A stretch of 64,000 nucleotides of DNA from Actibacterium sp. MT2.3-13A (GTDB taxonomy: Bacteria; Pseudomonadota; Alphaproteobacteria; Rhodobacterales; Rhodobacteraceae). A program made the position numbers and the translations under genes. The number at the start of each line of letters is the position of its first letter. Positions within the stretch are counted from its first letter, which is position 1. The notes below the pieces were generated by a model, which worked only from the letters and a program-made list of their open reading frames with translations, did not search any database and was not told the DNA's origin. The stretch spans positions 1 to 64,000 of the forward strand of contig NZ_JAGSOU010000017.1 in assembly GCF_018139985.1 (NCBI RefSeq). The letters are read 5' to 3'. Positions 1 through 64,000 of the stretch are shown in pieces.

Positions 1-91
1 GAAACGTTCCGCCGCTCGCCCATTGCCCCCTCGGCGCAACAGCGCCAAACTCAACCGCGGACCCCGGCATCAGCTGGATCAATGTCGGGGG

Positions 92-346
92 TCACAGCAG
101 GATGAAGACGCTTTCACCAGGGGCGGCCAGCAATTCCTCGCCCTCGATCCAGACCTTGCAGGTTCCGGTGATCATGACGAAGGTTTCGTCTTCGCGTTCA
201 TGAAAATGGCGCGGCGGGCCGCTTCCGGCCGGTGACCAGCTGTCAACGATGGACATGGCACCCGCAGTCTGTTCGGGGGTGAGGATCGTCTTGTATTTGA
301 CGCCCAGACATTCGACAGCACCGGTCTCTTCGGTCAGGTCTTTCAT
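92..346 (-). pseudogene. 3'-truncated small cupin-domain protein
   Basis: This 84-codon frame starts at an ATG with a GGAG ribosome site seven bases upstream. Residues 44-61 hold the first cupin motif, with His47, His49 and Glu54 as likely metal ligands and Gly61 closing it. The frame stops at residue 84, where cupins normally run on into the second motif (P-x-G-x-x-H-x-x-x-N). That motif is not visible in any frame of the bases left before the window edge. Small cupins usually have 110-160 residues, so I read this as a gene that lost its 3' part. It is divergent from a broken LysR gene, so the pair appears to be decaying together. The alternative is a sequencing frameshift near the stop. Confidence 0.6.
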
Positions 347-372
347 CGCTTCACTCCTCGCAGTTGGACTGA

Positions 373-390
373 AACGAAAGCGCTTTCGTT
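373..390. promoter_or_regulatory. 18-bp perfect palindrome, LacI/GalR-type operator
   Basis: AACGAAAGCGCTTTCGTT is a perfect 18-bp inverted repeat centred on CG. It lies 27 bp upstream of the cupin ATG and 68 bp upstream of the LysR remnant. LacI/GalR-family operators have this architecture (GAAA-GCGC-TTTC around a central CG). No LacI-type gene is in the window, so the regulator would act from elsewhere. Confidence 0.6.
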
Positions 391-457
391 GACACGAGCC
401 TACCCTGTCGCCACGGTATCGGCCAAACCGTATTCCCTGATACTGGCTATCGGGCAG

Positions 458-1391
458 ATGAATTTCGCGACCTTCGATCTGAACCTTCTGCGCGTGCTGG
501 ATGCGGTGTTTCGCGAAGGGTCGACCGTGAAGGCCGCAGAAAAGCTGGCCCTGTCGCAATCTGCGGTATCGGGTGCCTTATCCCGTCTGCGTCATGCCCT
601 GGGCGACCCACTGTTTGTCAGACAAGGGAACCGTCTGGTGGCGACTGACTATGCCGCCGGTCTCTGAGAGCCATTGCGCGACGAACTCGAGCGACTCGAA
701 GCCTTGCTCGCCCCGCCCGCCGCGTTCGACCCGGAAAAGGCCACCGGCACCTTCAGAATTGCCGCCAGCGAATTCTTCGCCGAGCTTCTGATGCCGCCGC
801 TTGGCGACCTTCTCCATCAAACGGCACCCGGCGTCCGCGCCCAGCTCGTCGATCTCGTGCTGCACGACTATGTTGCAAGTCTCGAGCGTCGCAACGCGGA
901 CATCGCGCTCATTCCTGACACCGATCTGCCGGATTGGGTTAACCGGGAACCGCTTTTCCATTCACCGTTCCACGTCATCGCCCGGTCGGGAAACCCCGGG
1001 ACCATGGGGTTGGAGCCCGGTCAGACGATCCCGATGGATACTTTTTTGCGCGCTTCACCACGTGCTCTTCTCGCCCGTGGGCAATCTTGCGGCCATGGGC
1101 GACGCGGCGCTGACCCGTGTTGGCAAGCGTAGGCAGGTGGCCATGACGGTACCGGTCTTTTCAGGGGTCTGCCGGGCGGTCAGTGAAGGCGATCTGATCG
1201 CGCTGGTGCCGGCGCAGTTGGCCGCCAAGGTTGCGGAGACCTTCAGCCTCCACGTGTTCGAGCCGCCGATGCAGATCGATCCCCCCCTCATCATCGGTAT
1301 CTGGCACAAACGATCAGACAACACGCCATTGGCAAGCTGGATGCGGGAGCGAGTTTTTCACCTCATGAGAGCGCTGGACGCGCAATCCTGA
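458..1391 (+). pseudogene. LysR-family transcriptional regulator, broken by a stop and a frameshift
   Basis: The reading begins at ATG 458 with a typical LysR N-terminus: a winged helix-turn-helix with the family-like stretch SQSAVSGALSRLR. An in-frame TGA at 665-667 interrupts it, after which the same frame continues directly with LysR sequence. A CGA codon there would restore the protein, so a single C-to-T change explains the stop. A second lesion near 1040-1050, at a run of six T, shifts the reading by one base; the effector-binding domain then continues in another frame to the stop at 1391. Rejoined, the product would be about 310 residues, the normal length. Two separate lesions argue against a single sequencing error. 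Confidence 0.8.
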
Positions 1392-1948
1392 TCGCCGGTC
1401 CCGAAATCGTCAATTGGGATCGTTTGAGACGTGGTTTGCCTTCTCCGTGCAGACGCCATCCGCGGCCTAAGGCCTTCCTGCGCTGCGCATGAAAGGTCGC
1501 TTTGGCCGAACTGCGCCGCAGCAGAAAATCGGGCTGTGAATGGCAGGTAAGGGCCGTGAGTGACTAGGCCTGCTCCCAGTATCTATGCTTCACAATGTCC
1601 AGTCATCTGCTACAGTTCTGTAGCACCCGGGGGCTGGCACCGGCGTAACCCCCTGGAAAACAATGCGGCGGATAGAGTGGAACATTCTCCCTTCGTCTCC
1701 GCCATACCCCCATTGTGAACGGGTGCTCCCTGTGAACGGGTGCTGCCCTGTGGAACGCGACCGATTGCCGGCTTTGCGCCCGCTCGGGCGGCGGTCTGGG
1801 GGCCGGATTTTCACTCGAACCGCGCCAGGGTCCGTCGCAGACGCGGGACCGGGCATCGATCCTTCGAGGTGAAAATTGTTTCGGCCTGCAACCTGCGCTA
1901 CACAGGGGCAGGTCGACAGGACCAGGTCTGGAGCGCTGAACCCTGAGC
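1392..1948. other. 557-bp intergenic stretch without a recognisable gene
   Basis: No reading frame here looks like a protein. Visible structure: a 16-bp dyad GCTACAG-TT-CTGTAGC at 1609-1624 and a short tandem repeat at 1714-1748. It lies between the dead LysR gene and the glycosyltransferase and may be further decayed sequence. The promoter of the glycosyltransferase genes should lie in its 3' part, but I could not pick it out. Confidence 0.6.
1714..1748. repeat. tandem repeat, two copies of a 17/18-bp unit
   Basis: The unit TGTGAACGGGTGCTCCC at 1714-1730 is repeated at 1731-1748 with one inserted G, and a third copy starts (TGTGG) and breaks off. It lies in a non-coding stretch and looks like a local slippage duplication. 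Confidence 0.7.
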
Positions 1949-2989
1949 ATGAGCGGCGTTGGCAAAATCGAGGAACGCGAAACGCCGACGCCGCAGGCGG
2001 TTGAGGGGGTGTCTGTCGTGGTTCCGATCTTCAATGAGATCGGCAATATCGCCCGGCTGCACGAGGAACTGACCGCCGCGCTGGAGGCGATCGGCAAGCC
2101 CCACGAGATCATCCTGGTCGACGACGGATCGACCGATGGCAGCGGCGAGGCGCTGGTCGATCTGGCCGCCCGCGACCCTCGGGTACGGCTGGTCCAGTTC
2201 CGGCGCAACTACGGCCAGACGGCGGCGATGAAGGCGGGCATCGACCATGCCGGGATGGACGCAATCGTCACGCTCGACGGCGACCTGCAGAACGACCCGG
2301 CCGATATCGGCCCGATGATCGCCAAGCTGGAGGAGGGCTACGACCTGGTGCATGGCTGGCGCCGGCACCGCAGGGACGCCTTGATCAGCCGCAAGCTCCC
2401 CTCCCGGATCGCCAACCGCCTGATCTCGTGGAGCACCGGCTTTCCGATCCACGATCTGGGCTGCACGCTCAAGGCGATGCGGCGCGAGGTGCTGTCGGAG
2501 ATCGAGCTATACGGCGACATGCACCGCTTCATCCCGATCCTCCTGTTCCAGCGCGGCGCGCGCTGTTTCGAGATGGAAACCCACCATCGCCCGCGCCTGT
2601 CCGGCAAGACGAAATACGGCATCGGGCGGACGCTGGTGGTGATCCTCGACCTGATGACGGTGAAATTCCTTCTCAACAGCTCGTCCCACCCGATGCTGGT
2701 CTTCGGGGGGCTGGGGCTGGCCAGCCTGGCGCTGGCGTTGCTGTCGGGGCTGGCGACGGTGGCGATGAAGCTCGCCATGGGCACCGACATGACCGGCAAC
2801 CCGCTGCTGCTGCTGTCGGTGATGTCGGGGCTGGCCGGGCTCCAGCTGCTGAGCCTCGGTATTTTGGGCGAGGTGCTGGCGCGGGTCTATTACGGCCAGG
2901 GCAGGCGCGTGCCCTATGCGGTGCGGCGGCTGGTGAATTTCGAAGAGCCGGCGCTGACCGGCCACGGGGGCGCGGATGGCAAGGGTTGA
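1949..2989 (+). CDS. GT2-family polyprenyl-phosphate glycosyltransferase (DPM1/ArnC-like)
   Basis: This 346-residue protein probably moves a sugar from a nucleotide donor to a polyprenyl phosphate on the inner face of the cytoplasmic membrane. The GT-A fold shows its nucleotide-binding motif VDDGSTDGS at 57-65, the metal-binding LDGDLQNDP at 109-117, and the [10 protein letters not shown] stretch at 219-228 typical of dolichol-phosphate-mannose and ArnC-type enzymes. Two hydrophobic C-terminal segments (about 248-276 and 284-312) anchor it. Its stop overlaps the start of the next gene by 14 bp, which pairs it with a GT39-like transferase: one makes the lipid-linked sugar, the other uses it. 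The sugar cannot be told from sequence. Confidence 0.85.
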
Positions 2990-4646
2990 GGAACCGGCGG
3001 CCGACACGCAGCCGTGGTTGCGCGCGCTGCTCGGGGGCGCGGGGCCGCGGCCGCGCGATCTGGCCGCGCTGGTCGCGATCCTGGCGGTGGCGGCGGCGCT
3101 GCGGTTCTGGGATATCACCCAGCCGCTGGTCGATGTCTTCAGCTGGCGCGAGGCCAGCACCGCCATGATGGCCGACAATTTCCGAACCGGCGGCTGGAAC
3201 ATCTTCTTCCCGGAGGTCAACTGGACCGGCCCCGGGCCGAGCTATCAGGGGCGCGAGTTCCAGCTTCTCAGCTATATCGTGGCGATCCTGCACGCCATTT
3301 TTGGCTGGCACGACTGGTTCGGCCGGCTGGTGGCGGCGCTGTTCGGCATGGTCACGGTGTTCGCGCTGCATCGGCTGACCGCGCTGATCTGGGATGAGCG
3401 CCACGCCCATGCCGCGGCGTTGAGCTACGCGCTGATGCCCGGCGCGATCATCATCGACCGATCCTTCCTGCCCGATCCCGCGATGCTGGCGCTGGTCACC
3501 CTGGGGCTGTGGCTGTTCCTGCGCCACTGGGTCGAGGGCGGCGGGCGGATGCTGGTCTTGGGGACGGCGGCCTTCACGCTCGGCGCGCTGGCCAAGCTGC
3601 CGGGGCTCGGCGCCGGTCTGGTGGTGCTCTGGCTGGTCGGGGTCTGGCTGGCGCGGGGGCAGCTGCGGCGCGCGGGGCTGACCGTTCTGGCCACGGCCGC
3701 GGGGCTCGTGGCGATCGCCGGCTACTACGCCTGGGCGGTATACCTGGGCAACAGCTACCCGCCTTACCACGTCGCCGGCAGCGGTTATGTCTGGGACTAC
3801 GGGCTCGACACATTCATCGCCAATGGCTTCTACCTGGAGGACCTGTGGTTCACCGCGGTCTGGTGGTTCCACGGATACCCGATCCTGCTGCTGATCGCGG
3901 TCGGGCTGTGGATGGCGCCGGGCTGGGCCGCGATCGGCCGCGACCGGGCGCTGGCGGTGGTGCCGCATGTCTGGCTGCTGGGCGCGCTGATCGTCTATTT
4001 CGCCGCCGCGCGCGAGATCACCAACAACCCCTGGAACCTGCATATCCTGCATGTCCCGCTGGCGATCTTCTGCGGGCGCGGGCTGATCGTGCTGGTCGAC
4101 ATGGGCCGCGCGGCGACGCCGGCCGCCGCAAGCGGGGTTTTGCGGACCGGCCTTGTCGTTCTGGCGGTGCTGCTGCTGTCCACCCTGCCGCTGAGCCAGC
4201 GGCTCAAGGACGCGCAGGGCGAGGAGGCGCGGCTGATGGGCCGCAGGCTGGACGCGCTGGCCGGTCCGGACGACCTGGTGATCGCGGTCAGCCCCGTGGT
4301 CGGCGATCCGATCGGGGTCTATTACAGCCGCAGGCGCGGCTGGGTGTTTCCGCCCGGCGGCGGCGACGGCGACTGGTCCGCCTTCGAGGAGGACGATGCC
4401 GCCGCCATCGCGCAGCTTGAGGCGCTTCGCGCGCAGGGTGCGCGCTGGTTCGCGGTGACCCGCAATGCCAAGGACAGCCGCGCCCGGCTGTTCTTCGAGC
4501 ATCACGCGGGGGTTCTGGACTATCTCGAGGCCAACGCCACGCGCGCCGCGGACAGCAGCAACTATGTGATCTACCGGCTCGACGGCGGCAGCGGCGCCTC
4601 GCCGTCGTCGCCGGAGCGGGATATGAGCCAGAGATTCCTGAAATAG
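2976..4646 (+). CDS. GT39-like (ArnT/PMT-type) membrane glycosyltransferase
   Basis: A 556-residue multi-pass membrane protein. After a short cytoplasmic tail and a first membrane helix (about 30-45) comes a periplasmic loop with Asp53 and SWRE at 56-59, the position of the acidic catalytic residues of ArnT and protein mannosyltransferases. About ten further hydrophobic segments follow, then a hydrophilic C-terminal periplasmic domain from about residue 415. Family members take sugar from polyprenyl phosphate and attach it to lipid A, glycans or proteins on the outer face of the membrane. It is translationally coupled to the GT2 gene upstream. Its last 76 bp overlap the convergent LAB_N gene. 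The acceptor is unknown; lipid A is the best guess from context. Confidence 0.75.
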
Positions 4647-4897
4647 ACGGCCAGGCCCATCGCCTGGCCGAGCATGAACACCGGGTCCCAGCGGTAGACC
4701 GCGTAGGACAGCATCATCACCCCGCCCAGGACCGAGAAATGCCAGAAGGCCACCGGGACCACCGATTTGCCGGCGCGTTCCGAGGACAGCCACTGGACGA
4801 TGAAGCGCAGCCCGAACATCGCCTGCGCGGCGAAGCCGAGCATCACCCAGAGCAACTCTGAGGCGGTGTCCACGTTGAACAGGGCGAGTAGGTCCAT
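4571..4897 (-). CDS. LAB_N (lipid-A-disaccharide synthase N-terminal domain) membrane protein
   Basis: A 108-residue protein with three hydrophobic segments, matching the small LAB_N family (lipid A biosynthesis N-terminal domain). The recognisable core includes FIVQWLSSERAGKSVVP and the FWHFSVLGG stretch. Such proteins occur alone or fused to lipid A enzymes, and are commonly found beside GT2 and GT39 genes, as here. A role in moving or presenting the lipid-linked sugar is often proposed but not proven. The gene is convergent to the GT39-like gene, and the two coding regions overlap by 76 bp at their 3' ends, so antisense interference between the transcripts is possible. Confidence 0.8.
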   Translation of the reverse strand: MDLLALFNVDTASELLWVMLGFAAQAMFGLRFIVQWLSSERAGKSVVPVAFWHFSVLGGVMMLSYAVYRWDPVFMLGQAMGLAVYFRNLWLISRSGDDGEAPLPPSSR

Positions 4898-5015
4898 CCC
4901 GTTCTCCCTCGGGGCCGGCGCGGCCGGGGCCGCAGGTGGCCGGCCGGCGCAACGGGTCCAGCATCATCCATCCGGCGCGTGCGCGCAACAGGGTCGTGGC
5001 GCGCCGGGGCGGGGT

Positions 5016-6347
5016 TCAGCCGGCCGGCGGCAGCGTGACCACGGCCTCGAACCCGGTTTCGCGGCCCGCAGGAGGCGAGCGCAGCGTGAGCGTTCCTTCC
5101 GCGCGCTCGGCGATGGTGCGGGCAATGGCAAGGCCCAGCCCGGTGCCATCCCCCGCGTCCGCGCCCCGCTCGAAGCGCAGCAGCAGGCGATCCAGTGTTT
5201 CGGGCGGCACGACCGGTCCCTCGTTAGCGACCGAGAGGGTGCCGTCGCCCGACAGCCGGATCGCGACGGGCCTGTCCGGCGCGCCGTGCTTCAGCGCGTT
5301 TTCGATCAGATTGCGGCACAGGATCCCGAAGGCGTCGGGGTCGATGTCGGACAGCACCGGCGCGTCGGGCATGGCCAGCGCCAGCCGGCCGGCCGGGTCG
5401 GAGCGCTCGAAATCGGCCGCGACGATCCGCAGCACCGGCCGCAGGTCGGCGGGGTTGCCCGTGCGCAGCCGGCTGCCCTCGGCACGGGCGAGCTGCATCA
5501 GCTTTTCCGACAGCCGGGTCAGCCGCTTCAGGCTGGTCTCGATGTCGGCGGCACGCTGGGCGGCCTGCGGGTCGGCCACCTCGGCGCGCAGGCGCTGCGC
5601 CTGGGCGATGGCGCCGGCGATGGGGGTGCGCAACTCGTGCGCGGCGTTGGCGGCGAAGCTGCGCTCGGCCTCGAAGGCCGCGTCGAGGCGCTCGAACAGC
5701 TGGTTCAGCGCGCCCACCACCGGCGCGACCTCGGTGGGCAGGCCGTCGCCGGGCACCGGCGACAGGTCGCGCGCATGTCGCGCGCCGAGGTCGTCGCGCA
5801 GCCGCCGCAGCGGGCGGAAGCTCAGCCGCACCGCGGCCAGGATCCCGATCAGGCTGAGCGGGATCACCACCAGCAGCGGCAGCCCGAGGCCGAGCCGCAT
5901 CTCGCCGGCGACGGCGGCGCGGTGGCTCAGCGGCTCGGCCACGGCGATGGTGAGGCTCTCGCGCAGGGCGGCGTCGTAATAGAGCCGGTGGGTCGCGGTC
6001 TGGCGGAAGCCCGTCCCCGCATAGGGCGGGAAGATGGTCTCGTCGGCGGCATGGGAATGCAGCAGGACCCGGCCCTGCGCGTCGCGGACGATATAGGTGA
6101 ACAGCTCCTCGTGCTCGCGCAGCGTGGCGATGCGCTGCGCGACGGCCGCCTCGTCGCGCCCGAGAATGTCGAGCACGGCGAGGGGGAGGATCCGCTGCGC
6201 CGTCTCCTGCAGCGCCGAATCGAACACCTCGTCCATCTCGTGACGCAGCAGCGCCGAGGTGACCGTGGCCGCCGCGATCCACAGCAGCGTGACCACCAGC
6301 CCGATGCCCAGCGCGAGCCGCAGTTGCAGGGAACGCGGCGCGGTCAT
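5016..6347 (-). CDS. sensor histidine kinase (QseC/PmrB-like)
   Basis: A 443-residue inner-membrane kinase. A transmembrane helix at about 12-32 is followed by a periplasmic sensor region of about 120 residues, a second helix near 155-175 and a short HAMP-like linker. The phosphorylated histidine is His237 in NAAHELRTPIAG. The N-box with NLIENALKHG lies near 346-355 and the G-box GDGTGLGLA near 400-408. Its ATG overlaps the stop of the response-regulator gene by four bases (ATGA), so the two are co-translated. The divergent neighbour is a redox cluster that it probably controls. The signal is unknown. Confidence 0.9.
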   Translation of the reverse strand: MTAPRSLQLRLALGIGLVVTLLWIAAATVTSALLRHEMDEVFDSALQETAQRILPLAVLDILGRDEAAVAQRIATLREHEELFTYIVRDAQGRVLLHSHAADETIFPPYAGTGFRQTATHRLYYDAALRESLTIAVAEPLSHRAAVAGEMRLGLGLPLLVVIPLSLIGILAAVRLSFRPLRRLRDDLGARHARDLSPVPGDGLPTEVAPVVGALNQLFERLDAAFEAERSFAANAAHELRTPIAGAIAQAQRLRAEVADPQAAQRAADIETSLKRLTRLSEKLMQLARAEGSRLRTGNPADLRPVLRIVAADFERSDPAGRLALAMPDAPVLSDIDPDAFGILCRNLIENALKHGAPDRPVAIRLSGDGTLSVANEGPVVPPETLDRLLLRFERGADAGDGTGLGLAIARTIAERAEGTLTLRSPPAGRETGFEAVVTLPPAG

Positions 6348-7003
6348 GCCGTGCCCAGCCGGTAGCCGAGGCCGCGCTCGGTCTCGATGATGGAACGGCC
6401 CAGTTTCTTGCGCAGGCGGCTGACATGGACCTCGATCGTGTTGCTCTCGATCTCGGTGTCGAAGGAATAGAGATGCTCTTCGAGTTGTGCCTTGGACAGC
6501 AGCTGGCCGGGGCGCTGGACGAAGGCCTCGAACAGCACCCATTCGCGCGCGGTCAGCGGCACCGGGCGGCCGTCCCTGCGGACGCTGCGGGCGCCGAGGT
6601 CGATCTCCAGCGCGCCGATCGTGACGATGGGGTTGGGGTTGCCGGCGTAGCGCCGCGCGACCGATCCGATGCGGGCCGACAGCTCCGCCAGGTCGAAGGG
6701 CTTGACCATGTAGTCGTCGGCGCCGGCGTTCAGCCCCTCGATGCGGTCCGACACCTGGTCGAGCGCGGTCAGGATGATGACCGGGGTCACGTCGCCCTTC
6801 GCCCGGAGCGCGCGCAGGAACGGGATGCCGCGCCCGTCGGGCAGCATCAGGTCGAGAAGCACCAGGTCGTAGCTGGCCGCCGCCATCGCGTCGCCCGCCG
6901 CGTCCAGCCGGGTGACCCAATCCGCGGAATGGCCGTCCGCGGCGAGCTGGTCGCGCACGGCGGCGCCCAGAACGGTGTCGTCCTCGATCAGCAGAATACG
7001 CAT
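6344..7003 (-). CDS. OmpR-family response regulator (QseB-like)
   Basis: A 219-residue regulator with an N-terminal receiver domain (acidic pair Asp8-Asp9, phosphoacceptor Asp51, conserved Thr79 and Lys101) and a C-terminal winged helix ending in the usual SNTIEVHVSRLRKKLG and GLGYRL stretches. It is the first gene of a minus-strand operon with its kinase. An 11-bp-period direct repeat lies 42 bp upstream of its start and also faces the divergent PepSY gene. The same repeat recurs before two genes further along the redox cluster. I infer that this regulator binds all three and controls its own operon. Confidence 0.92.
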   Translation of the reverse strand: MRILLIEDDTVLGAAVRDQLAADGHSADWVTRLDAAGDAMAAASYDLVLLDLMLPDGRGIPFLRALRAKGDVTPVIILTALDQVSDRIEGLNAGADDYMVKPFDLAELSARIGSVARRYAGNPNPIVTIGALEIDLGARSVRRDGRPVPLTAREWVLFEAFVQRPGQLLSKAQLEEHLYSFDTEIESNTIEVHVSRLRKKLGRSIIETERGLGYRLGTA

Positions 7004-7044
7004 CGTCGCGGTCCCCTTTCCGCTCCAGCCTATCCCCTGCGCGC

Positions 7045-7060
7045 CTGACGGGAACCTGAC
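7045..7060. promoter_or_regulatory. direct repeat CTGAC-N6-CTGAC, candidate response-regulator site 1
   Basis: CTGAC at 7045 and again at 7056, an exact 11-bp step, in the divergent region between the response regulator and the PepSY gene. A copy in the other orientation (GTCAG) follows at 7089, 44 bp (four 11-bp steps) after the first. The first repeat is 98 bp before the PepSY ATG. Tandem half-sites with this period are typical of OmpR-family regulators. Confidence 0.6.
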
Positions 7061-7142
7061 ATTTTGGTTGCCCGTGCTTCAGGTCTGCGTCAGCTTGAAG
7101 GCGCAGGACAGGCGCAAGTTATCTCGGACGGGAGTTTGGACG

Positions 7143-7499
7143 ATGCGGAAGTCCCTGACAATTCTGTCGTTTCTGGCGACCTCCTGCGTGGCCGGCGCGG
7201 CCCTTGCCGACGACGATTGCCACGTCCCCATGTCCGAATGGCAGCCGCGCGAGGCGGTGCAGCGCATGGCCGAGGAGCGGGGCTGGACGGTGCGGCGCAT
7301 CAAGATCGACGATGGTTGCTACGAGATCGACCTGCGCGACGCCGACGGGCGCGCGCTGGAGGTCACGGTCGATCCCGGCACGCTCGGGATCATCGAAATG
7401 GAATACGAGGACGAGGGCGCCGCCGACCTGCGCGACGCGCCGTCGCGGGCAGAACCGGGAGCCGTGCCGGGCACGGCCCCCGAAATCAAGGAGAACTGA
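7143..7499 (+). CDS. secreted PepSY-domain protein
   Basis: A 118-residue protein with a signal peptide (about residues 1-22, cut after ALA) followed by one small PepSY domain. The core EAVQRMAEERGWTVRRIKID and the GCYEIDLRDADGR stretch match the PepSY repeats found near bacterial cytochromes b and two-component systems. The C-terminal 20-30 residues are Pro/Ala/Glu-rich and probably disordered. It is the first gene of the operon divergent from the two-component system and is followed three bases later by a cytochrome b561. Such proteins are thought to sense or modulate a periplasmic redox partner; the exact role is unknown. Confidence 0.8.
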   Translation: MRKSLTILSFLATSCVAGAALADDDCHVPMSEWQPREAVQRMAEERGWTVRRIKIDDGCYEIDLRDADGRALEVTVDPGTLGIIEMEYEDEGAADLRDAPSRAEPGAVPGTAPEIKEN

Positions 7500-7502
7500 G
7501 AG

Positions 7503-8132
7503 ATGATTCGTGTCTGGGATCCGCTGGTGCGGGTGTTTCACTGGAGCCTCGTGGCCGCCTTCGCGGTGGCGTGGCTCTCGGCCGAAGAGGTGCAGCCGCT
7601 GCACGAATGGGCAGGCTATGTCGTCGCCGCGCTGATCGCGGTGCGGGTGGTCTGGGGGGTCGTCGGCTCCCGCTATGCCCGCTTCAGCCAGTTCGTGTGC
7701 GGCCCGGGCAAGGTCGTGGACTATCTCCGCGCCATGCTGGGTGGGCACGAGCCGCGCTACATCGGCCACAACCCGGCCGGCGCGGCGATGATCCTTGCCA
7801 TCCTGATCACGCTTTCCGGCACGGCCTTCACCGGCTGGCTGATGGAGGAAGACGCCGAGCGTCAGGCGGTCATTTCGGCGCTGCCGCAGATCGTGGCCCC
7901 TGCCTATGCCGACGAGGAACGGTCGGGCGAGCGCGGCGAGCGTGGCGAAAACGGCGAAGGCCCCGATGGCCCGCTCAAGGAGGTGCACGAGGTTTTCGCC
8001 AACCTGATGCTCCTGCTGGTCGGGCTCCATGTCGGCGGTGTCGTGCTGGCCTCGATGCGCCATCGCGAGAACCTCGCGCGGGCCATGATCACCGGCGAGA
8101 AACGCGCGCCTGAGCCCGGCGACATTTCCTGA
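7503..8132 (+). CDS. cytochrome b561-family membrane protein
   Basis: A 209-residue di-haem-type membrane cytochrome. It begins with RVWDPLVRVFHWSL, the family signature. His13, His34, His162 and His176 are placed as expected for haem ligands, and four hydrophobic segments are visible. A charged Glu/Gly/Arg-rich loop at about 138-158 separates the last two helices. It is translated just after the PepSY protein. In the cell it should pass electrons between the quinone pool or a flavoprotein and a periplasmic partner. A terminator follows, so PepSY and cytochrome form a two-gene unit. Confidence 0.85.
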   Translation: MIRVWDPLVRVFHWSLVAAFAVAWLSAEEVQPLHEWAGYVVAALIAVRVVWGVVGSRYARFSQFVCGPGKVVDYLRAMLGGHEPRYIGHNPAGAAMILAILITLSGTAFTGWLMEEDAERQAVISALPQIVAPAYADEERSGERGERGENGEGPDGPLKEVHEVFANLMLLLVGLHVGGVVLASMRHRENLARAMITGEKRAPEPGDIS

Positions 8133-8175
8133 TCCCCGTTCCCGAGGGCCTTCCTCTCCCCAAGGCCCGCCCCTG

Positions 8176-8210
8176 CGCCCCGCCATCCCTCCCCGGCGGG
8201 GCGTTTCTTT
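8176..8210 (+). terminator. rho-independent terminator after cytochrome b561
   Basis: Nine-base stem CGCCCCGCC / GGCGGGGCG (8176-8184 and 8195-8203) with a ten-base loop, followed at once by TTTCTTT. It begins 44 bp after the cytochrome stop. Confidence 0.85.
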
Positions 8211-8211
8211 C

Positions 8212-8227
8212 CTGACGGCAGGCTGAC
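8212..8227. promoter_or_regulatory. direct repeat CTGAC-N6-CTGAC, candidate response-regulator site 2
   Basis: CTGAC at 8212 and 8223 (11-bp step), with GTCAG at 8245, 33 bp (three steps) after the first. The first repeat is 97 bp before the ATG of the Asp-rich gene. The surrounding 75 bp closely match the region before the DUF2271 gene. Confidence 0.6.
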
Positions 8228-8308
8228 GGAGAAACCCGGCCGCCGTCAGGAAGCGATCAGGCTGAGGCGGGATGCTCCGGCATCGAACCAGCCACGGGAG
8301 ATCCCACA

Positions 8309-8686
8309 ATGAAATTCACCCTTGCCCTGCTTGCCGCCTCGACCGCGATCGGCGCGGCCCTCGCCATTCCGGCATCGGGCGCGATCGGCGCGTCCGGGCC
8401 CGGCGCCTCGGCGGACCTGCCGGCGGGCCAGGTCCTGGTGCTTGCCAGCGACGATCGCCACGACAAGGAGCATCGCCTGTTCTGGCTGCGGCTTGGCCAT
8501 GACGACGATGACGATCATCACGGCGATGACGATGACGATGACGATGAAGATGATGAGTGCGACGACGACGACGGCGATGGGCGCGGCTGCCGCGCGGGCG
8601 TGAACCCCGCCCCGGCCGGCACGGTCGCGCCGCCCGCCAACGGCCTGTTCGGCCCCGGCGCCACCCCCAAGGCGCAGGTGAACTGA
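8309..8686 (+). CDS. secreted Asp/His-rich protein
   Basis: A 125-residue protein with a clear signal peptide (about 1-20). Residues 64-91 are an extreme acidic tract: about 19 Asp, 2 Glu, 3 His and one Cys in 28 positions, which suggests divalent metal binding in the periplasm. The C-terminus is rich in Pro, Gly and Ala and looks disordered. I know no characterised family. It lies between a cytochrome b561 and a DUF2271 gene, and its upstream region is nearly a copy of that before DUF2271, so it belongs to the same regulon. A calcium or iron buffer for the redox cluster is a guess. Confidence 0.7.
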   Translation: MKFTLALLAASTAIGAALAIPASGAIGASGPGASADLPAGQVLVLASDDRHDKEHRLFWLRLGHDDDDDHHGDDDDDDDEDDECDDDDGDGRGCRAGVNPAPAGTVAPPANGLFGPGATPKAQVN

Positions 8687-8764
8687 TCCGCCCCACGCCC
8701 CGCCGGCCGTCGCGCGTCGGCGGGGCGGCGCAAGCGGGGGCGTCGGGCCGCCTCCGCCCGGATG

Positions 8765-8780
8765 CTGACGACAGGCTGAA
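8765..8780. promoter_or_regulatory. direct repeat CTGAC-N6-CTGAA, candidate response-regulator site 3
   Basis: CTGAC at 8765 and CTGAA at 8776 (11-bp step), with GTCAG at 8798, 33 bp after the first. The first repeat is 97 bp before the DUF2271 ATG, the same distance as at site 2. Confidence 0.6.
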
Positions 8781-8861
8781 GCAGAATCGCCCGCCGCGTC
8801 AGCGCCGGATCAGCGTGAGGCCCGACGCTCCGCCCATGAACGCAATCCCTGGAGATACACG

Positions 8862-9332
8862 ATGAAATCCGCTCTTGCCCTGCTTGCCGTCACCACGGCC
8901 CTCACGCTGCCGGGCGTGGCCCTGGCCCGTCCGGTCACGCTGACCACGACCCTGAACAATTACGGCGGAGATGGCGCCTATCTCGCCTTCTATGTCACCG
9001 ACGCGCAGGGGGCCTATGTCGGCAGCCTGTGGATGGCGGGCGGGAAGTCGAAATATTACGAGCATCTCAACGACTGGCATCGCGCCACCGGCGGCAACAC
9101 CGCCGAGATCAACGGCATCACCGGCGCCAGTGTCGGCGCCGGGCGGGAATTGTCGATCACCCTCGACCTGACGGACGCGCTGTTCGACGCGGGTTACACG
9201 CTGCATGTCGATGCGGCGGTCGAGGACATGCGCGATTCCCCCTCCGAGGTGGTGGTGCCGCTGACCGCCGAGGGGGCGGGGCAGGCCCACCGGGGCCGGC
9301 GCTACATCGCCGCCGTCAGCTACGACATGTGA
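8862..9332 (+). CDS. DUF2271 secreted protein, candidate flavin carrier
   Basis: A 156-residue protein with a signal peptide cut near residue 22 (ALA). The rest is one DUF2271 domain with the typical NNYGGDGAYLAFYVTD start and the GGKSKYYEHLNDWHR stretch. Residues 84-90 read NGITGAS, close to the motif D-G-x-S/T-G-A-S/T where ApbE attaches FMN, with Ser90 as candidate acceptor. It is followed by a PepSY/flavodoxin reductase and by ApbE. I infer that this is a periplasmic flavoprotein carrying covalent FMN. The family assignment is firm; the flavinylation is a proposal. Confidence 0.82.
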   Translation: MKSALALLAVTTALTLPGVALARPVTLTTTLNNYGGDGAYLAFYVTDAQGAYVGSLWMAGGKSKYYEHLNDWHRATGGNTAEINGITGASVGAGRELSITLDLTDALFDAGYTLHVDAAVEDMRDSPSEVVVPLTAEGAGQAHRGRRYIAAVSYDM

Positions 9333-9347
9333 CCGGGGGAGGCTGCC

Positions 9348-11558
9348 ATGATCCGCTCCCTGCACAGATGGCCCGGCCTGCTGGCGGCGGCGCTGCTGGT
9401 GGTGCTCGCGCTCAGCGGCGCGGCCCTGTCCGTCCTGCCCGCGGTCGAGGCGGCGCGCGCGCCCGCCGCGGCCGGACCCGGGCTGAGCGTGGCCGAGCTG
9501 ACCGGGCGGATCATGGCGGCCTATCCCGGCGTCGAGCAGATCCGCCGCGCGCCCTCGGGCCGCATCACCGCCTACTGGTTCGAGGGCGGCCGCCCCGGCG
9601 CGGCGGTGATCGACCCGCGATCGGGGCAGGGCGTGGCATCGGCCGACACGCCGGCGTTCGAGCACTGGCTGACGAAGCTGCACCGCTCGCTCTTCCTCGG
9701 CGACGGCGGCCGGATCGCGGTCGCCGCGGGGGCCGCGGCGATGCTGGCGCTGGCGCTGTCGGGCCTCGCGCTGGTCGCGCGCCGCGCGGGCGGGTGGCGG
9801 CGGATCTTCGCACCGCTCAAGGGGCCGTTGCCGGGGCGGCTGCATGTCGAGATCGCCCGGCTCTGCGTGTTCGGGCTCACGCTGTCCTCTGCGACCGCGC
9901 TGTGGATGAGCGCCTCGACCTTCGGCCTCCTGCCCGAGGGGGCGGGCGCGCCGGGGTTCCCGTCCGCGGTGAGCGGCCAGACCGGCCGCGCCCCCGCCAG
10001 CATCGGGGTGCTGCGCGACACGCCGGTTTCGGCGCTGCGGGAGCTGACCTTTCCCTATCCGGGCGACGCGACCGACGCCTTCACGCTGAAGACCGGCGCC
10101 GGCGCCGGCTATATCGACCAGGGCACCGGCGCGCTGCTGGCGTGGCGCGACCTTGGCGCGTGGGAGCGGGCGACGGAAACCGTCTACAGGCTGCACACCG
10201 GCGAGGGCGCGGCGCTGCTCGGTCTGATCCTCGGGCTGATGGCGTTGGGCGTGCCGGTCATGGCGGGCACGGGCGCGGTGATCTGGGTCGCCGGGCGCCG
10301 CGGGCGGCCGCGCCTGCGGTCGAACGCCGCGCCCGGGCAGGCCGACACCATCGTTCTGGTGGGCAGCGAGGGCGGCAGCAGCTGGGGCTTCGCCGCGACG
10401 CTGCACGCGGCGCTGACCGCGGCGGGGCAGAGGGTGCACATGGCGCCGATGTCGGGGTTCGCCCCGGCGCGCTACGCCCGGGCGGCGCGCATCGTGGTTC
10501 TGGCCGCGACCTATGGCGAGGGGGCGGCGCCGGCCTCGGCGCGGGGCTTCCTCGACCGGCTCGCCGCGCTGCCCGAGGCGCCGCGCGCGCCGCTGGCCGT
10601 TCTGGGCTTCGGCGACCGCAGCTTCCCGGCGTTCTGCGCCTTCGCCGACGAGATCCGCCGCGCGGCCGAGGCGAAGGGCTGGGCGCAGCTGCTGCTGATC
10701 GACAGGGTGGACCGCCAGTCGCCTCAGGATTTCGCCCGCTGGGGCCGGGCGCTGGGTGCGGCGATGGGAATGCCGCTTGAGCTGAACCACCAGCCGCAGG
10801 TGCCGAAAACCGAGGGTCTGACCCTGGTCTCGCGCCGCGATTACGGCGCCGAGGTGCAGGCGCCCACCGCGATCCTGCGCTTCGCCCTGCCGCGGCGGAC
10901 GCTGTGGCAACGGATCACCGGGCGCGGGCTTGGCCGCTTCGCCGCAGGCGACCTGCTGGGCATCCTGCCCGAGGGCTCCGCCGTGCCGCGGTTCTATTCG
11001 CTCGCCTCCGCCAGCTGCGATGGCTTTGCCGAGATCTGCGTGCGCAAGCATCCCGGCGGCCTGTGCTCGGGCCAGCTGATGGAGCTGCGGCCGGGGCAGG
11101 GCGTCCGCGCCTTCCTGCGCCGCAATCCCGGCTTCCGCCCCGCGCGCGGGGCCGCGCCGGTGATCCTCGTGGGGGCGGGGACGGGCATCGGTCCGCTGGC
11201 CGGCTTCGCCCGGGCGAACCGCCGCGGCCGCCCCCTGCATCTCTATTTCGGCGCGCGCCACCCCGACAGCGACCTGCTCTATGGCCGGGAACTGGCGGAG
11301 TGGCAGGCCGGGGGGCGGCTTGCCTCGGTCACCGCCGCCTTTTCGCGCGCGGCCGAGCGCGCCCATGTGCAGGACGCGCTGCGGCGCGACGGGGCGCGGG
11401 TGGCGCGGCTGATCGCCGGGGGGGCGCAGGTCATGGTTTGCGGCGGGCGCGAGATGGCCGCCGGGGTCGCGGAGGCGCTGGCCGACATCCTGGCCCCCGC
11501 CGGCCTGACCCCCGCCATGCTGAAAGCCGAGGGACGCTATGCCGAAGACGTTTACTGA
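9348..11558 (+). CDS. PepSY membrane domain fused to flavodoxin and FAD/NAD(P)H reductase
   Basis: A 736-residue membrane flavoprotein in three parts. The first about 320 residues are a PepSY-associated membrane region with four hydrophobic segments, including RSLHRWPGLLAAALLVVLAL near the start. A flavodoxin-like FMN domain starts near residue 333 (IVLVGSEGGSSWGFA). The last about 260 residues are a cytochrome-P450-reductase-like module: FAD-binding RFYSLASAS near 549, the pyrophosphate-binding GAGTGIGPLAGF near 607 and a VCGGREMA nucleotide-site motif near 697. It should take electrons from cytosolic NAD(P)H through FAD and FMN and send them across the membrane. It overlaps apbE by 20 bp and follows DUF2271, its likely acceptor. 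Confidence 0.85.
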   Translation: MIRSLHRWPGLLAAALLVVLALSGAALSVLPAVEAARAPAAAGPGLSVAELTGRIMAAYPGVEQIRRAPSGRITAYWFEGGRPGAAVIDPRSGQGVASADTPAFEHWLTKLHRSLFLGDGGRIAVAAGAAAMLALALSGLALVARRAGGWRRIFAPLKGPLPGRLHVEIARLCVFGLTLSSATALWMSASTFGLLPEGAGAPGFPSAVSGQTGRAPASIGVLRDTPVSALRELTFPYPGDATDAFTLKTGAGAGYIDQGTGALLAWRDLGAWERATETVYRLHTGEGAALLGLILGLMALGVPVMAGTGAVIWVAGRRGRPRLRSNAAPGQADTIVLVGSEGGSSWGFAATLHAALTAAGQRVHMAPMSGFAPARYARAARIVVLAATYGEGAAPASARGFLDRLAALPEAPRAPLAVLGFGDRSFPAFCAFADEIRRAAEAKGWAQLLLIDRVDRQSPQDFARWGRALGAAMGMPLELNHQPQVPKTEGLTLVSRRDYGAEVQAPTAILRFALPRRTLWQRITGRGLGRFAAGDLLGILPEGSAVPRFYSLASASCDGFAEICVRKHPGGLCSGQLMELRPGQGVRAFLRRNPGFRPARGAAPVILVGAGTGIGPLAGFARANRRGRPLHLYFGARHPDSDLLYGRELAEWQAGGRLASVTAAFSRAAERAHVQDALRRDGARVARLIAGGAQVMVCGGREMAAGVAEALADILAPAGLTPAMLKAEGRYAEDVY

Positions 11559-12492
11559 GCTGACCCGCCACGCGCTGAACGGCCCGACGATGGGCACGCG
11601 CTGGTCGGCGCTGTTCCACATGCCGCCCGGGTTCGACGTCGCGCCCGTGCGTGCCGCGATGGCCGCCGCCGTGGCCGAGGTGGACGCGCAGATGTCCACC
11701 TGGCGGGCCGAAAGCGACCTGATGCGCCTGAACGCGGCCGCGCCCGGCGCATGGGTCGCCGTGCCGGAGCGCCTGGCGGAGGTGCTGGCCTGCGGTCTGC
11801 GCGTCGGGCGCGAGTCCGGCGGCGCCTTCGACATCGGCATGGGCGACGCGGTGGCGGCCTGGGGCTTCGGCCCCGCCGCGGCGGCGCCGGAGCGGATCCG
11901 CCAGGCCCTCGCCGCGCCGCGCCGGCCCGCCCATGAATTGCTGGAGCTGGACGCGGCGAAGCTGCGCGCGCGCAAGCACGGGGCGCTGTCGCTCGATCTT
12001 TGCGGGATCGCCAAGGGTTATGGCGTGGACCGCCTGGCCGAGACCGCGCGGGCCTTCGGCATCGACGCCGCCCTTCTGGGCATCGACGGCGAATTGCGCG
12101 CGCTGGGCCTCCAGCCCGACGGCGCGCCCTGGGCGGTCGCGGTCGAGCGCCCCGATGCCGCCGCCCGCGCGCCGCTGTCGATCCTCGCGCTCTCGGATGG
12201 GGCGGTGGCCACCTCGGGCGATTACCGCCACTGGGTCGAGGTCGGCGGGCGGCGGCTGTCGCACACGATGGACCCGCGCCGGGGCGGGCCGCTGCCGCGC
12301 TCTCCGGCCTCGGTGACGGTGGTGGCCGGGACCTGCATGGTGGCCGATGCCTGGGCCACGGCACTGATGGTCATGGGCAGCGGCGAGGGCGCGGATTTCG
12401 CGCGGCGCCGGGGGCTTGACGCGCTGTTTCTCGATCGGGACGCGGGGGGCGGCTTGCGTCAGACGCCGGTGGGTCCCCTGTTCGCGGCGTGA
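11539..12492 (+). CDS. apbE: FAD:protein FMN transferase (ApbE)
   Basis: A 317-residue ApbE-family enzyme that transfers FMN from FAD to a Thr or Ser of a target protein. Visible family features are GPTMGTRWSA near the start, FDIGMGDAVAAWGFGP, LDLCGIAKGYGVDRLA, the SGDYRHWVEVGG stretch and HTMDPRRGGP, which contributes to metal and FAD binding. No signal peptide or lipobox is visible, although many ApbE proteins are exported. If that holds, flavin would be attached before export, or the true start differs. It overlaps the reductase gene by 20 bp. The DUF2271 protein upstream is the best candidate substrate. Confidence 0.92.
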   Translation: MPKTFTELTRHALNGPTMGTRWSALFHMPPGFDVAPVRAAMAAAVAEVDAQMSTWRAESDLMRLNAAAPGAWVAVPERLAEVLACGLRVGRESGGAFDIGMGDAVAAWGFGPAAAAPERIRQALAAPRRPAHELLELDAAKLRARKHGALSLDLCGIAKGYGVDRLAETARAFGIDAALLGIDGELRALGLQPDGAPWAVAVERPDAAARAPLSILALSDGAVATSGDYRHWVEVGGRRLSHTMDPRRGGPLPRSPASVTVVAGTCMVADAWATALMVMGSGEGADFARRRGLDALFLDRDAGGGLRQTPVGPLFAA

Positions 12493-12610
12493 CGCCGCGG
12501 CCCCGCGGGCGGCGGGGCATGCAACGCTTGTGATCCGATCGGCAATTGCCGTATGCCGGTCCGGGGGAGCGACGCGATGCTCGTTGCATCCGCAAGTCGG
12601 GGTCAGGGCG

Positions 12611-13519
12611 TTGGCATTCACAATCCGGCAGCTTCAGTATTTCGTGGCGGTGGCCGAGCACGGCTCGGTCAGCCGGGCGGCGCATGCGCTGGCGATTTCG
12701 CAATCCGCCGTGACCGAGGCGGTCAAGTTCCTCGAAGAGGATCTGGGCGTGAAGCTGTTCGAGCGCCATTCGCGCGGCCTCAACGTCACGCACAAGGGGC
12801 ACCAGTTCCTGCGCCACGCCACCTCGATCCTGTCGGAGGTCTCCGGCGCCCGCCGCGCCCTGGCCGAGGAGACCGAGGCGATCAGGGGGCATCTGCATCT
12901 CGGCGTGACCTCGCTGATGGCGGGCTATGTGATGTCCGACCTTCTGGCCAAATACCGCCGCGCCAACCCCCAGGTCGAGGTTTCGGCGATCGAGGACAAC
13001 GGCGAGTATCTCGAACATCTTCTGATCGGGGGTGAGCTGGACGTCGCCGTGATGGTGATCTCCAACCTGCACGACAAGCTGGCCCTCCAGGTCGAGATCC
13101 TGGACGTGTCGCCCTATCGGCTGTGGCTACCCATCGGCCATCCCCTGACCCGGCAGGACAGCGTCAATGTCGGCGATCTGGCCGGCGAACAGCTGATCAT
13201 GCTGGACATCGACGAGATGGGCGAGGCGGCGATGAAGCTGCTGTCGGCGCTGGGCACGCGGCCCAAGATCGCCTTCCGCACCCGCTCGGTCGAGGCGGTG
13301 CGCAGCCTCGTCGCGACCGGCGCCGGGATCGCCCTGCTGCCCGATCTGGTCTACCGGCCCTGGTCGCTCGAAGGCGACCGGATCGAATCGCGCGACGTTT
13401 CGGGCACGCTGCCGGTGGTGCAGGTCGGCATGGTCTGGCGCAAGGGGTCGCCGCTGTCGGCGGCGGCAAAGGATTTCATCTCCATCGCCAAGGGGCAGCA
13501 GACGGCGCGGGAGCGCTGA
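12611..13519 (+). CDS. LysR-family regulator of the polyamine transport operon
   Basis: A 302-residue LysR regulator with an intact helix-turn-helix (SVSRAAHALAISQSAVTEAVKFLE) and a full effector-binding domain. I place the start at TTG 12611, giving AFTIRQLQYFVAVAEHGS, the usual N-terminus; no in-frame ATG lies close by. It is in the same direction as the putrescine-type ABC operon and separated from it by 137 bp holding two dyads (13523-13545 and 13558-13575). LysR genes usually control the next operon, so polyamine uptake and degradation is the inferred target and a polyamine or its breakdown product the inferred effector. Confidence 0.88.
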   Translation: MAFTIRQLQYFVAVAEHGSVSRAAHALAISQSAVTEAVKFLEEDLGVKLFERHSRGLNVTHKGHQFLRHATSILSEVSGARRALAEETEAIRGHLHLGVTSLMAGYVMSDLLAKYRRANPQVEVSAIEDNGEYLEHLLIGGELDVAVMVISNLHDKLALQVEILDVSPYRLWLPIGHPLTRQDSVNVGDLAGEQLIMLDIDEMGEAAMKLLSALGTRPKIAFRTRSVEAVRSLVATGAGIALLPDLVYRPWSLEGDRIESRDVSGTLPVVQVGMVWRKGSPLSAAAKDFISIAKGQQTARER

Positions 13520-13522
13520 GCC

Positions 13523-13545
13523 TGATATCGGAAATGCCGATATCA
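13523..13545. promoter_or_regulatory. LysR-type operator dyad upstream of polyamine ABC operon
   Basis: TGATATCGG-AAATG-CCGATATCA, a perfect inverted repeat with 9-bp arms; it contains the T-N11-A pattern of LysR sites. It starts four bases after the LysR stop and ends 111 bp before the binding-protein ATG. Confidence 0.65.
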
Positions 13546-13557
13546 TGTTTCTGGTTA

Positions 13558-13575
13558 ATGAATTTGTGAATTCAT
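13558..13575. promoter_or_regulatory. second dyad upstream of polyamine ABC operon
   Basis: ATGAATT-TGTG-AATTCAT, a perfect inverted repeat with 7-bp arms. Its centre is about 32 bp (three helical turns) from the first dyad, the usual layout of a recognition site and an activation site for a LysR tetramer. Confidence 0.5.
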
Positions 13576-13656
13576 GCCGCTCCCCCCATGCTCTTCGCAA
13601 ACAATAAGGGGCGCGGGACTGCGCCCTCTCCAACTGTCCACATGAGGGAGTCTTCC

Positions 13657-14817
13657 ATGAACATGTTTCTGAAATCCTGCACCGTGCTGGCCGTGGCCGG
13701 CACCCTGGCCGGTCAGGCGGCGGCCGCCGAGATGCTGACCGAGGTCGGCCCCGGCGAAGGCCAGGTCAACATCGTGGCCTGGCCCGGCTATATCGAACGC
13801 GGCGAGACCGACGCGGCCTTCGACTGGGTGACCAAGTTCGAGGCGGCCACCGGCTGCCAGGTCAACGTCAAGACCGCCAACACCAGCGACGAGATGGTCG
13901 CGCTGATGAACGAGGGCGGCTTCGATCTGGTGACGGCCTCGGGCGATGCCTCGCTGCGGATGATCGCGGGCAAACGCGTGCAGCCGATCAACATCGACCT
14001 GATCCCCAGCTGGGGCAGCGTGGACGACCGTCTGAAGGAGGCGCCTTGGCACTATGTCGATGGCCAGCATTATGGCACGCCCTACATGTGGGGCCCGAAC
14101 GTGCTGATGTATTCGACCGAGGCGTTCGACCAGGCGCCCGAAAGCTGGTCGGTGGTGTTCGAGGAGATGACCCTGGCCGACGGCAAGTCCAACAAGGGCC
14201 GGGTGCAGGCCTATGACGGCCCGATCCATATCGCGGATGCCGCCAACTATCTGATGTATCACCGCCCCGAGCTGGGCATCACCTCGCCCTACGAGCTGAA
14301 CCAGGAGCAATACGACGCAGCCCTCGACCTGCTGCGCGGCCAGCGCGAGCTGGTGGCGCGCTACTGGCATGACGCCTTCATCCAGATCGACGACTTCAAG
14401 AACGAGGGCATGGTCGCCTCGGGCTCCTGGCCGTTCCAAGTGAACCTGCTGCAGGCCGACGGCGTCAAGGTCGCCTCGGTGATCCCGCAGGAGGGCGCCA
14501 CCGGCTGGGCCGACACCACCATGCTGCACGCCGAGGCCGAGAACCCGAACTGCGCCTACATGTGGATGGAGCACACGCTGTCCTCGAACCTGCAATCGGA
14601 CCTGTCGGTCTGGTTCGGCGCGGTGCCGTCGGTTCCGGCCGCCTGCACCGACGGGCGCGGCATGCAGAATGCCGAAGGCTGCTCGGCCAACGGCCTGGAC
14701 GATTTCGACCGGATCAAGTTCTGGCAGACCCCGGTTTCCAAATGCGAGAGCCAGGGCAGCTGCGTGCCCTACTACCGCTGGGTCTCCGACTATATCGGGG
14801 TGATCGGCGGCCGCTGA
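13657..14817 (+). CDS. polyamine (putrescine-type) ABC transporter substrate-binding protein
   Basis: A 386-residue periplasmic binding protein of the PotD/PotF family. I chose ATG 13657 because GAGGGAG lies seven bases upstream and the resulting N-terminus is a clean signal peptide (about 1-24, ending AAAA). The mature protein starts with the family pattern, here VNIVAWPGYIERG, and keeps aromatic and acidic residues for amine binding. Several Cys lie in the last 60 residues (ACTDGRGMQNAEGC and SKCESQGSC) and could form disulfides. A hairpin follows, then genes for an ATPase, two permeases and an aldehyde dehydrogenase, so the ligand is probably putrescine or a related diamine that is then degraded. 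Confidence 0.88.
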   Translation: MNMFLKSCTVLAVAGTLAGQAAAAEMLTEVGPGEGQVNIVAWPGYIERGETDAAFDWVTKFEAATGCQVNVKTANTSDEMVALMNEGGFDLVTASGDASLRMIAGKRVQPINIDLIPSWGSVDDRLKEAPWHYVDGQHYGTPYMWGPNVLMYSTEAFDQAPESWSVVFEEMTLADGKSNKGRVQAYDGPIHIADAANYLMYHRPELGITSPYELNQEQYDAALDLLRGQRELVARYWHDAFIQIDDFKNEGMVASGSWPFQVNLLQADGVKVASVIPQEGATGWADTTMLHAEAENPNCAYMWMEHTLSSNLQSDLSVWFGAVPSVPAACTDGRGMQNAEGCSANGLDDFDRIKFWQTPVSKCESQGSCVPYYRWVSDYIGVIGGR

Positions 14818-14831
14818 TCCGACCCACCAAC

Positions 14832-14856
14832 GCCCGCCGCCCCCGGGGCGGCGGGC
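14832..14856 (+). other. GC-rich hairpin between binding protein and ATPase genes
   Basis: A 12-base stem (14832-14843 with 14845-14856) and no T-run, so it is unlikely to end transcription fully. It probably stabilises the upstream mRNA end so that binding protein is made in excess. Confidence 0.6.
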
Positions 14857-14874
14857 CAGCACGACAGGAATTCC

Positions 14875-15861
14875 ATGACAACCGCTGTACGTTTCACCGG
14901 CGTTTCTCGCCATTTCGGGTCTGTCCGGGCCGTGGACGGGGTCGATATCGAGATCGCCGAAGGGGAGTTCTTCGCCATGCTCGGGCCGTCGGGCTCGGGT
15001 AAGACGACCTGCCTGCGCCTGATCGCGGGATTCGAGCAGCCCACCGCCGGTGAGATCGCCATTTTCGGCGAGCCCGCGCAGGGCGTGCCGCCCTACAAGC
15101 GCCATGTGAACACCGTGTTCCAGGATTATGCGCTGTTCCCGCATCTCAGCGTAATCGACAACGTGGCCTATGGCCTGATGATCGCGGGCCAGCCGAAGGC
15201 GCAGCGCCGCCGCGCCGCCGAGGAGGCGCTGGAGATGGTCGCGCTGCCCGGCTACGGCACGCGCAAGCCCTCCGAGCTGTCGGGCGGCCAGCGCCAGCGG
15301 GTCGCCCTGGCCCGGGCGCTGGTCAACCGCCCCAAGGTGCTGCTGTTGGACGAGCCGCTGGGCGCGCTGGACCTGAAGCTGCGCGAGCAGATGCAGGAAG
15401 AGCTGAAGGCGCTTCAGCGCAAGCTGGGCATCACCTTCGTCTTCGTCACGCACGACCAGGGCGAGGCGCTGTCCATGGCCGACCGGGTCGCGGTGTTCAA
15501 CGAGGGCAGGATCGTCCAGGTCGGCCAGCCGCAGGACATCTATTACCGCCCCGAGGTGCCCTTCGTGGCGGATTTCGTGGGCTCATCCAACGTCTTCCCG
15601 CCGGATCTGACCGAGCGGCTGACGGGCAAACGCGCCCATGCCGCCCTGCGCCCCGAGGCCGTGCGCCTCGGCGCCGAGGGCCACGGGGCGACGGTGCGCG
15701 GCAGCAGCTTCATCGGCACGGCCACCAAGGTCGCGCTGGACATGGATGGCATCCCGATGATCGCGCTGCTGCCCAAGGGCGCCCCCGTGCCCGAGGCGGG
15801 CGCGCAGGTGCGTGTGAGCTGGGCCGACGAGGACCTGCATGTGATGGACCCGAACGCATGA
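14875..15861 (+). CDS. polyamine ABC transporter ATP-binding protein (PotA-like)
   Basis: A 328-residue ATPase with Walker A GPSGSGKTT at 37-45, Q-loop near 83, signature LSGGQ at 135-139, Walker B LLLDE at 156-160 and the switch His near 191 (VTHDQ). A C-terminal TOBE-like domain (about 235-328) marks it as PotA/MalK type. It follows the binding protein by 57 bp and overlaps the first permease by four bases. It drives uptake of the amine bound by the periplasmic protein. Confidence 0.9.
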   Translation: MTTAVRFTGVSRHFGSVRAVDGVDIEIAEGEFFAMLGPSGSGKTTCLRLIAGFEQPTAGEIAIFGEPAQGVPPYKRHVNTVFQDYALFPHLSVIDNVAYGLMIAGQPKAQRRRAAEEALEMVALPGYGTRKPSELSGGQRQRVALARALVNRPKVLLLDEPLGALDLKLREQMQEELKALQRKLGITFVFVTHDQGEALSMADRVAVFNEGRIVQVGQPQDIYYRPEVPFVADFVGSSNVFPPDLTERLTGKRAHAALRPEAVRLGAEGHGATVRGSSFIGTATKVALDMDGIPMIALLPKGAPVPEAGAQVRVSWADEDLHVMDPNA

Positions 15862-16802
15862 GCGATGCAGCGATCGAAACCCCGCGCAGGGCAGGCTGGC
15901 TGACGTCGGTGTCGGACAGCCTCTGGCGCAACCCGCGGCTGCTGATCTTCCTGCTGCTGACGCCGCCGGCGCTGTGGCTGGGGATCATCTATCTCGGCTC
16001 GCTCTTCGCGCTGCTGGCGCAGAGCTTCTTCTCGATCGACGAGTTCTCGGGGGTGATCGTCTACGAATTCACCCTCAAGACCTACCGGGAGCTGTTCACG
16101 CCGGCGAATTTCGACATCATCATCCGCACCGTGGTGATGGCCGCGGCGGTGACGCTGGCCGCGGTGATCGTGAGCTTTCCCATCGCCTATTACGCAGCGC
16201 GCTACGCGCGCGGCAAATGGAAGGCGGTCTTCTACCTCGGCGTCATGCTGCCGCTGTGGTCGAGCTACCTGGTCAAGGTCTATTCGTGGAAGCTGATCCT
16301 GGCCAAGGAGGGCATCCTGAACTGGCTGTTCGAGGCGCTGCACCTGACCTGGCTGCTGAACGCCTATCTGTCGATTCCGGTGATCGGCGGCAATTCCCTC
16401 TCGGTCAGCTGGACCGGAACCTTCCTGGTGTTCCTCTATGTCTGGTTGCCCTTCATGGTGCTGCCGATCCAGGCCTCGCTGGAGCGCATCCCGGCCTCGA
16501 TGCTGGAGGCGTCGGGCGACCTGGGCGCGACGCCCGCCCAGAGCTTCCGCCATGTGCTGCTGCCGCTGTCGCTGCCGGGGGTCATCGCCGGGTCGATCTT
16601 CACCTTCTCGCTGACGCTGGGCGATTACATCATCCCGCAGATCGTCGGCTCGTCGCGCCGGTTCATCGGCCAGGCGGTCTATGCCTATCAGGGCACCGCC
16701 GGGAACATCCCGCTGGCCGCCGCCTTCGCCGTCGTGCCGATCGTGATCATGGGCGTCTATCTGTGGATCGCCAAACGGAACGGAGCCTTCGATGCACTCT
16801 GA
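15858..16802 (+). CDS. polyamine ABC transporter permease 1 (PotB-like)
   Basis: A 314-residue membrane protein with six hydrophobic segments. The ATPase-coupling EAA loop reads [25 protein letters not shown] near 210-240. The long N-terminal region before the second helix is typical of PotB. It overlaps the ATPase gene by four bases and the second permease by eleven, so the three are made together. Confidence 0.9.
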
Positions 16803-17598
16803 CCGCGCGCCAATGGGGCTCAAGATCGCCGCCGGGGCAGGGCTGGCCTTCATGCATCTGCCGCTGATCCTGATCTTCGTCTACGCCTTCACCACCGAGG
16901 AGAAATCCTATCAGTGGCCGCCCCCGGGCCTGACCCTGAAATGGTTCGCTGTCACCTGGGGCCGCGCCGATGTCTGGGAGGCGCTGTCGCTGTCGCTGCG
17001 CGTCGCCGCGATCTCCACCGCGATCGCGCTGGTGCTGGGCACGCTCTGCGCCGCCGCCGTGAGCCGGTCGAAATTCTTCGGCCGCGAGGCGATCTCGCTG
17101 ATGGTGATCCTGCCGATCGCGCTGCCCGGCATCATCACCGGCATCTCGCTGCGCGCGGCCTTCAACCTGGCGGATATCCCGTTCAGTTTCTGGACCATCG
17201 TCCTGGGTCACGCGACCTTCTGCGTGGTGGTGGTCTACAACAACGCGGTGGCACGGTTCCGCCGGATCTCCGGCTCGCTGATCGAGGCGTCTCTGGATCT
17301 TGGCGCGGACAGTTTCCAGACCTTCCGCCATGTGATCCTGCCCAATATCGCGACCGCCCTTCTGGCGGGCGGGATGCTGGCCTTCGCGCTGAGCTTCGAC
17401 GAGGTGATCGTGACCACCTTCACCGCCGGCCAGCAGCAGACCCTGCCGATCTGGATGCTGGAAGAGCTGGTCCGCCCGCGCCAGCGGCCCGTGACCAACG
17501 TGGTCGCGATGGTCGTGGTGCTGGTCACCTTCCTGCCGATCCTCGGCGCCTACTACCTCACCCGCGGCACGGAAAGCGTCGCCGGCCAGGGCAAATGA
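16792..17598 (+). CDS. polyamine ABC transporter permease 2 (PotC-like)
   Basis: A 268-residue membrane protein with six hydrophobic segments and the EAA loop [20 protein letters not shown] near 163-184. It completes the transporter with the PotB-like partner. Its stop lies 17 bp before the ATG of the aldehyde dehydrogenase, with the ribosome site AAAGGGAGAG between them, so uptake and catabolism are in one operon. Confidence 0.9.
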
Positions 17599-17615
17599 CA
17601 AAAGGGAGAGCCCAA

Positions 17616-19040
17616 ATGGAAACCAAGATGCTGATCGGATCGTCCTTCGAGGCCGGCACCGAGACCGAAGAGACCGTCCTCAACCCGCGCACCGGAGAGA
17701 CCATCCTCAAGATGCCCGAGGCCAATGCCGGCCAGATCGACCGCGCCGTGGCCGCCGCTCGGCAGGCTTTCGCCAGCTGGTCTCGCACCACGCCGGGCGA
17801 GCGCTCGGCCAAGCTTCTGGCCATCGCCGACGCGATCGAGGGCAACCTCGAGGAACTGGCGCGGCTGGAGGCGCTGAACTGCGGCAAGCCGATCAACGAG
17901 GTCCGCACCGCCGAGGTGCCTGCGGTGGCCGACTGCTTCCGCTATTTCGCGGGGGCGGTGCGCAACATGCACGCCCCGGCGGCGGGCGAATACATGGAGG
18001 GGCACACCTCGATGATCCGGCGCGACCCGATCGGCGTCGTCGCCTCGATCGCGCCCTGGAACTACCCGATGATGATGATGGCGTGGAAGCTGGCGCCGGC
18101 GCTGGCGGGCGGCAACACCGTGGTGCTGAAGCCCTCCGAGCAGACGCCGCTGACGGCGCTGAAGCTGGCCAAGATCATGGCCGACATCCTGCCCGAGGGC
18201 GTGGTCAACGTGATCGTGGGGCAGGGCGCCAGCGTCGGCAACACGCTGATCAACCATCCCGGCGTTGACATGGTGTCGATCACCGGCGACATCGCCACCG
18301 GCAAGAAGGTGCTGCAGGCCGCCGCCAACAGCGTCAAGCGCACGCATCTGGAGCTGGGCGGCAAGGCGCCGGTCATCATCTATGACGACGCCGATCTCGT
18401 CCGCGTCGTCGAGGGGCTGAAGGCCTTCGGCTACTACAACGCCGGGCAGGACTGCACCGCCGCCTGCCGCATTTACGCCGGCGCGAAGATCTACGAGAAG
18501 CTGGTGGCGGAGCTGTCGCAGGCCGCCGCCTCGATCGTCTACGACAACGCGGACGACACGCTGAACGAGATCCCGCCGCTGATCAGCCAGCGACAGTGCG
18601 ACCGCGTGGCGAGCTTCGTCCAGCGCGCCGCCGAGCAGCCGCATATCGAGGTCACCACCGGCGGCGCGGTGCATCAGGGGGCGGGATTCTACTATCAGCC
18701 GACCGTGATCGCGGGCGCCCTGCAGCACGACGAGATCGTCCAGCGCGAGGTGTTCGGCCCCGTGGTCTCTGTCACCCGCTTCACCGGGGACGACGACGTC
18801 ATCGCCTGGGCCAACGACAGCCAGTATGGCCTCGCCTCCTCGGTCTGGACCTCGGATATCGGGCGGGCGATGGACGCCTCCTCGCGGCTGCAATACGGCT
18901 GCACCTGGGTGAACACGCATTTCATGCTGGTTAACGAGATGCCGCATGGCGGGTTGAAGCAATCCGGCTACGGCAAGGACATGTCGATGTATGCCCTGGA
19001 GGATTACACCGCCGTCCGCCATGTCATGATCGCGCATTGA
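17616..19040 (+). CDS. gamma-aminobutyraldehyde dehydrogenase-type aldehyde dehydrogenase
   Basis: A 474-residue NAD(P)-dependent aldehyde dehydrogenase. Catalytic Glu246 sits in LELGGKAP and nucleophile Cys280 in GQDCTAAC; the IAPWNYP and [10 protein letters not shown] stretches line the cofactor site. The start at ATG 17616 is set by the ribosome site before it. The family (PatD/PuuC-like) oxidises 4-aminobutanal to GABA in putrescine breakdown, which fits its position as last gene of a polyamine uptake operon. Betaine-aldehyde dehydrogenases look alike, so the substrate rests on context. Confidence 0.85.
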
Positions 19041-19049
19041 TCCCCCTGA

Positions 19050-19075
19050 GCTGCCGCGGCGCCCGCCGCGGCAGC
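19050..19075 (+). other. GC-rich hairpin after aldehyde dehydrogenase
   Basis: Eleven-base stem GCTGCCGCGGC / GCCGCGGCAGC with a four-base loop (19061-19064), ten bases after the stop and without a T-run. Probably the 3' end of the polyamine operon transcript. The rest of the 240-bp gap before kynU shows no other clear feature. Confidence 0.6.
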
Positions 19076-19280
19076 GCCAGCCCGAAACCGGCGGCCGGGC
19101 AAGCGCGGCCCCGGTGGTTTTCCCTCCTCGGATCTGCCAATCATCGCCCCGGGCGATGGAAAGCCGCGGCCGCGCCGCCCTTGCGCACGCGCACGCGTCC
19201 CGGGCGGTCATCTTCGGTCTGGGCGGGCGGGGCCTTTGCGGCTAGGGTCCGGGGAACCGGGATCTGGCATGGGATGAGAG

Positions 19281-20477
19281 ATGAGCGGCAGAGAGCTTCC
19301 GCGCAAAGACCTTTTCGATCTCCCCGAGGGGGTGATCTATCTCGACGGCAATTCGCTGGGCCCGCTGCCCAAGGGCGCGGCGGAGCGCGCGCTGACCGTG
19401 CTGCGCGACGAATGGGGCGGTGAACTGATCAAGGCGTGGAACAGCGCCGACTGGATCTCGCTGCCGCGGCGCGTGGGCGACCGGATCGCCCCGCTGATCG
19501 GCGCGCCCGAGGGCTCGGTCGCTACCGGCGACACGCTGTCGATCAAGGTCTACCAGGCGCTGGCCGCCGCGCTGAGGCTGCGGCCCGACCGCCGCGTGAT
19601 CCTGTCGGACAGCGGCAATTTTCCCACCGATCTCTACATGGCGCAGGGGCTGATCGACACCATCGGCAAGGGCCATGCGCTGCGCACCCCCGCGCCCGGG
19701 GACGTGGCCGAGGCGATCACCGACGAGGTGGCCGCGGTGATGCTGACCCATGTCGATTACCGCTCGGGTCGGATGCATGACATGGCGGCGATCACCAGGC
19801 GCGCTCATGCGGCCGGCGCGGTGATGATCTGGGACCTCGCGCATAGCGCGGGCGCGGTGCCGGTGAACCTGACGGCGTGCAATGCCGAGTTCGCGGTCGG
19901 CTGCACCTACAAATACCTCAACGGCGGCCCCGGCGCGCCGGCCTTCATCTATGCCCGCCCGGATATCGTGGACGAGGTGCAGCCCGCGCTGGCGGGATGG
20001 ATGGGCCATGATGCGCCCTTCGCGATGGAACTGGGCTATCGCCCCGCCATGTCGACCGAGCGGCTGCGCGTGGGCACGCCCCCGATCGTCCAGCTGTCGA
20101 TCCTGCAACAGGCGCTGGGCGTCTGGGACGGGGTGGAGATGGCCGATATCCGCGCCGCCTCCATCGCCCTGTCCGAGCGTTTCATAACCGAGGTCGAGGC
20201 GCGCTGCCCGCAGCTGGTGCTGGCCTCGCCGCGCGACGCGCAGGCGCGCGGCTCGCAGGTGTCCTTCGCCTTCGAACATGGCTACGCCGCCATGCAGGCG
20301 CTGATCGAGCGCGGCGTGATCGGCGATTTCCGCGCCCCCAACATCATGCGCTTCGGCTTCGCGCCGCTCTATCTCGACGCGGCGGATATTGTCAGGGCTG
20401 CCGAAACCATCGAGGATGTCATATCAAACGAGCTGTGGCGGGACGCGAAATACCACAGCGTTTCGCGCGTGACCTGA
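19281..20477 (+). CDS. kynU: kynureninase
   Basis: A 398-residue PLP enzyme that splits kynurenine (or 3-hydroxykynurenine) into anthranilate and alanine. Family features are IYLDGNSLGPLP near 18-29, SDSGNFPTDLY near 111-121, WDLAHSAGA near 184-192 and the PLP-binding Lys211 in CTYKYLNGGPG. The length is normal for a bacterial kynureninase. No other tryptophan-degradation gene is near. Instead it leads a cluster with a free-standing Lrp-type ligand domain and a complete Liv-type ABC transporter, which suggests use of imported kynurenine. Confidence 0.93.
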   Translation: MSGRELPRKDLFDLPEGVIYLDGNSLGPLPKGAAERALTVLRDEWGGELIKAWNSADWISLPRRVGDRIAPLIGAPEGSVATGDTLSIKVYQALAAALRLRPDRRVILSDSGNFPTDLYMAQGLIDTIGKGHALRTPAPGDVAEAITDEVAAVMLTHVDYRSGRMHDMAAITRRAHAAGAVMIWDLAHSAGAVPVNLTACNAEFAVGCTYKYLNGGPGAPAFIYARPDIVDEVQPALAGWMGHDAPFAMELGYRPAMSTERLRVGTPPIVQLSILQQALGVWDGVEMADIRAASIALSERFITEVEARCPQLVLASPRDAQARGSQVSFAFEHGYAAMQALIERGVIGDFRAPNIMRFGFAPLYLDAADIVRAAETIEDVISNELWRDAKYHSVSRVT

Positions 20478-20503
20478 CCGCAAGCCACCAAGAGAGGACT
20501 GCA

Positions 20504-20740
20504 ATGACCTGCCTGTTCATCCAGATCCAATGTCGCCCCGGCACCACCTACAGGGTGGCCGATGCGATCGCCCTGCGCGAGATCCATTCGGAACTCTACT
20601 CCGTCAGTGGCCAATACGACCTGCTGATGAAGATGTATGTGCCCGAGGGCGAGGATGTCGGGAAATACATCAACGAGAACCTGCTGGACATCGACGGGAT
20701 CGAGCGCACCTACACCACCCTGACCTTCAAGGCGTTCTGA
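20504..20740 (+). CDS. free-standing Lrp/AsnC ligand-binding (RAM) domain protein
   Basis: A 78-residue protein consisting only of the ligand-sensing RAM domain of Lrp/AsnC regulators, with no helix-turn-helix. The typical parts are GTTYRVADAIALREIHSELY and the VSGQYDLLMKMYVP strand-turn. The start is fixed by AGAGAGG a few bases before ATG 20504. Such stand-alone RAM proteins bind amino acids and can act as enzyme or transport partners. It lies 26 bp after kynU and before the transporter genes, so it may sense kynurenine, anthranilate or tryptophan. That ligand is my inference. Confidence 0.8.
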   Translation: MTCLFIQIQCRPGTTYRVADAIALREIHSELYSVSGQYDLLMKMYVPEGEDVGKYINENLLDIDGIERTYTTLTFKAF

Positions 20741-20856
20741 GGCCGCAGGGCAGGCGCGCCGCCCATTTCCGAACAGACACAGCCCGTTTCGCAAGGCATG
20801 GGCAAGACATTCGGCCCCGGTCAGCGGGGCCACATCTTCACCAACAGGAGAGACCA

Positions 20857-22005
20857 ATGAGTATTGCAAGAACCATCTCGACCGCCGCGATCGCGGCCGC
20901 GATCGCGCTGGGCGCGGCATCGGCCCGGGCCGAGGGCGTCAAGGTCGGCATGATCACCACCCTGTCGGGCGGCGGCGCCGGCCTCGGTATCGACGCCCGC
21001 GACGGCTTCATGCTGGCGGTCAAGCAGGCCGGCGACGCCGGCATCGAGGTCATCATCGAGGATGACCAGCGCAAGCCCGATGTCGCGGTGCAGCTGGCCG
21101 ACAAGATGATCCAGTCTGACAAGGTGGACGTTCTGACCGGCATCATCTGGTCGAACCTCGCGATGGCGGTGGTTCCCGCGGCCGTCGCGCAGGGCAAGTT
21201 CTACCTCTCGGTCAACGCCGCGCCCTCGGCGCTGGCGGGCAAGGGCTGCAACCCGAACTATTTCTCGGTCGCCTATCAGAACGACAACCTGCACGAGGCG
21301 GCCGGCGCCTATATCGCCAATGCCGGCTACAAGAAGCCGTTCATCCTCGCCCCCAACTACCCGGCGGGCAAGGACAGCCTGACCGGCTTCAAGCGGTTCT
21401 ACACCGGCGAGCTGGCGGGCGAGGTCTACACCAAGCTCGGCCAGACCGACTATGCCGCCGAGATCGCCCAGATCCGGGCCTCCGGCGCGGACAGCGTGTT
21501 CTTCTTCCTGCCCGGCGGCATGGGGATTTCCTTCATGAAGCAATACGCCGACAGCGGCGTCGGCCTGCCGGTCGTGGGCCCGGCCTTCAGCTTCGACCAG
21601 GGCATCCTGGGCGCCGTGGGCGAGGCCGCGCTGGGGGTGAAGAACACCTCGCAGTGGAGCAAGGACATCGACAACGCCGCCAACAAGGCCTTCGTCGAAA
21701 GCTTCCAGGCCGAATACGGCCGCCTGCCGTCGCTTTACGCGGCGCAGGGCTTCGACACCGCGAACCTGCTGATCTCGGCCCTGGCCAAGGCGGATATCTC
21801 GGATGCCGATGCCTTCCGCGCGGCGCTGGAGGCGGCGGATTTCGCCTCCGTGCGCGGTGATTTCGCCTTCGCGCCGAACAACCACCCGATCCAGGACATC
21901 TATGTCCGCGAGGTGATCAAGGAAGGCGAGGTGATCACCAACAAGATCGTCGGCGTCGCGATCGAGGACCGCTCGAACGCCTATGTGGACGAGTGCAAGA
22001 TGTAA
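20857..22005 (+). CDS. Liv-type ABC transporter substrate-binding protein
   Basis: A 382-residue periplasmic binding protein of the LivK type. ATG 20857 has CAGGAG upstream and opens a signal peptide (about 1-25, ending ARA). The mature part begins VKVGMITTLSGGGAGLGIDARDGF, the usual first lobe of leucine- and aromatic-compound-binding proteins. The ligand cannot be read from sequence; the kynU neighbour suggests kynurenine or a related aromatic amino acid. A 13-bp hairpin follows the stop, before the permease genes. Confidence 0.87.
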   Translation: MSIARTISTAAIAAAIALGAASARAEGVKVGMITTLSGGGAGLGIDARDGFMLAVKQAGDAGIEVIIEDDQRKPDVAVQLADKMIQSDKVDVLTGIIWSNLAMAVVPAAVAQGKFYLSVNAAPSALAGKGCNPNYFSVAYQNDNLHEAAGAYIANAGYKKPFILAPNYPAGKDSLTGFKRFYTGELAGEVYTKLGQTDYAAEIAQIRASGADSVFFFLPGGMGISFMKQYADSGVGLPVVGPAFSFDQGILGAVGEAALGVKNTSQWSKDIDNAANKAFVESFQAEYGRLPSLYAAQGFDTANLLISALAKADISDADAFRAALEAADFASVRGDFAFAPNNHPIQDIYVREVIKEGEVITNKIVGVAIEDRSNAYVDECKM

Positions 22006-22011
22006 GACCCC

Positions 22012-22042
22012 GGCGCCGGGCGGCCGCGTGCCGCCCGGCGCC
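22012..22042 (+). other. GC-rich hairpin between binding protein and permease genes
   Basis: Thirteen-base perfect stem (22012-22024 with 22030-22042) with a five-base loop and no T-run. It probably keeps the binding-protein message abundant relative to the permeases. Confidence 0.6.
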
Positions 22043-22058
22043 CTGACGGGATAGGCGG

Positions 22059-22976
22059 ATGTCCACTCTCCTTCTGATCGAACAGGTGCTGAACGGCCTG
22101 CAACTCGGCGTCATGCTGTTTCTGATGGCCGCCGGGCTGACCCTGATCTTCGGGGTCATGGGGCTGATCAACCTCGCGCATGGCTCGCTTTACATGGTTG
22201 GCGCCTTCGCGGCGGCGGCGGTGGCGGCGGCCACGGGGTCGTTCCTGCTGGCGCTGGCGGCGAGCCTGGCGGCGGCGGCCGCCGCCGGCGCGGTGATCGA
22301 GCTGGGCGTGATCCGGAGGCTTTACGACCGCGACCACCTCGATCAGGTGCTGGCCACCTTCGCGCTGATCCTGGTCTTTTCCGAAGGCACGCGGTGGATC
22401 TTCGGCTCCTTCCCGCTGTTTCTCGAGGTGCCGGATTACCTGTCAGGGCCGGTCACGCTGTTCGGCGGCATCCAGTATCCGCTTTACCGGCTGGTGATCA
22501 TCCTGGCGGGGCTGGGGATCGCGGCCGGGCTGTTCCTGCTGATCGGGCGCACCCGGATCGGCATCCAGATCCGCGCCGGCGAGGCCGACCGCGAGATGAT
22601 CGCGGCGCTGGGGATCGACATCACCCGGCTCTACACGCTGGTCTTCGCGCTGGGCGCGGCGCTGGCGGGGCTGGCGGGTGCGCTGGTGGGCGCGATCCAG
22701 TCGGTGCAGGTGGGCATGGGCGAGCCGGTCTTGATCCTGGCCTTCGTGGTGATCGTCATCGGCGGCATCGGCTCGGTCAAGGGGGCGCTGGTGGGCGCGC
22801 TTCTGGTGGGGCTGACCGATACGCTGGGGCGCAGCTTCCTGCCCGGGCTGTTCGGCCTGATCATGGAGCCGGCGGCGGCCACCACGGTGGGCTCGGCGCT
22901 GGCCTCGATGGCGATCTACATCCTGATGGCGGGCGTGCTGCTGTTCCGCCCCCGCGGCCTGTTCGGGGTGGCATAG
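22059..22976 (+). CDS. Liv-type ABC transporter permease (LivH-like)
   Basis: A 305-residue membrane protein with about eight hydrophobic segments. It carries the LivH pattern GVMGLINLAHGSLYMVGAF near 33-52 and a cytoplasmic coupling stretch around IQIRAGEADREMIAALGID (residues 169-187). It is the first of two permeases and its stop directly abuts the ATG of the second. Confidence 0.9.
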   Translation: MSTLLLIEQVLNGLQLGVMLFLMAAGLTLIFGVMGLINLAHGSLYMVGAFAAAAVAAATGSFLLALAASLAAAAAAGAVIELGVIRRLYDRDHLDQVLATFALILVFSEGTRWIFGSFPLFLEVPDYLSGPVTLFGGIQYPLYRLVIILAGLGIAAGLFLLIGRTRIGIQIRAGEADREMIAALGIDITRLYTLVFALGAALAGLAGALVGAIQSVQVGMGEPVLILAFVVIVIGGIGSVKGALVGALLVGLTDTLGRSFLPGLFGLIMEPAAATTVGSALASMAIYILMAGVLLFRPRGLFGVA

Positions 22977-23957
22977 ATGCGGGAACGGCATATCAACGCA
23001 ATTCTGCTGGGCGGGCTGCTGGCGACCGCGCTGGCGGCCTGGGGGCTGGACCAGCCCTTCACCATCACGCTGGCGACCAAGGTCGCGATCCTCGCGCTGG
23101 CGGGCGTCGGGCTGAACATCACGCTGGGCCTCGGCGGCATGATCAGCCTCGGCCATGCGGCGTTCTTCGGGATCGGTGGCTATGCCATGGGCATCCTCGC
23201 CAGCCACGCCCAGAATTACACGCCGCTGATGGAGGCGCCCCTGCTGATCGAGGGCACCAACTCCATGCCGGTGATCTGGCTGGTGGCGATCGCCGCCAGC
23301 GCCCTTGCCGCGCTGGTGATCGGCGCGCTGTCGCTGCGCACGACGGGGGCCTATTTCATCATGGTCACGCTGGCCTTCGGCCAGATGCTTTACTACTTCG
23401 CCATCTCCTGGCCCGCCTATGGCGGCGAGGATGGGCTTTCGATCTATGTGCGCAACGGGTTTCCGGGGCTGAACACGCTGGACCCGATCCAGTTCTTCGG
23501 CCTGTGCTTCGTCCTTCTCTGCCTTGTGCTGCTGTTCGTCGCACGCCTTGGCCGCGCGCCCTTCGGGCTGGCGCTGACCGCGGCACGGCAGGTGCCCGCG
23601 CGGGTCGAGGCGGTGGGTCTGTCTCCCTACCGGCTGCAACTGGTGGCCTTCGTGCTGTCGGGGGCGATCACCGGGCTGGCGGGCGCGCTCTTCGCCGATC
23701 TCAACCGCTTCGTCAGCCCGGCCATGTTCAGCTGGCAGACCAGCGGAGAGATCATGGTCTTCGTGATCCTTGGCGGCGTGGCGCGGCTGTGCGGGCCGGT
23801 CGCCGGCGCCGCGCTGTTCATTTTGCTGGAGCACTGGCTGGGCGCGCTGTCGGAGTTCTGGCACATCTACCTTGGCGCGCTGCTGCTGATCGTGGTGCTG
23901 TTCGCGCGGGGTGGGCTGATCGGCCAGATCGCGGGGCGGGAGGCGGCGCATGACTGA
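22977..23957 (+). CDS. Liv-type ABC transporter permease (LivM-like)
   Basis: A 326-residue membrane protein with about nine hydrophobic segments. It carries the LivM pattern GLGGMISLGHAAFFGIGGY near 51-69 and a coupling loop near ALTAARQVPARVEAVGLSPY (residues 200-219). It starts at the base after the LivH-like stop and overlaps the LivG-like gene by eight bases, so the four downstream genes are one translation unit. Confidence 0.9.
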   Translation: MRERHINAILLGGLLATALAAWGLDQPFTITLATKVAILALAGVGLNITLGLGGMISLGHAAFFGIGGYAMGILASHAQNYTPLMEAPLLIEGTNSMPVIWLVAIAASALAALVIGALSLRTTGAYFIMVTLAFGQMLYYFAISWPAYGGEDGLSIYVRNGFPGLNTLDPIQFFGLCFVLLCLVLLFVARLGRAPFGLALTAARQVPARVEAVGLSPYRLQLVAFVLSGAITGLAGALFADLNRFVSPAMFSWQTSGEIMVFVILGGVARLCGPVAGAALFILLEHWLGALSEFWHIYLGALLLIVVLFARGGLIGQIAGREAAHD

Positions 23958-24698
23958 GCCCGTCCTTTCCGTCCGTAACCTCGAAAAATCTTTCGGCGCG
24001 CTGAAGGCCACCGACGGCGTGTCGCTGGACCTGCGGCCGGGCGAGATCCACGCGCTGATCGGCCCGAATGGGGCAGGGAAGTCCACGCTGATCGGCCAGA
24101 TCGCCGGGAATATCCGGCCCGACCGCGGCGAGGTCCGCTTTGCCGGGCGCGACGTGACCGGGCTGCCGACCGGCGCGCGGGCGCGGATGGGGCTGGGGCG
24201 GACCTTCCAGATCTCGGCGCTGGCGATGGAGCACACGGTGCTGCAGAACGTCGTGCTGGGTGCGCTGGCCGCGCGGGGCGGGGCGATGCGGTTCTGGAGG
24301 CCGGTGCTGCAGGACGGCGCATTACTGGAGCAGGCCGAGGCGGCGCTGGGGCGCGTGGGCCTGTCCGAGCACACCGCCGCGCGCACCGCCGAGCTGAGCC
24401 ACGGCCAGCGCCGCCAACTGGAGGTCGCGGTCGCGCTGGCGCTGAGGCCGCGCGCCTTCCTGATGGACGAGCCGATGGCGGGGCTGGGCGCCGAGGGCTC
24501 GAAACAGCTGACAGGGTTCCTCGACGGGTTGCGGGCGGAGGCGCCGATCCTGCTGGTGGAGCATGACATGGATGCCGTCTTTGCGCTGGCCGACCGGATC
24601 AGTGTGCTGGTCTACGGCCGGGTCATCGCCACCGGCACCGCAGAGGAGATCCGCGCCAGCCGCGAGGTCCGCGAAGCCTATCTGGGGGAGGAGGACGC

Positions 24699-24702
<4 letters not shown>
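23950..24702 (+). CDS. Liv-type ABC transporter ATP-binding protein (LivG-like)
   Basis: A 250-residue ATPase with Walker A GPNGAGKST near 38-46, Q-loop around TFQIS, a signature reading ELSHGQRRQLE (SHGQ in place of SGGQ, common in LivG) and Walker B FLMDEPMAGLG. The C-terminal YLGEEDA tail is of the LivG kind. It overlaps both neighbouring genes by a few bases. Confidence 0.9.
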
Positions 24703-25388
<686 letters not shown>

Positions 25389-25449
25389 CGCGGGCGGGGC
25401 GCGGCGCTGACGTCAGGTCATCCCGTCCGCGCTGTCGCCCCCAAGGCCA

Positions 25450-25480
25450 TTGACAGGCGATCTGCCGCCGCGCTTATATT
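25450..25480 (+). promoter_or_regulatory. candidate sigma-70 promoter for second polyamine-type ABC operon
   Basis: A perfect TTGACA (25450-25455) and TATATT (25475-25480), 19 bases apart, slightly longer than ideal. They lie in a locally AT-rich stretch 158 bp before the binding-protein ATG, inside the 249-bp gap between the two transporter operons. Confidence 0.5.
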
Positions 25481-25637
25481 TTGACCAATAACTAAAAAAT
25501 CGGTGACCCGAGCCTCCTCATCCCGTCTGTGGGGGATGGGCGCGAGGGCGAAATCCTTGCCGGACTGTCGCATTACTGTCGTCAACTCATGGCAGGTGGC
25601 GTGCGTGACCGGAAAGCTCAATTGATAGGGAGCGATT

Positions 25638-26717
25638 ATGAAACTCTTCACACTCAAGATGCCGCTTGTGCTGTCGGCGGCCATCGCGACGGCGGCGGGG
25701 CTGGCGGACGCGGCCAGCGCCGAGACCCTGCGCCTGCTGACCTGGGGCGGCTATGCGCCCGAGAACGTCGTCGCGATGTTCGAGAAGGAAACCGGCATCA
25801 CCGTCGAGGTCACCAAGTCGAACAACGAGGAAATGATCGCCAAGCTGCGCGCCACCGGCGGCGGCGGCTTCGACCTCGCCCAGCCCAGCCAGGACCGCAT
25901 CGCCGGCCCGCAGGAAGAGTTCGGCATCTACAAGCCCATCGACCTGTCCAAGATCGACGCCTCGCTCTTCATCCCCTCGATGCTGGAGGCCACCAAGGCC
26001 AACACCACCGTCGGCGGCGAGGTCTACGGCGTGCCCCATGTCTGGGGCACCAGCGGCCTGGTGGTCGATACCGCGAAGGCGGGCATGGTCAGGGATTACA
26101 CCGACCTGTGCGGCGACGCGGTGGCCGGCAAGGTCTCCTACCGGCTGAAGCGCCCGACGCTGATCGGCTTCGCCTTCGCCATGGGGCTCGACCCCTTCGC
26201 GGCCTATGGCGACGAGGCCGCCTACAAGCAGGTCATCGACCAGGTCGAGGCCAAGCTGATCGCGTGCAAGCCCGGCGTGAAGACCTATTGGGGCGGCGGC
26301 GACGAGCTGATGGGGCTGATGCGTTCCGGCGAGGTCGTGGCCTCGATGGCCTGGGATACCGGCGGCTGGAAGCTGAACGCCGACAACCCCGACATCACCT
26401 TCGTCGCGCCCGCCTCGGGTGCGCTGGGCTGGATCGACACCTTCGCCCTGCCGAAAAAGACCAAGGCCGAGGATGCCGCCTATCAGTGGATCAACTTCGT
26501 GATGCGCCCCGATATCGCGGCGATGATCACCGAGGCCGCCGGCAACTTCACCGCCTCCAAGGGCGCCGACGAATTCGTCTCGGCCGAGCTGAAGGCGCGC
26601 TACCAGGCCAGCTTCCCGCCCGAAGCAGTGGACAACATCAAGTGGTATCCGCCGGTGCCCGCGGGCCTGGAAGTGATCGAGGGCGCGGCCCTCGACCGGG
26701 TCAAGGCGGCCAACTGA
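25638..26717 (+). CDS. polyamine-type ABC transporter substrate-binding protein (second system)
   Basis: A 359-residue PotD/PotF-family binding protein with a signal peptide of about 29 residues (ending ASA). The mature protein starts TLRLLTWGGYAPENVVAMFEKETGI, the family hallmark. It differs clearly from the protein encoded at 13657, so this is a separate system rather than a recent duplicate. ATPase and permease genes follow after a hairpin. The ligand may be a polyamine, opine or amino-acid derivative. Confidence 0.87.
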   Translation: MKLFTLKMPLVLSAAIATAAGLADAASAETLRLLTWGGYAPENVVAMFEKETGITVEVTKSNNEEMIAKLRATGGGGFDLAQPSQDRIAGPQEEFGIYKPIDLSKIDASLFIPSMLEATKANTTVGGEVYGVPHVWGTSGLVVDTAKAGMVRDYTDLCGDAVAGKVSYRLKRPTLIGFAFAMGLDPFAAYGDEAAYKQVIDQVEAKLIACKPGVKTYWGGGDELMGLMRSGEVVASMAWDTGGWKLNADNPDITFVAPASGALGWIDTFALPKKTKAEDAAYQWINFVMRPDIAAMITEAAGNFTASKGADEFVSAELKARYQASFPPEAVDNIKWYPPVPAGLEVIEGAALDRVKAAN

Positions 26718-26734
26718 CCCCGCCCGACACATGG

Positions 26735-26767
26735 CGGCACCCGCGCAGGCGGGTGCCGTTTCCTTTT
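26735..26767 (+). terminator. leaky terminator/attenuator between binding protein and ATPase
   Basis: Ten-base stem CGGCACCCGC / GCGGGTGCCG (26735-26744, 26749-26758) with a GCAG loop, followed by TTTCCTTTT. It ends 22 bp before the ATPase ATG, so part of the transcripts probably stop here and binding protein is made in excess. Confidence 0.75.
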
Positions 26768-26788
26768 CCCGGAAAAGCCCAGTCTGCC

Positions 26789-27889
26789 ATGCTCCCCGAT
26801 CTCGAATGCGCGAACCTGACCAAGACATTTGACGCCACCGCCGCGGTGCGGGACGTGTCTTTCGCGGTGCCGCCCGGCGCCTTCTTCTCGATCCTCGGAC
26901 CCTCGGGCTGCGGCAAGACCACGATCATGCGGATGATCGCGGGGTTCCTGGAGCCCAGCGGCGGCGACATCCTGATCAGGGGGAAATCGGTGCTGAACGT
27001 GCCGCCGAACAGGCGCCCGGTGAACATGGTGTTCCAGCACCTCGCGCTGTTCCCGATGATGACCATCGCCGAGAATATCGGCTACGGGCTGCGCCGCGCC
27101 GGGATGCCGAAACCCGAGATCGAGCGCAAGGTCGGCGAGGCGCTGGAGCGGATCGGCCTGCCGGGCATCGGCAACCGCAAGGTCGATGAGCTGTCGGGCG
27201 GCCAGAAGCAGCGGGTCGCCATCGCGCGCTGCATGGTGCTGGAGCCCGACGTGCTGCTGCTGGACGAGCCGCTGGGCGCGCTGGACCTGAAGCTGCGCGA
27301 GCACATGAAGATCGAGCTGAAGAAGCTGCAGAGCGCCTTCAACACCACCTTCGTCTACATCACCCACGACCAGTCCGAGGCGCTGGTGATGTCCGACCAG
27401 ATCGCGGTGATGAACCACGGCCGGTTCGAACAGCTGGGCACCGCGCGCGAACTCTACTACCGCCCCGAGACCGCCTTCGTCGCGGGCTTCGTGGGCGAGG
27501 CCAACCGCTGGCGCGGCAAGGTGGAACGCGTGAACGGCGACGCGCTGGAGCTGCGGACCGAGACCGGGATCGTGATGAAGGGGGCGCGGCACGGACGCGC
27601 GCTCAACCCCGGCGACAGCGCCGAGATCTTCGTCCGCCCCGAGGCGATCCGCGTCGCCCGTGACGAAAGAGAGGTGGCGCATTTCGAGAACCGGATCTGC
27701 GGTACCGTCACCAGCCTTCTGTTCAACGGCGCGGCCAGCCGCATCCTGGTGCGCGACGACGGCAACGGCGCCGAAATCGAGGTCGCCATTCCGCAATCGG
27801 GCGACTACGCCACGCTGAGCAGGGGGGCGTCGATCCATATCGGCTGGTCCGGCGATCAGGCCAATTGCTTCCCCGCGGGCAGCGCCTGA
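26789..27889 (+). CDS. polyamine-type ABC transporter ATP-binding protein (second system)
   Basis: A 366-residue PotA-like ATPase: Walker A GPSGCGKTT near 37-45, signature LSGGQKQRVAIAR, Walker B LLLDEPLGALD and ITHDQSEAL with the switch His. A C-terminal TOBE domain begins near 245. I chose ATG 26789, which gives the usual short N-terminus (LPDLECANLTKTFDATAAV). The stop is one base before the ATG of the first permease. Confidence 0.9.
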   Translation: MLPDLECANLTKTFDATAAVRDVSFAVPPGAFFSILGPSGCGKTTIMRMIAGFLEPSGGDILIRGKSVLNVPPNRRPVNMVFQHLALFPMMTIAENIGYGLRRAGMPKPEIERKVGEALERIGLPGIGNRKVDELSGGQKQRVAIARCMVLEPDVLLLDEPLGALDLKLREHMKIELKKLQSAFNTTFVYITHDQSEALVMSDQIAVMNHGRFEQLGTARELYYRPETAFVAGFVGEANRWRGKVERVNGDALELRTETGIVMKGARHGRALNPGDSAEIFVRPEAIRVARDEREVAHFENRICGTVTSLLFNGAASRILVRDDGNGAEIEVAIPQSGDYATLSRGASIHIGWSGDQANCFPAGSA

Positions 27890-27890
27890 G

Positions 27891-28748
27891 ATGCGCGCGC
27901 AATCGAGACTGGGGCTGTTCCTGCTGCTGACGCCGCTGCTGCTGTGGCTCACGCTGCTGATCGTCATCCCGCATATCGACATGCTGCTGGTGTCGCTGCG
28001 CGAGCGGGTGGGGGTGGGCGAATACCGGACCAGCCTCGCCAACTACCTGACGTTTCTGACCGAGCCGCTCTATCTCTGGACCTTCCTGCGCACGGCGCTG
28101 ATGTCGGTTCTTGCGACGGCGCTGACGCTGCTCATCGCCTTCCCGGTCTCCTACTACATCGCCAAGATCGCCAAGGGGCGGGTTCAGTCGGCGCTGTTCC
28201 TGCTCTGCCTCGTGCCGTTCTGGGTGTCCGAGCTGGTGCGCACCTTCGGCTGGATGATCCTGCTGCGCGAGACCGGCGTCTTCAGCGGCCTGCTGCAGTG
28301 GGCGGGCCTCGTCGATGGGCCGGTCGAGATGCTTTATAACGACGTCGCCATGATGGTGGGGCTGGTCTACACCTCGATGCTGTTCATGGTGGTGCCGCTG
28401 GTGACCACGCTGGAAAGCCTCGACGACAGCGTGATCGAGGCGGGCTACGACCTTGGCGGCAGCGGGCCGAGCATCCTGCGAGAGATCGTCATCCCCCACG
28501 CCATGCCCGGCATCGTGTCGGGCTGCATCGTCGTGTTCATGCTGTCGCTGGGCAACTACCTGACGCCGACCATGCTGGGCGGCAAGGAAAGCCTGTGGTT
28601 CACCGAGCTGATCTATTCGCAGTTCATCGTGCGCTTCAACTGGGAGCTGGGGGCGGCCTTCGGCTTCATGCTGCTGTTGCTGTCCTCGGTCATCGTCTGG
28701 GCCGTGCTGCGCCTGACCGGCCAGACGCTTGAGAAAACGATGGGGTAG
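27891..28748 (+). CDS. polyamine-type ABC transporter permease 1 (second system)
   Basis: A 285-residue PotB-like membrane protein with six hydrophobic segments and the coupling loop EAGYDLGGSGPSILREIVIPHAMPG near 183-207. It begins one base after the ATPase stop and is followed after 7 bp by the second permease. Confidence 0.9.
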   Translation: MRAQSRLGLFLLLTPLLLWLTLLIVIPHIDMLLVSLRERVGVGEYRTSLANYLTFLTEPLYLWTFLRTALMSVLATALTLLIAFPVSYYIAKIAKGRVQSALFLLCLVPFWVSELVRTFGWMILLRETGVFSGLLQWAGLVDGPVEMLYNDVAMMVGLVYTSMLFMVVPLVTTLESLDDSVIEAGYDLGGSGPSILREIVIPHAMPGIVSGCIVVFMLSLGNYLTPTMLGGKESLWFTELIYSQFIVRFNWELGAAFGFMLLLLSSVIVWAVLRLTGQTLEKTMG

Positions 28749-28755
28749 CCGCGCC

Positions 28756-29607
28756 ATGATCCCGAGCATCCGACAGCCCCGCGCCGTCCGCCTTGCCTAC
28801 AACGCCTATGTCGCGCTGTTCTTCGTCTATCTCGCGCTGCCGCTGGCAGTGGTGTCGGTCTTTGCCTTCAACGACAGCCAGTTCCCGTCCCTGCCCTGGG
28901 AGGGGTTCACCTGGGCCTGGTTCTTCGGCGACGCGCGGCCGGTGATCGGCGTGTTCCACGAGCGCCCGATCCTGCGTGCGATCGGCACCTCGGCCTTCGT
29001 CGGCCTCTGCGTCTCGCTGCTGTCGGTGGCGGTGGGCACCTGCAACGCCTTCCTGTTCAACCGCCACCGATTCCGGCTGCGCGGGCTGCTCTATGTGCTG
29101 ATGCTGTTGCCGCTGGTCATCCCCGGCATCGTGCTGGGCATCTCGATCCTCGTCTTTTCCAGCACCCTGGCCAACGGCGTCGAGGACGGGATGGGTTGGG
29201 ACATCGAGGCGCTGCGTCCGGGGCTGGTGCTGGTCGTCCTCGGCCAGTTCTCCTTCATCACCACAATCGCGACGCTGGTGATCTCGGCCCGGCTGCGCAA
29301 GTTCGACGAGAGCCTCGAAGAGGCCGCGCTGAATCTCGGCGCGGGGCGCCTGACCGCGGTGCGCACAGTGACCCTGCCGTTCCTCGCGCCCGCGATGATC
29401 GGGGCCTTTGTCGTGGCCTTCCTCATGAGCTTCGAGAATTTCAACACCACGCTGATGCTGGTCGGCTCGGACGCGCCGCTGACCATCACCATGTTCGACC
29501 GGCTGAAGGAGGGCTCGACGCCGGTGCTGAACGCCGTGTCGCTGCTGTTGATGATCGGCTCGTCCCTGCTGGCGCTGGGGATGATCGCCTTCCAGAAAAA
29601 GAGTTGA
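28756..29607 (+). CDS. polyamine-type ABC transporter permease 2 (second system)
   Basis: A 283-residue PotC-like membrane protein with six hydrophobic segments and the coupling loop EEAALNLGAGRLTAVRTVTLPFLAP near 185-210. ATG 28756 is preferred over an upstream frame extension because it gives the normal N-terminus. It closes the operon; a hairpin follows and the next gene is convergent. Confidence 0.9.
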   Translation: MIPSIRQPRAVRLAYNAYVALFFVYLALPLAVVSVFAFNDSQFPSLPWEGFTWAWFFGDARPVIGVFHERPILRAIGTSAFVGLCVSLLSVAVGTCNAFLFNRHRFRLRGLLYVLMLLPLVIPGIVLGISILVFSSTLANGVEDGMGWDIEALRPGLVLVVLGQFSFITTIATLVISARLRKFDESLEEAALNLGAGRLTAVRTVTLPFLAPAMIGAFVVAFLMSFENFNTTLMLVGSDAPLTITMFDRLKEGSTPVLNAVSLLLMIGSSLLALGMIAFQKKS

Positions 29608-29616
29608 GAAAGGCAG

Positions 29617-29642
29617 CGGCCGGCCCCGCCGGGGGCCGGCCG
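29617..29642 (+). terminator. hairpin at the convergent end of ABC operon and formate dehydrogenase
   Basis: Eleven-base stem (29617-29627 with 29632-29642), GCCG loop, followed by a weak T-rich stretch (TCTTCGTTT). A second perfect 20-bp palindrome at 29660-29679 lies against the stop of the minus-strand formate dehydrogenase gene. Together they probably separate the two converging transcripts. Confidence 0.6.
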
Positions 29643-29680
29643 AGCCTCTTCGTTTCGGCCGGCCCGGCGCGCCGGGCCGC

Positions 29681-32437
29681 TCAGGCCGCGCTGACCCTTA
29701 CGGCGGCGAATTTGAACTCGGGGATTTTGCCGTAGGGGTCGAGCGCGGGGTTGGTCAGGATGTTCGCCGCCGCCTCGACATAGGCGAAGGGGACGAAGAC
29801 CATGTCGGGCGCTACCGCCCGGTCGGCGCGGGCCATCATCGTGATTTCGCCGCGGCGGGTCTCCAGCCGCACCTGGCCGCCGGGCTCCACCCCAAGCCGC
29901 CGCAGCGTCGCGGGGTGGAGCGAGCAGTTGGCCTGCGGTTCCACCGCGTCCAGCACCTTCGAGCGCCGGGACATGGAGCCGGTGTGCCAATGCTCCAGCT
30001 GCCGCCCCGTGGTCAGGACCATCGGGTAGTCCGCGTCGGGCTGCTCGTCGGGCGGGATGACGCTGGCGGGGGCGAAGCGCGCGCGGCCGCCTTCGCGGGG
30101 GAAGCCATCGCCGAACATGATCGCCTGCCCCGGATCGTCGGGGGCGAGGGAGGGGTAGGTGACGGCGTTCTCGGCCTCAAGCCGCTCCCAGGTGATGTTC
30201 GACAGCGACTTCATCCCCTGCTTCATCTCGGCAAAGACCTGCGCCGGGTGGGTGTAGTCCCAGGGCAGGCCCAGCCGCCGCGCCAGCGCCACGGTGATCG
30301 CCCAGTCCTCGCGCGCGGCGCCCGGCGGCGTGACCGCGGCGCGGCCCATCTGCACCTGCCGGTTGGTGTTGGTCACGGTCCCGGTCTTTTCATAGAAGGC
30401 GGCGGCGGGCAGGATCACGTCGGCGTAATTGGCGGTCTCGGTGAGGAAGATGTCCTGCACCACGAGATGATCGAGCGCGGCCAGCGCCGCGCGCGCATGG
30501 GTCACGTCGGGGTCGGACATGGCCGGGTTCTCGCCCAGTATATACATGCCCCGGATCCGGCCCGCGTGCACCGCATCGAGGATCTCGGTCACGGTCAGCC
30601 CATTTTCCGCGCCGAAATCGCCGGACTGCCAGAGCTCGGCAAAGGCGCCGCGCACCGCGTCGTCGGCGACGCTCTGGTAATCGGGCAGGAACATCGGGAT
30701 CAGCCCGGCGTCCGAGGCGCCCTGGACGTTGTTCTGCCCGCGCAAGGGATGCAGCCCCGCACCGGGCTTTCCCACATTGCCGGTCATCAGCGCCAGGCTG
30801 ATCAGGCAGCGCGAATTGTCGGTGCCGTGGACATGCTGGGACACGCCCATCCCCCAGAAGATCATGCCCGCCTCGGCCTTGGCGAAGTCGCGGGCGACCT
30901 GCCGGATGGTCTCGGCGGGGATGCCGGTAATGCCCTCCATCCGCTCGGGCGCGAAGCCGGCGAGGTGCTCTTTCTCGGCCTCCCAGTTCTCGGTGAAGCG
31001 GTCGATATAGGTCTGGTCGTAAAGCCCTTCCTCGACGATCACCGACATGATGGCATTGAGCAGCGCAACATCCGCGCCGGGGCGGAATTGCAGCATTTGC
31101 GTGGCGTGGCGCTGCAGCGCCGTGCCGCGCGGGTCCATCACGATCAGCTTGCCGCCGCGCCGCGCGAATTGCTTGAAATAGGTGGCGGCGACGGGGTGGT
31201 TCTCGGACGGGTTGGCGCCGATGACGATGGCGGCCTCGGCGTGTTCGATCTCGTTGAAGGTGGCGGTGACCGCGCCCGAACCCACGTTCTCCATCAGCGC
31301 GGCGACCGAGGAGGCATGGCAGAGCCGCGTGCAGTGGTCCACGTTGTTGTGGCCGAAGCCCTGGCGGATCAGCTTCTGAAACAGGTAGGCCTCTTCGTTG
31401 GTGCATTTGGCGCTGCCGAAGCCCGCCACCGCCGCGCCGCCCCGTTCGGCCTTCAGTTTCGCCAGCCCCTGCGCGGCGAAATCCAGCGCCTCGTCCCAGC
31501 TCGCCTCGCGGAAATGGGTGAAGGGGTTGGCGGGGTCCACGTTCAGGCCCTTTGGCGCGCCCTCCAGCCGGATCAGCGGCTTGGTCAGGCGGTGCGGGTG
31601 GTGGATGTAGTCGTAGCCGAACCGCCCCTTGACGCAGAGCCGCCCCTCGTTCGCCGGGCCGTTGATCCCCTCGACATATTTCACCCGCCCGTCCTTGACC
31701 TTGAGCGAGACCTGGCAGCCGACGCCGCAGAACGGGCAGACCGACTGCACCTCGCGGTCGTAATCGGTGCTGTCGCCGTGCTGGGCCGGGTCCAGCGCGC
31801 TGGCGGGCATCAGCGCGCCGGTGGGGCAGGCCTGCACGCATTCGCCGCAGGCGACGCAGGTGCTGTCGCCCATCGGGTCGGCGAAATCGAACGTCGGGTA
31901 GGCATCGTGACCGCGCCCCGCCATGCCGATCACATCATTGACCTGCACCTCGCGGCAGGCGCGCACGCAGAGCCCGCACTGGATGCAGGCGTCGAGGTTC
32001 ACGCGCATGGCGACATGCGAGTCGTCGAGCAGCGGAATGCGCCCCTCCTCCAGCTTCGGGAAGCGGCTGTCGCTGACGCCGTTTGCCTTGGCCATGTCCC
32101 ACAGGTGCGACCCGGCGTCATGGGCCTTTTCGCGGTGGGGCTGGTCGGCCAGCAGCAGCTCCATCACCAGCTTGCGCGCGCTCTCCGCCCGGGCGGAGGC
32201 GGTGTTCACCACCATCCCGTCGCTCGGCGCCCGGCAGCAGGAGGCGGCGAGCACGCGCTCCCCCTCGATCTCCACCATGCAGGCGCGGCAGTTGCCATCG
32301 GGGCGATAGCCGCTCTGGTCCTTGTGGCACAGATGCGGGATCGTGGTGCCCTGCCGCTTGGCCACCTGCCAGATGGTCTCGTCCGGGGCGGCGGTGACGT
32401 TCTGGCCGTCGAGGGTGAAGGTGATGTTCCCGCTCAT
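29681..32437 (-). CDS. fdsA: NAD-dependent formate dehydrogenase, alpha (catalytic) subunit
   Basis: A 918-residue molybdopterin enzyme that oxidises formate to CO2 in the cytoplasm. A NuoG-like N-terminus carries a [2Fe-2S] site (Cys37, 50, 53 and 67 or 68) and two [4Fe-4S] ferredoxin sites (Cys151-161 and 194-204). The oxidoreductase part has its own [4Fe-4S] site (Cys234, 237, 241, 268) and the metal ligand Cys373 in CTRLCHASS, where some enzymes have selenocysteine. No Tat signal is present, as expected for the soluble type. The beta subunit is three bases upstream. With a tungstate transporter nearby, the metal may be W rather than Mo; sequence alone does not decide. Confidence 0.95.
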   Translation of the reverse strand: MSGNITFTLDGQNVTAAPDETIWQVAKRQGTTIPHLCHKDQSGYRPDGNCRACMVEIEGERVLAASCCRAPSDGMVVNTASARAESARKLVMELLLADQPHREKAHDAGSHLWDMAKANGVSDSRFPKLEEGRIPLLDDSHVAMRVNLDACIQCGLCVRACREVQVNDVIGMAGRGHDAYPTFDFADPMGDSTCVACGECVQACPTGALMPASALDPAQHGDSTDYDREVQSVCPFCGVGCQVSLKVKDGRVKYVEGINGPANEGRLCVKGRFGYDYIHHPHRLTKPLIRLEGAPKGLNVDPANPFTHFREASWDEALDFAAQGLAKLKAERGGAAVAGFGSAKCTNEEAYLFQKLIRQGFGHNNVDHCTRLCHASSVAALMENVGSGAVTATFNEIEHAEAAIVIGANPSENHPVAATYFKQFARRGGKLIVMDPRGTALQRHATQMLQFRPGADVALLNAIMSVIVEEGLYDQTYIDRFTENWEAEKEHLAGFAPERMEGITGIPAETIRQVARDFAKAEAGMIFWGMGVSQHVHGTDNSRCLISLALMTGNVGKPGAGLHPLRGQNNVQGASDAGLIPMFLPDYQSVADDAVRGAFAELWQSGDFGAENGLTVTEILDAVHAGRIRGMYILGENPAMSDPDVTHARAALAALDHLVVQDIFLTETANYADVILPAAAFYEKTGTVTNTNRQVQMGRAAVTPPGAAREDWAITVALARRLGLPWDYTHPAQVFAEMKQGMKSLSNITWERLEAENAVTYPSLAPDDPGQAIMFGDGFPREGGRARFAPASVIPPDEQPDADYPMVLTTGRQLEHWHTGSMSRRSKVLDAVEPQANCSLHPATLRRLGVEPGGQVRLETRRGEITMMARADRAVAPDMVFVPFAYVEAAANILTNPALDPYGKIPEFKFAAVRVSAA

Positions 32438-32440
32438 GGC

Positions 32441-34132
32441 TCAGACCTCATCCGCGAAATGCTTCATCACCAGCCTGATCGGGTTGGGCGCGGCCTGTCC
32501 CAGCCCGCAGATCGAGGCGTCGGCCATCACCGTGCCCAGATCCTCCAGCAGCGCGCGGTCCCAGCGTTTGGCCTGCATCAGCGTCACCGCCTTTTCACAG
32601 CCGACCCGGCAGGGGGTGCATTGCCCGCAGCTCTCGGCCTCGAAAAACCGCAGCATGTTCAGCGCAGCGTCCCGCACGCTGTCGCGGTCCGACAGAACCA
32701 CCACCGCCGCCGAGCCGATGAAGGTGCCATGCGGTTGCAGCGTGTCGAAATCCAGCGGCACGTCGTCCAGATGCGCGGGCAGCAGGCCGGAGGACGGCCC
32801 GCCCGGCTGATAAGCCTTGAGCCGATGCCCCTCGGCCATGCCCCCCGCCGCGGCGATCACGTCGCGGATGGTCGAGCCCGCGGGCAGCAGGTAGACCCCC
32901 GGCCGCGCCACCCGGCCCGAGACCGAATAGCTGCGCAGCCCCTTGCGCCCGTTCCTCTCGGTCGCGGACAGGACCTCAGGCCCCTCGCGGCAGATGCGGG
33001 CGATCCAGTGCAGGGTCTCCACGTTGTGCACCAGGGTCGGCCGGCCGAAGAGGCCCAGCTGCGCCACATAGGGCGGGCGCTGGCGGGGCAGGCCGCGCTT
33101 GCCCTCGATCGACTCCAGCATCGCGGATTCCTCGCCGCAGATATAGGCGCCCGCGCCGCGGCGCAGGTCGATATGGCCCACGGGCACGATCCCGGCCTCC
33201 TCCAGTGCCGCGATCTCGGCGCGCAGGATGTGCAGAACGGCGGGGTATTCGTCGCGCATGTAGACAAAACATTTCTCGGCCTCGACCGCCCAGGCGGCGA
33301 TCAGCATCCCCTCCAGCATCAGGTGCGGGTTGCGTTCGAGGTAATGGCGGTCCTTGAAGGTGCCGGGCTCCCCTTCGTCGCCGTTCACGGCGAGGTAGCG
33401 CGGGCCGGGATTGGCGCGCACGAAGCCCCATTTGCGGCCCGATGGGAAGCCCGCGCCGCCCAGCCCGCGCAGCCCGGCGGAAAGGAGATCCTCCTGCACC
33501 GCCTGCCAGTCGCCGGTCGCACGCAGCGTCAGCAGCTTTTCATAGCCGCCCCCGGCGCGATAGGCGGCAAGATTTTCGTATTCGGGGATCTCGGGGTGGA
33601 CATCGCCCGCGTCGAGCACCGCCTGCACCCTTTCCGGCGTGGCGCGGTCGACATGGCGGTGGCCGATCTCCACCGCCGGGGCGGTGTCGCAGCGGCCCAT
33701 GCAGGGCGCGCGCTGCACGCGGATGCGCGCCGGGTCGCGGCCCTGCGAAAGCGCCTCGAACAACGCCTCCGATCCGGCCATCTCGCAGGAGAGCGAGTCG
33801 CAGACGCGGATGGTCAGCTCCGGCGGCGGCGCCTCGCCCTCGCGCACCGGGTCGAAATGGGCGTAAAACGTCGCCACCTCCCAGACCTCGGCCATGGACA
33901 GGCGCATCTCCTCGGCCAGCGCCCGCAGATGCGCGGCCGGGAGGTGGCCGCAGGCGTCCTGGATCAGGTGCAGGAATTCGATCAGCAGGTCGCGCCGGCG
34001 CGGCCGGTCGTCCAGCAGGGCGCGGACCTCCTCCCAGGCCCTGTCGTCGAGCTGCCGGCCCTTGGGCGTGGCCCGTCCGCGCCCGCCGCCGCGGCCCGAT
34101 TTCCAGATGCCCTTCTGCTGGTCCAATGCCAT
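32441..34132 (-). CDS. fdsB: NAD-dependent formate dehydrogenase, beta subunit (NuoE-NuoF fusion)
   Basis: A 563-residue diaphorase subunit that passes electrons from the alpha subunit to NAD+. Residues 30-155 are a NuoE-like domain with the [2Fe-2S] ligands Cys111, 116, 144 and 148. From about 190 on it is NuoF-like: the FMN/NAD site GLRGLGGAGFPSGRKW at 220-235 and a C-terminal [4Fe-4S] motif ESCGQCTPCRVG. In the Rhodobacter capsulatus FdsGBA enzyme these are two proteins; the fused form resembles Methylobacterium formate dehydrogenase 1. The gene heads the minus-strand operon and is divergent from tusA across a palindromic operator. Confidence 0.93.
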   Translation of the reverse strand: MALDQQKGIWKSGRGGGRGRATPKGRQLDDRAWEEVRALLDDRPRRRDLLIEFLHLIQDACGHLPAAHLRALAEEMRLSMAEVWEVATFYAHFDPVREGEAPPPELTIRVCDSLSCEMAGSEALFEALSQGRDPARIRVQRAPCMGRCDTAPAVEIGHRHVDRATPERVQAVLDAGDVHPEIPEYENLAAYRAGGGYEKLLTLRATGDWQAVQEDLLSAGLRGLGGAGFPSGRKWGFVRANPGPRYLAVNGDEGEPGTFKDRHYLERNPHLMLEGMLIAAWAVEAEKCFVYMRDEYPAVLHILRAEIAALEEAGIVPVGHIDLRRGAGAYICGEESAMLESIEGKRGLPRQRPPYVAQLGLFGRPTLVHNVETLHWIARICREGPEVLSATERNGRKGLRSYSVSGRVARPGVYLLPAGSTIRDVIAAAGGMAEGHRLKAYQPGGPSSGLLPAHLDDVPLDFDTLQPHGTFIGSAAVVVLSDRDSVRDAALNMLRFFEAESCGQCTPCRVGCEKAVTLMQAKRWDRALLEDLGTVMADASICGLGQAAPNPIRLVMKHFADEV

Positions 34133-34214
34133 GCCCGCCTCCCCCCGCGCGCCGTTGAGTGTTCCCGGTTGTGCGTCGCGCGCCGGGCGGGCGTCAATTT
34201 CGCTGAACCGTTGC

Positions 34215-34235
34215 CCGATAGAAGATTTCTATCGG
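34215..34235. promoter_or_regulatory. 21-bp LysR-type dyad between formate dehydrogenase and tusA
   Basis: CCGATAGAA-GAT-TTCTATCGG, a perfect inverted repeat with 9-bp arms, contains T-N11-A and ATAG-N7-CTAT. It lies 83 bp before the beta-subunit start and 55 bp before tusA, so one regulator could act on both. Formate dehydrogenases of this type are often under a LysR regulator; none is adjacent here. Confidence 0.65.
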
Positions 34236-34289
34236 CGGCAGCCGCCTGACGGATGGACAGGCCCGCGTGCGCGGAATATCTCTGGGCGC

Positions 34290-34517
34290 ATGACGTGGGA
34301 TCAGGAACTCGATGCCAGCGGCCTGCTGTGCCCGCTGCCGGTGCTCAAGGCGCGCAAGCGGCTGAAGGATATGGCGCAGGGTCAGGTCCTGCGCCTGATC
34401 GCCACCGACCCGGCGGCGGTGGTGGACGTGCCGCATTACTGCAACGAATCCGGCAACCTGCTGCTCGACAGCGCGCAGGAGGGCGAGGCGCAGATCTACC
34501 TGATCGAGCGCCGCTAG
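34290..34517 (+). CDS. TusA-family sulfur carrier protein
   Basis: A 75-residue protein with the family CPLP motif, Cys14 carrying the persulfide, in LDASGLLCPLPVLKARKRL. TusA-type proteins relay sulfur for tRNA thiolation and can feed molybdenum-cofactor assembly. It is divergent from the formate dehydrogenase operon and 4 bp from the convergent MoeA fusion. A role in supplying sulfur to FdhD or the pterin cofactor is an inference from position. A housekeeping tusA may exist elsewhere. Confidence 0.85.
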   Translation: MTWDQELDASGLLCPLPVLKARKRLKDMAQGQVLRLIATDPAAVVDVPHYCNESGNLLLDSAQEGEAQIYLIERR

Positions 34518-34521
34518 CCCC

Positions 34522-36663
34522 TCAGACCAGACCGAAGGCGGCGTAGGGGAAGAAGCGCACCGGCGTGCCCGGCGTGACCTCGAGCGCGCCGTCGGGCAGT
34601 TCGACCAGCCCGGTGGCCCAGCTCAGCCCGCTGATCCGGCCGGAGCCTTCGGATTTGAACACCTCCGCCGCGCCCTCGGCATTCAGACGGGCGCGCAGGA
34701 ATTCGCGCCGGCCCGGCTTCTTGTTTTTCGAAAACGCGGCGGGCACCGTGAAGCCCTGCGCCTGCTGCCAGCCGCCGCCGGCCATCAGCGACAGCGCCGG
34801 GCGGGCGAAGACCAGCGCGCAGACCAGCGCCGCCACCGGGTTGCCGGGCAGGCCGAAGACCGGCGTGCCCTCCCACAGCGCCAGCGCCAGCGGGCGGCCG
34901 GGCTTGACCGCGATGCGCCAGCTCGACAGCGTGCCGCGCGCGCGCAGCAGGGCCGAGACATGGTCCTCGTCCCCGGCCGAGGCGCCGCCCGATGTCAGGA
35001 TCACGTCGGCCTTCGCCGCGCCCTCGCTCAGGCGTTTGCCGATCCTCGCGGCATCGTCGCGCACATGGCCGAGATCGACCGCCTCGCAGCCCCAGCCGCG
35101 GGCCAGCGCCAGCAGCATGGGGCGGTTGGCGTCCCAGATCTGGTGCGGCGCGGCCGGCGTCGCGGGGCTGGGGATGATTTCGTCCCCGGTCGACAGGACG
35201 CCTACCCGCAGTGGGCGGTAGACATCGACCTCGGCGATGCCGAGCGCCGACAGAAGCGCGAGGTCGGGCGCGCGCAGCCGGTGGCCGGCGGGCAGCGCCA
35301 AAGCGCCCTCGGCCACGTCCTCGCCCGCGTTACGGGTGTTGGCGCCCGGCTTCACCGGCCCGTCGAAAAGGACCGCCGCGCCGTCCAGCGCGGTGTCCTC
35401 CTCCAGCACCACGGTATCCACGCCCCCGGGCAGGATCGCGCCGGTCAGGATGCGGATCGCGGCGCCCTGCGGCACCGCGCCGGCATAGGGCTGACCGGCG
35501 GCGGCGCGGCCCGCGACCAGCGGCAGGCGCTGGGGGCCGGCGCCGGTGGCGGCATGGGCGAAGCCATAGCCGTCCACGGCTGCGTTCGGCCGCGGCGGGT
35601 TCGACCGGCGCGCGGTGCAGTCTGTGGCCAGGATGCGCCCCGCCGCCTGCGCGGTGGGCAGGGTCTGGAGGGCGGTGACCGGGTGCAGCGCGGCGCGCAG
35701 CCGGTCGAGCGCCTCGTCCACCGGCACCCAGTCCACGCCCTGCGGCATGGCGAAACAGTCGTTGCGCAGCCGCGGCGGGGTGCGGGTGGCGGGCAGGGCG
35801 GCGCGCAGCGCCATCTGCTGACCCGCGCCCAGCGTCCAGCCCTCCTCGGCCAGCAGGGCGGGGGGCTGATCGGGGGCGAAGAGCGGGGCCAGGGCGTCCT
35901 GCCGCGACAGCGCCATCAGCGCCTGCGCCAGCAGCCGCACCTGCGCCTCGTCGGTCACCATCGCCGGGTTCTCGTGGCAGAGCGCGCGGACCTCGGCGGA
36001 CAGCATGGAGAGGTAGACCTCGGCCAGCACCACCGGCGCATCGGGCGCCTCGAACGGCCAGACCGAGACGGCCCCGCCGAACCGCGTGCGCAGGCGCTGC
36101 AACACCGGCAGGCCGGTCAGGTTCTGCGCGCCCACGGCACCCGCGCCGGCCAGCTGCCAGACCGGCGAAGGGGTCACGCCGGGCGCGCGGCAGGCGTGGT
36201 CGGTTTCGCGAAACTCGGACAGGTTGGCGGGCAGGGCGGGCTTGCGCCGGGGCAGGCCGGGCACCTCGGCCCGGGCGGCGTTGCCCCAGAACGGGCCCTC
36301 GCCCGGGAAGGTCGCGTTGGCCAGCGCCGCGAGGGCGCGGTGGTTGTTGGCGTTGTCGGCCCCGTCCTCGAGCCGCGCCGCGAGCCAGGCCCAGACCGAG
36401 AGCGCCTCCGCCGCGCCGGTCAGGGCGGGGGCGAAGCCGCGCGGGAAGCCGAAGCTGAGATCGGCGCCGATCAGCAGCCGCTCTCCGGCGGCCAGTGCCT
36501 CGGCGACCAGCGCGTTCAGCCGCGCCTCGGCGGTGGCGCGGGTGGGCAGGTTTTCCGCCGTCACGCCCTGCGGGCCGGCGAGGCCCAGCCAGATCGAATC
36601 CTTGCCGCGCCTGGGCCGGCCGGCCGCCGACCAGTCGAGAATGGCGATGTGGTCGAACCTCAC
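34522..36663 (-). CDS. moeA: molybdopterin molybdotransferase MoeA with an N-terminal domain fusion
   Basis: A 713-residue protein. From about residue 300 it is MoeA, which inserts molybdate or tungstate into adenylated molybdopterin: VDGYGFA at 363-369, STGDEI, DANRPML, TSGGASAGDEDH and GLPGNPVAAL are in order. The first about 300 residues are extra; ordinary MoeA has about 400. That part starts AILDWSAAG and has IGADLSFGFPRGF near 65-77, which recalls DUF429/RNase-H-like proteins annotated in Rhodobacterales as molybdopterin guanine dinucleotide synthesis proteins. Translation starts at GTG, overlapping the mobB stop. It is last in fdhD-mobA-mobB-moeA. Confidence 0.88.
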   Translation of the reverse strand: MRFDHIAILDWSAAGRPRRGKDSIWLGLAGPQGVTAENLPTRATAEARLNALVAEALAAGERLLIGADLSFGFPRGFAPALTGAAEALSVWAWLAARLEDGADNANNHRALAALANATFPGEGPFWGNAARAEVPGLPRRKPALPANLSEFRETDHACRAPGVTPSPVWQLAGAGAVGAQNLTGLPVLQRLRTRFGGAVSVWPFEAPDAPVVLAEVYLSMLSAEVRALCHENPAMVTDEAQVRLLAQALMALSRQDALAPLFAPDQPPALLAEEGWTLGAGQQMALRAALPATRTPPRLRNDCFAMPQGVDWVPVDEALDRLRAALHPVTALQTLPTAQAAGRILATDCTARRSNPPRPNAAVDGYGFAHAATGAGPQRLPLVAGRAAAGQPYAGAVPQGAAIRILTGAILPGGVDTVVLEEDTALDGAAVLFDGPVKPGANTRNAGEDVAEGALALPAGHRLRAPDLALLSALGIAEVDVYRPLRVGVLSTGDEIIPSPATPAAPHQIWDANRPMLLALARGWGCEAVDLGHVRDDAARIGKRLSEGAAKADVILTSGGASAGDEDHVSALLRARGTLSSWRIAVKPGRPLALALWEGTPVFGLPGNPVAALVCALVFARPALSLMAGGGWQQAQGFTVPAAFSKNKKPGRREFLRARLNAEGAAEVFKSEGSGRISGLSWATGLVELPDGALEVTPGTPVRFFPYAAFGLV

Positions 36664-37154
36664 AGCCCCACCTCCCGCAGGATGAAATCGGCAATGGCCG
36701 CGGTGTCGTCGAGGTCGAAGACAGGCAGGGCGCAGCCCGGCTGCGGGCCGTCGGCGGCGACCGCGCGGATGGTGGCGTTTTGCAGCGCCAGCAGCGGCTT
36801 GCCGGTCTCGGCGCGATGCGCCTCGATCTTGGGATGGTCTGCGCGCTTGAACCCCTCGATCAGCACCAGATCGACGGGCGAGAGCCGCGCCAACAGCGCC
36901 TCCAGCGGCGGCTCGTCGGCCCCGCGCAGCTCATGCATCAGCGCCCAGCGGTGGGGCGAGGCCAGCATCACCTCGCGCGCGCCGGCCGCGCGGTGGCGGT
37001 GGCTGTCGCGCCCGGGCTGATCGACATCGGTGCTGTGATGGGCGTGCTTGACGGTGGAGACGCTGAAGCCGCGCGACGTGATTTCGCAGACCAGCCGCTC
37101 CATCAGCCCGGTCTTGCCCGCGTTCTTCCAGCCGGTGACGCCGTAGACCCTCAC
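36660..37154 (-). CDS. mobB: molybdopterin-guanine dinucleotide biosynthesis adaptor MobB
   Basis: A 164-residue GTP-binding protein with P-loop GWKNAGKTGLMERL near 7-20, the VKHAHH stretch and DLVLIEGFKRADHPKIE, all family marks. It helps MobA attach GMP to molybdopterin. Translation begins at GTG 37154 with GGAGG upstream; this start codon overlaps the mobA stop (GTGA), and the gene's own stop overlaps the moeA start in the same way. Confidence 0.92.
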   Translation of the reverse strand: MRVYGVTGWKNAGKTGLMERLVCEITSRGFSVSTVKHAHHSTDVDQPGRDSHRHRAAGAREVMLASPHRWALMHELRGADEPPLEALLARLSPVDLVLIEGFKRADHPKIEAHRAETGKPLLALQNATIRAVAADGPQPGCALPVFDLDDTAAIADFILREVGL

Positions 37155-37762
37155 AGCGCCTCCAAGAGGCGCTCGGCCTCGGCGATGTCTTCGGGGGTGT
37201 TGACGTTGAAGAACGGGTCGAAGGGTCGGGCGGAAAACTCTGCCAGACCGGCCTGATGCGCGTCGGTCCACAGCACGATCTTGCGAAGGCCCCCCTGCAG
37301 CGCGTCGCGCAGGTCGTCGCGCAGGGCGACGGGCCAGAGGCCGAAGGTCGGGTGGCGCCAGAGCTTGCCGTTTTCGTCGCGCGAGCCGGCCAGTGCCAGC
37401 CCCTCGGGGCCCGCGGCCTCACGTAGCCGCGCGACCAGATCGCGCGGGAAAAAGGGCGTGTCGGCGGCGGCGGTGACGATGGCCTCGAACCCCGCATCGG
37501 CGGCCCAGTCCAGCCCGGCCAGCACACCCGCCAGCGGCCCGGGGTGATCGGGCAGGCTGTCGGGCAGCACCGGCAGGGCGAATTCGGCAAAGCGGTCGGG
37601 CGCGCCATTGGCGTTGATCGCCAGGGCCGCGCATTGCGGGGCAAGGCGGGCGATGACGTGATCGAGCAGGCGCTTGCCGCCTACCGCGCGCAGCCCCTTG
37701 TCGCCGCCGCCCATGCGGGTGGCCTTGCCGCCGGCCAGGATGACGCCCGGAATGCCGCTCAT
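37151..37762 (-). CDS. mobA: molybdenum cofactor guanylyltransferase MobA
   Basis: A 203-residue nucleotidyltransferase that joins GMP from GTP to molybdopterin to make MGD, the cofactor form of formate dehydrogenases. The N-terminal GTP site reads VILAGGKATRMGGGDKGL at 7-24, followed by GPLAGVLAGLDWA, AADTPFFP with the metal-binding Asp, and NVNTPEDIAEAE near the end. ATG 37762 overlaps the fdhD stop by four bases. Confidence 0.94.
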   Translation of the reverse strand: MSGIPGVILAGGKATRMGGGDKGLRAVGGKRLLDHVIARLAPQCAALAINANGAPDRFAEFALPVLPDSLPDHPGPLAGVLAGLDWAADAGFEAIVTAAADTPFFPRDLVARLREAAGPEGLALAGSRDENGKLWRHPTFGLWPVALRDDLRDALQGGLRKIVLWTDAHQAGLAEFSARPFDPFFNVNTPEDIAEAERLLEAL

Positions 37763-38679
37763 GCCTCGGCCCCCTTGCGCCGGTGTTTCGCGGGTTCCTC
37801 GGGCACCTGTCCCGGGTCGATGTCGCGTAGCAGGCGCTCCTCGCCCGCCAGGCAGACGAAGCGCTGTCCGCGCATCCGCCCGATCAGGGTGAGGCCGACC
37901 TGGCGCGCGATCTCCACCCCCCAGGCGGTGAAGCCCGAGCGCGAGGCGAGCACCGGGATGCCCATCAGCGCGGTCTTGATCACCATCTCCGAGGTCAGCC
38001 GCCCGGTGGTGTAAAGGATCTTGTCCCCGGCGCTCACCCCATGGCGGAACATGAATCCCGCGATCTTGTCCACCGCGTTGTGGCGCCCGACATCCTCCAT
38101 ATAGACCAGCGGCCTGTCCTGCTGGCACAGCACCGTGCCGTGAATCGCGCCGGCCTCCAGATAGAGCGAGGGCGTGGTGTTGATCTCTTTCGCCAGGGCA
38201 TAGAGCCAGCTGGTGCGGACCTCGGCGGGCGGCAGCACCAGCCCCTCCAGCCCCTCCATCATGTCGCCGAAGACGGTGCCGACCGCGCAGCCGCTGGTGC
38301 GGGTCTTTTTCTGCACCTTTTCCTCGTAGGAGGTCTGCCGCGTGGTGCGGACCACCACGGTCTCGGTCTCGTCGTCGTAATCGACGCCGGTCACCTCGTC
38401 GTCCGGCAGCAGCATGCCTTGATTTCGCAGGAAACCCAGCGCCAGGTATTCGGGATAATCCCCGATCGTCATGGCGGTGACGATCTCCTGCCGGTTGAGG
38501 TAGATCGTCAGCGGCCGCTCCTCGACCACCGAGATCTCGGCCGGGGCGCCGGTCTGGTCGGTGCCGGTGATCCGGCGGGTCAGCCGCGGCGCGGAGGGAT
38601 CAGGCAGAAGGGGAAGATCGGGAAGCGTCACGCGGCGGGTCCTTTTGGGATCGGGGTCTCTTTCCTGCACGGCGGGCAT
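37759..38679 (-). CDS. fdhD: formate dehydrogenase accessory sulfurtransferase FdhD
   Basis: A 306-residue protein that passes sulfur from a cysteine desulfurase to the MGD cofactor, which formate dehydrogenase needs for activity. Recognisable parts are EERPLTIYLN, ALGFLRNQGML, TRTSGCAVGTVFGD, EDVGRHNAVDKIAG and TTGRLTSEMV. The usual CxxC in the mobile loop is reduced to a single Cys (SGCAVG). I chose ATG 38679; a TTG nine codons upstream is possible. It leads the fdhD-mobA-mobB-moeA operon and is divergent from the DUF2478 gene 38 bp away. Confidence 0.94.
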   Translation of the reverse strand: MPAVQERDPDPKRTRRVTLPDLPLLPDPSAPRLTRRITGTDQTGAPAEISVVEERPLTIYLNRQEIVTAMTIGDYPEYLALGFLRNQGMLLPDDEVTGVDYDDETETVVVRTTRQTSYEEKVQKKTRTSGCAVGTVFGDMMEGLEGLVLPPAEVRTSWLYALAKEINTTPSLYLEAGAIHGTVLCQQDRPLVYMEDVGRHNAVDKIAGFMFRHGVSAGDKILYTTGRLTSEMVIKTALMGIPVLASRSGFTAWGVEIARQVGLTLIGRMRGQRFVCLAGEERLLRDIDPGQVPEEPAKHRRKGAEA

Positions 38680-38717
38680 CTTGTATGCCGGTCTGACGAC
38701 ATGCAAGGGGGGATGCG

Positions 38718-39230
38718 ATGCTGGGTTATGTGGTTGCCGACGGGCGCGGCGCGGCGGATCTGCTGATCCGCGAGGTGGCCGAGCGGATGATGGCCGAGGG
38801 CGTGCCGCTGGCCGGCGCCGTGCAGGTCAACCTTGACACCGACCCGGCGCGCAAATGCGACATGGACCTGCATATCCTGTCGCGCGACCGGGTGGTGCGG
38901 ATCAGCCAGAACCTCGGCGCGCTCGCGCGCGGCTGCCGGCTGGACCCGGACGGGCTGGAAAGCGCGGTGGGGCTGGTCGCCGCCGCGCTGGCCGAGCATC
39001 CCGATCTGCTGATCGTCAACAAATACGGCAAGCAGGAGATCGACGGCCGCGGCTTCCGCCCGCTGGTCGGCGAGGCGCTGGCCGCGGGCATCCCGGTGCT
39101 GACGGCGGTGAACCGAGACAATGTGGAAAGATTCCTCGAATTCGCCGAGGATCTGGCCGAGCCCCTGCCCAATGACGCGCAGGCGATCTACGCGTGGTGC
39201 ATGGCGCAGCGGGCGCTGGCGGCCGGCTGA
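38718..39230 (+). CDS. DUF2478-family protein
   Basis: A 170-residue protein of the DUF2478 family, predicted to have a P-loop-NTPase-like fold and often encoded beside molybdate or tungstate transport and cofactor genes. Conserved stretches are GYVVADGRGAADLLIREVA, CDMDLHILSRD and LLIVNKYGKQEIDGRGFRPLV. No classical Walker A motif is visible. It is divergent from fdhD and lies 116 bp upstream of tupB. A role in metal handling or insertion for formate dehydrogenase is likely but untested. Confidence 0.82.
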   Translation: MLGYVVADGRGAADLLIREVAERMMAEGVPLAGAVQVNLDTDPARKCDMDLHILSRDRVVRISQNLGALARGCRLDPDGLESAVGLVAAALAEHPDLLIVNKYGKQEIDGRGFRPLVGEALAAGIPVLTAVNRDNVERFLEFAEDLAEPLPNDAQAIYAWCMAQRALAAG

Positions 39231-39240
39231 GCCCCGTGGC

Positions 39241-39255
39241 GGGTCAAAATGTCCC
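39241..39255. promoter_or_regulatory. GGGACA-TTT-TGACCC site upstream of tupBCA (shared motif, copy 1)
   Basis: On the minus strand this reads GGGACATTTTGACCC. It matches the perfect dyad TGGACATTTTGTCCA found before the membrane formate dehydrogenase operon at 12 of 13 core positions. It starts ten bases after the DUF2478 stop. Confidence 0.6.
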
Positions 39256-39271
39256 CTCCGTCGGCCTGAAT

Positions 39272-39286
39272 TCCCCAAATTGTCCA
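39272..39286. promoter_or_regulatory. TGGACA-ATT-TGGGGA site upstream of tupBCA (shared motif, copy 2)
   Basis: On the minus strand it begins TGGACAATT, identical over nine bases to the first site before the formate dehydrogenase operon. Its centre is 31 bp (three helical turns) from copy 1 and 68 bp before the tupB ATG. Confidence 0.5.
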
Positions 39287-39346
39287 TTCCGGCGGTCGTG
39301 ACGCTGTGTCATCTCTGCCCCTCAAGCAAAGACGGAACATTCTGAA

Positions 39347-40051
39347 ATGAATGACATTCTTCAAGGTATGGCGCGTGCGGCCCGGCTGGTGGTCACGCTC
39401 GATGCCGACCTTGTCGAGATCACGGCACTGTCGCTGCAGGTCAGCCTCGGCGCGGCGGTCATCGCCTCGGCCATCGGGCTGCCTCTGGGCGCGTGGCTGG
39501 CGATCAACCGCTTTCCGGCGCGCCGGGTGGTGATCGCGGTGCTGAACGCGCTGATGGGTCTCCCGCCGGTGGTGGTGGGTCTGATCGTCTATGTGCTGTT
39601 CTCGCGCTCGGGGCCGCTGGGGGCGCTGGGGCTGCTGTTCACGCCCACGGTGATGGTGATCGCGCAGGTCATCATCATCACGCCGATCGTCGCCTCGGTC
39701 TCGCATCAGGCGATCCGCGAGCTCTGGGCCGATTACCACGACCTGCTGATCTCACTGAAGGCCAACCGCCTGCAGCGCATCGTGACGCTGCTGTGGGACG
39801 GGCGGCGGGCGCTGATGACGGCCTCGCTGGCGGGCTTCGGCCGGGGCGTCGGCGAGGTGGGCGCGATCATGATCGTGGGCGGCAACATCGACCATGCCAC
39901 CCGCGTTCTGACCACCGCCATCGCGCTGGAGACCGGCAAGGGCGCGTTCGACATGGCGCTGGCGCTGGGCTTCGTGCTGATCGGGCTGGCGATCTCGGTC
40001 AACCTGGCGCTGCATTTCCTGTCGCGCACCGAGAGGGGGTCGCGATGGTGA
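39347..40051 (+). CDS. tupB: tungstate ABC transporter permease TupB
   Basis: A 234-residue membrane protein with five to six hydrophobic segments and the TupB-like stretches MGLPPVVVGLIVYVLFSRSG and GFGRGVGEVGAIMIVGGNI. The latter contains the conserved permease Glu-Val-Gly loop. It forms the membrane channel of the tungstate importer with TupC. Order here is B-C-A rather than the more usual A-B-C. Two shared operator-like motifs lie 60-105 bp upstream. Confidence 0.9.
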   Translation: MNDILQGMARAARLVVTLDADLVEITALSLQVSLGAAVIASAIGLPLGAWLAINRFPARRVVIAVLNALMGLPPVVVGLIVYVLFSRSGPLGALGLLFTPTVMVIAQVIIITPIVASVSHQAIRELWADYHDLLISLKANRLQRIVTLLWDGRRALMTASLAGFGRGVGEVGAIMIVGGNIDHATRVLTTAIALETGKGAFDMALALGFVLIGLAISVNLALHFLSRTERGSRW

Positions 40052-40755
40052 GCGGGATGATCGTTCTGGAGGGCGTCGAGCTGCGCCGCGGCGGGCGCGT
40101 CATCGTCGGGCCGGTGTCGCTGACCCTCGGGGCCGAAGGGATCACAATGGTCATGGGGCCGAACGGCGCGGGCAAGACGACGCTTCTGCGCGCCCTGCAC
40201 GGGCTGGAACGGCTTTCGTCCGGGCAGATCCGCTGGGCGGGCAACGGCAACGCGCTGCGCGAGAGGCAGGCCTTCGTCTTCCAGACGCCGGTGCTGATGC
40301 GCCGCTCGGCGCTCGACAGCATCGCCTACCCGCTGCGGCTGCGGGGCGTGAAGCGCGCCGAGGCGCGCGAGCGCGCGGCGGCCTGCGCCGAACAGGTCGG
40401 CCTCAGGGTCAACCTGAAGAAGGAGGTGAGCGACCTGTCCGGGGGCGAAAAGCAGAAGATGGCCATGGCCCGGGCGCTGATCCTGGAGCCGGCGCTGCTG
40501 TTCCTGGATGAGCCTTCGGCCAATCTCGACGGCCGCTCGACCCGTGAGATCGAGGAGATCCTCAACCGGATCCGCGCCGGCGGCACGCGGATCGTGATGT
40601 CGACCCACGATATCGGGCAGGCCAGGCGCCTGGCCGATGACGTGGTGTTTCTGCACGACGGGAAACTCGCCGAACAAGGCCCGAGCGCGGCCTTCTTCGA
40701 CGCGCCGCAAAGCAGCCAGGCACAAGCGTATCTGAAGGGAGACATCGTATTGTGA
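40045..40755 (+). CDS. tupC: tungstate ABC transporter ATP-binding protein TupC
   Basis: A 236-residue ATPase with Walker A GPNGAGKTT near 36-44, signature LSGGEKQKMAMARAL, Walker B LLFLDEPSANLD and the switch His in STHDIGQ. ATG 40045 overlaps tupB by seven bases. The stop overlaps the GTG start of tupA (GTGA), so all three proteins are co-translated. Confidence 0.9.
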   Translation: MVSGMIVLEGVELRRGGRVIVGPVSLTLGAEGITMVMGPNGAGKTTLLRALHGLERLSSGQIRWAGNGNALRERQAFVFQTPVLMRRSALDSIAYPLRLRGVKRAEARERAAACAEQVGLRVNLKKEVSDLSGGEKQKMAMARALILEPALLFLDEPSANLDGRSTREIEEILNRIRAGGTRIVMSTHDIGQARRLADDVVFLHDGKLAEQGPSAAFFDAPQSSQAQAYLKGDIVL

Positions 40756-41555
40756 AGTTCAGGACAATCATCGCCGCCGCGGCGACCGCGGTCTTCGCCA
40801 CCATGGCGCAGGCCGAGGAAATGAAGATGTCGGTGACGACCTCTTTCGCCAACTCCGGGCTGGCCGAGGTGCTGCTGCCCGAGATCGAAAAGGACACCGG
40901 CATCACCGTTCAGCTGCTGGTGGTGGGCACCGGCCAGGCCCTGAAGCTGGGCGCCGAGGGCGACGTGGACGCGGTGCTCGTGCATGCCAAGGCGGCCGAG
41001 GAGAAATGGCTGGCCGAGGGCAACGGCACCCATCGCCGCGAGATCATGTATAACGACTTCATCTTCGTCGGCCCGTCGGACGATCCGGCCGGCGCGGCCA
41101 AGGCCGACAAGGCCACCGGCGCGCTGCAGGCGATCGCGGCGGCCCAGGCGCCCTTCGTCAGCCGCGGCGACGACAGCGGCACGCACAAGATGGAGCTGAG
41201 CCTGTGGAAGGCCGCGGGCATCGAGCCGCAGGGCGACTGGTATCGCGCCGTGGGCCAAGGCATGGGTGCTGCGCTGAACACCGCCTCGGGCATGAACGCC
41301 TACATCATGTCGGACCGGGCGAGCTGGCTGAAATTCGCCAACAAGGGCGATCTGAAGCTGGTCTTCGAAGGCGACCCGGTGCTGTTCAACCAGTATGCCT
41401 TCCTGCCGGTGAACCCCGCGAAGCACCCGCATGTGAAGAACGACCTGGCCAACAAGCTGGAGGCCTGGCTGGTCAGTGACCGCGCCAAGGCGCTGATCGA
41501 CGGCTACATGCTGAACGGCGAAAAGCTGTTCACCTTCAACGCCAAGGCCGAATAG
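40752..41555 (+). CDS. tupA: tungstate-binding periplasmic protein TupA
   Basis: A 267-residue binding protein with signal peptide 1-21 (ending AQA) and the oxyanion-site motif SVTTSFANSGLAEVLLPEIE near 27-46, typical of TupA rather than ModA. Further family marks are GTGQALKLGAEGDVDAVLVHA, RGDDSGTHKMELSLW and AYIMSDRASWL. It starts at GTG. Its presence suggests that the formate dehydrogenases here are fed tungsten, although TupA proteins can also bind molybdate weakly. Confidence 0.92.
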   Translation: MKFRTIIAAAATAVFATMAQAEEMKMSVTTSFANSGLAEVLLPEIEKDTGITVQLLVVGTGQALKLGAEGDVDAVLVHAKAAEEKWLAEGNGTHRREIMYNDFIFVGPSDDPAGAAKADKATGALQAIAAAQAPFVSRGDDSGTHKMELSLWKAAGIEPQGDWYRAVGQGMGAALNTASGMNAYIMSDRASWLKFANKGDLKLVFEGDPVLFNQYAFLPVNPAKHPHVKNDLANKLEAWLVSDRAKALIDGYMLNGEKLFTFNAKAE

Positions 41556-41578
41556 GCCGCGGCCGAAGCGACGTGAAG

Positions 41579-41610
41579 AGGCGCCCGCCGGTCTCCGGCG
41601 GGCGCCTTTT
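41579..41610 (+). terminator. rho-independent terminator after tupA
   Basis: Thirteen-base perfect stem AGGCGCCCGCCGG / CCGGCGGGCGCCT (41579-41591 and 41595-41607), loop TCT, then TTTT. It ends directly against the stop of the convergent gene and may also serve it. Confidence 0.9.
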
Positions 41611-42090
41611 CTATTCGTCGGGCATGGCGTGGATGGCGAATTGCTCCAGCCCGGCCTCGGAGGCCTCGATGAAGCGGTATTCCTCGCGCACGCCGGCCTC
41701 GGTCAGTTCGCGCCGCACGGTCAGCACCGTGTTGGGCGCGTGATCGGCGCACAGCTCGGCCATGTGGCGCAACTCCTCGGTGGCGACGGGCAGGGCGGCC
41801 TCGATCGAGGGCGCGCCGTAGACCTCCATGAAATGCCGGGCGAGGGCCTCGGCCAGCGCGTCGAACTCGGCCTGTTCGATGCGGGTCACGGCGACGAAGG
41901 TCGCCCGCCCGAAGGTCTCGATCCCCAGCCAGCCATTGGCGAAGGCCTGGCGCGCCTTGCCCACCAGGTCGGCCTCGGACCAGTTGGAGAATTCGAAGCC
42001 GCCGCTGATCGCCCATTCGCCGGTGCGCGCGGGCGAATGGAACACGTTGCGGTCGCTTTCGTCGAAATGGATGGCGCGCGCCAGAAGCAT
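41611..42090 (-). CDS. conserved protein of unknown function (DUF6505-like)
   Basis: A 159-residue soluble protein without signal peptide or membrane segment. It begins LLARAIHFDESDRNVFHSPARTGEW and looks like a small conserved Rhodobacterales family (DUF6505, moderately sure). It is the last gene of a minus-strand set DUF6494, Mrp, ligase-like, this gene, with 4 bp between it and the ligase-like gene. Set inside a formate dehydrogenase island, it may help cofactor or Fe-S insertion. No catalytic motif is visible. Confidence 0.7.
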   Translation of the reverse strand: MLLARAIHFDESDRNVFHSPARTGEWAISGGFEFSNWSEADLVGKARQAFANGWLGIETFGRATFVAVTRIEQAEFDALAEALARHFMEVYGAPSIEAALPVATEELRHMAELCADHAPNTVLTVRRELTEAGVREEYRFIEASEAGLEQFAIHAMPDE

Positions 42091-42094
42091 GGGC

Positions 42095-42825
42095 TCAGAC
42101 CTCTTCCAGAAGGGTTGTCAGCGGGATCAGGCGGGTGGCGCCGGTGGTGGGCTTGAGCACCATGCCGAAATCCTCGTCCACGCCGAGGAAGGTGCCCTCG
42201 GCGCGTTCGCCCGTCAGCGGCACGGATATGTCCTCGCCCAGTTTCCAGACCAGCCCGCGCCATTCGCGGTAGAGATTGGCGCGGCCGCTGCCGCTGTCCA
42301 GCTCGTGCAGCCAGACCAGGCTGTGGCGGGCCCAGCCCTCCAGCAGGGCCAGCGGATCGATATCCCCGCAGCCCTCCTGAGCCAGCGCCGTCCAGTCGGG
42401 GGTCTGGCCCGGCTCCAGCAGCTCGGCATCGGGCAGGGAGAGGGTCAGCTCCAGCCCGATCACGATCCAGTCGGGCGTGGCGCCGGGGGCGCGGGTGCTG
42501 GCCGCGACATGCAGCCCGCCGCAATGCCCGCCGTTCAGCCGGATGCCGCCGGTCCATTCCAGGTGCACGGCGGTCTCGGGCGGGGCCAGGACGCCGAGCG
42601 CGTTCTGCAGGCCCACGCCGCAGGCGCAGAACGCGGCCATGGCGCTGTGCAGCGGCTCCTCGGGGGCCAGCACCAGCGCCGCGCGCAGCCGCTCGTCGGT
42701 CAGCGACCAGGGCAGCAACCCTGCATCGGTGCCGCGCGCGGCCTCGGTGCAGGCGATGGTGAAGGGGTTGGCCGGCCCTGCGGCCAGCCCCTTCATCAGC
42801 GGTGGGAACTGGGGCGTCAGGATGG

Positions 42826-42829
<4 letters not shown>
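42095..42829 (-). CDS. biotin/lipoate-ligase-like protein with C-terminal DUF4444 domain
   Basis: A 244-residue protein. The first about 180 residues follow the biotin/lipoate ligase fold, and the last about 50 resemble the small C-terminal DUF4444 domain (GTFLGVDEDFGMVLK). The catalytic region looks altered: where BirA-type enzymes have RIKWPND and a Lys-Leu-Ala-Gly-Ile loop, this protein has HLEWTGGIRLNGGHCGGLHV, with no lysine. It may bind a cofactor or acyl group without acting as a ligase. ATG 42829 overlaps the mrp-like stop by four bases. Confidence 0.75.
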
Positions 42830-43889
<1,060 letters not shown>

Positions 43890-43893
<4 letters not shown>

Positions 43894-44090
43894 GCTGCCG
43901 GGCCCTTGATCTCGCCTTCGACCACATGCTGCATGTCCAGATCCTCGATGGTCAGGACCATGCGGACCTTGTGGCCCTTGCCGGCGGCGCCGGCCCCGGC
44001 CTTGCGCATCGCCTCTTCGATCGCCTGCTGCGAGGTGACGCCGACCTGCTTCAGGAACTTGCGCAGCGACATGTTGAATTCGTCATCCAT
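43890..44090 (-). CDS. small conserved protein (DUF6494)
   Basis: A 66-residue soluble protein starting MDDEFNMSLRKFLKQVGVTSQQAIEEA, a pattern I associate with DUF6494. It is the first gene of the minus-strand cluster and its stop overlaps the Mrp start (ATGA). The coupling suggests a partner of Mrp. Nothing about its function can be read directly. Confidence 0.75.
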
Positions 44091-44154
44091 GGGAGACTCC
44101 TGTGATTGCTGTTGGTGATTGACCGCCGTGCAGCGGCGCCCCTAGCATGGCACG

Positions 44155-44910
44155 ATGCACAGGGTAATCGCAAAACTTGCCGGGCTGACATTGCTGATGC
44201 TGTCCGCCCTTCCCAGCCGCGCCGAAGAGGCGCGGCAGTTCCGTCTGAGCGTGCCGGCGGAGGTCGCCGAGAGCGGGCTGATGGATTATCTCCTGCCGCG
44301 CTTCGCGCTCAAGACCAGCCGCCGGGCCGAACTGGTCGGCGGCGGCGCCGCCGACGCGGTGATCAGCGCCGATCCGCAGGCCGGAACGGCGGTGATGGCG
44401 CGGGCAGGCACCGTCTACGCGCTGCGCCTGACCGGCGAGAACGCCGCCGCGCGCCGCTTCGCCGACTGGCTGAGCTCCGATGTGGGGCAGCGTACCATCG
44501 CGGCCTTCGAGCCGGAGCAGGGCGCGCCCTTTGCCGCCGCGCGGCAGCAGCAGGCCGGGCCGGCCCCGGCCCTCGACGGCGACCCGGCGCTGGGCCGCGA
44601 GGTCGCGCTGCGGCACTGCGCGCGCTGCCACCGAACCCACGACGACGACCGCAGCAGCGGCATCGGCTCGACCCCGTCCTTTCCGGCGCTGCGGGCGCTG
44701 CCCGACTGGGCCGACCGCTTCACCGCGTTCTACGTTCTGAACCCCCATCCCGCCTTCCTGCGGGTCGAGGGCATCAGCCCGCCCTTCGATCCGACGCGGC
44801 CGCCGGCGATCATCCCCGTCGAGCTGACGCTCGAGGAGGCCGAGGCGCTGATGGCCTATGCCGCGTCGGTCGCGCCAGCGGATCTGGGGGCCGAGATCGT
44901 GCATCAGTGA
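44155..44910 (+). CDS. cytochrome c with an N-terminal shrunken TupA-like domain
   Basis: A 251-residue periplasmic protein with a signal peptide (1-23). Residues 29-49 (FRLSVPAEVAESGLMDYLLP) align by eye with the start of mature TupA (MSVTTSFANSGLAEVLLP), and FADWLSSDVGQRTIAAF near 102-118 resembles the TupA C-terminus, but the middle of the binding protein is missing. From about 140 it is a class I cytochrome c: haem site Cys155-x-x-Cys158-His159. The usual distal Met is not obvious; a His in NPHPAF or the late Met is possible. It is divergent from DUF6494 and its end overlaps the convergent ferredoxin gene by seven bases. It may be an electron acceptor tied to formate oxidation. Confidence 0.75.
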   Translation: MHRVIAKLAGLTLLMLSALPSRAEEARQFRLSVPAEVAESGLMDYLLPRFALKTSRRAELVGGGAADAVISADPQAGTAVMARAGTVYALRLTGENAAARRFADWLSSDVGQRTIAAFEPEQGAPFAAARQQQAGPAPALDGDPALGREVALRHCARCHRTHDDDRSSGIGSTPSFPALRALPDWADRFTAFYVLNPHPAFLRVEGISPPFDPTRPPAIIPVELTLEEAEALMAYAASVAPADLGAEIVHQ

Positions 44911-46862
44911 TCGCGGCGCCGGCTGAGGTAATCCTCGGTCGTGCGCACGCGGGGACGCTCGCCGCCCGAGAACGGGTTGTTCTCGCCGTGATACTGCGCC
45001 TTGATGCGGCAGTCGTCGCACATCTGGATCAGCCGCCCCGCGCCGTTGCCGGTGAACATCGCGTGCTTGCCCTCCAGCTTCTCCAGGATGCGCTCGACCG
45101 TCGATTTCACGCCGAAGGGCGCGCCGCATTCGATGCAGCAGAACGGCTCTTCCTCGTTCAGGACCTTCTGCGACATCACCGCGTCGCTGGGGTCGAAGCG
45201 CGGCTCCAGCGCGATCGCGGTTTCCGGGCAGACGGTGGCGCAGATGCCGCATTGCAGGCAGGCATCCTCCTGAAAGCGCAGCTGTGGCTTGTCCGGGTTG
45301 TCGAGCAGCGCGCCCGACGGGCAGAGCGAGACGCAGGACAGGCACAGCGTGCATTTGTCGGTGTCGACCAGCACCGCGCCATAGGGGGCGCCCTGCGGCA
45401 GCGGCACGGGCGCGTCGCGCCCCGGCATCAGCGCCTTGGCGGCCAGCCGCGCCACCTGCCTCCGGCCGCCCATCAGCAGGACGGGGGAGACGTCGGTCGG
45501 GCGGGCGGTGCCGGAATGGAGCGCGGCGCTCATCGCGTCGGGCGTGTCCACGTCCAGGAGGGCGAGGCGGTCCTCGCCGCCCATGGCCGCGGCCAGCGCG
45601 ATCTCGGCCGCGATCGGGTCGCGCTCGGTGCGGGGGCTGGGCAGCACGGTCACGCCGGCAAAACCCGAGGCGAGCGCGGCCAGCATCTCGGCGTGGCCGA
45701 AGCCGGCCAGCGCCGGCACCGCGAGCGGGATCACGTCGGCCGGCAGGCCCCGGCCGAAGCGGGCCGAAAGGCCGATCATCTCGGCGCCGTGGGTCTCGTC
45801 ATGCACCAGCAGGCGCGGCGCCGCGCCGCCGGCGGCCAGATAGGCCTCGGCCAGGGTGCGGATGCGGGTCATGAGGTGGGACACGGGCGGCGCGTCATAC
45901 TTGATCGCGCCCGAAGGGCAGAGCGAGGAGCAGGCGCCGCAGCCCGCGCAGATCATCGGATCGACCTCGACATGGTCGCCATCGGGGAAGATCGCGCCGG
46001 TCGGGCAGATGTCGAGGCAGCGCGTGCAGCCGACCTGCCCGGCCCGCGAATGGGCGCACAGGTGCTGTTCCAGGGACAGGTGCAGGGTCTTCTCAAACGT
46101 GCCCACCATCTGCGCCGCCTCGAACACAGCCTGCGCCACCGCGCCGGCGCTGCCGGGATCGGCGCGCAGGTAGCCGTCGCGCTTGTGCGGGGCGGGGAAG
46201 AGCGGCGTGGCGCCGGCGAGGTCCAGGATCACGTCGCAGCGGGTCTCAGCCCCGTCGCGCGGGGATGTCAGGGCAAAGCCGCCGCGCCCGCCGGGATCGA
46301 GCATCCGCAGCGCGTCGAGGCGCAGGGTGAAGTTGCCGAGGCTGCCCTGCGCGCGCTTCAGGCGGCCCGCGATCACCTCGTAGCGGCGCGTCAGCGGCAG
46401 GTCGTCGTCGCCCTCCGGCAGCAGCACGGTCACGGCCAGCGTGTCGGCCAGGCGCTCGGCTGCGGGCAGGGCCACGTCGGCGCGGCCGATGATCAGGCAG
46501 GTGCCCTCGGAGGCGACGTCGATGGTCTTTTCGGGCGGGGCGGGCAGTTGCGCCTCGGCGATCAGGGCAGCCATTTTGGCCGTGGCATCACCGCCGCCGC
46601 CCCAGCCGGCGCGATCGCGGATGTCGACGCAGAGCGGCGCGTCCATCCCCAGGTCCTCGGCCAGCTCCTCGAAGCGCGGGGCCTCCTGGGCGCAGGCGAT
46701 CACCGCCTCGCCGCCCGCAATGGCCTTCGCCGCGCTCTCGATTTCGCGGGTGCACAGCGCGTTGTGCACGCGCGAGCAGGGCAATCCCGTCGCGGCGCTC
46801 AGGGCCTCGGCATCGAGGGCCTGAGTCCCAAGACAGTTGCATAAAATCAATTGCTTAGCCAT
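44904..46862 (-). CDS. multi-cluster 4Fe-4S ferredoxin-like protein of the formate dehydrogenase island
   Basis: A 652-residue cytoplasmic protein with two pairs of [4Fe-4S] sites: residues 269-315 (CTRCLDICP and CAGCGACSSLCP) and 504-545 (CTLCLSCVSLCP and CLQCGICATVCP). A Cys-rich C-terminal element (Cys575/576, Cys579, Cys615, Cys618) may bind Zn or another cluster. The N-terminus opens LILCNCLGTQ. Relatives commonly sit beside DUF3305/DUF3306 and membrane formate dehydrogenase in Rhodobacterales. It is divergent from that operon and shares its control region. Electron transfer in FDH maturation or turnover is likely; no enzyme domain is visible. Confidence 0.82.
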   Translation of the reverse strand: MAKQLILCNCLGTQALDAEALSAATGLPCSRVHNALCTREIESAAKAIAGGEAVIACAQEAPRFEELAEDLGMDAPLCVDIRDRAGWGGGGDATAKMAALIAEAQLPAPPEKTIDVASEGTCLIIGRADVALPAAERLADTLAVTVLLPEGDDDLPLTRRYEVIAGRLKRAQGSLGNFTLRLDALRMLDPGGRGGFALTSPRDGAETRCDVILDLAGATPLFPAPHKRDGYLRADPGSAGAVAQAVFEAAQMVGTFEKTLHLSLEQHLCAHSRAGQVGCTRCLDICPTGAIFPDGDHVEVDPMICAGCGACSSLCPSGAIKYDAPPVSHLMTRIRTLAEAYLAAGGAAPRLLVHDETHGAEMIGLSARFGRGLPADVIPLAVPALAGFGHAEMLAALASGFAGVTVLPSPRTERDPIAAEIALAAAMGGEDRLALLDVDTPDAMSAALHSGTARPTDVSPVLLMGGRRQVARLAAKALMPGRDAPVPLPQGAPYGAVLVDTDKCTLCLSCVSLCPSGALLDNPDKPQLRFQEDACLQCGICATVCPETAIALEPRFDPSDAVMSQKVLNEEEPFCCIECGAPFGVKSTVERILEKLEGKHAMFTGNGAGRLIQMCDDCRIKAQYHGENNPFSGGERPRVRTTEDYLSRRRDH

Positions 46863-47021
46863 TGATCCCCTCCCCGGACGCGGTGACTTGCCTGTAACGC
46901 ATGGCGCTGATGCGGCGCGATGCTAGGCACGAAACGAGTCGAGCCGTAAAGCAGAAATGGGATGATTCGCCCAATTTCCCAGCGAAAAATAACCGACGAA
47001 AATAGGTGGTTGCTCGGCATT

Positions 47022-47036
47022 TGGACAATTCGTCCT
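47022..47036. promoter_or_regulatory. TGGACA-ATT-CGTCCT site (shared motif, copy 3)
   Basis: An inverted repeat with 5-bp half-sites GGACA and CGTCC, one mismatch from perfect. It shares TGGACAATT with the second site before tupBCA. Confidence 0.6.
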
Positions 47037-47063
47037 TGCGGCAAATTGCTGCAAATCCCGAAG

Positions 47064-47078
47064 TGGACATTTTGTCCA
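47064..47078. promoter_or_regulatory. TGGACA-TTT-TGTCCA perfect dyad (shared motif, copy 4)
   Basis: A perfect 15-bp inverted repeat with 3-base spacer, centred 42 bp (four helical turns) from copy 3 and 139 bp before the DUF3305 ATG. Its core recurs before tupBCA. Confidence 0.7.
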
Positions 47079-47209
47079 GTCCTTGGGCGTTCAGACGAAA
47101 AATCCGGCGATTCGAAAAAAATCCTGTTGGCGGCCGGCTCGGGATGACGGCAGGCTCATCTGAACAGCGCGCGAACGTGCAGGCACGACGGGGGAGGTCA
47201 CCAAGACGA

Positions 47210-47773
47210 ATGGCGGTAATCTGCGAATCCATGCCTCTGGGCATCGTCGTCCGGAAGACTCCGGGCGTGACCCGTTGGCAGAAATGGTCGTGGAAGGTCG
47301 TCGCCGTTCTGCCCGGTGCCGGCCCCGCCGACTGGCGCGAATTGCGGCGCGAGGGCGAAGCGGTGGAATACCACGCCGCGACGCTGACCCTGCATCTCTA
47401 TTCCTCGGATACCGACGCCTATCTGGTGGCGCTCTCGGCCAAGACGCCGGGCCTCTACGTCATCATGAGCGAGGACACCGATCCCGACGCGGACATGCCC
47501 TGGCGTCCCGACCTGGTGACAGCCTCGGCCTATGAGGGCCAGGGCTACGCCGAAAGCGGCGGGCGGCTGGTGGAGCTGGTGCCGATGCCCCTCGGCCTGA
47601 TCGGCTGGGTGCGCGATTTCGTGGCCGAGCACCATGTCGAGACCCCCTTCATCAAGCGCAAGCGCGACCGCAAGCGTGTGGACCTGGTCGAGGATGGCAA
47701 GGGCGATCCGCGGATCCGCCAGGCCAGCGACGTCTACCGCGCCCCGGGCGGCCTGTCGCGGGGAGACGCGTGA
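47210..47773 (+). CDS. DUF3305-family protein
   Basis: A 187-residue soluble protein of the DUF3305 family, recognisable by VRKTPGVTRWQKWSWKVVAV and the ATLTLHLYSSDTDAYLVAL stretch. The family is almost always found with DUF3306 and membrane formate dehydrogenase in Alphaproteobacteria, so a part in its assembly is likely; the mechanism is unknown. ATG 47210 is set by the strong ribosome site GGGGGAGG. It is the first gene of the operon and its stop overlaps the DUF3306 start. Confidence 0.88.
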   Translation: MAVICESMPLGIVVRKTPGVTRWQKWSWKVVAVLPGAGPADWRELRREGEAVEYHAATLTLHLYSSDTDAYLVALSAKTPGLYVIMSEDTDPDADMPWRPDLVTASAYEGQGYAESGGRLVELVPMPLGLIGWVRDFVAEHHVETPFIKRKRDRKRVDLVEDGKGDPRIRQASDVYRAPGGLSRGDA

Positions 47774-48408
47774 TGGCGCAACTGCGGGAGGCGGGGGATT
47801 TCTGGTCGCGCCGGCGCGCGGCCGTCCGTGCCGAGGAGGAGGCCGAGGCCGAAACGCTGCGCGCCGCCGAGCAGGCGCTGGCCGAGGAAGAGCGCGCCCG
47901 CGCCGAGGCCGAGAAGACCGATGCCGAGCTGCTGGAAGAGCTCGGCCTGCCCGATCCCGACACGCTGCGGCCCGGCGACGATTTCGCCGCTTTCATGCAG
48001 CGCGCCGTGCCGGAGCGGCTGCGCCGCCGCGCGCTGCGCAAGCTGTGGACCTCGAACCCGGTGCTGGCCAATCTCGACGGGCTGGTCGATCACGGCGAGG
48101 ATTTCACCGACGCCGCCACCGTGACGCCCGACCTGCGCACCGCCTACGAGGTGGGCCGGGGCATGTATGAGCATGTCCGCAGCCTTGCCGCGCAGGCGCT
48201 GGAGGGCGCGCAGGAAGAAGCTGCCGCCGCCCCGGATGAGGCCGCCCCCGAGGCGCCCGAAGCCGAGACCGTGGAGGCCGCGGCAGAGCCCGCCGCGCCC
48301 CGCCTGCGCGAAGTCGCCGAATACGAGACCGCGGTCGAGGACATGAGCGAGGCGGCCGAGCCCGCCCCGCTGCCCCGCCGCCACATGCGCTTCGCCTTTG
48401 ATAGCTGA
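47773..48408 (+). CDS. DUF3306-family protein
   Basis: A 211-residue protein (212 if a GTG one codon upstream is used). The N-terminal part FWSRRRAAVRAEEEAEAE leads into a charged, probably coiled-coil segment; the centre carries the family core LPDPDTLRPGDDFAAFMQRAVPERLRRRALRKLW. The C-terminal third is Ala/Glu/Pro-rich and likely disordered. It is coupled to DUF3305 through TGATG. Probably an assembly factor for the formate dehydrogenase encoded downstream. Confidence 0.86.
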   Translation: MAQLREAGDFWSRRRAAVRAEEEAEAETLRAAEQALAEEERARAEAEKTDAELLEELGLPDPDTLRPGDDFAAFMQRAVPERLRRRALRKLWTSNPVLANLDGLVDHGEDFTDAATVTPDLRTAYEVGRGMYEHVRSLAAQALEGAQEEAAAAPDEAAPEAPEAETVEAAAEPAAPRLREVAEYETAVEDMSEAAEPAPLPRRHMRFAFDS

Positions 48409-48429
48409 CCGAGGAAGGACCGGACTTAG

Positions 48430-49041
48430 ATGACACAGGCCGCCCAAACGGACGTGACGATCCCCGAAGAGGACAAGCTGCGCGCGGATCTCTATGATTT
48501 CCTGGCGGCCCTTCTGGCCGGCCCGCCGTCGCGCGGGCTGCTGGGGCAGGCCGCGCGGCTGACCGGCGACGGCTCGCTCCTGGGGCAGGCGATCACCACG
48601 CTGGCCAAGCTGGCCGGGGCCACGACGGAGCAGGGCGCAGAGCGCGAGTTCAACGACCTCTTCATCGGCATCGGCCGGGGCGAGCTGGTGCCCTATGCCA
48701 GCTATTACATGACCGGTTTCCTGAACGAGAAACCGCTGGCCGCGCTGCGTGCCGACATGGCCGCCCGCGCGATCAAGCGGGCGCCGAATGTCTATGAGCC
48801 GGAGGACAACATCGCCAGCCTGATGGAGATGATGGCCGGCCTGATCGAGGGCCGCTTCGGCGCGCCGGCGACGCTGGAGCAGCAGCGCGAGTTCTTCAAC
48901 CGCCACATCGGCCCCTGGGCCGGGCATTTCTTCAGCGATCTCGAAGGGGCCAAGACCTCGGTCTTCTACACGCCGGTGGGCACCGTCGGCCGGCTCTTCA
49001 TGGAGATCGAGCGCGAGGCATTCCGGATGGCCGGAAGCTGA
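48430..49041 (+). CDS. TorD-family chaperone for formate dehydrogenase
   Basis: A 203-residue all-helical chaperone of the TorD/DmsD family. The family pattern is seen in LRADLYDFLAALLAGPPS, EFNDLFIGIGRGELVPYASYY and EPEDNIASLMEMMAGLIEG. It should bind the Tat signal of the alpha subunit encoded two genes later and hold it until cofactor is inserted. It is followed by an 80-bp gap with a small hairpin (49053-49071). Confidence 0.9.
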   Translation: MTQAAQTDVTIPEEDKLRADLYDFLAALLAGPPSRGLLGQAARLTGDGSLLGQAITTLAKLAGATTEQGAEREFNDLFIGIGRGELVPYASYYMTGFLNEKPLAALRADMAARAIKRAPNVYEPEDNIASLMEMMAGLIEGRFGAPATLEQQREFFNRHIGPWAGHFFSDLEGAKTSVFYTPVGTVGRLFMEIEREAFRMAGS

Positions 49042-49121
49042 CAACACGCCTGCGGGCCCCGCGCGGGCCCGGGGCACCGGGGCAGGGAGGGCCTGCCGGA
49101 CAATGAGGAAGGAAAACGAAG

Positions 49122-49319
49122 ATGGCTGAGACATCCAACAGCGAAAAGACAAACCGCCGCGACTTTCTCAAGTTCGCGGCCACCTCCGCGCCGGCGGCCG
49201 TTGCGGCCGTTGCGGTCGGCAGCACCGAGGCCGCAGCCGCGACCGAAGCGCAGACCGGCACCAGCGGCCTGAAGGACACCGCGCAAACCCGCGCCTATTA
49301 CAACTCGGCCCGGTTCTGA
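49122..49319 (+). CDS. small Tat-signal protein of the formate dehydrogenase operon
   Basis: A 65-residue protein that is mostly a Tat signal: NRRDFLKFA at 11-19, then a hydrophobic Ala-rich stretch and a short tail ending TQTRAYYNSARF. Such peptides occur just before the alpha-subunit gene in many formate dehydrogenase operons. After signal cleavage only 25-30 residues would remain, perhaps as a small subunit or assembly aid. GGAAGG precedes the ATG. Confidence 0.88.
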   Translation: MAETSNSEKTNRRDFLKFAATSAPAAVAAVAVGSTEAAAATEAQTGTSGLKDTAQTRAYYNSARF

Positions 49320-49401
49320 GGCCAGATCTGCTCCCCGGCGGACAGGGGGGCGAGACCAAGCAAGCGCACCGGTGCGGGGCACCGTGCAAGCAAGGGAGAG
49401 A

Positions 49402-52299
49402 ATGATGCTCAGGAAGAAGACAAGCGGGGTTGCGCGCAGCGCGCATCGTACGCCGCTGCTATCCACCGTCGCCGAGAAAACCGTTGACCGCCGCGCCTTC
49501 CTGCGCGGCTCGGGTCTGGCCATCGGCGGCCTGACCGCGCTGGGCGTGACGGGCGGTACCGTGACCCGCGCCGAGGCGCAGGAGGCCGTGACCCGCGCCG
49601 TGGACACGGTGAAGTCGATCTGCACCCACTGCTCGGTGGGCTGCACCGTCATGGCCGAGGTGGATAACGGCGTCTGGATCGGGCAGGAGCCCGGCTATGA
49701 CAGCCCCTTCAACCTGGGCAGCCACTGCGCCAAGGGCGCCTCGGTGCGCGAGCACGCGCATGGCGAGCGCCGCCTGAAATACCCGATGAAGAAAGAGGGT
49801 GGCGAGTGGAAGCGGATCAGCTGGGATCAGGCGATCAACGAGATCGGCGACAAGATGCTGCAGATCCGCGACGAAAGCGGCCCGGACAGCGTCTACTGGC
49901 TGGGCTCGGCCAAGCATAGCAACGAACAGGCCTACCTGTTCCGCAAGTTCGCCGCCTACTGGGGCACCAACAACGTGGACCACCAGGCGCGGATCTGCCA
50001 CTCGACCACCGTGGCGGGCGTGGCGAACACATGGGGCTACGGCGCCATGACCAACAGCTACAACGACATCCACAACTCCAAGGCCATCTTCATCATCGGC
50101 GGCAACCCGGCCGAGGCGCACCCGGTCTCGCTGCTGCACGTTCTGAAGGCCAAGGAAGAGAACAACGCGCCGCTGATCGTCTGCGACCCCCGCTTCACCC
50201 GCACCGCGGCCCATGCCGACGAATATGTGCGCTTCCGTCCGGGCTCGGACGTCGCCCTGATCTGGGGCATCCTGTGGCACATCTTCGAGAACAGCTGGGA
50301 AGACCGGGAGTTCATCCGCACCCGTGTCTGGGGCATGGACCAGATCCGGGACGAGGTGAAGAAGTGGACCCCCGAGGAGACCGAGCGCGTGACCGGCGTG
50401 CCGGGCAGCCAGCTTGAGCGCGTGGCGCGCACCCTGGTCAACAACCGTCCCGGCACCGTGATCTGGTGCATGGGCGGCACCCAGCACACCAACGGCAACA
50501 ACAACACCCGCGCCTACTGCATCCTGCAGCTCGCGCTGGGCAACATGGGCGTGTCGGGCGGCGGCACCAACATCTTCCGCGGCCACGACAACGTGCAGGG
50601 CGCGACCGACCTCGGCGTGCTCAGCCACGACCTGCCGGGCTACTACGGCCTGTCCGAAGGGGCCTGGGGCCACTGGTCGCGCGTCTGGGGCGAGGATCTG
50701 GATTGGCTCAAGGCCCGGTTCTACACCGAGAAGGATGCGGACGGTAAGGACGTCAACCTGATGAACCGCACCGGCATCCCGGTGTCGCGCTGGATCGACG
50801 GCGTTCTCGAGGACAAGGAGAACATCGATCAGCCCGACAACGTCCGTGCGATGGTTCTGTGGGGGCATGCGCCGAACTCGCAGACCCGCATGACCGAGAT
50901 GAAGACGGCGATGGAAAAGCTGGACATGCTGGTCGTGGTCGATCCCTATCCGACCGTCTCGGCCGTGCTGCATGACCGCACCGATGGCGTCTACCTGCTG
51001 CCGGCCGCGACCCAGTTCGAGACCCGCGGTTCGGTCACCGCGTCGAACCGGTCGATCCAGTGGCGCGACCAGATCTTCGAACCGCTGTTCGAATCCAAGC
51101 CCGACCATGTGATCATCGCGAAATTCGCCAACAAGTTCGGTTTCGCCGACCGCATTTTCCGCAACATCGAAATGGAAGATGCCGAGACCCCGAATGTCGA
51201 GAGCGTCCTGCGCGAGATCAACCGGGGCATGTGGACCATCGGCTATACCGGCCAGTCGCCGGAGCGGCTGAAGCTGCACATGGCCAACCAGCACACCTTC
51301 GACAAGACCACGCTGCGCGCGGTGGGCGGCCCGGCCGACGGCGACTACTACGGTCTGCCGTGGCCCTGCTGGGGCACCGCCGAGCTCAACCATCCCGGTT
51401 CGCCGAACCTCTACGACATCAACAAGCCGGTCAAGGACGGCGGCCTGCCGTTCCGCGCCCGCTACGGTGTCGAGCGTGACGGCCAGAACCTGCTGGCCGA
51501 GGGCGTGTCCAACCCGGGTGCCGAGATTCAGGACGGCTATCCCGAGTTCACCATGCAGATGCTGATGGACCTGGGCTGGGACGGTGACCTGACCGACGAG
51601 GAGCGCGCCACCATCGACGCGATCGCCGGGCCCAAGACCAACTGGAAGACCGACCTGTCGGGCGGCATCCAGCGGGTCGCGATCAAGCATGGCTGCGCGC
51701 CCTACGGCAACGCCAAGGCCCGCACCGTGGTGTGGACCTTCCCGGACCCGGTGCCGCTGCACCGTGAGCCGCTCTACACCAACCGCCGCGACCTGGTGGC
51801 CGACTATCCGACCTACGAGGACCGGAAGTTCTACCGTCTGCCGACGCTTTATGCCTCGATCCAGAAGCAGGACTTCAGCCAGGAATACCCGATCATCCTG
51901 ACCTCGGGGCGCCTGGTGGAATACGAGGGCGGCGGCGACGAGACCCGCTCGAACCCCTGGCTGGCCGAACTCCAGCAGGACATGTTCGTCGAGATCAACC
52001 CGCGCGACGCCAACAATCTGGGTGTCCGCGACGGGGCGCAGGTCTGGGTCGAAGGCCCGGAAGGCGGCAAGGTCAAGGTGATGGCGATGGTCACCGAGCG
52101 GGTGGGGGCGGGCGTTGCCTTCATGCCCTTCCACTTCGGCGGGCATTTCCAGGGCAAGGACCTGCGGGACAAGTATCCCGAGGGCGCCGATCCCTATGTC
52201 CTGGGTGAATCCACCAACACCGCACAGACCTACGGCTACGACTCGGTCACCCAGATGCAGGAGACCAAGGCCACCCTCTGCAAGATCAGCGCAGCATAA
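49402..52299 (+). CDS. fdh3A: membrane-bound periplasmic formate dehydrogenase, alpha subunit
   Basis: A 965-residue MGD enzyme. ATG 49402 has AAGGGAGAG upstream; residues 29-36 (DRRAFLRG) form the Tat signal, so the folded protein is exported. The [4Fe-4S] motif is CTHCSVGCTV followed by HCAKGAS; the metal ligand is Cys199 in ARICHSTT, in place of selenocysteine. It oxidises formate in the periplasm and passes electrons to the beta and gamma subunits and on to quinone. With a dedicated tungstate importer nearby it may carry tungsten. Length and motifs match the FDH3 type of methylotrophs and Rhodobacterales. Confidence 0.95.
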   Translation: MMLRKKTSGVARSAHRTPLLSTVAEKTVDRRAFLRGSGLAIGGLTALGVTGGTVTRAEAQEAVTRAVDTVKSICTHCSVGCTVMAEVDNGVWIGQEPGYDSPFNLGSHCAKGASVREHAHGERRLKYPMKKEGGEWKRISWDQAINEIGDKMLQIRDESGPDSVYWLGSAKHSNEQAYLFRKFAAYWGTNNVDHQARICHSTTVAGVANTWGYGAMTNSYNDIHNSKAIFIIGGNPAEAHPVSLLHVLKAKEENNAPLIVCDPRFTRTAAHADEYVRFRPGSDVALIWGILWHIFENSWEDREFIRTRVWGMDQIRDEVKKWTPEETERVTGVPGSQLERVARTLVNNRPGTVIWCMGGTQHTNGNNNTRAYCILQLALGNMGVSGGGTNIFRGHDNVQGATDLGVLSHDLPGYYGLSEGAWGHWSRVWGEDLDWLKARFYTEKDADGKDVNLMNRTGIPVSRWIDGVLEDKENIDQPDNVRAMVLWGHAPNSQTRMTEMKTAMEKLDMLVVVDPYPTVSAVLHDRTDGVYLLPAATQFETRGSVTASNRSIQWRDQIFEPLFESKPDHVIIAKFANKFGFADRIFRNIEMEDAETPNVESVLREINRGMWTIGYTGQSPERLKLHMANQHTFDKTTLRAVGGPADGDYYGLPWPCWGTAELNHPGSPNLYDINKPVKDGGLPFRARYGVERDGQNLLAEGVSNPGAEIQDGYPEFTMQMLMDLGWDGDLTDEERATIDAIAGPKTNWKTDLSGGIQRVAIKHGCAPYGNAKARTVVWTFPDPVPLHREPLYTNRRDLVADYPTYEDRKFYRLPTLYASIQKQDFSQEYPIILTSGRLVEYEGGGDETRSNPWLAELQQDMFVEINPRDANNLGVRDGAQVWVEGPEGGKVKVMAMVTERVGAGVAFMPFHFGGHFQGKDLRDKYPEGADPYVLGESTNTAQTYGYDSVTQMQETKATLCKISAA

Positions 52300-52311
52300 G
52301 GAGTCAACAGA

Positions 52312-52905
52312 ATGGCACGAGCTAAATTTCTCTGCGACGCCGAGCGCTGCATCGAGTGCAACGCCTGCGTCACCGCCTGTAAGAACGAGCACGAGGTGCC
52401 GTGGGGCATCAACCGCCGACGGGTGATCACCATCAACGACGGCACCCCGGGCGAGCGGTCGATCTCGGTCGCCTGCATGCACTGCTCGGATGCGCCGTGC
52501 ATGGCGGTCTGCCCGACCGACTGCTTCTACCAGACCGAGGAGGGCATCGTCCTGCACTCCAAGGATCTGTGCATCGGCTGCGGCTATTGCTTCTACGCGT
52601 GCCCCTTCGGCGCGCCGCAATACCCGCAGGCGGGCAATTTCGGATCGCGCGGCAAGATGGACAAGTGCACCTTCTGCGCCGGCGGCCCGGAAGAGGACCA
52701 CTCCAACGCCGAGTTCTCGAAATACGGCCGCAACCGTATCGCCGAGGGCAAGCTGCCGATCTGCGCCGAGATGTGCTCGACCAAGGCGCTTCTGGCGGGC
52801 GACGGCGACGTGGTGTCGGCGATCTACCGCGAGCGCGTGGTCGCGCGCGGCTTCGGTTCGGGGGCCTGGGGCTGGGGCACCGCCTACGAGCAAAAGGCGA
52901 ACTGA
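52312..52905 (+). CDS. fdh3B: formate dehydrogenase FDH3-type beta (Fe-S) subunit
   Basis: A 197-residue ferredoxin-like subunit with four [4Fe-4S] motifs: CDAERCIECNACVTACKN near 8-25, CMHCSDAPCMAVCP near 55-68, CIGCGYCFYACP near 87-98, and a split fourth site (CTFC near 122 and CAEMC near 152). It carries electrons from the alpha subunit to the cytochrome b. It lacks the C-terminal membrane helix seen in E. coli FdnH, as is usual for this type. The start is 12 bp after the alpha stop. Confidence 0.94.
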   Translation: MARAKFLCDAERCIECNACVTACKNEHEVPWGINRRRVITINDGTPGERSISVACMHCSDAPCMAVCPTDCFYQTEEGIVLHSKDLCIGCGYCFYACPFGAPQYPQAGNFGSRGKMDKCTFCAGGPEEDHSNAEFSKYGRNRIAEGKLPICAEMCSTKALLAGDGDVVSAIYRERVVARGFGSGAWGWGTAYEQKAN

Positions 52906-52916
52906 GCCCGCTCCTG

Positions 52917-52985
52917 ACCGTGCGGCCGAAGGGAGGCGGCCGCACGGTTCTCCGACAAGCGCCCGCGGCGTCCTGCGCCGCGGGC
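52917..52985 (+). other. two consecutive hairpins between beta and gamma subunit genes
   Basis: First stem of 12 bp (52917-52928 with 52937-52948, loop of 8), second of 10 bp (52961-52970 with 52976-52985, loop of 5), with no T-run. They fill most of the 110-bp gap and may set the ratio of soluble to membrane subunits by RNA processing or partial termination. Confidence 0.65.
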
Positions 52986-53015
52986 GGATGTTCTTACTCC
53001 ACGGGAAAATCGGTT

Positions 53016-54242
53016 ATGGCGATCATCACGCAGAGACTGTTGGCTTTCATCGCGGCGCTGGGCCTCCTGCTGCTGCAGGGCACCGCCGTTCTGGCGCAGG
53101 AGGCGGCACCGGCCGATCCGCGCGCCGCGACGGGTGGGGCGCAGACGCTGGAAGACATCCTCGCGCGCCAGCGCGGCGAGAATGTGGACTATACCTTCCG
53201 CCGGGAGGCCATTGGCGACCCCGACCGCGCCGCGGCGATGACCGACCAGCTGGGCACGCTGGGCGGCGTTTCCGACCCCGAACTCTGGCGCGCCCTGCGC
53301 TATGGCTCGGCAAATGTCCAGGTGACGTCGCGCGGCCCGGCCGCCGAGGTGGTGATCCAGGACAGCGGCATGACCTGGCTGGCGTTCCGCGAGGGGCCGC
53401 TGTCCACCTATGGCGGCTACCTGCTGCTGGGGGTGCTGGGCGCACTGCTGCTGTTCTACCTCGTCCGCGGGCGCATCCGCATCGACGGCGAGAAGACCGG
53501 ACGGACGATCCTGCGCTTCTCCTCGATCGAACGTTTCGCCCACTGGCTGCTGGCCGGTTCCTTCGTGCTGCTGGGGATCACCGGGCTGACGCTGCTGTTC
53601 GGGCGCAAGGCGCTGATCCCGCTGATCGGGCAGGCGGCCTATTCGCCCTACGCCAGCGCCGGCAAATGGGTGCACAACAACATCGCCTGGGCCTTCATGC
53701 TGGGGCTCGTGCTGGTCACGCTGTTCTGGCTGGTGCACAACATCCCCAACCGGCACGACCTGAAGTGGCTGGCCGTGGGCGGCGGGATCTTCTCCAAGAA
53801 CGTTCACCCGCCGGCGAAGAAGTTCAACGCCGGGCAAAAGATCATCTTCTGGGGCGTGCTGGTGCTGGGCGTGTCGATCTCGGTCTCGGGGCTGTCGCTG
53901 CTGTTTCCGTTCCAGATGCCGCTCTTTGCGCTTACCTTTGAAAAGCTGAACGCGCTGGGCGTGCCGCAGATCCTGGGCATGGCCGATCTGCCGACCACCC
54001 TGCTGCCGCATCAGGAGATGCAGCTGGCGCAGCTGTGGCACGCGATCGTTGCCTTCGTCTTCATGGCGATCATCCTCGCCCATATCTATCTGGGCACCAT
54101 CGGCATGGAGGGCGCCTTCGACGCCATGGGCACCGGCGAGGTTGACGAGCAATGGGCCAAGGAGCATCACGGGCTTTGGTTCGAGGAGGTCACCGGCAAG
54201 CCCGCCCATGACCACGACAAGACCAGCCATCCGGCCGAATGA
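53016..54242 (+). CDS. fdh3C: formate dehydrogenase gamma subunit (cytochrome b556)
   Basis: A 408-residue membrane cytochrome. A signal-like segment (1-27) and a periplasmic region of about 100 residues come before five hydrophobic segments. The FdoI-type core RFSSIERFAHWLLAGSFVLL begins near 170, and His residues in ERFAHW, GKWVHNN and LWHAIVAF are likely haem ligands. It anchors the dehydrogenase and passes electrons to quinone. The long N-terminal region is absent from E. coli FdnI but usual in Alphaproteobacteria. The C-terminus is His/Glu-rich. Confidence 0.92.
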   Translation: MAIITQRLLAFIAALGLLLLQGTAVLAQEAAPADPRAATGGAQTLEDILARQRGENVDYTFRREAIGDPDRAAAMTDQLGTLGGVSDPELWRALRYGSANVQVTSRGPAAEVVIQDSGMTWLAFREGPLSTYGGYLLLGVLGALLLFYLVRGRIRIDGEKTGRTILRFSSIERFAHWLLAGSFVLLGITGLTLLFGRKALIPLIGQAAYSPYASAGKWVHNNIAWAFMLGLVLVTLFWLVHNIPNRHDLKWLAVGGGIFSKNVHPPAKKFNAGQKIIFWGVLVLGVSISVSGLSLLFPFQMPLFALTFEKLNALGVPQILGMADLPTTLLPHQEMQLAQLWHAIVAFVFMAIILAHIYLGTIGMEGAFDAMGTGEVDEQWAKEHHGLWFEEVTGKPAHDHDKTSHPAE

Positions 54243-54271
54243 CGCTGCCGCCACCCAAGGGAAAGACACCG

Positions 54272-54397
54272 ATGAAAAGCATGTATCTGGCATTCCTGGC
54301 CATCGCGGTCATTGCCGTGGCGGCCGACTTCTCGCTTCACCGGGCGGGGTTCTCCATCCAGGAGGTGACATCCGGGCCCGCGGTCCGGCTGGATTGA
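54272..54397 (+). CDS. 41-residue single-pass membrane protein after FDH gamma subunit
   Basis: A short frame from ATG 54272 with AAGGGAAAG upstream. The protein starts MKSMYLAFLAIAVIAVAA, one membrane segment, and ends in a short polar tail (GFSIQEVTSGPAVRLD). It lies 29 bp after the gamma subunit and 32 bp before the response regulator, in the same direction and without a terminator between. I recognise no family. It could be a small accessory subunit of the membrane complex. Confidence 0.6.
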   Translation: MKSMYLAFLAIAVIAVAADFSLHRAGFSIQEVTSGPAVRLD

Positions 54398-54429
54398 CCT
54401 GACCCCGAGCGAGAGGCCACAATACACAC

Positions 54430-55803
54430 ATGAACCTCGCGGCGCAGACACCGCCCGACGGCCCGTCCGGGACGGGCCAGTCGCATATCGACCGCGCGAT
54501 CCGGCACGTCTCGATCCTTGTGGTCGATGACGAGCCGGGGATGCGGAACTATCTGGTGCGCACCCTGCAACCCCGCTGCAAGCGGATCGAGGCCGCGGCC
54601 AGCGCCGAGGAGGCGTCGCAGCTGCTGGACAAGCAGCATTTCGACCTGGTGCTGCTGGACAACGTCATGCCCGGCCAGTCGGGGCTCGACTGGTTGAAGG
54701 AGCAGCGCCGCGTCGGCTTCTTCGCCGAGGCGATCCTGATGACGGCCTACGCCGATCTCGACACCGCCATCCAGGCGCTGCGGGTCGGGGCCTCGGATTT
54801 CGTGCTCAAGCCGTTCCGGTCGAACCAGATCCTGAACGTGATCAACCGCTGCATGGATCAGCGCTATCTGCGGCGCGAGAATTTCCTGCTGAAATACGAG
54901 CTGCAGGCCGATAACCTGGCCGCGCGCGGCCGCCTCATCGGCAAGTCGCCGGGGATCGAGGCGGTCCGACAGACCCTGGAAAAGGCCGCGCCCATGCCCA
55001 CCCCGGTGCTGTTCACCGGCGCCAGCGGCACCGGCAAGGAGATCGCGGCGCGCACCCTGCACGCGATGTCGGACCGCGCCGACAAGCCCTTCGTTCCGAT
55101 CAACTGCGCCACCGCCTCGCCCGACCGCATCGCCGCCGACCTGTTCGGCGAGCTGGGCCGGCCCTCGGGCGACGGGCTGCTGGTGCAGGCCTCGGGCGGG
55201 ACGCTGTTTCTCGACGAGGTGGCCGAACTGCCGCTGACGGTGCAGGCCTCGCTGTTGCGGGTGATCGAGGACGGCTGCTTCCGCCCCGGCGGGGCCGAGC
55301 GCGAGGTGCCGCTCAACCTGCGCTTTGTCTTTGCCAGCAACGCCGACCTGGAAAAGGCGATGAAGGAGGGGCGGTTCCGTCCCGACCTCTATCACCGGAT
55401 CAACGTGATCACGGTGCACATGCCGCTGCTGCGGGACCGGGTGGGCGACATCCCGGAACTGGCCGAGCTGTTCATGGGCAAGTTTTCGCGCCAGCTCGGC
55501 GTCACGCCGCTGCCGCTGTCCGAACAGGTGCTGTTCAACCTGGCGCGCTATGACTGGCCTGGCAACGTGCGCGAGCTGCGCAACCTGATCGAACGCTCGC
55601 TGATTTTGGGCGAGTTTCCACCCGAATTCGCCGGCTCCGCCGACGAGACCGGGGTCGAGCCGGTGGAATCGCTGCATGCGGTCGAGCGGCGCCACATCCT
55701 GACCGTGCTCGAGGCCTGCGGCGGCAACCGCGCCGAGGCCGCCCGCCGGCTGGGCGTGTCGCGCAAGACGATCGACCGCAAATGCGCGATGTGGAATGTC
55801 TGA
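54430..55803 (+). CDS. NtrC-like response regulator lacking the GAFTGA sigma-54 loop
   Basis: A 457-residue regulator: receiver domain (Asp33-Asp34, phosphoacceptor Asp77, Lys128), AAA+ domain with Walker A GASGTGKE at 197-204 and Walker B GGTLFLDEV at 256-264, and a C-terminal Fis-type helix-turn-helix (GNRAEAARRLGVSRKTIDRK). The GAFTGA loop that touches sigma-54, expected right after DLFG near 237-240, is deleted and reads ELGRPSGDG instead. Like Rhodobacter capsulatus NtrC it may therefore act without sigma-54. It overlaps the kinase gene by eight bases. Control of the formate dehydrogenase and tungstate genes is inferred from position and from shared dyads. Confidence 0.9.
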   Translation: MNLAAQTPPDGPSGTGQSHIDRAIRHVSILVVDDEPGMRNYLVRTLQPRCKRIEAAASAEEASQLLDKQHFDLVLLDNVMPGQSGLDWLKEQRRVGFFAEAILMTAYADLDTAIQALRVGASDFVLKPFRSNQILNVINRCMDQRYLRRENFLLKYELQADNLAARGRLIGKSPGIEAVRQTLEKAAPMPTPVLFTGASGTGKEIAARTLHAMSDRADKPFVPINCATASPDRIAADLFGELGRPSGDGLLVQASGGTLFLDEVAELPLTVQASLLRVIEDGCFRPGGAEREVPLNLRFVFASNADLEKAMKEGRFRPDLYHRINVITVHMPLLRDRVGDIPELAELFMGKFSRQLGVTPLPLSEQVLFNLARYDWPGNVRELRNLIERSLILGEFPPEFAGSADETGVEPVESLHAVERRHILTVLEACGGNRAEAARRLGVSRKTIDRKCAMWNV

Positions 55804-57790
55804 GGCGCCGACGCGCCCGGTTGCCCTGCGCAACACGGTGCGCGCGCGCCTGCTGGCCATCGCGCTCCTGCCGGTCCTGATCCTTCTGCCGCTGTTGCTG
55901 GTGACCTCGGTCAAGAACTGGAGCCACCGTTTCGACGAGGTGCTGATCGCCAAGGTCGCCGGCGAGCTGACGGTGGCACACCAGCACCTCGCCGGGCTGA
56001 TGGAGCGCCGCGGCGCCGAAATCTCCGCCCTCGGGCAGTCGGCCGTGTTCCAGCGCCTGAGCTCCGACAGCGCGAGCCTGAGCGATTTCCTCGAGGGGCA
56101 GCGCCTGAGGATGGGGCTGGATTTTCTCTACTTCGTGAATGCGGACGGCCAGACCGTTCTTGCCGGTCGCGCCGCGCCGCTGCGCAATCCGCGGGGCTGG
56201 CCGGTGGTGGCCACGGCGCTGTCCGGGCACCGGCAGACCGCGATCGACATCTTCGACGGCGAGGTTCTGGCCGCGCTGTCGCCCGACATGGCCGCGCAGG
56301 CCCGGCTGGAGCTGGTCCCCACCCGCGCCGCCGCCCCGACCGAGCGCACCGAGGAAACCCGCGGCATGGTGGTTCACGCCGCCGCGCCCGCGCCCGGCGG
56401 CGCGCTGGTGGGCGGGCTTCTGTTGAACCGCAACCTTGGGTTCATCGACGAGATCAACGAACTGGTCTACCCCGTGGGCAGCCTGACCGGGGGCAACCTG
56501 GGCACCGCCACGCTGTTTCTCGAGGATGTGCGCGTCTCGACCAATGTGCGCCTGTTCGAGAATGTTCGCGCGCTGGGCACGCGGGTCTCGGCCGAGGTGC
56601 GCCAGAAGGTGCTGACCGAGGGCAAGACCTGGCTGGCGCGCGCCTTCGTCGTGAACGACTGGTATATCTCGGCCTACGAGCCGATCCTCGACAGTTTCGG
56701 CAATCGCGTGGGGATGCTCTATGTCGGCTTCCTCGAGGCGCCGTTCCGGCAGGCGGAGCGGCGCACCCACCTGCTGATCGGCGGCAGTTTCCTGTTCGTG
56801 ATGGTGCTGAGCGTGCCGATCCTGCTGGCCTTCGCGCGCGGGATTTTCAAGCCGCTGGAGCGGATGAACCGCGCCATCGCCAAGGTCGAGCTTGGCGATC
56901 TCGGGGCGCGCTCCAACATCAGGGGCCGCGACGACGAGATCTCGCGCCTGGCCGCGCATCTCGACAGCCTGCTCGATCAGTTGCAGGAACGCGACCGCCG
57001 GTTGCGCGACTGGGCCGAGGAACTGGAATCGCGCGTCGCCAGCCGCACCCGCGACCTGGAGGAGGCGAACCGCCAGCTGGAGATGACCTCGAAACAGCTG
57101 ATCCTGTCGGAAAAGCTGGCGGCGCTGGGCGAGATAACGGCCGGCGTCGCGCATGAGATCAACAACCCGCTGGCAGTGATCCAGGGCAATCTCGACGTGA
57201 TCCACGAGGATCTCGGCCCCGCGGCCGAGCCCCTGCGCACCGAGTTCACCCTGATTCAGGAGCAGATTCAGGCCATCAGCCTGCTGGTGACCAAGCTCTT
57301 GCGCTTCACCCGTCCCGAGGAGTTCGAGCAGGAGGGAGCCGGCCTCGACCCCGACCAGGCGGTGCGCAGCACCCTGCCGCTGGTTCAGCACATCCTGTCG
57401 AATTCCGACATCGAGCTGGTGCTGGATCTCGCCGCGGGCGGCGAGGTGGCGATGAACGAGACCGAGTTGCAGCAGGTGCTGGTCAACCTGATGATCAACG
57501 CCATCCAGGCCATGCCCGAGGGCGGCACGCTGAGCCTGCGCACCCGCTCCGACGAGGGGCGCCTCACGATCGAGGTGCTCGACACCGGAATCGGCATGGA
57601 CGAGGAACTCCAGGCGCGGATTTTCGACCCGTTCTTCTCGACCAAGCGGAACGAGGGCACGGGGCTGGGCCTGTCGATCACCCGCGACCTGGTGCAGCGT
57701 GCGGGCGGCGACATCACGGTCGCCAGCGCGCCCGGACAGGGCTCCTGTTTCCGGATCCGGCTGCCGCTGTCCACGGACGCGGCGGGTTAG
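55796..57790 (+). CDS. sensor histidine kinase with periplasmic Cache-type domain
   Basis: A 664-residue membrane kinase: helix at about 18-38, a large periplasmic region to about 320 resembling a double Cache ligand-binding domain, a second helix near 326-348 and HAMP near 350-400. A coiled-coil linker is followed by the HisKA box with His453 (GVAHEINNPLAVIQGN) and an ATPase domain with NLMINAIQAMPEGG and GTGLGLSI. The NtrB/DctB-like layout suits sensing of a small molecule outside the cell. Formate or a related carboxylate is a reasonable guess for a kinase in the FDH locus. Confidence 0.9.
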   Translation: MSEAPTRPVALRNTVRARLLAIALLPVLILLPLLLVTSVKNWSHRFDEVLIAKVAGELTVAHQHLAGLMERRGAEISALGQSAVFQRLSSDSASLSDFLEGQRLRMGLDFLYFVNADGQTVLAGRAAPLRNPRGWPVVATALSGHRQTAIDIFDGEVLAALSPDMAAQARLELVPTRAAAPTERTEETRGMVVHAAAPAPGGALVGGLLLNRNLGFIDEINELVYPVGSLTGGNLGTATLFLEDVRVSTNVRLFENVRALGTRVSAEVRQKVLTEGKTWLARAFVVNDWYISAYEPILDSFGNRVGMLYVGFLEAPFRQAERRTHLLIGGSFLFVMVLSVPILLAFARGIFKPLERMNRAIAKVELGDLGARSNIRGRDDEISRLAAHLDSLLDQLQERDRRLRDWAEELESRVASRTRDLEEANRQLEMTSKQLILSEKLAALGEITAGVAHEINNPLAVIQGNLDVIHEDLGPAAEPLRTEFTLIQEQIQAISLLVTKLLRFTRPEEFEQEGAGLDPDQAVRSTLPLVQHILSNSDIELVLDLAAGGEVAMNETELQQVLVNLMINAIQAMPEGGTLSLRTRSDEGRLTIEVLDTGIGMDEELQARIFDPFFSTKRNEGTGLGLSITRDLVQRAGGDITVASAPGQGSCFRIRLPLSTDAAG

Positions 57791-57957
57791 GGTCGGGACC
57801 CGTTAATCGGCTTGGGGCCGCCCGCTGCGGTTCTTCATGACTTCGGGCCAGGTCAGCGGATACACCCGCGCTTCGGCCCAGCAGGGCGCGATCCCGTTCC
57901 CCTGCGCGGCCGGGATGACCCCGGCCGGGGCCCGCACCCGCCGCCTGCGGGAGGATA

Positions 57958-58725
57958 TCAACCGAACGGGTCTTCCGGATAGCCCACCCGCGCGAGGTAG
58001 AGCCCCTGCGGCGGGCAGACCGGCCCGCAGGCGGCGCGCGCGCGCGCCTCCAGCGCGGCTTTCACATCCTCCGGCGTCCAGGCGCCCGCGCCGACCCGCT
58101 CCAGCGTGCCGACGAAGCTGCGGACCTGGTTGTGCAGAAAGCTGCGCGCGCGGACATGGAAACGGAACTCGCGCCCCGAGGGGTAGTCCATCTCCTCGAT
58201 CCGCAGCTCGTCCAGCGTCTTGACCGGCGAGTCCGCCTGGCAGATCGAGGCGCGGAAGGTGGTGAAATCGTGCCGGCCGAGCAGGTAGCGCGCGGCGCGC
58301 TGCATCGGCTCCAGCGCCAGCGGGTTCTGCACCTGCCAGACCTTGCCCGCGTCATGCACCACCGGCGCGCGGCGGGTGACGAGGCGGAAAAGATACTGCC
58401 GCTCCAGCGCCGAGAAGCGGGCATGGAAATCGTCCGCCACCCGCGCGCAGGCCACCACCGCCACCGGATGCGGCTTGAGGTGATAGTTCAGCGCCTCGGA
58501 CAGGCGGAACGGGTCCCACTCCCTGGTCAGCTCGCAATGCGCGACCTGACCCAGCGCGTGGACCCCCGCATCGGTGCGGCCCGCGGCGGCGATCGAGGGC
58601 ACGTCGCGCTCAAGCTTCGCCAGCGCGGCCTCGACCGCGCCCTGGACCGAGGGCTGGTCGGCCTGGCGCTGCCACCCGGCGAAGGGGGCGCCGTCATATT
58701 CCAGTTTCAACGCATAGCGGGGCAT
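57958..58725 (-). CDS. truA: tRNA pseudouridine(38-40) synthase TruA
   Basis: A 255-residue enzyme that makes pseudouridine at positions 38-40 of tRNA anticodon arms. The catalytic Asp lies in [14 protein letters not shown] near residue 51; the start [16 protein letters not shown] and [14 protein letters not shown] are family marks. ATG 58725 gives the normal length. It is divergent from the YcjX-like gene. The 167 bp between its stop and the kinase gene hold only a possible 44-codon frame on the minus strand (see findings). Confidence 0.96.
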
Positions 58726-58840
58726 GGCCCCCCGATAGCGCGCGCGCGCTTGGCAATCAAGGCGTGCGGGAAATTCCCTTGTTCTCTTTGCCTTTGGCCG
58801 CCCCATGCTTATCTTGGGCCCGACAAGACATGAGGCGCAT

Positions 58841-60259
58841 GTGGGCATTTCCGATATCGCAGACAGTTTGGTGCGCGGGGTCGAGGGCGTGGGCGACACC
58901 CTGTCCGAGACCTTTTTCGAGCCGGTCATCAGGCTGGGCGTGACCGGGCTGGCGCGTTCCGGCAAGACGGTGTTCATCACCTCTCTGGTGGCGAACCTGC
59001 TGGACCGCGGGCGCATGCCGCAGTTGCAGGCCGCCGCCGGGGGCGCAATCCGCAGCGCCTATCTCCAGCCGCAGCCCGACAACACCGTGCCGCGCTTCGA
59101 CTACGAGGCGCATCTCGACGCGCTGACCGGCGACCATCCGCACTGGCCTGAAAGCACCCGCGCGGTGTCGGAGCTGCGGCTGTCGCTCAAGGTGCAGCCG
59201 ACGGGGCTCTTGGGCGCGGTGTCGGGGCCGCGCACGGTGCATCTCGACATCGTCGATTACCCCGGCGAATGGCTACTGGACCTCGGGCTGATGGACAAGA
59301 GCTTTGCGGAGTGGTCGGCGGAGACGCTGAAACGCATCCGCCCGCGCCCCGCGGCGGCCGCGTTTCTGGCCGCCGCCGCGGCTGCCGATCCCGACGCCCC
59401 GCTGAACGAGCCCGCGGCCAAGGCCCTCGCCGCCGCCTATACCGACTACCTGATGCAGGCCCGCAAGGCGGGGTTCTACGACTGCACGCCGGGGCGCTTC
59501 CTGCTGCCCGGCGATCTGGCGGGCTCGCCCGCGCTGACCTTCGCGCCGCTGCCCCGGCCCGAGCGCCCCGCCCGCGGCGGCCTCTGGCGCGAGATGGAGC
59601 GGCGTTTCGATGCCTACAAGCGCGAGGTGGTAAAGCCGTTCTTCCGCGACCATTTCGCGCGCATCGACCGGCAGGTGGTGCTGGTCGATGCGCTGGGCGC
59701 GATCCATGCCGGCCCGCAGGCCACCGACGACCTGCGACGCGCGATGCGCGATATCCTGTCGGCCTTCCGGCCGGGGCGGAACGCGTGGCTCAGCCAGATC
59801 CTGCTGGGCAAGCGGGTGGAGCGCATCCTCTTCGCCGCCTCCAAGGCGGACCATTTGCACCACTCCCAGCACCCGCGCCTGACCGCGATCATGGAGGCGC
59901 TGCTGCGCGAGGCCCGCGACCGCGCCGATTTTGCGGGCGCACAGACCGCGGCCATGTCCATCGCCGCCCTGCGCGCCACGGTGGAGGAGACCATCGCGCA
60001 TGGCGGGCGCGATCTGGACTGCGTGCGCGGCACGTTGCTGGAGACCGGAAAACAGGCCGCGCTCTACCCCGGCGCGCTGCCCGAGGATCCAGCGCGCATC
60101 CTGTCGGCGGCGCGGCAGGGGCAGGAGAGGTGGCTTGATGCCGATTACCGCATCATGCATTTCGCGCCCGCCCGGCTGAGCCTGAAACCGGGCGAAGGCC
60201 CGCCCCATATCCGCCTCGACCGGGCGGCGGAATTCCTGATCGGAGACCGGCTGAGATGA
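58841..60259 (+). CDS. YcjX-like P-loop protein (DUF463)
   Basis: A 472-residue protein of the YcjX family, found with YcjF/TIGR01620 across Proteobacteria. The P-loop GLARSGKT is at 36-43, followed by the [17 protein letters not shown] stretch; [15 protein letters not shown] is the second nucleotide-site motif. I prefer GTG 58841, which gives the family-like N-terminus and has GAGG upstream; an ATG at 58805 is the alternative. It overlaps its partner gene by four bases. The function is unknown; links to membrane stress have been proposed. Confidence 0.88.
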
Positions 60260-61251
60260 CCCAGGGCCCCGTGCTGATCGACCTCGAAGGCGAACCCGCC
60301 GAAACCCCGTCCTCCGCGCCCCCCGTGCCGGAGTTGGAGGAGGCCCCCTCGGGTCAAGCCATGCAGACGCTGGCCGCGCTGGGCGCGCGCCGTCCCTCGC
60401 GGCTGGGGCGGTTCTTCTGGTCGAGCCTGGTGGCGCTGATCGGCTTCGCCGCTTCGGTCGCGGCGTGGGATTTGGTGACCGGGCTGCTGGCGCGCAACGC
60501 TGTGATCGGAACCGCGGCACTGGTGCTGCTGGCCGCCGTGCTGCTGGCGCTGGCGATGATCGGGCTGCGCGAGCTGTCGGCCTTCGCCCGGCTGCGCCGG
60601 ATCGACACCGTGCAGAAGGCGGGCGCTGCGGCGCTGGTCTCTGGCGACCTGGGGCAGGCGCGGCAGGTGGTGGCGCGGCTGGAGCGCCTCTATGCCGCCC
60701 GCGACGAGCTGCGCTGGGGCCGCGAGCGGCTGGCCGAGCGGCAGGGCGACATGTTCGATGCCGACGGGCTGCTGGGGCTGGCCGAGGCGGAGCTGCTGGC
60801 GCCGCTGGACGCCGCCGCGCGGCGCGAGGTCGAAGGGGCGGCGCGGCAGGTGGCGACCGTCACCGCCCTGGTGCCGTTGGCGCTGGCCGATCTCTTCGCC
60901 GCGCTGAGCGCCAACCTGCGGATGATCCGCCGCATCGCCGAGATCTACGGCGGGCGGTCGGGCACGCTGGGCAGCTGGCGCATCACCCGCGCGGTGCTGA
61001 CCCATCTGGTGGCCACCGGCGCGGTCGCGGTGGGCGACGACATGATCGAGCCGCTGATCGGCGGCGGGCTGGTGGGCAAGGTCTCGCGCCGCTTCGGCGA
61101 GGGGCTGGTGAACGGCGCGCTGACCGCGCGGGTGGGCGTCGCCGCGATCGAGGTCTGCCGGCCGCTGCCCTTCGTTCGGGCCAAGCGCCCCTCGGCCTCG
61201 CGGCTGGTGCAGCGGTCGCTGACGGGGCTGTTTTCGAAGGGTGCGGCCTAG
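60256..61251 (+). CDS. TIGR01620/YcjF-like membrane protein (DUF697)
   Basis: A 331-residue inner-membrane protein. A disordered N-terminus of about 50 residues is followed by two hydrophobic segments (about 52-75 and 79-100), a helical middle part and the family C-terminal region (LFAALSANLRMIRRIAEIYGGRSG). It overlaps the YcjX-like gene by four bases and is its usual partner. Its stop abuts the end of the convergent haemoglobin gene. Confidence 0.88.
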   Translation: MTQGPVLIDLEGEPAETPSSAPPVPELEEAPSGQAMQTLAALGARRPSRLGRFFWSSLVALIGFAASVAAWDLVTGLLARNAVIGTAALVLLAAVLLALAMIGLRELSAFARLRRIDTVQKAGAAALVSGDLGQARQVVARLERLYAARDELRWGRERLAERQGDMFDADGLLGLAEAELLAPLDAAARREVEGAARQVATVTALVPLALADLFAALSANLRMIRRIAEIYGGRSGTLGSWRITRAVLTHLVATGAVAVGDDMIEPLIGGGLVGKVSRRFGEGLVNGALTARVGVAAIEVCRPLPFVRAKRPSASRLVQRSLTGLFSKGAA

Positions 61252-61252
61252 C

Positions 61253-61669
61253 TCAAAGAAGCCGCGGCGGGCTGCCCGCGGGGCGGTCGCGATCGGCGAT
61301 CGCGGCGCGCTGCCCGCGCCCGATGCGGTGGGCCAGCGCCGAGAACGCCGCCGCGGTCTCGGGCGGCAGATCGGCGGTGCGGAGGATGTGGTCGAACAGC
61401 CCCAGCCACAGCGCGAAATGATGCTCCCTGATCTCCGGCGCGGAGAGATGCGCGCGCATCGGGCTGCCGTCATAGCTGCGCTCATGCAGGATGGCGTTGC
61501 GCCAGAAGGCGGCGATCTTGGCCTCATGCGCGGGCCAGCCGCCGTCGGGCACATGGGCGGCGAAGATCGGCCCCAGTTCGGGGTGGCGCCGGATCGCGGC
61601 GTAGAAACGGCGCACCACGGTATCGATCTGCGCGGCCGTGATGTCGAAGCGCGGGGGAAGGGCGGTCAT
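61253..61669 (-). CDS. group III truncated haemoglobin
   Basis: A 138-residue globin of the group III truncated class. The start DITAAQIDTVVRRFYAAIRRHPELGPIFAA and the stretch KIAAFWRNAILHERSYDG fit the family; EIREHHFALWLGLFDH carries the proximal His region. AAGGAG precedes ATG 61669. Such globins bind O2 or NO and are tied to low-oxygen or nitrosative conditions. A 17-bp palindrome lies 12 bp upstream of the start, so expression is probably repressed through it. Confidence 0.9.
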   Translation of the reverse strand: MTALPPRFDITAAQIDTVVRRFYAAIRRHPELGPIFAAHVPDGGWPAHEAKIAAFWRNAILHERSYDGSPMRAHLSAPEIREHHFALWLGLFDHILRTADLPPETAAAFSALAHRIGRGQRAAIADRDRPAGSPPRLL

Positions 61670-61680
61670 GGCGGCTCCTT

Positions 61681-61697
61681 TATCTGCATGGCAGATA
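61681..61697. promoter_or_regulatory. 17-bp palindrome before the truncated haemoglobin gene
   Basis: TATCTGC-ATG-GCAGATA, a perfect inverted repeat with 7-bp arms, just upstream of the ribosome site of the haemoglobin gene. A protein bound here would block transcription or its start. The family of the regulator is not clear; an Rrf2-type NO or redox sensor is one possibility. Confidence 0.6.
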
Positions 61698-61735
61698 TAT
61701 CTTTTCCGCCCCCGCGGCAAGCGCCCCCCGGCCAC

Positions 61736-61764
61736 TGGACCCGGCCGCGCCCGCGGCGTATAAG
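61736..61764 (+). promoter_or_regulatory. sigma-70 promoter of the ileS leader
   Basis: TGGACC (61736-61741) and TATAAG (61759-61764) are 17 bases apart. Transcription would begin near 61771, which is the A of the leader-peptide ATG, so the leader message would have almost no 5' untranslated part. Confidence 0.55.
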
Positions 61765-61770
61765 CGCCCC

Positions 61771-61821
61771 ATGATGACGCGCATTGCCATCATTATTCGA
61801 ATTACCAGCCCGGCGCTCTGA
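61771..61821 (+). CDS. Ile-rich leader peptide upstream of ileS
   Basis: A 16-residue frame reading MMTRIAIIIRITSPAL and ending in TGA. Five of 16 residues are Ile, including three in a row. It starts where the promoter would start the transcript and ends 86 bp before the ileS ATG. This is the layout of a ribosome-stalling leader that reports charged tRNA-Ile. No strong terminator hairpin was found between it and ileS; only weak pairing involving AAGGCG and a downstream CGCC/CCTT stretch can be drawn. The peptide is therefore a good candidate, but the mechanism is open. Confidence 0.6.
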   Translation: MMTRIAIIIRITSPAL

Positions 61822-61907
61822 CCCAAGATGAGCCGCCGGGACAAGGCGTTTGAGCCCTCGCGCCGCCCCTTCTTCCAGACCTGACGATCTTTCAAGGACC
61901 ACGCCCC

Positions 61908-64000
61908 ATGTGTGCCGACACGCCCGACTACAAAGACACGCTGAACCTGCCCGAGACCGATTTCCCCATGCGCGCGGGCCTGCCCAAGCGCGAGCCCGAA
62001 TGGCTGGAGCGCTGGGCCCGGATCGGCGTCTACGACCGGCTGCGCGAAAAGACGGGGCGCGCGCCCTTCATCCTGCATGACGGCCCGCCCTACGCCAACG
62101 GCCACCTGCATATCGGCCACGCGCTGAACAAGACGATCAAGGACATCATCGTGCGCTCGCACCAGATGATGGGCAAGGACGCCCGCTATGTGCCGGGCTG
62201 GGACTGCCACGGCCTGCCCATCGAATGGAAGATCGAGGAGCAGTACCGCGCCAAGGGCAAGAACAAGGACGAGGTGCCGGTCGTCGATTTCCGCCAGGAA
62301 TGCCGCAAATTCGCGGCCGGCTGGGTGGACATCCAGCGCGAGGAGTTCAAGCGCCTGGGCGTCACCGGCAAATGGGACGATCCCTACCTGACGATGGATT
62401 TCCACGCCGAGCGCGTGATCGCCGAGGAATTCATGAAATTCCTGATGAACGGAACGCTCTACCAGGGCTCCAAGCCGGTGATGTGGTCGCCGGTGGAAAA
62501 GACCGCGCTGGCCGAGGCGGAGATCGAGTATCACGATCACCAGAGCCATACGATCTGGGTGCCCTTCGCGATCAAAGGTGCGACTGCTTCGGGCCAAGAA
62601 AGTCTCGAAGACTTGCTGCAAGCGCGCGTGGTGATCTGGACCACGACGCCCTGGACCATCCCCTCCAACAAGGCCGTCGCCTATAACCGGAAGATCGCCT
62701 ACGGCCTCTACCGCGTGGACGCGACCGAAGAGGAAAGCTGGACCAAGGTGGGTGATCTTTACATCCTTGCCGATGCTCTGGCTGAAGAAACACTGGCAAA
62801 AGCTCGTGTTACAAGTTTCAAGAGAGTGCGAGGAGTAGATAGTAGTCAGGTTGGTGAGCTGATCCTTGAGCACCCCTTCGCGGGCCTCGACGGCGCCGAC
62901 GGCTTCTGGGATTACGACGTGCCGATGATCGACGGCGACCATGTCACCGACGACGCCGGCACCGGCTTCGTCCACACCGCGCCCAGCCACGGCGCGGATG
63001 ACTACGAATGTTTCGTCAAGCGCAACTGGCTGGACCGGATGACCCACAACGTGGGCGAGGAAAGCGAATTCCTGGCCCATGTGCCGTTCTTCGCCGGGCT
63101 CAAGGTGTTCGATCACAAGGGCAAGGAAGGCAAGGCCAACGCCGCCGTGATCGACAAGCTGGTCGAGGCGAAGGGCATCATCGCCCGCGGCCGCGTCAAG
63201 CACTCCTACCCGCATTCGTGGCGCTCGAAGGCGCCGGTGATCTTCCGCAACACGCCGCAATGGTTCGTCGCCATCGACCGCGAGGTCGGCGACGGGCAGG
63301 ACGACTATGGCACCACGATCCGCAGCCGCGCGCTGACCTCGATCGACAAGCTGGTGAAATGGACGCCGCAGACCGGGCGCAACCGTCTCTATTCGATGAT
63401 CGAGGCGCGGCCCGACTGGGTGCTGTCGCGCCAGCGCGCCTGGGGCGTGCCGCTGACCTGCTTCACCCGCAAGGGCGCGCTGCCCACCGACCCCGATTTC
63501 CTGCTGCGCGACGAGGCGGTGAACGCCCGGATCGCGGCGGCCTTCGAGGCCGAGGGGGCGGATGCCTGGTACAAGGATGGCGCCAAGGAGCGCTTCCTGG
63601 CCGACGACCACAACCCCGACGCCTATGAGCAGGTCCTCGACATTCTCGACGTGTGGTTCGATTCCGGCTCCACCCATTCCTTCGTGCTGCGCGACCGCGC
63701 GGACGGCTCCGAGGACGGCATCGCCGATGTCTACATGGAGGGCACCGACCAGCACCGCGGCTGGTTCCACTCCTCCATGCTGCAGGCCTGCGGCACGATC
63801 GGTCGCGCGCCCTATCGAAACGTGGTGACGCATGGCTTCACGCTGGACGAGAAGGGCAACAAGATGTCCAAATCGCTCGGCAACACCATCCTGCCCGAAG
63901 AGGTGATCAAGCAATACGGCGCCGATATCCTGCGGCTGTGGGTGGCCCAGACCGACTACACCGCCGACCAGCGGATCGGCCCGGAAATCCTGAAGGGGGT
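61908..64000 (+). CDS. ileS: isoleucyl-tRNA synthetase, 3' end outside the window
   Basis: The first 697 residues of IleRS, which charges tRNA-Ile. The class I signature HIGH-type motif is GHLHIGH near 64-70, [11 protein letters not shown] near 244-254 starts the main editing (CP1) region, and KMSKS is present near 652-656. The synthetase body ends beyond the window; bacterial IleRS has 900-1,050 residues. Two stretches in the editing region (62571-62627 and 62748-62872) use AT-ending codons quite unlike the rest of the gene, including AGA, CGA, GTA and AGT, while the protein stays IleRS-like. Confidence 0.97.

Follow-up and report, generated by a model that had tools for sequence, protein, structure and literature searches.

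A leader frame with a conserved CGA-AUU word before ileS in Rhodobacteraceae, a candidate sensor of charged tRNA-Ile

The 64,000-nucleotide stretch of Actibacterium sp. MT2.3-13A DNA that was analysed (the window) ends inside ileS, the gene for isoleucyl-tRNA synthetase, and a short frame rich in Ile codons lies just upstream of it. The question raised by this locus is whether a ribosome on that frame could report the supply of charged tRNA-Ile to the gene. To our knowledge, the matching of synthetase levels to tRNA charging has been described for few genes in Gram-negative bacteria. From comparative sequence data we favour, with a probability of about 0.6, a cis-acting leader in which the leading ribosome would gauge charged tRNA-Ile and set ileS expression accordingly.

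The leader frame and its conservation before ileS

ileS runs on the forward strand from 61908 to 64000 and continues beyond the window end (TIGR00392, PF00133); its in-window part scores 663.4 bits against TIGR00392, for which the cut-off is 621.4. AAGGA at 61894–61898 is its likely Shine–Dalgarno sequence. Within the gene the G+C content falls to 0.48 at 62741–62860 (window, 0.69), possibly a recombined patch. Upstream, a −35 hexamer TGGACC (61736–61741) is separated by 17 nt from a −10 hexamer TATAAG (61759–61764), which is followed after 6 nt by ATGATG (61771; second ATG at 61774). Here begins the leader frame MMTRIAIIIRITSPAL (61771–61821, forward strand), predicted to be leaderless or nearly so, with 16 codons before its stop, five of them for Ile and three of these adjacent; it ends 86 nt before the ileS ATG. 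The spacing, frame length, Ile codons and distance to ileS given in the first-pass annotation proved exact on direct reading. No other frame among the 161 ATG-started frames of 10–30 codons on both strands of the window reaches ≥31% Ile; given this unique content and its conservation, the Ile-rich frame is not a product of chance.

A generic σ70 scan reported no promoter at these hexamers, because the scan demands a T at the last −10 position, and the promoter call therefore rests on conservation: a −10-like box precedes the first ATG in 27 of 29 homologous leaders, at a distance of 5–7 nt in 23 of those 27, and a loosely defined −35-like hexamer is found at 17 nt in 21 of the 27. As this geometry is kept, the nearly leaderless start is judged from the alignments to be conserved, with a predicted transcript 5′ end at or a few bases from the leader AUG. 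Further upstream, the perfect inverted repeat TATCTGC-ATG-GCAGATA (61681–61697) lies ahead of a divergent globin-like ORF (61253–61669, reverse strand; Bac_globin match below cut-off); a scan scored it as terminator-like, and it may alternatively be an operator.

Conservation was assessed by searching the IleRS N-terminus against 61 genomes and using the 30 best loci, each from another Rhodobacteraceae genus. A leader with CGA-AUU and then CCCGG is present in 29 of these 30 best loci, L028 being the only one without it. A covariance model built from the 29 leaders matched 183 of 198 Rhodobacteraceae genomes and 40 of 385 genomes in the class Alphaproteobacteria (E ≤ 0.01), and ileS lay downstream of the match in all 34 Rhodobacteraceae loci checked. 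Because the motif itself had served to recognise leaders, 20 more ileS upstream regions were picked by protein alone from the 27 remaining ileS matches; the leader was found in eight (3/6 in Rhodobacteraceae, 5/14 in other families). This brings the total to 37 of 50 ileS loci, the leader being absent from four of 36 loci in Rhodobacteraceae and from nine of 14 in other families. The first-pass annotation had let its reading depend on an Ile-rich frame recurring before ileS in relatives, and non-conservation was not observed. The frame is kept, but its Ile-richness is not fixed: the 29 Rhodobacteraceae leaders carry from one to six Ile codons, and the constant part is CGA-AUU with the hairpin that follows.

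In the window this word is CGA-AUU-A (61798–61804), of which AUU (61801–61803) is the proposed control codon. In the alignment of the 29 sequences (A1) the CGAATTA and CCCGG columns are invariant and the spacer between them is 4 nt. The codon pair CGA-AUU, without any synonym, and the 4 nt spacer to the hairpin hold in all 37 ileS-anchored leaders; base seven of the word is A in 36 of them (C in L302) and the stem starts with CCCGG in 36 (CCCGA in L298). In the ileS stretches of L001–L030 CGA makes up 35 of 1283 Arg codons (2.7%) and ATT 93 of 856 Ile codons (10.9%). The pair is thus, on the evidence of these sequences, kept at the nucleotide level. One covariance-model match, L043, bears GCC-AUU-A instead. 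Frameshifting at CGAAUUA was considered and rejected, as by inspection the word does not fit X XXY YYZ.

The control codon and the downstream gene

Outside Rhodobacteraceae, weaker matches to the model precede ileS (in other alphaproteobacterial families), a gene for a small protein and, once, leuA with CGA-CUU. A search with the CUU form of the pattern gave matches in 14 of 289 genomes (five matches with the reversed pattern); 13 of the 14 places lie before leuA and the remaining one lies before the small protein. With any base at the first position (NUU), matches were found in 61 of 230 genomes (nine with the reversed pattern); in our reading of the places listed nine are CUU, two are GUU, none is UUU and the rest are AUU. 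A scan of named genomes gave at least 121 pattern matches in at least 120 loci, at least 87 of them in Alphaproteobacteria; at least 59 of the Alphaproteobacteria matches listed precede ileS, spanning eight named orders. Among the matches listed, 34 fall outside Alphaproteobacteria, of which 27 are without an in-frame ATG and one (L145, in a metagenome-assembled genome labelled Marinimicrobia) stands before an identified gene, ilvA.

From 231 distinct pattern matches we analysed the 178 leaders for which both an in-frame ATG and the gene behind were identified, 48 being dropped for want of a recognised gene and five, with a gene, for want of an in-frame ATG within 60 nt. They comprise 130 AUU leaders before ileS, 23 before the small protein (an ACT-like protein; see below), five before AAA_33 and four before ilvA, together with 14 CUU leaders before leuA and two before the ACT gene, the CUU set having been collected mostly by the CUU search and the ileS set partly by an ileS search. 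Among these 178 leaders with an identified gene there is no AUU before leuA and no CUU before ileS. The codons upstream of CGA follow the same division: in the leuA leaders 24.8% are Leu and 4.7% Ile, while Ile makes up 33.8% in the ileS leaders that fit the pattern of a second hairpin, P2 (P2-type leaders, described below), and 12.8% in the other ileS leaders. In the P2-type leaders these upstream Ile codons (for example window 61771–61803) are 47% ATT and 10% ATA, the figures for the ileS stretches being 10.9% and 2.1%.

A short frame with cognate codons thus stands before the gene, as in a leader-peptide attenuator; that the frame is translated we infer. The match between codons and gene is strong comparative evidence that a translating ribosome would sense charged tRNA, and AUU before ileS against CUU before leuA acts as a built-in specificity control supplied by evolution. 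The translation-dependent, nearly leaderless Ile-tRNA sensor suggested in the first-pass annotation agrees well with the conservation, the AUU/CUU switch and the Ile or Leu enrichment.

Two explanations would dispense with this sensing. A nascent peptide, R-I-x-x-P-A, could stall the ribosome in place of hungry codons, and the motif does recur throughout the class; its residues, however, follow from the nucleotides CGANUUA-N4-CCCGG, the R-I pair shows no synonymous codons in any of the 37 ileS-anchored leaders, so that it is codons rather than amino acids that are conserved, and the control residue differs by gene. We regard peptide arrest as very unlikely. Least probable of all the readings weighed here is that the frame is a non-regulatory by-product of a conserved RNA structure: constancy at the nucleotide level could be purely a matter of RNA, but AUU and CUU track the identity of the gene, the upstream Ile or Leu enrichment matches it too, and the geometry of promoter and start codon is kept.

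Hairpins, ribosome position and the output step

Folding and covariation define a hairpin, P1, whose 5′ strand CCCGGCGCUC (61809–61818) lies 4 nt after CGAAUUA, and so starts 11 nt downstream of the C of CGA, and whose 3′ strand is GAGCCGCCGGG (61830–61840); the leader stop UGA (61819–61821) sits within its loop. Among the 171 leaders with a matched stretch of ≥32 nt there are 75 double changes in P1, compared with a mean of 28.8 and a maximum of 39 in shuffles that ignore kinship, and 304 of 342 cells pair; after sliding of the partner the counts are 55, 92 and 193. The second hairpin, P2, has the strands GGCGU (61845–61849) and GCGCC (61860–61864), with GGCG/CGCC and GGUG/CACC as covarying forms and 19 double changes in 74 pattern-fitted leaders (shuffled mean 5.6, maximum 11; kinship again ignored). 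Counts for P2 are restricted to leaders that fit its pattern, which are 75 of the 130 ileS leaders (71 or 74 in some analyses) and one of the 48 leaders of other genes; P2 is therefore not the general output. Ensemble folding of related leaders indicates that CCCC (61866–61869) is able to pair with GGG (61838–61840) in the P1 3′ strand and so extend P2 once P1 is open.

Behind P1, UG at +11/+12 (61851–61852) is a candidate pause site suggested by the pyrimidine-G found there in relatives (58/71 P2-type leaders, 12/49 others), a spacing that we take to be that of a hairpin-stabilised RNA polymerase pause; a second pyrimidine-G peak, at +7 (59/71 P2-type leaders), falls within the P2 stem. In a test of long-range pairing with CGAA, Ile leaders showed a roughly twofold or greater enrichment of UUCG downstream of P1, and GUCG was not clearly enriched there in 13 leuA leaders.

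When the P site holds CGA and the A site AUU, the mRNA entry of the ribosome would coincide with the base of P1 or lie slightly within it. When Ile-tRNA is scarce, the ribosome would wait with its A site on this AUU or on one of the Ile codons before it; P1 would stay folded, holding GGG, and RNA polymerase would proceed into ileS. Given ample Ile-tRNA, the ribosome would enter and open P1 and arrive at the stop in its loop; GGG could then pair with CCCC, and the lengthened P2 would lower downstream expression, most likely by early termination of transcription aided by the pause at 61851/61852. The net effect would be more IleRS whenever tRNA-Ile is poorly charged, and the model predicts that inhibition of IleRS, for example by mupirocin, would raise ileS through the leader.

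We modelled the switch by ensemble folding of 71 P2-type leaders in four ribosome states, with a short and a longer tail (values for the latter in parentheses). Without a ribosome P1 is predicted to form in all 71 and lengthened P2 in none (none). A ribosome edge at +12 leaves P1 formed in 70 leaders and gives a lengthened P2 in 19 (18); moving the edge to +16 abolishes P1 in all 71, lengthened P2 then being predicted in 56 (49). For a ribosome at the stop the number with lengthened P2 is 58 (50). P1 and lengthened P2 are thus predicted to exclude each other in 58 of the 71, depending on the ribosome edge assumed. Ribosome geometry places the helicase site near +11 and the toeprint near +16, and with the edge at +16 the switch would be lost for a ribosome stalled on the last AUU. 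The predicted switch is therefore clean for stalls at earlier Ile codons and conditional at the last AUU, since the survival of P1 depends on the edge.

Three familiar outputs were rejected. No U-tract follows P2 (in 75 leaders, T nowhere exceeds 33% over 20 positions). Behind P1, TTTT occurs within 14 nt in six of 130 ileS leaders (2.9 in shuffles), four of 23 ACT leaders and two of 14 leuA leaders, which is at most some two times as often as in shuffles, and five T in eight are counted at the shuffled level; a classical U-tract terminator is therefore missing. An antiterminator formed by the P1 3′ strand and the P2 5′ strand is predicted in only 0–2 of the 71 leaders. The first-pass annotation had looked to control of ileS translation; this was not borne out by the folding, in which the ileS ribosome-binding site is predicted to be unpaired to the same extent for a stall at AUU and at the stop (mean difference 0.000, s.d. 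0.039, in the 87 leaders whose stop lies at the window's place). The folding, U-tract and binding-site results lead us to grade the two steps of the preferred reading apart: sensing of charged tRNA by the ribosome is likely, and an output of the termination type, to which the competition of P2 with P1 for GGG points, is a best guess at no better than even odds.

Other outputs downstream of such a ribosome can be weighed against the same data. Rho might load on an untranslated C-rich stretch before ileS, its loading being altered by the stalled ribosome and folded P1 while Ile-tRNA is sensed as before. The missing U-tract is in keeping with this, as is a composition of 43% C and 20% G between roughly the P2 3′ strand and the ribosome-binding site of ileS in the same 87 leaders, but the stretch is short, roughly 30–45 nt in most loci, and we hold this output to be unlikely. 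The hairpin-proximal CGA-NUU-A could instead be a site of the RNase E type that a stalled ribosome shields, so that codon hunger would stabilise ileS mRNA. The enterobacterial enzyme prefers RN↓WUU, with which GA↓AUU agrees, and the nucleotides are constant beyond what the amino acids need; CUU and GUU agree less well, and a codon identity matched to the gene calls for a ribosome as well. RNase E sites in Rhodobacter sphaeroides are described as AU-enriched in a paper whose main text does not contain ‘ileS’. Cleavage seems to us less likely than the Rho step. Translational control, in which a leader stall would open or block the ribosome-binding site of the gene or leader ribosomes would run over it, we consider less likely still, given that the frame in the window stops 86 nt short of ileS and that predicted access to the binding site is the same between states. 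In its favour, the leader frame in some loci of other families crosses P1 and stops at about +87 to +111, and in L280 and L286 it crosses P1 and ends beyond the start of the ACT gene (+79), an overlap that suggests translational interference there.

A broader formulation, which we put forward tentatively and at somewhat less than even odds, is that of a sensor family for branched-chain amino acids across Alphaproteobacteria that would differ from classical attenuators. The CGA-NUU-A word would poise the ribosome before the stem, with CGA in the P site, the hungry NUU in the A site and the stem at the mRNA entry; AUU, CUU or GUU would set the amino acid, and the output would be something other than intrinsic termination, for example endonuclease-site shielding or a Rho-type step. 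If true, ileS, ilvA, leuA, the IlvN-like ACT protein and the AAA_33 kinase would form one regulon. Why CGA, why NUU and why 4 nt make a puzzle at the codon level, which may hint that ribosome position is read in a new way.

Known systems and the genes behind related leaders

T-boxes precede ileS in Firmicutes. They are also described before ileS in Actinobacteria (PMC1262725). Like a T-box, the proposed leader would regulate ileS by tRNA-Ile charging; a T-box binds the tRNA directly, whereas the leader has a coding frame instead, and no Rfam family was matched up to E = 1 in window 61000–62400, which upholds the earlier statement that a T-box is absent. In ten related loci the only Rfam hit was to a Legionella sRNA model (E = 0.43, below its cut-off). 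The closer parallel is the Escherichia coli pheM-pheST attenuator, in which a cognate-rich leader peptide precedes a synthetase gene. The ileS leader shares with it this arrangement, the class of gene and a Gram-negative host; it differs in that a U-tract terminator is missing, the start is nearly leaderless, an unvarying pair of codons lies 4 nt from the hairpin and relatives stand before several branched-chain amino acid genes. Attenuators are reported before pheST, trpS and leuS, with pheST cited as the classical case (PMC1262725).

Among Alphaproteobacteria, short leader frames are described before amino acid genes in the trpL/rnTrpL attenuator of Sinorhizobium meliloti, which is leaderless (PMC10117765), and in the ilvB leader peptide attributed to Vitreschak 2004 (PMC1273637); the portions of these sources available to us mention neither a CGA-NUU-A rule nor the spacing to P1. 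A ribosome-profiling paper on Caulobacter names a trpS leader CDS and an ileS leader CDS, CCNA_03934 (PMC4117421), the latter likewise a short alphaproteobacterial coding frame upstream of ileS. Two Caulobacterales ileS loci carry our element, and the two are probably the same; a frame at this place had thus already been mapped by others. In the part of that paper available to us CCNA_03934 appears in a figure as the negative control, and Ile codons, motif and mechanism are not described. A Methylorubrum paper places a transcript start at an A 150 nt upstream of ileS, which is compatible with a leader. Subscription papers and supplements lay outside the scope of our literature search, which found no description of the CGA-NUU-A element. 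Attenuation itself is known, and the codon-locked CGA-NUU-A family is best called a new form of leader-peptide control. It would provide a clear, testable ileS sensor in much of a bacterial class. The first-pass annotation anticipated part of this interpretation and missed the invariant CGA-AUU, P1, P2 and the leuA, ilvA and ACT members.

The small protein behind some of the leaders gave no Pfam match (two examples) and no NCBIfam match (one example). A structure model from 18 aligned homologues (mean pLDDT 87.4) predicts strands and helices in an ACT-like order. Among solved structures, IlvN with valine ranks first (PDB entry 5ypp; E = 4.9e-6, TM 0.64/0.74); other ACT and some non-ACT proteins (the MgtC C-terminus and NikR) rank close behind, and the small chain of the AHAS holo-enzyme is at rank 13. 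An IlvN-like protein fits a branched-chain amino acid regulon. Leaders before this gene can be in tandem: CUU then GUU in L105 (probably also L130), and two AUU leaders about 180–200 bp apart in L313 and L314.

An AUU leader also precedes a small P-loop kinase gene in L184, L202, L245, L308 and L309 (also L047, L051 and L052), in Shimia, Bradyrhizobium, Pseudovibrio, two Rhodobacteraceae genomes and, by eye, one more genus; the L184 copy matches AAA_33 (PF13671). In three genomes of one genus (L050, L116 and L268) an AUU leader stands before an ORF that, in L116, has a sub-threshold match to the NTF2-like family DUF6841.
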